The notes below the pieces were generated by a model. It was not told the origin of the DNA. It searched no databases and saw only the letters and a list, made by a program, of their open reading frames with translations. Below are positions 1-19,718 of a stretch of 19,718 nucleotides of DNA, in pieces. Source of the DNA: a bacterium (GTDB lineage: Bacteria > SM23-81 > DAOVCL01); contig JAOZPP010000063.1 of assembly GCA_029932675.1 (NCBI GenBank), positions 1-19,718 on the forward strand, given 5' to 3'. Numbering within the stretch: the first letter of the stretch is position 1; the number at the start of each line of letters is the position of its first letter. Both the position numbers and the translations under genes were made by a program.

Positions 1-220
1 TCTACCCCTTCCTTGAGGTTAACAAGTGAGCTTGTGGAAAACGGAGAAAAGAAAAGGCCCATTCTGGAAAGCTGTAAGGAAAATAATAAAACAAAATCCC
101 CTTAGCCCTATTCCCTTTATCAGGACTAAAGTTCATCTTCCCTCCTCTGGCTACAGAGACAGGCTTTGACTGCCCTGTAATTGAATTGCCCTTTAACTCC
201 CAATAATTTACAGCATCTTT

Positions 221-249
221 AAAATAATTGCATATAGCTCTTCTGTCAA
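221..249 (-). promoter_or_regulatory. Candidate sigma-70 promoter reading out of the left edge
   Basis: On the minus strand TTGACA (244-249) is followed after 17 bases by TATTTT (221-226), a good -35/-10 pair. It lies just beyond the terminator at 263-300, so it probably starts a new minus-strand transcript whose gene is outside the window. Nothing coding is visible in 1-262, which would then be a leader of at least about 210 bases. The call rests only on match to consensus and on context. Confidence 0.45.
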
Positions 250-262
250 TAGGAAAATGAAA

Positions 263-300
263 GGGCCTCGGAGGTATGGTATAGGTAACCTCCGAGGCCC
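263..300 (-). terminator. Intrinsic terminator after the 345-1172 gene
   Basis: A perfect 13-bp inverted repeat (263-275 with 288-300, GC-rich, 12-base loop) is followed on the minus strand by TTTCATTTTCC. It lies 45 bases after the stop codon of the minus-strand gene at 345-1172. A smaller hairpin, TTCAAAC with GTTTGAA (313-319 with 327-333), sits between the stop codon and the terminator. The T-run is interrupted but the stem is strong. Confidence 0.75.
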
Positions 301-344
301 TTCAACTTGGTGTTCAAACAAGGGAAGTTTGAATCGAACCCTTC

Positions 345-1172
345 TTAATTCTCAGGTATTGCTGTAGGGGCCTTTAACTGGGCAAGTTCCTGAATTAGGG
401 CCTTCTCAATCAATTTTGCTAAGCGGATCTTGGGTTTGTTCTTTGGTCTGTTTTCAGGAAGCCCTTTTATAATATCCGCAAACAACCTCTGAATAGGCTT
501 TATAAATTTGGTTGGCTTCACACCTGAATTCACTACAGTTTGCTTGATCTTCTCAGTCAGATCCGCTAAACTCGGTTCATCGGCTTTTGTATCGGCAGTA
601 TCTTCCGGCAATTCATAGGCAGAATATGTATTGACCTCCTCTATAGTATCCCTTTCTATGAGTATCGCCCGCTCATATCGATAATTTGCTTCTATACTGG
701 AAATGGAATCCAGACTCCCGATCATCAATATCTTATCTATGCCTTCTGATATGTCTCCCTTGTGAAGAATATGTCTCATTATCTTATCGATGATCCTTAA
801 GGCCTTCTTGATGTCCTTCAGCTCTTGTTCATTTAGGTCGCCCTCCACTGAGATGTTCAGGCTCCGACTGGTTTTAAATTCAATACTCTCACCATGAAAC
901 TTGATAAGCTGGTCCCCCACGATGGCAACGTTATCGTTGGTGTTAAATAACCTCTGATAGAACATAGCTTCATAGGTTGCATAGGCCATCTCTCTCTGCT
1001 CAGCCGATGATATCGTTACCTTATCGCCTTCCTCGGTGAATAGGGTAATCTCCTTACTTTGCTGGGAGGAGGCGGCAATGCGGGTTAGCTGGAGTTCATT
1101 GTAACTTTTAATGTTGGCGTCTAAATCCCAGCGTTGCAGGTTATTGGGAGCGTAAGGACTTATTGCGTTCAT
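345..1172 (-). CDS. Hypothetical protein, 275 aa
   Basis: I do not recognise a named family with certainty. The protein is soluble, with no signal peptide or membrane segment. Residues about 41-56 (EITLFTEEGDKVTISS) resemble a short motif in poorly characterised proteins of deltaproteobacteria and related phyla that often begin with a similar disordered N terminus. That resemblance is from memory and is weak. Residues about 110-135 are a charged helix, about 185-205 an acidic linker, and the C terminus (about 220-270) is helical and lysine-rich, which could be a protein- or nucleic-acid-contacting tail. A ribosome-binding site (AAAGGGGGG) lies 6 bases before the ATG. It appears to be a single-gene unit: the 187 bases upstream (1173-1359) hold no gene and no clear promoter, and a terminator follows. 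Confidence 0.7.
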   Translation of the reverse strand: MNAISPYAPNNLQRWDLDANIKSYNELQLTRIAASSQQSKEITLFTEEGDKVTISSAEQREMAYATYEAMFYQRLFNTNDNVAIVGDQLIKFHGESIEFKTSRSLNISVEGDLNEQELKDIKKALRIIDKIMRHILHKGDISEGIDKILMIGSLDSISSIEANYRYERAILIERDTIEEVNTYSAYELPEDTADTKADEPSLADLTEKIKQTVVNSGVKPTKFIKPIQRLFADIIKGLPENRPKNKPKIRLAKLIEKALIQELAQLKAPTAIPEN

Positions 1173-1359
1173 TTATTCCCCCCTTTAAACGTTATCTGCA
1201 CCTCTTTTTAGTTAATCGGCAACATTGAGTGAAAACTTTAGGGTTATTTTACGCTGAGGAAAGCGGGAATTTCAGGGGGTGGGTTGGTGTTAAGGAAGTT
1301 TGGGTATGCTTGGAATGGGAAACTATAGGGTTTTCAGACAGGATAACATAAGGGAAGTT

Positions 1360-2295
1360 TCACTCCCCACCTTCATCGGTGACAGTATTTCTAAGGGAGC
1401 CAAGTTTTTCTATCTCCACGACAACCTCATCCCCGTCTTGGAGAAATAGTGGTGGTTTACGGAAGACGCCTACCCCGGCAGGCGTTCCTGTGGCAATGAC
1501 ATCGCCCGGAGAAAGAGTGAGAACTTGTGAGACGAAGTTTATCAGATAGGGGATGTCAAATATCATATTCCTTGTGTTTGAATCTTGCATAATCCTCCCA
1601 TTTACCCTCACCTTGATATCAAGCCGGTGGGGATCCTCCACCTCATCCTTGGTGACCAAGAATGGTCCCATAGGGGCGAATGTATCAAAGGTTTTCCCGC
1701 GTAGCCATTGACGGTCAGCAAACTGAATATCCCGGGCGCTCACATCGTTAAAGATTGTGTAGCCAGCCACATAATCCATCGCTTCTGCGGAAGATATACC
1801 CCTTCCCCTCTTGCCTATCATAAATGCTAATTCTCCCTCGAAGTCCAACTGGTTGGTTAGTTTAGGCCGTCTAATCTTATCCTCGGGGCCTATTATGGCT
1901 GTGGAGAACTTGGAGAAAAGTATGGGATTATTCGGTAAGGGAATGTTCTGCTCTGCACAATGGTCCCTGTAGTTCAAACCTATGCAGATGATCTTCTCTG
2001 GATTTAAGATGGGAGCTCTTATCCTCACCCCAGCAAGCTTGTGAATTATGCCATCGCCTAACAGTTTTCGTTCCTCTGCATCGCCGCGCAGAAGGCCTCG
2101 GCATTTGGCATTCAACCACTTGACCTTTTCCAAGGCTGTTTCCCCGGCGGCTAAAAGGGAGCGCATCTCCTGTAGCCATAAAGGTGCTCTCTCCCCTACC
2201 CAATGCTCGTATGCCTTATCCAGTTGCAGGAGGTTATCACCGAGCTTGCAGCCAAGAAAGAGCTCATTTTCGAATTCGAATGTTGCCAGATACAT
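1360..2295 (-). CDS. Fumarylacetoacetate hydrolase (FAH) family protein
   Basis: A 311-residue member of the FAH superfamily (FAHD1/HpcE-like), metal-dependent enzymes that cleave C-C bonds in, or decarboxylate or tautomerise, 2-oxo acids. The N-terminal ~95 residues are the variable region. The catalytic fold starts at about residue 97 with IICIGLNYRDHCAE. The metal-binding acidic motif is DFEGELAF (151-158; E153 and E155), and GYTIFNDVSARDIQ (178-191) and GDVIATGTPAGVG (264-276) are further family hallmarks. The exact substrate cannot be read from sequence; candidates include acylpyruvates, oxaloacetate and ring-cleavage products of aromatic degradation. No other aromatic-pathway gene is nearby. 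The start is supported by GAGGAAAT just before the ATG and by a promoter-like pair at 2379-2407. It looks monocistronic. Confidence 0.9.
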   Translation of the reverse strand: MYLATFEFENELFLGCKLGDNLLQLDKAYEHWVGERAPLWLQEMRSLLAAGETALEKVKWLNAKCRGLLRGDAEERKLLGDGIIHKLAGVRIRAPILNPEKIICIGLNYRDHCAEQNIPLPNNPILFSKFSTAIIGPEDKIRRPKLTNQLDFEGELAFMIGKRGRGISSAEAMDYVAGYTIFNDVSARDIQFADRQWLRGKTFDTFAPMGPFLVTKDEVEDPHRLDIKVRVNGRIMQDSNTRNMIFDIPYLINFVSQVLTLSPGDVIATGTPAGVGVFRKPPLFLQDGDEVVVEIEKLGSLRNTVTDEGGE

Positions 2296-2378
2296 ATTTC
2301 CTCACCCTTTGATCAAAGATGCGATGATCCTCAACCAAAACATTAAAGCAACTTACTAAATACTAAAGTTAGCAAGTA

Positions 2379-2407
2379 GTTATATAAATAGCCCCACCAC
2401 AGAACAA
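2379..2407 (-). promoter_or_regulatory. Candidate promoter for the FAH-family gene
   Basis: On the minus strand TTGTTC (2402-2407), 17 bases, then TATAAC (2379-2384), about 85 bases before the start codon at 2295. The gene-free stretch 2296-2550 holds this promoter and, further right, the terminator of the preceding hydrolase gene. An imperfect dyad, CTTACTAA with TTAGCAAG (about 2352-2376), overlaps the expected transcript start. Confidence 0.4.
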
Positions 2408-2493
2408 CCTTTTACAGGGTGATCATTTAAATGAACCGGTTTCCCCTGGATGTCACCGGGTTAAAATATACCTATCTCCGCTGACAAGGCAAG

Positions 2494-2522
2494 CGAAAAG
2501 GGAGGAACCCATTCTCCTCCCT
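2494..2522 (-). terminator. Intrinsic terminator after the metallo-hydrolase gene
   Basis: An 8-bp stem (2499-2506 with 2515-2522; core GGGAGGA/TCCTCCC, 8-base loop) is followed on the minus strand by TTTTCGCTT. It lies 29 bases beyond the stop codon of the 2551-3786 gene and separates it from the FAH-family gene. Confidence 0.7.
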
Positions 2523-2550
2523 CCAGATGCTGGCCGGAGAAAATCCCAGG

Positions 2551-3786
2551 CTACTTCAACAAAATCATCTTCCTGGTCTGCACAAGGTCTCCTCTCTGGA
2601 GCCTATAAAAGTAAATTCCACTGGAGACATCTTGGTCAAAATTGTCCTTTCCGTTCCATAATACCCTATAGTAACCCTCACATTGTTCTTTGTCCACTAA
2701 AGTCTTCACCTCTTGCCCCAATAGGTTGTAGACCTTTAGGGTAGTGGGGTGGGGATGATCCCCCCACACCGAATAGCGAATACTGGTGGTGGTGTTAAAG
2801 GGATTTGGATAGCTCTGGAAGAGGGTGAACTCCTTTGGGGTTGCCTGCGATCCCCCTCCCCCCTCTATACCTACAGACATCCCATAACTATCCCCATTCA
2901 CCCAAAAGCTGTCTGAGCAGACCTTTATGGTAATATCGCCATCAACTATGTTGCCCTCGCCATCCTCCGTCTGGTAGATCACGCTGGGAACGGCCTCCAA
3001 TCTTTGAATTACCTCCTCAGTGGGATGGCCATAGGGATTCTGGCCAACGGAGATGATAGCGACCTTTGGCTGTAATGAATCAACGAAGTACTGGTTGGTA
3101 TTGTTTTTACTTCCATGATGATCGACCCTTAAGACCTCCACCCTCCCCACCTCAGGAGCCACCGATGATTCAATGTCTGTATAATTGGCTGTGTTCTTTC
3201 CACTTAGGTCGCCAGCCACGAAGAAGGCAAATCCATGATATTCAAGTTTTAGGGCCACACAGAGATCATTTTCGTCAATAGGGGGCTGGGTAAAGGGCTC
3301 TTCCAAAAGATTATTGCCGTTGACAGCCATACAGGTGACGAAGGTTCCTCCGCCAAGGTCAATCATCTGGCTGTCAACTATGGTCACCCTCTTCGGTTCA
3401 ACTGACTGAGAGTAGTCCTGATAGGTCTGGGTAGTATAAGACCAACCCCTGTCATAGACCACCCCAATAGAGTCAATTCCCAATCCATCAACAACTTCAT
3501 CAATCCCACCAATATGATCAGCGTGGTAGTGGGTAGCTACGATATAGTCCAAACTCGTTAGGTTAAGGTTATCTAAAAATGGCAGGACTTTATCGTCCCC
3601 TATTCCATTGATCCCCCCATCCACTAGCATAGTCCCTCCAGTGGGAGAAACGATCAGGGTCGCATCGCCCTCCCCCACATCGAGGCAATGGATATAAAGG
3701 GTGTCACTTGCCCTGACAACGGGAAAGGTAAAGAAAACCCATACAAAGAGTAACTTTAGTGATTTCCTCATTAGATCCCTCATCAT
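2551..3786 (-). CDS. Secreted metallo-beta-lactamase-fold hydrolase with C-terminal sorting domain
   Basis: A 411-residue protein in three parts. Residues 1-27 form a signal peptide (basic start, hydrophobic 10-24, cut near RASD). Residues about 28-290 are a ComEC/Rec2-like metallo-beta-lactamase domain with HYHADH (H86, H88, D90, H91), AGD (D193), VDHHGS (H223, H224) and GH (253-254). These are the metal ligands of a two-metal hydrolase, possibly a nuclease or phosphodiesterase. Residues about 317-411 are a FlgD-like, type-IX-secretion (Por) sorting domain: FQSYPNPFN (323-331), YNLLGQEVKTL, and a SGIYFYRL ending. It is therefore probably exported, and anchored or released, in an FCB-type envelope. 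The ribosome-binding site GAGGAGGT abuts two tandem ATG codons (M1, M2); M2 has the better spacing. The leader contains a terminator-like hairpin (3809-3862). Substrate unknown; extracellular DNA is a possibility only. Confidence 0.88.
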   Translation of the reverse strand: MMRDLMRKSLKLLFVWVFFTFPVVRASDTLYIHCLDVGEGDATLIVSPTGGTMLVDGGINGIGDDKVLPFLDNLNLTSLDYIVATHYHADHIGGIDEVVDGLGIDSIGVVYDRGWSYTTQTYQDYSQSVEPKRVTIVDSQMIDLGGGTFVTCMAVNGNNLLEEPFTQPPIDENDLCVALKLEYHGFAFFVAGDLSGKNTANYTDIESSVAPEVGRVEVLRVDHHGSKNNTNQYFVDSLQPKVAIISVGQNPYGHPTEEVIQRLEAVPSVIYQTEDGEGNIVDGDITIKVCSDSFWVNGDSYGMSVGIEGGGGSQATPKEFTLFQSYPNPFNTTTSIRYSVWGDHPHPTTLKVYNLLGQEVKTLVDKEQCEGYYRVLWNGKDNFDQDVSSGIYFYRLQRGDLVQTRKMILLK

Positions 3787-3800
3787 ACCTCCTCTAATAA

Positions 3801-3862
3801 AGAAAAACGGCGTTCAAACCCTCTGCTGCCCTGGCGGGTAACCAACAGAAGGTCCAAACGCC
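3801..3862 (-). promoter_or_regulatory. Terminator-like hairpin in the metallo-hydrolase leader (possible attenuator)
   Basis: On the minus strand, 3846-3862 pairs with 3809-3825 over 17 continuous base pairs around a 20-nt loop. The next bases are GTTTTTCT (3801-3808), then the ribosome-binding site. All four non-Watson-Crick positions are G-U when read as minus-strand RNA; on the plus strand they would be A-C mismatches. The loop segment CCGCCAG (3831-3837) is complementary to CTGGCGG (3879-3885) just upstream, offering an alternative or pseudoknot pairing. A further 7-bp hairpin lies at 3885-3910. The element is either a leader attenuator for the hydrolase or the terminator of the upstream dehydratase transcript. 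This fills most of the gene-free stretch 3787-4043. Confidence 0.65.
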
Positions 3863-3953
3863 TTCCAAAACCCAGCTTCCGCCAGTAATTTTAAGACCCT
3901 TCTAAATTACCTCCAATTTTGTCTGAACCAGGTGCCCCCTCCCCTACCATATA

Positions 3954-3982
3954 AATTTAACTCCTCCCTCCCCATTTGTCAA
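3954..3982 (-). promoter_or_regulatory. Candidate sigma-70 promoter of the metallo-hydrolase gene
   Basis: On the minus strand TTGACA (3977-3982), 17 bases, then TAAATT (3954-3959). A start near 3947 would give a leader of about 160 nt containing the hairpin at 3809-3862. A second TTGACA occurs 30 bases upstream (4007-4012) without a good -10 partner. Confidence 0.5.
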
Positions 3983-4043
3983 GAACTTGTTGTGCTTATC
4001 CCCCTTTGTCAATTTGTATGGCAACCTTAATAGAGGACAATGT

Positions 4044-5012
4044 TCAGGCCAACCAGGGGAGCCTCTCCAGGTCAACATTCCCCCCAGAGAGGATTATCCC
4101 CACCCTTTTCCCCTTTAGGTTAACTTTCCTCTCCAACAGTGCACCATAAGGAACTGCCGAGGAGGGTTCAATAATGAGCTTCATCCGCTCCCAAATCAAA
4201 CGCATCGCAGAGATAATTGCCTCTTCGCTTACTGTGACTATCCTATCCACGTATTTTCTTATCAGGGGAAAGGTGATATCCCCCAAGGAGGTGAGTAATC
4301 CATCGGCTATTGTCTGAGGATTAACCGAAGGGATGAGCCTTCCCTGGATGAAGGATCGGTAGGCATCATCAGCCCCTTCAGGTTCAGTCCCGATAACCTC
4401 TGCTTGGGATAAGATGCTCGATACCGCTACTGCCGTTCCGCTGAGCAGACCTCCCCCTCCCACTGGAACCATCACCACATTTAGGTTGTCGACCTCCTCT
4501 ATGAGCTCCAGAGCTGCAGTCCCTTGTCCAGCAATGACAGCGAAATTGTTGTAAGGGTGGATAAATGTGGCTCCAGTCTCCTCAATGATCTGGTTTAACA
4601 TCGCCTCCCGTGCTTCGAGAGTGGGCTCACAGAAGATTATCTTTCCTCCATAGCCTTCTACTGCTGTCCTCTTTACTTTGGGAGCATTTTTGGGCATTAC
4701 GAGATAAGCCCTGATACCCCTCTTTTGAGCAGCAAGGGCCAAAGCTTGAGCATGGTTTCCAGAGGAGTGAGTGGCAACACCGTTAACCACCTCTTTATCA
4801 GGAAGGGAAAAGACCGCGTTTGTTGCACCGCGAAATTTAAAAGCCCCCACTTTTTGAAAGTTCTCACACTTAAAGAATATCTCTGCATCAGCTAAGCGAT
4901 TTAGGCCTTTACAGGTGAGAACAGGGGTTTGATTGATGTATGGCTTTATTCTCTGATGCGCTCTCCGGATGGCTTCCAAATTCACTGTTGAAGCGGTCTG
5001 ATTTCTTCTCAT
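4044..5012 (-). CDS. Threonine dehydratase / serine racemase-type PLP enzyme
   Basis: A fold-type II PLP enzyme of 322 residues that deaminates L-threonine/L-serine to 2-oxo acids or racemises serine. VGAFKFRGA carries the PLP lysine K59; SSGNHAQ (83-89) binds the substrate carboxylate; VGGGGLLSG (184-192) is the phosphate-binding glycine loop; ILSGGN (307-312) lies near the pyridine ring. E210, A214 and D216 (EPEGADD) line up with the divalent-metal site of serine racemases. There is no C-terminal ACT domain, so it is the short catabolic type, not the isoleucine-inhibited biosynthetic IlvA. The frame is open to a GTG at 5087, but those 25 codons have no ribosome-binding site and no family similarity. 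The ATG at 5012 puts the start where relatives begin, though its own ribosome-binding site is weak. It lies 133 bases after the transporter gene and may share its transcript. Confidence 0.88.
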   Translation of the reverse strand: MRRNQTASTVNLEAIRRAHQRIKPYINQTPVLTCKGLNRLADAEIFFKCENFQKVGAFKFRGATNAVFSLPDKEVVNGVATHSSGNHAQALALAAQKRGIRAYLVMPKNAPKVKRTAVEGYGGKIIFCEPTLEAREAMLNQIIEETGATFIHPYNNFAVIAGQGTAALELIEEVDNLNVVMVPVGGGGLLSGTAVAVSSILSQAEVIGTEPEGADDAYRSFIQGRLIPSVNPQTIADGLLTSLGDITFPLIRKYVDRIVTVSEEAIISAMRLIWERMKLIIEPSSAVPYGALLERKVNLKGKRVGIILSGGNVDLERLPWLA

Positions 5013-5145
5013 CTTCCGCGTAGGCCCTTTCACTCCAATGTAACCAGATGTGAGGGGAAAGTCAAGGGAGAATGCCTCCCCTACCACTTTATGATCAACC
5101 AGGGTTTAAGCCACGAGTATGCAAGGCATCCCCTCCTCTTCCCTC

Positions 5146-6321
5146 TCACCCTTCGTCCACACGGAGGGCAAAGAGGAGGCCACAGAGCCCAAGAGCTATC
5201 GCCGCCCAGAAGGGAGCCTGCCCCCCCCATCGCAGCCTCATCTCCATTGCCCACCAGGGGGCGGTGGCAGAGATAGCTCCGGTTACTGTGCCGAAGAGGC
5301 CAACTACAGAGCTGCGGTTTGTCTCGGAAGTTAGATTGGAAAGAATTGTGCGGTAGGCCACAAATGAACCCTGGGAAAAAAGATAAGCAAGGAGAAAGAA
5401 AGGAACCCCGGCGGTGAATCCATGGGTGTAGAGCCAAGGGAGAAAGGAGAGGGGGTGGAGGAGGACTCCCAGGAGGAAGACCTTCTTTCCCCTGAACCTC
5501 TCCACCACCTTGCCCCCCAAGATACTGAAGAAAATCGCTGAAATCCCGCCACAGGTAAAAAGCAAATTAATCTTCTCTCCAGTAAGTTTAATGGTATCTT
5601 TAGCATAAAGAGCTATGAAGGGTCCCCAAATAGTAAGGGAGAAGATGGTCATTAGAACGATAGCAGCCCCCAGAAACCAGATTAAATTGGGATTTAGGCT
5701 CAGTTTAAACCAATTCCAAGTCTTCTCCTTACTTTTGATCCCGGTCTCCTTTAAAAACTTTAACCTAACTATTCCGCAGGGAATGGCCAACAGGCCGGTA
5801 GCTAAGATAAGTTTGGGGATGCCTATGCTCCTCAAGAGAAGGGACCCCAGAAATGGACCAATCACCAAGCTGAGGGAGAAGGAAGATCCCCACACTCCAA
5901 AGGCAATTCCTCTCTTCTCCTTTGGGACAGATTCGGCAATAAGAGAGGTAAAGGAAGGCTCCTGAAAGGCGCTAGCTATATCGGCCAATACCAGGCAGCC
6001 AAGGAGAAAAACCCAATTCTTTACCAGGGAGGCCAGAAAATAGAGGGGGAGGAAACAGAAGGTGGGTATGACAATCAGGGGTTTCCTCCCCAACTTATCG
6101 CTAAGCAGGCCACCAAATACCTGCCCAATGGTGAAGGCTAAAGTAATGAGGGTGTAGGAGATGCCTACCCAAAAGTCTGAGGCACCCAATTGGCGAAGAT
6201 AGAGAGGAAGAAGAAGGGACCAACTGAAATAACCAGTGACCAGGACGAATATTGTCCCCGCTAAAACCAGGAGATTAGTTTCCAACCCATAACTACTTTT
6301 CAGCTTGAACCAAAAGCCCAT
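5146..6321 (-). CDS. MFS transporter, 12 transmembrane segments
   Basis: A 391-residue major facilitator superfamily permease. About twelve hydrophobic segments are visible, with a charged central loop near residues 190-205. The loop between helices 2 and 3 carries GGLLSDKLGRKPLI (70-83), the MFS motif A. A second copy-like loop, GGKVVERFRGKKVFL, follows helix 8, as expected from the internal duplication. The substrate cannot be told; general resemblance is to drug or sugar efflux MFS members. The start follows the phosphofructokinase stop by 20 bases with no clear ribosome-binding site, so translation may depend on coupling. Same-strand gaps from the methyltransferase genes through phosphofructokinase to this gene are all short, suggesting co-transcription. 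Uptake of the methylated substrate is conceivable but unsupported by the sequence. Confidence 0.88.
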   Translation of the reverse strand: MGFWFKLKSSYGLETNLLVLAGTIFVLVTGYFSWSLLLPLYLRQLGASDFWVGISYTLITLAFTIGQVFGGLLSDKLGRKPLIVIPTFCFLPLYFLASLVKNWVFLLGCLVLADIASAFQEPSFTSLIAESVPKEKRGIAFGVWGSSFSLSLVIGPFLGSLLLRSIGIPKLILATGLLAIPCGIVRLKFLKETGIKSKEKTWNWFKLSLNPNLIWFLGAAIVLMTIFSLTIWGPFIALYAKDTIKLTGEKINLLFTCGGISAIFFSILGGKVVERFRGKKVFLLGVLLHPLSFLPWLYTHGFTAGVPFFLLAYLFSQGSFVAYRTILSNLTSETNRSSVVGLFGTVTGAISATAPWWAMEMRLRWGGQAPFWAAIALGLCGLLFALRVDEG

Positions 6322-6341
6322 AAAGAACTTGGATACTATGT

Positions 6342-7310
6342 TTACTTAGCCAAAATTGAGGCAAGATCATAGAGTTCCTTGTCCAGCTTCTTCTTCTTTT
6401 CCCAGGAATCGGTTAAAGGGGTAAGGACCAGCTTACCATTAACCACTCCCACCATTTTATCCTTCTCCCCCTGGTTAATTGCCCTCACTGCTGCCGCTCC
6501 TAACCTACTGGCCAAGACCCTATCCCGGGCGCTGGGTTTCCCCCCCCTCTGAATATGACCTAAGACTACTACTCGGAAATCCAAACCTATTGAGGCTTTA
6601 ATCTTTTCCGCGATTTGAAAAGCCCCTCCTGCTTCGTCGCCCTCCGCCACTACCACTATGGCACTTGTCTTTCCTCTTTTCTTTCCCTCTTTCAGCCTCG
6701 CACAGATAGCCTTTAGGTCGGTCTTCACCTCTGGAATGATGATCTCCTCTGCCCCACCTCCTATCCCTACCTCTAAGGCTATAAAACCCGCCTTCCTCCC
6801 CATCACCTCCACCAGGAATATCCTCTCGTGAGCAGCGGCAGTGTCCCTTATCCTGTCGATAGACTCTAAGGCCGTGTTCACCGCTGTATCGTATCCTATG
6901 GTGTAATCGCTTCCATAGATGTCGTTGTCAATGGTCGCTGGAACACCAATTACTGGTATATACCATTCCATAAAGAGGCTATGGGCCCCCCGAAAACTTC
7001 CATCCCCCCCAATAACAATTAAACCTTCAACGTTGGCCTCTCCCAGTTTGAGAGCCGCCATCTTCCTTCCCTCCTGGGTAGTAAACTCTTGGGAGCGGGC
7101 GGTCTCCAGTATGGTCCCCCCTCGTTGGATAATATTGGAGACCGATCTCATAGTCATCGGGAAGAATTCACCTTGAATAAGGCCTGCATATCCTCTCCTA
7201 ATCCCCATAACCTCTAAACCGTCATATAGGGCCCTCCTCACTACAGCTCGCAGGCAGGCATTCATTCCCGGGGCATCCCCCCCACTTGTTAAGACGCCAA
7301 TCCTCTTCAT
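6342..7310 (-). CDS. pfkA: ATP-dependent 6-phosphofructokinase
   Basis: Phosphorylates fructose 6-phosphate to fructose 1,6-bisphosphate, the committed step of glycolysis, in the cytosol. The 322-residue length matches bacterial PfkA. GVLTSGGDAPGMNA (5-18) is the N-terminal ATP loop. IGGDGS (100-105), with glycine rather than aspartate at the fourth position, marks the ATP-using and not the pyrophosphate-using class. PATIDND (124-130) carries the catalytic aspartate D128. VEVMGRKAG (167-175) and GHIQRGG bind the sugar phosphate. The chosen ATG at 7310 has an excellent ribosome-binding site (AAAGGAGG); the open frame to 7370 is not needed. The gene begins 22 bases after the homocysteine methyltransferase gene, an unusual partner for a glycolytic kinase. 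Confidence 0.95.
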   Translation of the reverse strand: MKRIGVLTSGGDAPGMNACLRAVVRRALYDGLEVMGIRRGYAGLIQGEFFPMTMRSVSNIIQRGGTILETARSQEFTTQEGRKMAALKLGEANVEGLIVIGGDGSFRGAHSLFMEWYIPVIGVPATIDNDIYGSDYTIGYDTAVNTALESIDRIRDTAAAHERIFLVEVMGRKAGFIALEVGIGGGAEEIIIPEVKTDLKAICARLKEGKKRGKTSAIVVVAEGDEAGGAFQIAEKIKASIGLDFRVVVLGHIQRGGKPSARDRVLASRLGAAAVRAINQGEKDKMVGVVNGKLVLTPLTDSWEKKKKLDKELYDLASILAK

Positions 7311-7332
7311 CTCTCTTCCTCCTTTAACATCG

Positions 7333-8241
7333 TTACCTTGGGAGATCTCCCCCTTTAACAGAGGAGTCAACTACCTTCCTTAGCGCGCGGATATGCTCTG
7401 GTGTTGTCCCGCAACAGCCGCCGATTATCGACACCCCAGTGGAAATTAGCTCCTTTGCCTTTTCCGCCATAAACTCTGGGGTCTCTGAATAGATGAGGGT
7501 TTGGTCATGCATCTCCGGAATACCAGCGTTGGATTGGATAATGAGGGGAAGAGTGCTATGCTTTCTGAACTCTTTGGCGATTTTTATCATATTTTCTATG
7601 CCGTTGCCACAGTTCGAACCGATGATGTCAACCCCTGCCTCTTCCAAGCCTCTTGCCGCCTCAGCTATGCTCACCCCCATTACGGTGTAAAAACCCCGGG
7701 GAGTGGGGTCAAATGTCATAGTGGCTATAACTGGAGTGGTGGGGGAGAGGGCCTTTGCCGCCTTGATAGCCATCTGCGCCTCGGTTAGATCTATCATCGT
7801 CTCAATGCATATGATGTCCACGCCAACCCCTATAAGCACCTCAATCTGCCTTCTAAAGCTGTTATAGACATCCTCAGGTTCAATATCTCCATACGGTTTT
7901 AAGAGCCTTCCACAAGGGCCGCAGGAGGCAGAGATATAAGCGCGCCCCCGCGCAATCTCCCGTACCGCCAAAACGGCATTTCTGTTGATCTCCTCCATTT
8001 TTTCCTCAAGGGAATAAGAAGAAAGCTTCAAGGGTGAAGCTCCGAAGGTGTTAGTCTGGAGGAGGTCGGCTCCCGCCTGAAGATAAAGCTGGGCAATTTC
8101 CCGGACGATATCAAGATGGGTAAGGTTAAAGCATTCTGGTGGTTCACCGGGTTTAAGCCCCCTTTGCATAAGCATTGTCCCCGTAGCACCGTCAGCAACC
8201 AATATCTGCCCGTTTTTCAAACGTTCAAGGATTCCCTCCAT
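7333..8241 (-). CDS. Homocysteine S-methyltransferase domain protein (MetH module 1, stand-alone)
   Basis: A 302-residue zinc-dependent TIM-barrel methyltransferase matching the first domain of cobalamin-dependent methionine synthase. It should pass a methyl group from methyl-cobalamin to homocysteine, making methionine. Visible markers are DGATGTMLMQRGL (17-29), LQTNTFGAS (61-69), ISASCGPCG (103-111) and the zinc ligands C211 (GSNCGNG) and C276-C277 (GGCCGTTPEH). There is no folate-binding, corrinoid or activation domain in the same chain, although full MetH exceeds 1,100 residues. The start has a GAAGGAAAGG ribosome-binding site, and the gene overlaps the end of the corrinoid-protein gene by 17 bases, which points to coupled translation and a shared function. 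A betaine-type (BHMT) activity is a weaker alternative given the corrinoid partner. Confidence 0.92.
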   Translation of the reverse strand: MEGILERLKNGQILVADGATGTMLMQRGLKPGEPPECFNLTHLDIVREIAQLYLQAGADLLQTNTFGASPLKLSSYSLEEKMEEINRNAVLAVREIARGRAYISASCGPCGRLLKPYGDIEPEDVYNSFRRQIEVLIGVGVDIICIETMIDLTEAQMAIKAAKALSPTTPVIATMTFDPTPRGFYTVMGVSIAEAARGLEEAGVDIIGSNCGNGIENMIKIAKEFRKHSTLPLIIQSNAGIPEMHDQTLIYSETPEFMAEKAKELISTGVSIIGGCCGTTPEHIRALRKVVDSSVKGGDLPR

Positions 8242-8887
8242 ACCTTTCCTTCACCTCGTCGACAAGTTCCTTTACGCTCTTTACTGCGTTTGCGCTGTCA
8301 TAGCTATAAGCATCCGCCCCTATCTCTTGGGCAAATTCTTTGGAGACAGGAGCTCCACCAATTATCGTCTTTACCCTGTCCTGAAGGCCCTCCTGCCTTA
8401 AAAGTTCCACCACCTTTCCCATAACTGGCATTGTAGTGGTGAGGAGGGCAGACATACCAATGACCATAGCCTTCTCTCTCTTCACCGCCTCTATAAACAT
8501 CTCTGGTGGCACATCGTTCCCCAGATCGATGACCTCAAACCCTGCACCTTTAAGCATAATGCCCACAAGGTTCTTGCCGATATCGTGTAGGTCCCCTTGC
8601 ACAGTACCGATTACTATTCTTCCCCGATGGGGAACCTCCTCCTTGAGGAAAAGGGGTTTAAGCACATCCATCCCAGCATACATCGCCTTCGCTGCCAGAA
8701 GCACCTCGGGGAGAAAGATCTCATGATCTCCATACTTTTTGCCCACTATGTTCATCCCCTCAATGAGGGCCCTATCGAGCACCTCCTTCGGGGAGATACC
8801 CTCCTCTATTGCTTTCCTGGTTAGATTTGAAACCATCTCGCTATTTCCCTGTTGTAAGTGATTCAAAATCTCTGCAAGTCTTCCCAT
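8225..8887 (-). CDS. Corrinoid (B12-binding) methyl-carrier protein, MtbC/MetH module type
   Basis: A 220-residue cobalamin carrier. Residues about 1-85 form the helical cap domain; about 88-215 form the Rossmann-like B12-binding domain. The signature DLHDIGKN (99-106) supplies H101, the lower axial ligand of cobalt, and G104; GMSALLTTTM (144-153) and IIGGAPVS (175-182) are the other corrinoid-binding segments. Length and layout match MttC/MtbC/MtgC partners of MttB-type methyltransferases and the B12 module of MetH. It should shuttle the methyl group between the MttB-like enzyme and the homocysteine methyltransferase next door. A good ribosome-binding site (GGGAGGTT) lies 8 bases before the ATG. 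The 75-base gap to the upstream activator gene contains no evident signal. Confidence 0.94.
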   Translation of the reverse strand: MGRLAEILNHLQQGNSEMVSNLTRKAIEEGISPKEVLDRALIEGMNIVGKKYGDHEIFLPEVLLAAKAMYAGMDVLKPLFLKEEVPHRGRIVIGTVQGDLHDIGKNLVGIMLKGAGFEVIDLGNDVPPEMFIEAVKREKAMVIGMSALLTTTMPVMGKVVELLRQEGLQDRVKTIIGGAPVSKEFAQEIGADAYSYDSANAVKSVKELVDEVKERYGGNP

Positions 8888-8962
8888 TATATGGTGAACC
8901 TCCCTATTTGTTCTACCCTAAGGGTGGATTGGGCCTTACCCGCACTAAAAGTTAGGTCAAGT

Positions 8963-9673
8963 TCAACTCAGGAGTTTTCTTATCCTCTCCTGGCAAGAAT
9001 GGGTGGGACACTGATTGCAGAATGGATAGGAGTCTGCGAACTGATGAATCTCCTTCCTCCCCGCAACTAAGACCCCTGATATGGATTTCAGGGGCCTCAT
9101 CAAAAAGCTATCCAGAAGCTCAATGCCGATGACCTCTGGATGAAGAAACTCGAATAGTCTTTTCTGTCCACTGATATGCCATCCACAGTAGCCTGGACTA
9201 TAGCCCAAGATCCCTGTAAAGGAGTTGGCTTCCCCCCGCTTCGAGAGCAGACGAAGATAAAAGTGAGCAAGGAGATCGATTGCCTTGTCGGCTGCAGTTG
9301 AGGCAATAGAATCTACGAAGTTGGCCAAAGCAAACTCATTTGTCCTGAAGAGTGCGTTTATCCTTTCACCTATCCCCCTACCGAGGGTAAAGGCGAAAAG
9401 GGCCAAGCCATCTGCTTTCCTGAAGATCCCCTCAAGGGGTGTTCTGGGGGCATTTAACCCCTCACCCTTATAAAGGGCCTCAAATTGAGGTATAGTCAGC
9501 TCTGAGATTAGGGCCCGGGGATGGGAGGACTGGAAAAATATCTCCATTGCCTCCTCCAGGAGGTGCCGCAGTCTCTCCGGTTGTTCTCGCCCGGCTGGCA
9601 CCCCCTGGGCCTTTAATACCTCCTCCCTTTCTGGCTTAAGCTCACTTAAGGGGATTTCGATGATCTCTCTCAC
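8963..9673 (-). CDS. MetH-type B12 reactivation domain protein (stand-alone)
   Basis: A 236-residue protein resembling the C-terminal activation domain of methionine synthase, which rescues inactive cob(II)alamin by reductive methylation with S-adenosylmethionine. LGYSPGYCGWHISGQKRLFE (156-175) is the region equivalent to the SAM-binding turn. LLDSFLMRPLKSISG (186-200) follows the same order as in MetH. A C-terminal C219-x2-C222-x4-C227 cluster is seen in stand-alone homologues from anaerobes and may bind metal. The start is GTG at 9673, overlapping the MttB-family stop codon (GTGA); with no clear ribosome-binding site, translation is probably coupled. Its presence argues for MetH-style SAM reactivation and not the ATP/iron-sulfur RamA route used by methylamine systems. 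Confidence 0.85.
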   Translation of the reverse strand: MREIIEIPLSELKPEREEVLKAQGVPAGREQPERLRHLLEEAMEIFFQSSHPRALISELTIPQFEALYKGEGLNAPRTPLEGIFRKADGLALFAFTLGRGIGERINALFRTNEFALANFVDSIASTAADKAIDLLAHFYLRLLSKRGEANSFTGILGYSPGYCGWHISGQKRLFEFLHPEVIGIELLDSFLMRPLKSISGVLVAGRKEIHQFADSYPFCNQCPTHSCQERIRKLLS

Positions 9674-11130
9674 CAGTTTGTCTTGGGTAGCCCCTTCATT
9701 CCATGGCGTCGCGCCTCGGCTTCCATCAACTTTTTCATCTCCCTTTTTATTGACTCAGGCAGCCTGGAGGGAGAATATTCATCTAATAACCTCTCCACCT
9801 CCCGATGAGCCCTGGCCAAGAGCGTTACCCCACCTTCCCCTTGCCACCTCGTCCTATTTGTCCGGTCGATTGTTTGCCCCGGGAGGTAGAACTCTCCCCT
9901 TAAATATCTCCGGGTATGTTCTGAAATGAGCAAGTGTTTCTCCCGCAGAAGCTCCTCAAACTTAGGGAGAGAGGGAAAATCATCTTTTGGCTCGATTCCC
10001 TCTATCAGCCGATAAACCATCCCACAGATCTCATTATCCAGAACGAGTTTTTCCATGCTCTGACAACTTTCAAAATCGAGCATTCCTGGGCCAGATATGC
10101 TGTTTATCCCGGAGAGGGCGGCTAAGGTTGCCCCCATTGCTGACTCCAATCCCGCCTGTGCATCGAGTTGTTTCGCATCACTCAAGGAGATGTAAGCTTG
10201 TGTGGGAAGGCCAAAGAACTTACCGATTTCACTGTATGCACAATCAATCATCTCCGTCTCTATAGCACCCATCGGGGTTGTCTCATAGCGAAGGTCAAAA
10301 ATGGCTGGCGACCCCCCGTAGAGAAGGGGTGCACCAGGGTTGGCAAGTTGACTAATTACCACACCGCTTAAGGTCTCAGCGGTATGTTGAACCAATGTTC
10401 CCACCAGGGTAACCGGGGCCACAAACCCGGACAAGGGCATAGAAATCAGTTCCACTGGGATCGAGGATGCGGCGCAGTCAACAAGGTTTTGGGAGGTTAC
10501 CTCACCCCATTTTAGCGGTGATGTCGGACAGCAGGAGAAGATGGTCAGTGGCTTGGCGGCAAGCTCCTCCTCTGTCCCGCGCACGGCAAGCTGTAGATCC
10601 TTCATAATGGCGAAAGCCTCGATACTGAATGCTCCAGTCACTACCGGTTTTTCGCAATAGAGTAAGCTGAGATAGAGCCGATAGCTATCGGAGATCTTTT
10701 CGTGGACATCGGCCGGTATAAAGGCTGTGCTTTGGGAAGCAATGTTTTTAAGTTTACCCACCAGCTTAGCATACCTCACATAATCATCAGTCGTTGGCTT
10801 ACGAATTTCCCCATGGGGATAATCGAGGATGTTGAGCGCCGCTGAACCAGGAGTAAAGTAGATATTGTTGTCTGAGAAATCATGCGTCTCATTGCCGAGA
10901 ACATCAAAGAGCTTGAAGGATTTGGGAGCTGTATCCAATGCCTGATCTATGATTGTGTTAGTAAGGAAGACACGAGATTTAGTTGGTTCCACCCTCGCCC
11001 CGTGATCTCTTAGCATGGAGAGAACCCCTTGGTTATGCACTTCCACCCCTAACTTACAGAGAACATCCCTCGCTTCTGAAACTATTCTCTCGACGAGCTC
11101 ATCATTCAAGAGTCTAAGAATCGGTCTCAT
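9670..11130 (-). CDS. Trimethylamine methyltransferase (MttB) family protein, non-pyrrolysine
   Basis: A 486-residue cytosolic MttB-superfamily methyltransferase. Family segments visible include FTPGSAALNILD, AFIPADV, a long middle region with SCCPTSPLKW and PLSGFVAPVTLVGTLVQH, and the C-terminal block DAQAGLESAMGATLAALSGI with SGPGMLDFES. The frame is unbroken over the full family length with no amber codon, so it lacks the pyrrolysine of methanogen MttB. Characterised non-pyrrolysine members demethylate quaternary amines such as glycine betaine, proline betaine, carnitine or butyrobetaine and methylate a corrinoid protein. The substrate here is unknown. It is the first gene of the cluster, has a candidate promoter at 11163-11191 and a GGGGG ribosome-binding site, and overlaps the activator gene by 4 bases. 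Confidence 0.93.
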   Translation of the reverse strand: MRPILRLLNDELVERIVSEARDVLCKLGVEVHNQGVLSMLRDHGARVEPTKSRVFLTNTIIDQALDTAPKSFKLFDVLGNETHDFSDNNIYFTPGSAALNILDYPHGEIRKPTTDDYVRYAKLVGKLKNIASQSTAFIPADVHEKISDSYRLYLSLLYCEKPVVTGAFSIEAFAIMKDLQLAVRGTEEELAAKPLTIFSCCPTSPLKWGEVTSQNLVDCAASSIPVELISMPLSGFVAPVTLVGTLVQHTAETLSGVVISQLANPGAPLLYGGSPAIFDLRYETTPMGAIETEMIDCAYSEIGKFFGLPTQAYISLSDAKQLDAQAGLESAMGATLAALSGINSISGPGMLDFESCQSMEKLVLDNEICGMVYRLIEGIEPKDDFPSLPKFEELLREKHLLISEHTRRYLRGEFYLPGQTIDRTNRTRWQGEGGVTLLARAHREVERLLDEYSPSRLPESIKREMKKLMEAEARRHGMKGLPKTNW

Positions 11131-11162
11131 TGGTTTCCCCCAGATAATTTACAGACAGCCCC

Positions 11163-11191
11163 AATATAGTTATTCCCAAAGTTCAGGGCAA
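11163..11191 (-). promoter_or_regulatory. Candidate promoter of the MttB-family operon
   Basis: On the minus strand TTGCCC (11186-11191), 17 bases, then TATATT (11163-11168), about 30 bases before the ATG at 11130. It lies in the divergent spacer 11131-11393, back-to-back with the plus-strand promoter at 11241-11269. Confidence 0.4.
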
Positions 11192-11240
11192 CAATAAAAT
11201 GTCCCTACGCACCAGATGCTTTAAGTAGATTTAAGGATTT

Positions 11241-11269
11241 TTGTTGCCTTATAGAGCAGAAGGTATTAT
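11241..11269 (+). promoter_or_regulatory. Candidate promoter of the thioredoxin-TPR gene
   Basis: TTGTTG (11241-11246), 17 bases, then TATTAT (11264-11269). It would start transcription near 11276, leaving a leader of about 118 nt before the ATG at 11394. Confidence 0.45.
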
Positions 11270-11351
11270 ACTGGAGGGACTAGGGAAAGTAAATGGTCTT
11301 TAAAATCGGAAAATGGGTTGTTCCTTGCTTGCTTTACGCCCCCTCGTTTGA

Positions 11352-11365
11352 AGCGAAGCTTCGCT
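11352..11365. repeat. Perfect 14-bp palindrome upstream of the thioredoxin-TPR gene
   Basis: AGCGAAGCTTCGCT is identical on both strands and lies 28 bases before the start codon, in the expected leader. A palindrome without a loop suits a dimeric regulator site better than an RNA hairpin. No bound factor can be named. Confidence 0.5.
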
Positions 11366-11393
11366 AAAACATAACCCTTTAAGGAGGTATCTA

Positions 11394-12266
11394 ATGTTAA
11401 TATCAAAGAAGTTCCTCTTCTTCTCCGTTTGCATTGGCTTATCACTTTTTGCTTATTGTGGAGGGAAACGTAAAGGGACCTCTCCTGAGGGGAAAATAAA
11501 TTGGTTTACCGATTTTCACCAGGGTTTAAAAACCGCGGAAAAGGAGAAAAAACCCATCCTGGTGGATTTTTATACCAATTGGTGTAAATGGTGTAAGGTC
11601 TTAGATGAGAGCACCTATGCACACTCAGAGGTGGCCAAGTTCCTCGGGGGTCTGGTTTGCATTAAGGTCAATGCGGAAAAGGATACTCTTATCGCGAAGA
11701 GCCAGCGGGTCTCTGGGTATCCGTCAATCCTCTTTTTGAAATCCAATGGTGAGGAGATCGACAGAATCGTCGGTTACCTTCCCCCCAAAGAGTTCGTGAG
11801 GGAAGCAAAAAGGATATTAAAGGGGAAGGATGTCTTTGCCCACCTCTTAGAAAGGGAAAAGAAAAACCCTGAAGAGATTGACCTGCTTTATAAATTGGGT
11901 GAGAAGTTCGTCGATCGAGGGATGTATAAGGAGGCCAATGAGAGGTTTAAAAAGATTGTGAAGCTGGATGGAGAAAACAAGAGCGGTAAATCTGACGATG
12001 CCCTCTTCGGCATCGGACGGGGTTACTTGGCGGAAAAGGAATATGATAAGGCGATCAACGAGTTTAAGACCCTAGTTTCCACCTATCCAAACGCAGATCT
12101 GGTAACTGACGCCCAACTCTTTATCGGATATTGTTTGGAGAGAAAAGGGGAAAAGGATAAAGCTATAGCCACATATAAAAGGTTTGTTTCGGATCACCCG
12201 GAGAGTAAGGAGGCTAACTGGGCCAAAAAGAGGATAGAAAAACTGGCTTCAGAGGAGAAGAGATAA
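11394..12266 (+). CDS. Exported thioredoxin-fold protein with TPR repeats
   Basis: A 290-residue protein. Residues 1-22 form a signal sequence with a cysteine at 22 (LFAYC); tyrosine before the cysteine is unusual for a lipobox, so lipidation is probable but not certain. Residues about 36-135 are a thioredoxin domain of the DsbD-gamma/Thioredoxin_7 type with active site NWCKWCK (C64, C67) and the cis-proline loop SGYPS (P110). Residues about 140-290 hold three or four TPR helical pairs, such as DDALFGIGRGYLAEKEYDKA and LFIGYCLERKGEKDKA. It may act in thiol-disulfide exchange or cytochrome/lipoprotein maturation outside the cytoplasm, docking partners through the TPRs. The start has a strong AAGGAGGT ribosome-binding site. 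It is transcribed alone; the next gene has its own promoter. Confidence 0.88.
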   Translation: MLISKKFLFFSVCIGLSLFAYCGGKRKGTSPEGKINWFTDFHQGLKTAEKEKKPILVDFYTNWCKWCKVLDESTYAHSEVAKFLGGLVCIKVNAEKDTLIAKSQRVSGYPSILFLKSNGEEIDRIVGYLPPKEFVREAKRILKGKDVFAHLLEREKKNPEEIDLLYKLGEKFVDRGMYKEANERFKKIVKLDGENKSGKSDDALFGIGRGYLAEKEYDKAINEFKTLVSTYPNADLVTDAQLFIGYCLERKGEKDKAIATYKRFVSDHPESKEANWAKKRIEKLASEEKR

Positions 12267-12344
12267 GAAAACCTTCCCCACCGATGGGATCGTCTGGCCC
12301 AAAATACCTGATAAGGGAGAAGAACTTGCCGCTCTAAAGATCGC

Positions 12345-12373
12345 TTGACAAATTAACTTTCTTTCGCTATCTT
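12345..12373 (+). promoter_or_regulatory. Strong sigma-70 promoter of the aminotransferase gene
   Basis: TTGACA (12345-12350), exactly 17 bases, then TATCTT (12368-12373). This is the best promoter match in the window and sets a transcript start near 12380. Confidence 0.65.
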
Positions 12374-12379
12374 GCGTTT

Positions 12380-12529
12380 ATCTTAAAACTGCACTGCAAA
12401 AGCTGGAAGGTCGAATAGCCGCTATCTCCTACTGTGCAATGGTACTTTAGGGAGGCATTTCCCCTCGGCTATAGCCAGGTGGGATCACCTTTAGGCGGCC
12501 TTTGCAGTGGAACCACTAAAGGAGGAGAG
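12380..12529 (+). promoter_or_regulatory. Structured 5' leader of the aminotransferase gene (riboswitch-like, unassigned)
   Basis: About 150 nt separate the promoter from the ATG. A closing stem joins 12392-12400 to 12501-12509 over 9 perfect pairs and continues inward after one mismatch with 12402-12405/12496-12499. Inside are 12415-12421 with 12466-12472 (7 bp), 12430-12433 with 12441-12444, 12450-12453 with 12460-12463, and a 5-bp hairpin 12477-12481/12486-12490 with a 4-base loop. The closing-stem 3' strand can instead form AGTG-GAAC-CACT (12506-12517) directly before the ribosome-binding site (12518-12525), and TCTCCT (12425-12430) can pair with AGGAGA of that site. Weak positions inside the stems are G-U in plus-strand RNA. 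I recognise no known riboswitch consensus. Confidence 0.55.
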
Positions 12530-13693
12530 ATGAGATTTGCAGAAAGAATGAAAAACTTAGGCACTGAGACTGCTTTTGAGGTCTTAGCTAAGGCAAAGGC
12601 CTTAGAGGCAGAGGGCAAGGAGGTAATCCATTTGGAGATAGGGGAGCCTGATTTTGATACCCCGAAGAACATTAAGGAAGCGGCTGTGAAAGCTTTAAAT
12701 GAAGGGTATACCCATTATACCCCCTCGGCTGGGCTAATGGAGGCGAGGGAAGCAGTGGCCAAGTATGTTTCCCAAACCCGAGGAATAGAGGTATCACCCA
12801 CCGAGGTGGTCATCACTCCAGGGGCAAAACCCATTATGTTCTTTGCTATCATTGCTTTGGTGGATCCCGGAGATGAGGTCGTCTACCCAAACCCAGCTTA
12901 TCCAATCTATGAATCTGTAGTGAACTTAGTTGGGGGGAAACCAGTTCCCATTCACCTCAGGGAAGAGAACGATTTCCGATTGGATGCAGATGAACTGAAG
13001 GCAGCGATAACCCCGAAGACGAAGATGATCATCATTAACTCACCCCATAACCCAACGGGAGGAATTTTGACCAAGGAGGACCTGGAAACGATTGCCAACC
13101 TCGCTCAAGAACACGATCTTTGGGTCCTCTCCGATGAAATCTACAGCCGAATTATCTATTCCGGTGACCATATCAGTATTGCCTCCCTACCAGATATGAA
13201 GGAGAGAACCATCCTCTTGGATGGCTTTTCCAAGACCTATGCAATGACCGGATGGAGAATAGGTTATGGGGTTATGGAGGAGAGTTTATCAGCGAAAATA
13301 GCCAGGTTGATGACCAATTGCAACTCCTGCACTGCAGCCTTCACTCAAGTTGCTGGGATTGAAGCCCTTTTTGGACCCCAGCACGATGTAGAAAAGATGG
13401 TTGCCGAGTTTAAGAGGAGGAGAGATGTCATCGTGGAAGGGTTGAACTCTATTCAGGGGATAAGTTGTAAACTCCCCCAAGGTGCCTTTTATGCCTTTCC
13501 CAATATAACATCTATCGGATGGAACTGTAAGAGGCTCTCGGATAGTCTGCTCCAGGAGGCTGGGGTTGCTGTCCTTCCCGGGACCTCCTTTGGCATCTAT
13601 GGGGATGGCTACCTGAGGCTTTCCTATGCCAATTCGGTGGAAAACATCAAGAAGGGACTGGAGAGGATAAAGGATTTCATGGCCAAGATCTAA
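12530..13693 (+). CDS. Class I/II PLP-dependent aminotransferase (aspartate aminotransferase-like)
   Basis: A 387-residue fold-type I aminotransferase of the AspC/AAT-Ib kind, exchanging amino groups between an amino acid and a 2-oxo acid in the cytosol. IGEPDFDTP (37-45) is the N-terminal substrate loop; NSPHNPTGG (170-178) carries N174; VLSDEIYS (199-206) carries D202, which binds the pyridine nitrogen; GFSKTYAMTGWR (232-243) carries the PLP lysine K235 and R243; YLRLSYANS near the end has the carboxylate-binding arginine. Amino donor preference cannot be told from sequence. The ATG at 12530 has the strong ribosome-binding site AAAGGAGGAG and fits the family N terminus; an open extension to 12434 runs through the structured leader and is rejected. 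It heads a probable operon with the next two small genes. Confidence 0.93.
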   Translation: MRFAERMKNLGTETAFEVLAKAKALEAEGKEVIHLEIGEPDFDTPKNIKEAAVKALNEGYTHYTPSAGLMEAREAVAKYVSQTRGIEVSPTEVVITPGAKPIMFFAIIALVDPGDEVVYPNPAYPIYESVVNLVGGKPVPIHLREENDFRLDADELKAAITPKTKMIIINSPHNPTGGILTKEDLETIANLAQEHDLWVLSDEIYSRIIYSGDHISIASLPDMKERTILLDGFSKTYAMTGWRIGYGVMEESLSAKIARLMTNCNSCTAAFTQVAGIEALFGPQHDVEKMVAEFKRRRDVIVEGLNSIQGISCKLPQGAFYAFPNITSIGWNCKRLSDSLLQEAGVAVLPGTSFGIYGDGYLRLSYANSVENIKKGLERIKDFMAKI

Positions 13694-13698
13694 GGTCC

Positions 13699-14025
13699 AT
13701 GCCGAGGGATGACCTTTTAGCAAGGGCTCTGAGGAGGCCCTCCCAGATAGAGGAGCTGAGATTAGCACCACACTCCGAGCTGGAAAAAAAATCCGGGAAG
13801 GCCCTTCGTAATATGCATGAATACTGTCAGTTTAGAATCTCCCAGCTCAATGAGCATAGGCGAAACTTAAATTTTCTGGCTGAGGGGGAATTTGAGCTGA
13901 CAGATCTCTTTTATCTTGCGGAAAGATTGGAGAGGGTGGAAACAAATTACCACAAATACTCTCGGCAAAAGGCGCGCATTGAATCGGAGTTAATGAGAAG
14001 GGGATTGAAGGAGAATGTATTGTAA
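13699..14025 (+). CDS. Small helical hypothetical protein, 108 aa
   Basis: No family recognised. The sequence is charged and predicted almost wholly helical, with repeated leucine spacing (residues about 40-100) suggesting a helical hairpin or coiled coil. No signal peptide, membrane segment or cysteine pair is present. It starts 5 bases after the aminotransferase stop, with AAGG overlapping that stop codon as ribosome-binding site, and its end overlaps the zinc-ribbon gene by 11 bases. That tight packing supports a real gene translated with its neighbours. Confidence 0.7.
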   Translation: MPRDDLLARALRRPSQIEELRLAPHSELEKKSGKALRNMHEYCQFRISQLNEHRRNLNFLAEGEFELTDLFYLAERLERVETNYHKYSRQKARIESELMRRGLKENVL

Positions 14026-14179
14026 GAGGTGTCACACCAAGATGAGGGAGGAAAAGAGGTCATTTCACAAGCAGAGAAAGTGGATATGCCCCAAGTGTGG
14101 AAGTGTAAGATTTGAGAAGATAGGCGTGAAGAGGGAACCTATAGATAGGGTGAGCAAAGACAGGGATAGCAACCTTTAA
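14015..14179 (+). CDS. 54-residue zinc-ribbon protein
   Basis: A short open frame from ATG 14015 to TAA 14177-14179. It has two cysteine pairs, MYCKRCH (C3, C6) and ICPKCGS (C25, C28), 18 residues apart, the layout of a zinc ribbon. The remainder is strongly basic up to about residue 40. A GAAGGAG ribosome-binding site lies directly upstream, inside the end of the preceding gene, which it overlaps by 11 bases. A nucleic-acid or ribosome-associated role is plausible for such basic ribbons but is inference. Confidence 0.75.
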   Translation: MYCKRCHTKMREEKRSFHKQRKWICPKCGSVRFEKIGVKREPIDRVSKDRDSNL

Positions 14180-14187
14180 TCTGTCAA

Positions 14188-14243
14188 TTCCTCCTCTCTA
14201 TTTATCCAGAGTCCTCAGGACCTTTGCAGGTTGGGAGGAGGAA
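14188..14243 (+). other. Inverted repeat in the leader of the phosphoglycerate mutase gene
   Basis: TTCCTCCTC (14188-14196) pairs with GAGGAGGAA (14235-14243). The enclosed 38 bases contain the smaller dyad GTCCT-C-AGGAC. There is no T-run after it. The 5' arm is a pyrimidine tract that could also pair with the downstream ribosome-binding site (AAAGGAGGGG), so a translational role is possible; purine/pyrimidine bias may equally explain it. Confidence 0.35.
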
Positions 14244-14274
14244 GAGCTAACCTGATAAGCATAAAGGAGGGGAT

Positions 14275-15477
14275 TTGGACTACAGGATTCTCCAGGATTT
14301 GGCCTCGAAGGAAGGGGGGAAAATAGTCTATCTGATCCTTGATGGCCTGGGCGGGTTGAGGATGGGGGAGGCAAGGGGAACAGAGCTTCAGGTGGCCCGC
14401 ACCCCCAACTTAGACAAACTGGTGAGTCAATCCGTTTGTGGCCTCTTAGATCCTATTTGGCCGGGGATAACACCGGGGAGTGGCCCTGCCCATTTAGCCA
14501 TCTTCGGCTATGATCCGCTTGAGTTTGTGGTAGGCAGAGGGGTCTTAGCAGCATTGGGGGTAGACTTCAAACTAACGGAAAAGGATGTGGCCGCACGCGT
14601 CAATTTCTGCACCGTGGGCTCGGATGGTAAGGTTGCCGACCGGAGAGCAGGTAGGATACCCACAGAGGAAAACCGCAGGCTCTGTACCAAACTAAGGGAT
14701 GGCGTCAGTTTACCTACTGAATTCTTCCTCGAGCCGGTGAAGGAACACCGAGCTGTTCTCGTCCTCAGGGGTGAGGGACTGGGTGGTGAGTTGGCCGATA
14801 CTGATCCTCAGCAGGAGGGTTTTCCCCCTTTAGAGCCAAGGGCCCTTGACCCACAGAGCAGGAAGACGGCTGAAATCGTAGGGGACTTCCTCCAACAGGC
14901 TAAAAGGATCCTCCAAGATGAGCCCAAAGCCAATATGCTCCTTTTGCGCGGTTTTGCCAGATATAATAGGTTTCCCACAATGGAGGAGAGGTACAAACTC
15001 CATTCCTTAGCCATTGCCAACTATCCTATGTATAGGGGATTAGCCAGGTTGGTGGGTATGGATGTTTGGCCTGAAGTAGGTGACCTAAAGGATGAGTTCA
15101 GGATTTTGGCTGAGAACTTCTCCCAATATGACTTTTTCTTTGTGCATATAAAGAAGACGGACAGTTTAGGCGAAGACGGAAACTTCTCCGCCAAAGTGAA
15201 GGCCATAGAGGAGGTGGACAAACTCATCCCTCAGGTCTTGGATCTCGGTCCAGAGGTGATTGTGGTTACCGCTGACCACTCCACCCCCAGTCGGCTAAAG
15301 AGCCACAGTTGGCATCCCGTTCCTGTGCTCTTATTCTCCCCCAACTGTAGGGTTGACGAGGTGAAAAGCTTTGACGAGATAAGCTGTATTCGGGGAGGCT
15401 TAGGAAGGCTCCCCGCAGTGGCTCTAATTACCCTTGCCCTCGCTCACGCCCGCAGGCTAAAGAAGTATGGCGCTTGA
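14275..15477 (+). CDS. apgM: Cofactor-independent phosphoglycerate mutase, archaeal type (ApgM)
   Basis: Interconverts 3- and 2-phosphoglycerate in glycolysis and gluconeogenesis without 2,3-bisphosphoglycerate. At 400 residues it is the short archaeal-type member of the alkaline-phosphatase superfamily, not the approximately 510-residue GpmI. LILDGLGG (20-27) supplies a metal-binding aspartate (D23). ITPGSGPAHLAIFGYDP (65-81) holds the serine nucleophile S69. VGRGVLAALG and RAGRIPTEEN are substrate-domain segments. VVTADHSTP near the C terminus supplies further metal ligands. The start is TTG, chosen because AAAGGAGG lies 5 bases upstream and no ATG fits. The gene overlaps kptA by 11 bases. 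Confidence 0.93.
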   Translation: MDYRILQDLASKEGGKIVYLILDGLGGLRMGEARGTELQVARTPNLDKLVSQSVCGLLDPIWPGITPGSGPAHLAIFGYDPLEFVVGRGVLAALGVDFKLTEKDVAARVNFCTVGSDGKVADRRAGRIPTEENRRLCTKLRDGVSLPTEFFLEPVKEHRAVLVLRGEGLGGELADTDPQQEGFPPLEPRALDPQSRKTAEIVGDFLQQAKRILQDEPKANMLLLRGFARYNRFPTMEERYKLHSLAIANYPMYRGLARLVGMDVWPEVGDLKDEFRILAENFSQYDFFFVHIKKTDSLGEDGNFSAKVKAIEEVDKLIPQVLDLGPEVIVVTADHSTPSRLKSHSWHPVPVLLFSPNCRVDEVKSFDEISCIRGGLGRLPAVALITLALAHARRLKKYGA

Positions 15478-16018
15478 CCGTCGGAAGAGGATAAGGCTGA
15501 GCAAATTCCTCTCCTACATTCTCAGACATAATCCCCAAGCATATGGATTGAAACTGGACAAGTTCGGCTTTGTCTTATTAAGAGATGTTCACCAAGTGAT
15601 TCGTTCCCGTCTCCCCTGGGTCAAGCAAGAGGACTTATTCTCCCTCGTGGAGGGGGATCCCAAGGGGCGGTTCGAGCTAAGGGAAGGGAAGATAAGGGCT
15701 ACCTATGGCCACTCCCTGGGGTTAGAGAACCCCTCACCTTCTGTCCTCCCTCCCGCTAAGTTATATCATGGTACTTCCCACAAAAATTTAGGGAGAATAT
15801 TGGTGGAGGGGATAAAGCCTATGGGCCGGGATTTTGTCCACCTCAGCCCGACTCCGGAAGACGCCTTGTGGGTGGGGAAAAGACATGGGGGGGAACCCGT
15901 CATCCTGGTGATTGATGCTCGTAAGGCTGTGCAGGAGGGAATAGAGTTCAAGAGGTGGAAGAACACGTTTTTGGTAAGGGAAGTTCCCAAAAAGTATATA
16001 GCCCTTTGGAGAGCTTAG
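15467..16018 (+). CDS. kptA: RNA 2'-phosphotransferase (Tpt1/KptA)
   Basis: A 183-residue member of the Tpt1/KptA family. The enzyme moves a 2'-phosphate from RNA to NAD+, giving ADP-ribose 1'',2''-cyclic phosphate and nicotinamide; in yeast this finishes tRNA splicing, while the bacterial role is unclear. The N-terminal winged-helix lobe has SKFLSYILRHNP (12-23; R20, H21). KIRATYGHS (75-83; R77) joins the lobes. LYHGTS (99-104) and GRDFVHLS (120-127; R121) form the NAD+-binding lobe. All four catalytic residues of the Arg-His-Arg-Arg set are present. The tyrosine in ATYGHS, where many relatives have glutamine, is also seen in archaeal-like sequences. Its ATG lies inside the end of the phosphoglycerate mutase gene, so translation is probably coupled. 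Confidence 0.94.
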   Translation: MALDRRKRIRLSKFLSYILRHNPQAYGLKLDKFGFVLLRDVHQVIRSRLPWVKQEDLFSLVEGDPKGRFELREGKIRATYGHSLGLENPSPSVLPPAKLYHGTSHKNLGRILVEGIKPMGRDFVHLSPTPEDALWVGKRHGGEPVILVIDARKAVQEGIEFKRWKNTFLVREVPKKYIALWRA

Positions 16019-16032
16019 CTCGCCAAGTTTCC

Positions 16033-16066
16033 CTACAGATGGTCTCAGCTACCATGTAGATTTGTT
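16033..16066 (+). terminator. Possible terminator after kptA
   Basis: CTACA plus TGG (16033-16042) pair with CCA plus TGTAG (16052-16059), with a 2-base bulge, followed by ATTTGTT. It lies 15 bases after the kptA stop, between converging genes. The stem is imperfect and the T-run short. Confidence 0.35.
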
Positions 16067-16073
16067 CCCTTCA

Positions 16074-17762
16074 TTATGGCTCACCTTCCAATCCGATGAC
16101 CATCTCCACACCCTCAGTCTCCCATCTGGCTCTGATCCTCACAGTATCTGGATAGACTGTAAACGGTTCTGCCAAGGAAAAGGGGAAGATCATTCCTCTG
16201 TCCCATCGGTTATTGAGATTTCGATCCAACCAAGCCTTAAGGATGTAGCGGCCACAGATAAGGCCCTCTAAGGTATAGGGACCTGGTTTTCCGATCTTCC
16301 TCACATAGCTCGTCCGGCCCTTCACGCCATTGCAGGAGAGAAAGATCCACCCCTCTTGGGTGGTGTCCGAGAGGGTTACCCGGCCGGAGAGGGAACCAAG
16401 GGTATCTGGGTTCAAAGTGGAGAAGCGGGAGGTGAGGGTTGAATCGCTCAACCTATTTCCCCTTAGGTCTACAACCTTGCCTCCCTCCAAGCGGACCGTA
16501 TAGGTGGCCGATCCAGGAAGGGGCTTTTCGGGTATATACTGGCAAAGATTGGGAAATGGCCAGTTGAAATTTCCCAGAACGGTATCACCTTCGGCATTGA
16601 GGAGGCTAAATCCCCCCATAACCGATGGTTGGTCCATTGGCTCAGAGAAGAAAAGTTCCACATGGATATCCAAGGAAACGGAGTTAGCCCCGTTGGGAGG
16701 GCATAACCCCAATAGGTGGGGAGGAAGGGTATCTGGGAGGGATGAGCCAACAAATCTCACTTCCCCTGCCTGGGGAGCGAGCAGATTTCCCCACCTATCC
16801 CCTATCTCCTTCATCCTTAGGGTGTATTCCCTCCCCCCTACTTGTCTTTCAGTCCACAGGTATATTCGATCAAGTCTCCGGTATTCTGGCCAGATACCTT
16901 TGAGGGGTAGAGTCCCCTTCTCATAGCGGAGGGAGAAATTAGTGGGGTCAAAGATCTGCAGGGAGTCCATTGAGCGATCGAAGACAAGCTTAAGTTTTTC
17001 CTCATCTATTTGCTGGAGGGAAATCAAGTTTGGTCTAGTGGTATCCCGCAGGGCCAAGCTCAGATAGCACCCCCCCACTGAATTCCGCGCTGCGGAAAGG
17101 GTGATCTCCCCCGCTGGGATTGCCAATGGTTCAGAGGCTGGACCCCATCTCCCATCCCTGTTTTTGTCCAAGAGGGCAAAGATTAAGTAATTTCCTAAGG
17201 ACAAATAATCGAAATGGAATGCACCACCAACGCCGGACTGGGTGATATAATCTGGAGTATGCTCCAGACGGGGGGTATTTGGAGGAGAGTGATAGGCCCA
17301 GATACTTGCCCCCTCTATAGGCTCCCCTTGGAAGAAGACCTTCCCTTCGATGGAACCCTGATCGATTGATTCTCCTGTGGAAAAGGCAAAAGTATAGGCC
17401 TGCGGGAGAGGATTCCCGTGCAGATCCCGACATCCAGTGCCCAGGGTGACCACCCAAGTGCAACTGGGAGAGAGGGGGGCGGTGGGGGTAAGGGTCAAAA
17501 ACCTACCTTTCCACTCGGCCTCAAAGGGCAGGGGTGGGGAGATAAATATTGACTCTTCCACCGTTTTCCGATCCATGGGCTCGCTGAAAAATATCTTCAA
17601 TTTAGTCTGGGGGGATACCCCGGTGGCTAATGAACTGGGGAGGTGATCCAGGATCTGGGGGGGAACCCTATCTTCAGGCCCGCCGCTGGGCAGTTCCTGC
17701 CGGGCGCAGGAGAGGAGAAAGAGAGATAGGAAGAGCAAAGGAGAAAACTTGAATGCAGCCAC
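16074..17762 (-). CDS. Lipoprotein with Ig-like (Big_5) domains
   Basis: A 562-residue exported protein with a lipobox (LFLLSC, C19). After the cysteine comes the SGGPEDRVPPQI stretch (26-37) that opens a large family of FCB-group lipoproteins. Residues about 35-133 form a bacterial Ig-like Big_5 domain (IFFSEPMD, then FAFSTGE at the end). Residues about 135-235 look like a carboxypeptidase-regulatory-type beta-sandwich with a DKNRDGRWG loop. A second Big_5 domain spans about 345-450 (LFFSEPMDQPS, then RFSTLN), and the C-terminal 110 residues repeat the sandwich with DRNLNNRWDRG. The Asp/Asn-rich loops may bind calcium. It starts with GTG at the base after the upstream TPR gene's stop codon, with GGGAGAAT as ribosome-binding site. 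Likely an outer-membrane-associated structural or carrier protein; function unknown. Confidence 0.85.
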   Translation of the reverse strand: MAAFKFSPLLFLSLFLLSCARQELPSGGPEDRVPPQILDHLPSSLATGVSPQTKLKIFFSEPMDRKTVEESIFISPPLPFEAEWKGRFLTLTPTAPLSPSCTWVVTLGTGCRDLHGNPLPQAYTFAFSTGESIDQGSIEGKVFFQGEPIEGASIWAYHSPPNTPRLEHTPDYITQSGVGGAFHFDYLSLGNYLIFALLDKNRDGRWGPASEPLAIPAGEITLSAARNSVGGCYLSLALRDTTRPNLISLQQIDEEKLKLVFDRSMDSLQIFDPTNFSLRYEKGTLPLKGIWPEYRRLDRIYLWTERQVGGREYTLRMKEIGDRWGNLLAPQAGEVRFVGSSLPDTLPPHLLGLCPPNGANSVSLDIHVELFFSEPMDQPSVMGGFSLLNAEGDTVLGNFNWPFPNLCQYIPEKPLPGSATYTVRLEGGKVVDLRGNRLSDSTLTSRFSTLNPDTLGSLSGRVTLSDTTQEGWIFLSCNGVKGRTSYVRKIGKPGPYTLEGLICGRYILKAWLDRNLNNRWDRGMIFPFSLAEPFTVYPDTVRIRARWETEGVEMVIGLEGEP

Positions 17763-19451
17763 TTATTCTCCCAATTGCTGGAGCCTTGCTTTTATCTCCT
17801 CATTTTGGGGATCTATCCGGAGGGCTTTCTTCCACTGGATCCTGGCCTCCTCATACCTCCCCTCCTCGTAGTATATTTGGCCGAGGTGATCGTAGATGGT
17901 GGCATCATCACCGGTCTTTTCCAACGCCTCCTTTATCCATCTTTCAGCCTCTTTCAACCTCTTTAGCCTAAAGAGTGCCCAACCATAGCTGTCTAAATAG
18001 GCCCCATTTCCCGGATCCAATTCTAAGGCCCTCTTTATCAGCTCAAGTGAATCCTTAAGCTTTATCCCCTTCTCCGCATACATATAGCCCAGGTAATTCA
18101 AGGCGGAGCTATTCTGAGGGTTGATAGCTATTACCTCCTTAAAGGTCTTCTCTGCTTTGGCGAATTCCCCGCTGCGCTCATAGGCTACCCCTAAGCCAAA
18201 AAGGGCCCTCTCATTCTGAGGGCCGAAGGAAAGGGAGGAGGTAAAAGCCCTTATTGCCTCGGTATAAAGTTTTGCCCGATTCAAGGAGATCCCCAAGAGG
18301 TAGAAAAGATCTGGGTTGTCATTTATCCGCGTGGTTGCCGCCTGGAGGACCTGCACCGCCTCCTTTGGTTTGTCCTCCCTCAAATATACCAAGCCCAAGT
18401 TTATCCAAGCATCGGGGACGGTGTCGTCTAAGCTGATGGACTGCCGAAACATTTGAATGGCGGGGTCATACTCCTCCTTCTCAAAGTATACCCTTCCTAA
18501 GAAGAAGGAGAGATCTGGTCGTGAGTTCACCGTTTGGCCAAAGGATTTGAATACCTCCTCTGCCTCGTCAAACCTCTTCAGAGAATAGAGAAGAAGGGCC
18601 AATCTTTTGCGGGCTGAGTGATTATTGGGTTGAATTTTGAGGATCTCCCTATAATGAGAGATAGCCTCTTCAAACTTTTTCCCCTGGAGATAGAGATTTA
18701 CCAGATGTTCCCTCAGACTTAAATCCCGCGGTATGAACTTGAGCACTTCCTCATACTGAGCAGTTGCCTCCTCGATCTTCCCTTCCTTCTCATAGATCTT
18801 CCCTAAGCCGTATCTTGCTTGAGGATGGTTCGGCCCAATATTCAGGGCCTTCTTATACATCTCTTCTGCCCTATCATACCTTCCCCTCTTGGCCAGAAGG
18901 CCAGCCAATTGGATGAATATCTTTGGGGAGGTGGACATAAGCTCCGTTAATTTGCTTAAATAACGAATGGCCGATTCCTCATCCCCGGTCTTCTGTGAGA
19001 GAAAGGCTAAATAGTAGTAAGCTTCCTTCTCCTTGGGGTCAATCCTGATGACCTCTTTATATTCAACGATGGCTAAGGAATCCTCGGATAGATGCCTATA
19101 GGAATCGGCCAGGAGGCCATGGAGCTCCTTTCTCTGAGGAGCAAGCTGCGCCGCTTTCCGTAAGATCTGGGAGGAGTGGACAAAGTCCCCCTTTTGGTAA
19201 TAGAGCCGGGCTAAAGAAAGCCTTAACTCCACCGATTGGGGGTCCCATTTCAAAGCCTTTTGGTACTCGACCAAGGCAGAGTCAGGATTACCCTTTAACT
19301 CATGGATCAAGCCTTGGGAGTAGTGCTCGTAAGCCTGGGAACTAACCGCCGATGGTTGGGGCGCTTTTTCCACCCCTAACTGGGAGGTCGAACCACAGCC
19401 CAAAAGTAGAAGGAAGCTCAAAATTGTCTGGAGTTCTACCTTCATCACCAT
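17763..19451 (-). CDS. TPR-repeat lipoprotein
   Basis: About 562 residues from the chosen start. A signal sequence ends in LSFLLLLGC with the lipidated cysteine near residue 18, followed by a short low-complexity linker. The rest, about 515 residues, is some fifteen consecutive 34-residue tetratricopeptide repeats. Typical phrases are SALVEYQKALKWDPQS, KAEKTFKEVIAINPQ and EEARIQWKKALRIDPQN. Such proteins scaffold complexes at the outer membrane, and this architecture is common in FCB-group genomes. The frame is open to 19505, but the extra residues precede a normal signal peptide, so M19 (19451) or M21 (19445) is preferred. Neither has a strong ribosome-binding site. The stop codon directly abuts the GTG of the Ig-like lipoprotein, so the two are co-expressed. 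Confidence 0.88.
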   Translation of the reverse strand: MVMKVELQTILSFLLLLGCGSTSQLGVEKAPQPSAVSSQAYEHYSQGLIHELKGNPDSALVEYQKALKWDPQSVELRLSLARLYYQKGDFVHSSQILRKAAQLAPQRKELHGLLADSYRHLSEDSLAIVEYKEVIRIDPKEKEAYYYLAFLSQKTGDEESAIRYLSKLTELMSTSPKIFIQLAGLLAKRGRYDRAEEMYKKALNIGPNHPQARYGLGKIYEKEGKIEEATAQYEEVLKFIPRDLSLREHLVNLYLQGKKFEEAISHYREILKIQPNNHSARKRLALLLYSLKRFDEAEEVFKSFGQTVNSRPDLSFFLGRVYFEKEEYDPAIQMFRQSISLDDTVPDAWINLGLVYLREDKPKEAVQVLQAATTRINDNPDLFYLLGISLNRAKLYTEAIRAFTSSLSFGPQNERALFGLGVAYERSGEFAKAEKTFKEVIAINPQNSSALNYLGYMYAEKGIKLKDSLELIKRALELDPGNGAYLDSYGWALFRLKRLKEAERWIKEALEKTGDDATIYDHLGQIYYEEGRYEEARIQWKKALRIDPQNEEIKARLQQLGE

Positions 19452-19521
19452 AAATCTATACCCTGAAGAAGGAAAAGACAAGGGAAAAATGAGCGAGAAT
19501 CCCACAAGGTTATTTTCTCAA

Positions 19522-19544
19522 TAAAGATTTCACGGAAATCTTTA
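19522..19544. repeat. 23-bp hyphenated dyad upstream of the TPR lipoprotein gene
   Basis: TAAAGATTTC and GAAATCTTTA are perfect 10-bp inverted repeats separated by ACG. It lies about 70 bases before the TPR gene on the minus strand. No T-run follows on either strand, so an operator for a dimeric regulator is more likely than a terminator. I could not place a convincing promoter beside it. Confidence 0.45.
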
Positions 19545-19678
19545 CCTCTAATCTGATCTATTCATAAACTGCCAGCTGGTCTGTGGAGTCTGCTGCAACC
19601 TTGAATATTGTAAATAACTCCATCCTCAAAAGCAAGGTAGCAAAACCCCTGTTCTGCCACCTACTCCCAACTAAACTA

Positions 19679-19698
19679 CTACCGCCTAAAGGCGGTAG
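19679..19698. repeat. Strong hairpin at the right edge, possible IS200/IS605-type element end
   Basis: CTACCGCC-TAAA-GGCGGTAG is an 8-bp perfect stem with a 4-base loop, followed by GTTTATGGGG. Hairpins of this look, beside a short G-rich single-stranded segment, occur at the ends of IS200/IS605-family elements. No transposase lies inside the window, so the element, if real, continues to the right. A simple terminator is the alternative. Confidence 0.35.
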
Positions 19699-19718
19699 GT
19701 TTATGGGGTAGCCATAGA

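Follow-up and report, generated by a model that had tools for sequence, protein, structure and literature searches.

A conserved four-gene cluster predicted to act as a folate-independent, corrinoid-dependent methionine synthase

Four adjacent genes of the window (the whole stretch of 19,718 nucleotides analysed here) encode an MttB-family methyltransferase, a stand-alone MetH-type activator, a corrinoid carrier, and a stand-alone homocysteine S-methyltransferase (HMT), and are predicted, on balance, to constitute a folate-independent, corrinoid-dependent methionine synthase. Methionine synthesis normally depends on methyl-folate. In the proposed cycle, the MttB-family protein would transfer the methyl group of a methylated compound to the Co(I) form of the corrinoid protein, and the resulting methyl-Co(III) carrier would dock, as its modules suggest, with the HMT, in which zinc-bound homocysteine would take up the methyl group to yield methionine. 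Cobalamin oxidized to Co(II) would be re-methylated by the activator, judging from its fold, with SAM and an electron that perhaps passes via four invariant cysteines. The wide distribution of this four-gene unit is newly found here.

Layout and conservation of the cluster

The cluster forms an operon on the minus strand, with transcription running from position 11130 to 7333 (Table 1). Profile matches and coordinates agree with the sequence-only reading of four adjacent genes with overlaps of 4 and 17 bases, the former at the stop of the MttB gene and the start of the activator gene and the latter between the corrinoid and HMT genes; 75 nt separate the activator gene from the corrinoid gene. 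No pterin-binding domain is present within the four genes, and the description of three MetH-type modules as separate proteins lacking such a domain holds, the unit being self-contained and conserved in relatives. Neither a SAM nor a cobalamin riboswitch was found upstream of the cluster in the window and 19 relatives. The pfkA gene lies directly downstream of the HMT gene, which its open reading frame overlaps when started at TTG. An alternative start at an internal Met (~7313) would leave a gap of ~19 nt, so that pfkA may be co-transcribed with the cluster, yet it is outside the conserved unit.

Table 1. Cluster genes and the adjoining pfkA gene in window coordinates
Gene	Position	Strand	Profile match	Product and start
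MttB-family methyltransferase	9670-11130	minus	PF06253, 256.8 bits	486 aa
Stand-alone MetH-type activator	8963-9673	minus	PF02965 (Met_synt_B12)	236 aa; GTG start
Corrinoid (B12) carrier	8225-8887	minus	PF02607 (B12-binding_2) + PF02310 (B12-binding)	220 aa
Stand-alone homocysteine S-methyltransferase (HMT)	7333-8241	minus	PF02574 (S-methyl_trans), 233.4 bits	302 aa
pfkA (6-phosphofructokinase)	6342-7370	minus	PF00365; PFKA_ATP model above cut-off	

Recurrence of the gene order, which the sequence-only reading had proposed to tabulate, was examined in the 80 best matches of the window MttB protein (68–78% identical). All four genes, within at most 6 kb and on one strand, are kept together in 46 of these 80, and the layout is therefore not due to chance. 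The order is that of the window in 43 of the 46 complete clusters, which are found in genomes with no fewer than a dozen different phylum labels, and the 4-nt overlap of the MttB and activator genes recurs in ~25 cases. Another 11 of the 80 are consistent with the cluster but interrupted by a contig end. The carriers are mostly uncultured, many of them from sediments and other anoxic settings. No neighbouring gene outside the four recurs among the relatives, nor does any conserved transporter or downstream catabolic gene beside the cluster that would name the methyl donor. Distances among the four proteins correlate (r 0.74–0.86), but since they correlate almost as well with those of FolP (r 0.66–0.74), this co-evolution test tells little more than common ancestry would. 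Members of the Acidobacteriota carry this MttB subfamily but not the cluster; in two of them, split-MetH pieces and a pterin module are encoded elsewhere, so that the methyl group could take a different path there.

Folate and methionine routes in the carriers

The window genome is 97% complete, and its sole pterin-binding (PF00809) protein is FolP; a search of this genome revealed no pterin domain of the MetH, MtgA, or AcsE type. A split MetE (PF01717) is, however, found beside an HMT-MTHFR fusion, with its catalytic part exceeding the NCBIfam cut-off for methionine synthase, and from these sequences the organism can also be expected to make methionine from methyl-folate. The cluster was accordingly rejected as the sole methionine synthase of this genome.

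The situation is different in eight full-cluster genomes (G004, G007, and G009, which are single-contig chromosomes, as well as G014, G015, G016, G025, and G031), where profile searches detected neither a MetH folate domain nor MetE or MetF, leaving the cluster as their only recognisable methionine synthase. Five of the eight are draft MAGs, and a diverged MetF or MetE may escape such searches. The absence of MetE and MetF fits folate-free methyl transfer to homocysteine. Of the remaining cluster-bearing genomes in the panel, most encode MetH, a shorter form of it, or MetE as well, and the cluster is thus often redundant. The earlier proposal that methionine is made without methyl-folate therefore stands in part, being supported by the conserved pterin-free unit and by the eight carriers lacking MetE and MetF, but not by the window genome with its folate route.

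A homoserine-based route to homocysteine was not recognised in many carriers. In those belonging to WOR-3, the strong PF01053 matches examined are methionine gamma-lyase-like and lie beside methylmalonyl-CoA mutase, and de novo formation of homocysteine from homoserine was rejected for them; several carriers have no strong PF01053 match at all, and HcyBio is found in 1 of 27 genomes. For these reasons, net methionine biosynthesis is not claimed. SAH hydrolase is present in 26 of the 27 genomes tested, including all eight discussed above. The cluster most likely remethylates SAH-derived homocysteine, and its physiological role would be to close the SAM cycle, from SAM through SAH and homocysteine to methionine.

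The closest known system is MtgBCDE of Ruegeria pomeroyi, a dual glycine betaine demethylase and methionine synthase (PNAS 2025, PMC12478193), in which MtgC takes part in demethylation as well as in methionine synthesis, and the pterin module MtgD is essential for both functions (PMC12478193). The two systems share an MttB-family donor module, stand-alone corrinoid and homocysteine modules, and, as predicted for the cluster, the tie between demethylation and methionine synthesis. In contrast to the cluster, the parts of MtgBCDE are mostly scattered, and it uses MtgD for methionine synthesis as well as for folate exchange. Among the homologues compared, which are encoded on plasmids of Leisingera, Mesorhizobium, and Ruegeria and do not include the DSS-3 proteins, identity to the window MttB reaches no more than 29%. 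By analogy with Ruegeria, which works in this manner (PMC12478193), the cluster could be a catabolic demethylase that passes methyl groups through the corrinoid protein to tetrahydrofolate via a separate MtgD or MtgA, with the homocysteine module merely tapping the pool. A pterin gene clustered with relatives of the corrinoid and HMT genes, named in the sequence-only reading as evidence against its own proposal, is indeed found in two genomes of the same phylum, where it accompanies an MttB that is 51% identical but falls outside the cluster clade, and one Terriglobia genome has MttB as well as split-MetH pieces with a pterin gene on one contig. We nevertheless consider such a catabolic role rather unlikely, as, apart from FolP, pterin-binding proteins are missing from the window genome and from at least eight full-cluster genomes (G025 has none whatsoever, and no pterin-binding methyltransferase was found in the eight genomes lacking MetE and MetF), and the HMT gene belongs to the operon, unlike mtgE, which in marine bacteria usually lies away from mtgBCD (PMC12478193).

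Features of the four proteins

The corrinoid protein carries the base-off/His-on motif D99-x-H101-x-x-G104, which is invariant in 58 sequences, and its nearest NCBIfam model is the MtgC-type NF047996, with a score below the cut-off of that model. In the HMT, Cys211 and the pair Cys276-Cys277 are invariant in 46 sequences and are, by homology, the predicted zinc ligands. Independently of the other proteins, this enzyme might also be a homocysteine methyltransferase of the betaine or DMSP type, leaving MttB and the corrinoid protein as a separate demethylase with another acceptor. P. inhibens Bmt makes methionine in vitro from DMSP or betaine, without folate or cobalamin (PMC12366255), and BHMT-type models do match the HMT, albeit below cut-off. 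The best solved relative, however, is the homocysteine domain of T. maritima MetH (1q7m, E 4.9e-51), and human BHMT is much more distant (E 3.9e-23); in addition, the HMT and corrinoid genes stay closely linked in different phyla, and the operon holds no other acceptor enzyme, all of which makes independent action of the HMT unlikely.

The PF02965 match of the activator is weak (29.8 bits versus a cut-off of 25) and covers only a fragment. By sequence, the protein matches T. maritima TM0269 (1j6r, E 1.3e-9), and its AlphaFold2 model (pLDDT 95) returns the same structure in Foldseek (1.8e-12), followed by the activation domains of E. coli, human, and Thermus MetH, the fold being shared with both 1j6r and 1msk. 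Since sequence match and predicted fold agree, its assignment as a MetH-type activator is secured despite the low Pfam score. Residues Cys163, Cys219, Cys222, and Cys227 are invariant in sets of 57 and 47 sequences. RamA-type reductive activases are ATP-dependent and ferredoxin-like (PF14574 type); no such features were seen in the activator, whose only matches are to PF02965 and to the folds of MetH activation domains, and its earlier description as MetH-like and not RamA-like is borne out by the predicted fold.

The MttB-family protein resembles MtgB (9yce) and MttB (7xcl) in fold (Foldseek 1e-33). Its subfamily comprises 81 members with a median pairwise identity of 70% across phyla (23-genome sample). 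Leu316 (codon TTG) aligns with the Pyl334 position, which is occupied by Leu, Phe, or Met in the relatives; a pyrrolysine-type MttB was rejected on these grounds, and the full-length homology to PF06253/COG5598 agrees with the initial assignment to non-pyrrolysine MttB relatives. Residues Y94, N199, R309, and H345 of MtgB were proposed by docking to bind glycine betaine (PMC6855144). These, together with F353, correspond to S96, C201, Q311, S346, and E354 in the window protein, near-invariant in the 81 family members, and glycine betaine as the donor is thus not supported by homology. With these residues replaced, the methylated amine suggested earlier as the donor is left as an inference from the family; the donor is probably a quaternary or other onium-type methylated compound, not obviously glycine betaine. 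That the MttB-like barrel is itself a folate module taking its methyl group from methyl-THF, which would make the cluster a rebuilt MetH, is highly improbable, for although the protein occupies the expected place of the pterin module and the TIM-barrel fold is common to MttB, DHPS, and the MetH folate domain, its sequence and fold are far closer to MttB and MtgB (1e-33) than to DHPS or the folate domain of MetH (~1e-3), and MetF is missing in eight cluster genomes.

Relation to other systems and significance

Comparison of the predicted folate-independent synthase with MetH and its split forms (T. maritima TM0268/TM0269 and the three-part MetH of Phaeobacter) reveals the same types of homocysteine, corrinoid, and activation modules, but the folate domain is absent and an MttB-family enzyme is found in its place; unlike in MetH, the activator bears the extra invariant cysteines. 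Full-length fold and sequence homology relate the window MttB to the MttB superfamily (MtgB 9yce, 2qne; MttB 7xcl), and Leu at the pyrrolysine position is common to it and MtgB. It is, however, only ~28% identical to these proteins, and its predicted acceptor partner is a homocysteine methyltransferase instead of a CoM or THF methyltransferase. The core methionine synthases MesA–MesD form methionine without methyl-folate, MesA–C probably from a methyl-corrinoid protein (PMC7857596), and the cluster is predicted to share this independence of methyl-folate. The Mes enzymes are MetE-family PF01717 barrels, whereas the HMT belongs to PF02574 and is accompanied by a corrinoid protein and a donor enzyme of its own; the PF01717 proteins of the window genome are the separate split MetE and not cluster members.

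We can tentatively extend this prediction to a widely conserved family of folate-independent methionine synthases, built from MttB and MetH modules, that might be the only enzyme to form methionine in several uncultured anaerobic lineages. Its methyl donor might lie beyond the substrates known for MttB enzymes, and electrons might enter through the four cysteines of the MetH-type activator, possibly by way of an iron-sulfur centre. If the predicted function is correct, bacteria with a dozen or more different phylum labels would use a methylated compound from their environment to turn homocysteine back into methionine. This would account for genomes seemingly devoid of any methionine synthase and would explain what many genes at present annotated as trimethylamine methyltransferase do. 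The cluster would also provide a conserved single-operon model for studying how one corrinoid protein can serve a demethylase and a homocysteine methyltransferase alike.

Modules and predicted mechanism of the four-gene unit

The four genes and their modules are as described in the sequence-only reading, all four lie on the minus strand, and the overlaps of 4 and 17 nt given in that reading are exact. The activator resembles Thermotoga maritima TM0269 (1j6r; phmmer, E 1.3e-9), and its AlphaFold2 model (pLDDT 95) matches the same structure at 1.8e-12, followed by MetH activation domains from Thermus, E. coli, and human. The model of the MttB-family protein, with a pLDDT of 81, is below that of the activator in confidence and matches both MtgB (9yce) and MttB (7xcl) at about 1e-33. 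The catalytic motifs of the modules are invariant. In the activator, Cys163 (SPGYCGW) and the group Cys219-x2-Cys222-x4-Cys227 show no variation across 57 family sequences or in a 47-sequence alignment; they may bind an iron-sulfur cluster or zinc. The activators of two same-phylum genomes (G002 and G003), which are paired with a 51%-identical MttB, share only about 27% identity with that of the window; the one in G002 retains the C-terminal CX2CX4C and lacks Cys163.

Features located in the window and in related contigs
Feature	Location	Strand	Properties
Four-gene block	window 11130 -> 7333	-	
MttB-family methyltransferase	first gene	-	486 aa; PF06253, 256.8 bits
Activator	second gene	-	236 aa; weak PF02965 match
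Corrinoid protein	third gene	-	220 aa; PF02607 + PF02310
Homocysteine methyltransferase (HMT)	fourth gene	-	302 aa; PF02574
ComEC-C-like protein	window 2551-3786	-	metallo-beta-lactamase fold, type IX secretion sorting tail
PLP enzyme	window 4044-5087	-	nearest beta-hydroxyaspartate dehydratase BhcB, 453 bits vs cut-off 550
RNA 2'-phosphotransferase	window 15467-16018	+	Tpt1/KptA family
Split MetE pair beside HMT-MTHFR fusion	window genome (G000) C21:45347-49161 (L174, L002, L004, L005)		fusion of 602 aa; orthologous block in same-genus genome G001
Corrinoid protein and adjoining gene, two window-phylum genomes	L195:1818-2900; L194:3658-4713		corrinoid protein related to that of the window
Rfam PYLIS_3 match	L018:8943-9042		inside MttB ORF

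Judging from these modules, the MttB subunit would probably transfer the methyl group of a methylated compound to the Co(I) corrinoid protein, yielding methyl-Co(III), and HMT would pass it to zinc-bound homocysteine, while the activator would draw on SAM and an electron to rescue Co(II). Less probably, HMT might act alone as a betaine- or DMSP-type homocysteine methyltransferase, since Bmt of P. inhibens was reported to convert DMSP or betaine to methionine by itself in vitro (PMC12366255).

Relation to known systems and the methyl donor

Of the published systems, MtgBCDE of Ruegeria pomeroyi comes closest (PMC12478193): its four components, the MttB-family MtgB, the corrinoid protein MtgC, the pterin module MtgD, and the homocysteine module MtgE, interlock, and both methionine synthesis and betaine use require MtgD. 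In contrast, the window cluster has no MtgD and includes the activator in the operon, and its MttB shares no more than 29% identity with homologues carried by roseobacter and rhizobial plasmids. Folate-independent methionine synthases MesA-D are also known (PMC7857596) but, unlike the window cluster, belong to the MetE family. No description of the four-gene unit was found in the literature searched, most subscription journals lying outside it.

The position of pyrrolysine in MttB (7xcl) aligns with Leu316 (TTG) in the window protein and with Leu, Phe, or Met in its relatives. PYLIS_3 (pyrrolysine insertion sequence mttB) matches also lie inside MttB ORFs of L021, L022, L023, L048, L050, and L054; the matches begin beside the codon aligned with Pyl334, itself a sense codon, and the model seems to follow coding homology, not pyrrolysine insertion. 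Characterised non-pyrrolysine members demethylate quaternary amines (PMC12155760). For MtgB, docking led to the proposal that Y94, N199, R309, and H345, plus F353, bind glycine betaine (PMC6855144); their equivalents in the window protein are S96, C201, Q311, S346, and E354, each of which is kept by at least 78 and up to all 81 of the family members compared. Since the proposed carboxylate binders are lost and an invariant Glu is gained, the donor may differ from glycine betaine and perhaps has no carboxylate, a weak suggestion, as homology and a docking model underlie the comparison. No conserved neighbour gene points to the donor.

Methyl groups may also reach folate in the two window-phylum genomes where the 51%-identical MttB accompanies HMT and an activator, with a separate corrinoid-pterin pair, and in a Terriglobia genome that carries MttB, with split-MetH pieces elsewhere. 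The start of the gene adjoining the L195 and L194 corrinoid proteins resembles uroporphyrinogen-decarboxylase-like (MtaA/CmuA type) methyltransferases. Beyond the matches listed, the window genome may contain a second corrinoid partner.

Distribution of the cluster and of the folate route

A scan with one genome per species yielded 490 encoded relatives of the MttB protein, the best 80 of which (68-78% identity) were analysed. For 46 of them, the complete set of four genes fits within 6 kb of a single strand, and the MttB-activator-corrinoid-HMT order seen in the window recurs in 43 of these 46. About half of the complete clusters have the 4-nt overlap between the MttB stop and the activator start. 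A consistent arrangement is interrupted by a contig end in 11 of the 80, two or three cluster genes are found in 9, and MttB stands alone in 14; outside the four genes, no neighbours recur beyond close relatives. The carriers of complete clusters span at least a dozen NCBI phylum labels (among them WOR-3 (Caldifarciminota), Zixibacteria, Planctomycetota, Cloacimonadota, Bacteroidota, Fermentibacteria/Aegiribacteria, Acidobacteriota/Aminicenantes, Spirochaetota, and Neomarinimicrobiota), some of which may be misbinned, the carriers being mostly MAGs. In a 23-genome sample, the median identity is 70% for MttB vs 49% for FolP of the same genomes. Distances of the cluster genes correlate among themselves at r 0.74-0.86, and only slightly less with those of FolP (0.66-0.74), and are thus compatible with largely vertical or ancient inheritance.

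Many cluster carriers among the 54 genomes profiled also encode MetH, a shorter MetH, or MetE. Seven Fermentibacteria/Aegiribacteria genomes (G026, G028, G030, G036, G040, G049, and G050) encode MetH-like proteins of about 790-810 aa. These give no activation-part match, and their low PF00809 scores point to a divergent folate domain; most have an MTHFR-containing ORF nearby. Eight full-cluster genomes, comprising three WOR-3 MAGs, each a single-contig chromosome (G004, G007, and G009), and five drafts (G014, G015, G016, G025, and G031), gave no MetH pterin domain, MetE (PF01717), or MetF (PF02219) in profile searches, which diverged enzymes can escape and in which the MetF, MetE, and PF00809 controls behaved as expected. 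There, the cluster is the sole recognisable route predicted from homocysteine to methionine, and apparently methyl-folate can be neither made nor used.

The proposal of methionine formation without methyl-folate fits these eight genomes; the window genome differs in also having a folate route. Its only PF00809 protein is FolP, adjoining ftsH, yet contig C21 carries the HMT-MTHFR fusion and a split MetE, the catalytic part of which scores above the NCBIfam methionine synthase cut-off. Split MetE has been described as mainly archaeal (PMC7857596). The sole same-genus genome available keeps this block (HMT-MTHFR 83% identical) and has no MttB gene, so within this genus the cluster comes in addition to a folate route.

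Source of homocysteine

SAH hydrolase is encoded in 26 of the 27 genomes tested, including all eight without the folate route, and HcyBio in only one. Several cluster carriers have no strong PF01053 matches, and the strong matches examined (WOR-3 and contig C37 of the window genome) are methionine gamma-lyase-like and lie in methylmalonyl-CoA mutase clusters. Such clusters, conserved in L169, L170, L171, L172, and L176 (from WOR-3, TA06, and the window genome), combine the mutase with propionyl-CoA carboxylase-like, thiolase-like, and CoA-transferase-like genes, the majority also including the gamma-lyase-like PLP enzyme, and look like a pathway of amino-acid fermentation to propionate. From these patterns, we infer that the four-gene cluster would serve remethylation in the SAM cycle, not net synthesis of methionine.
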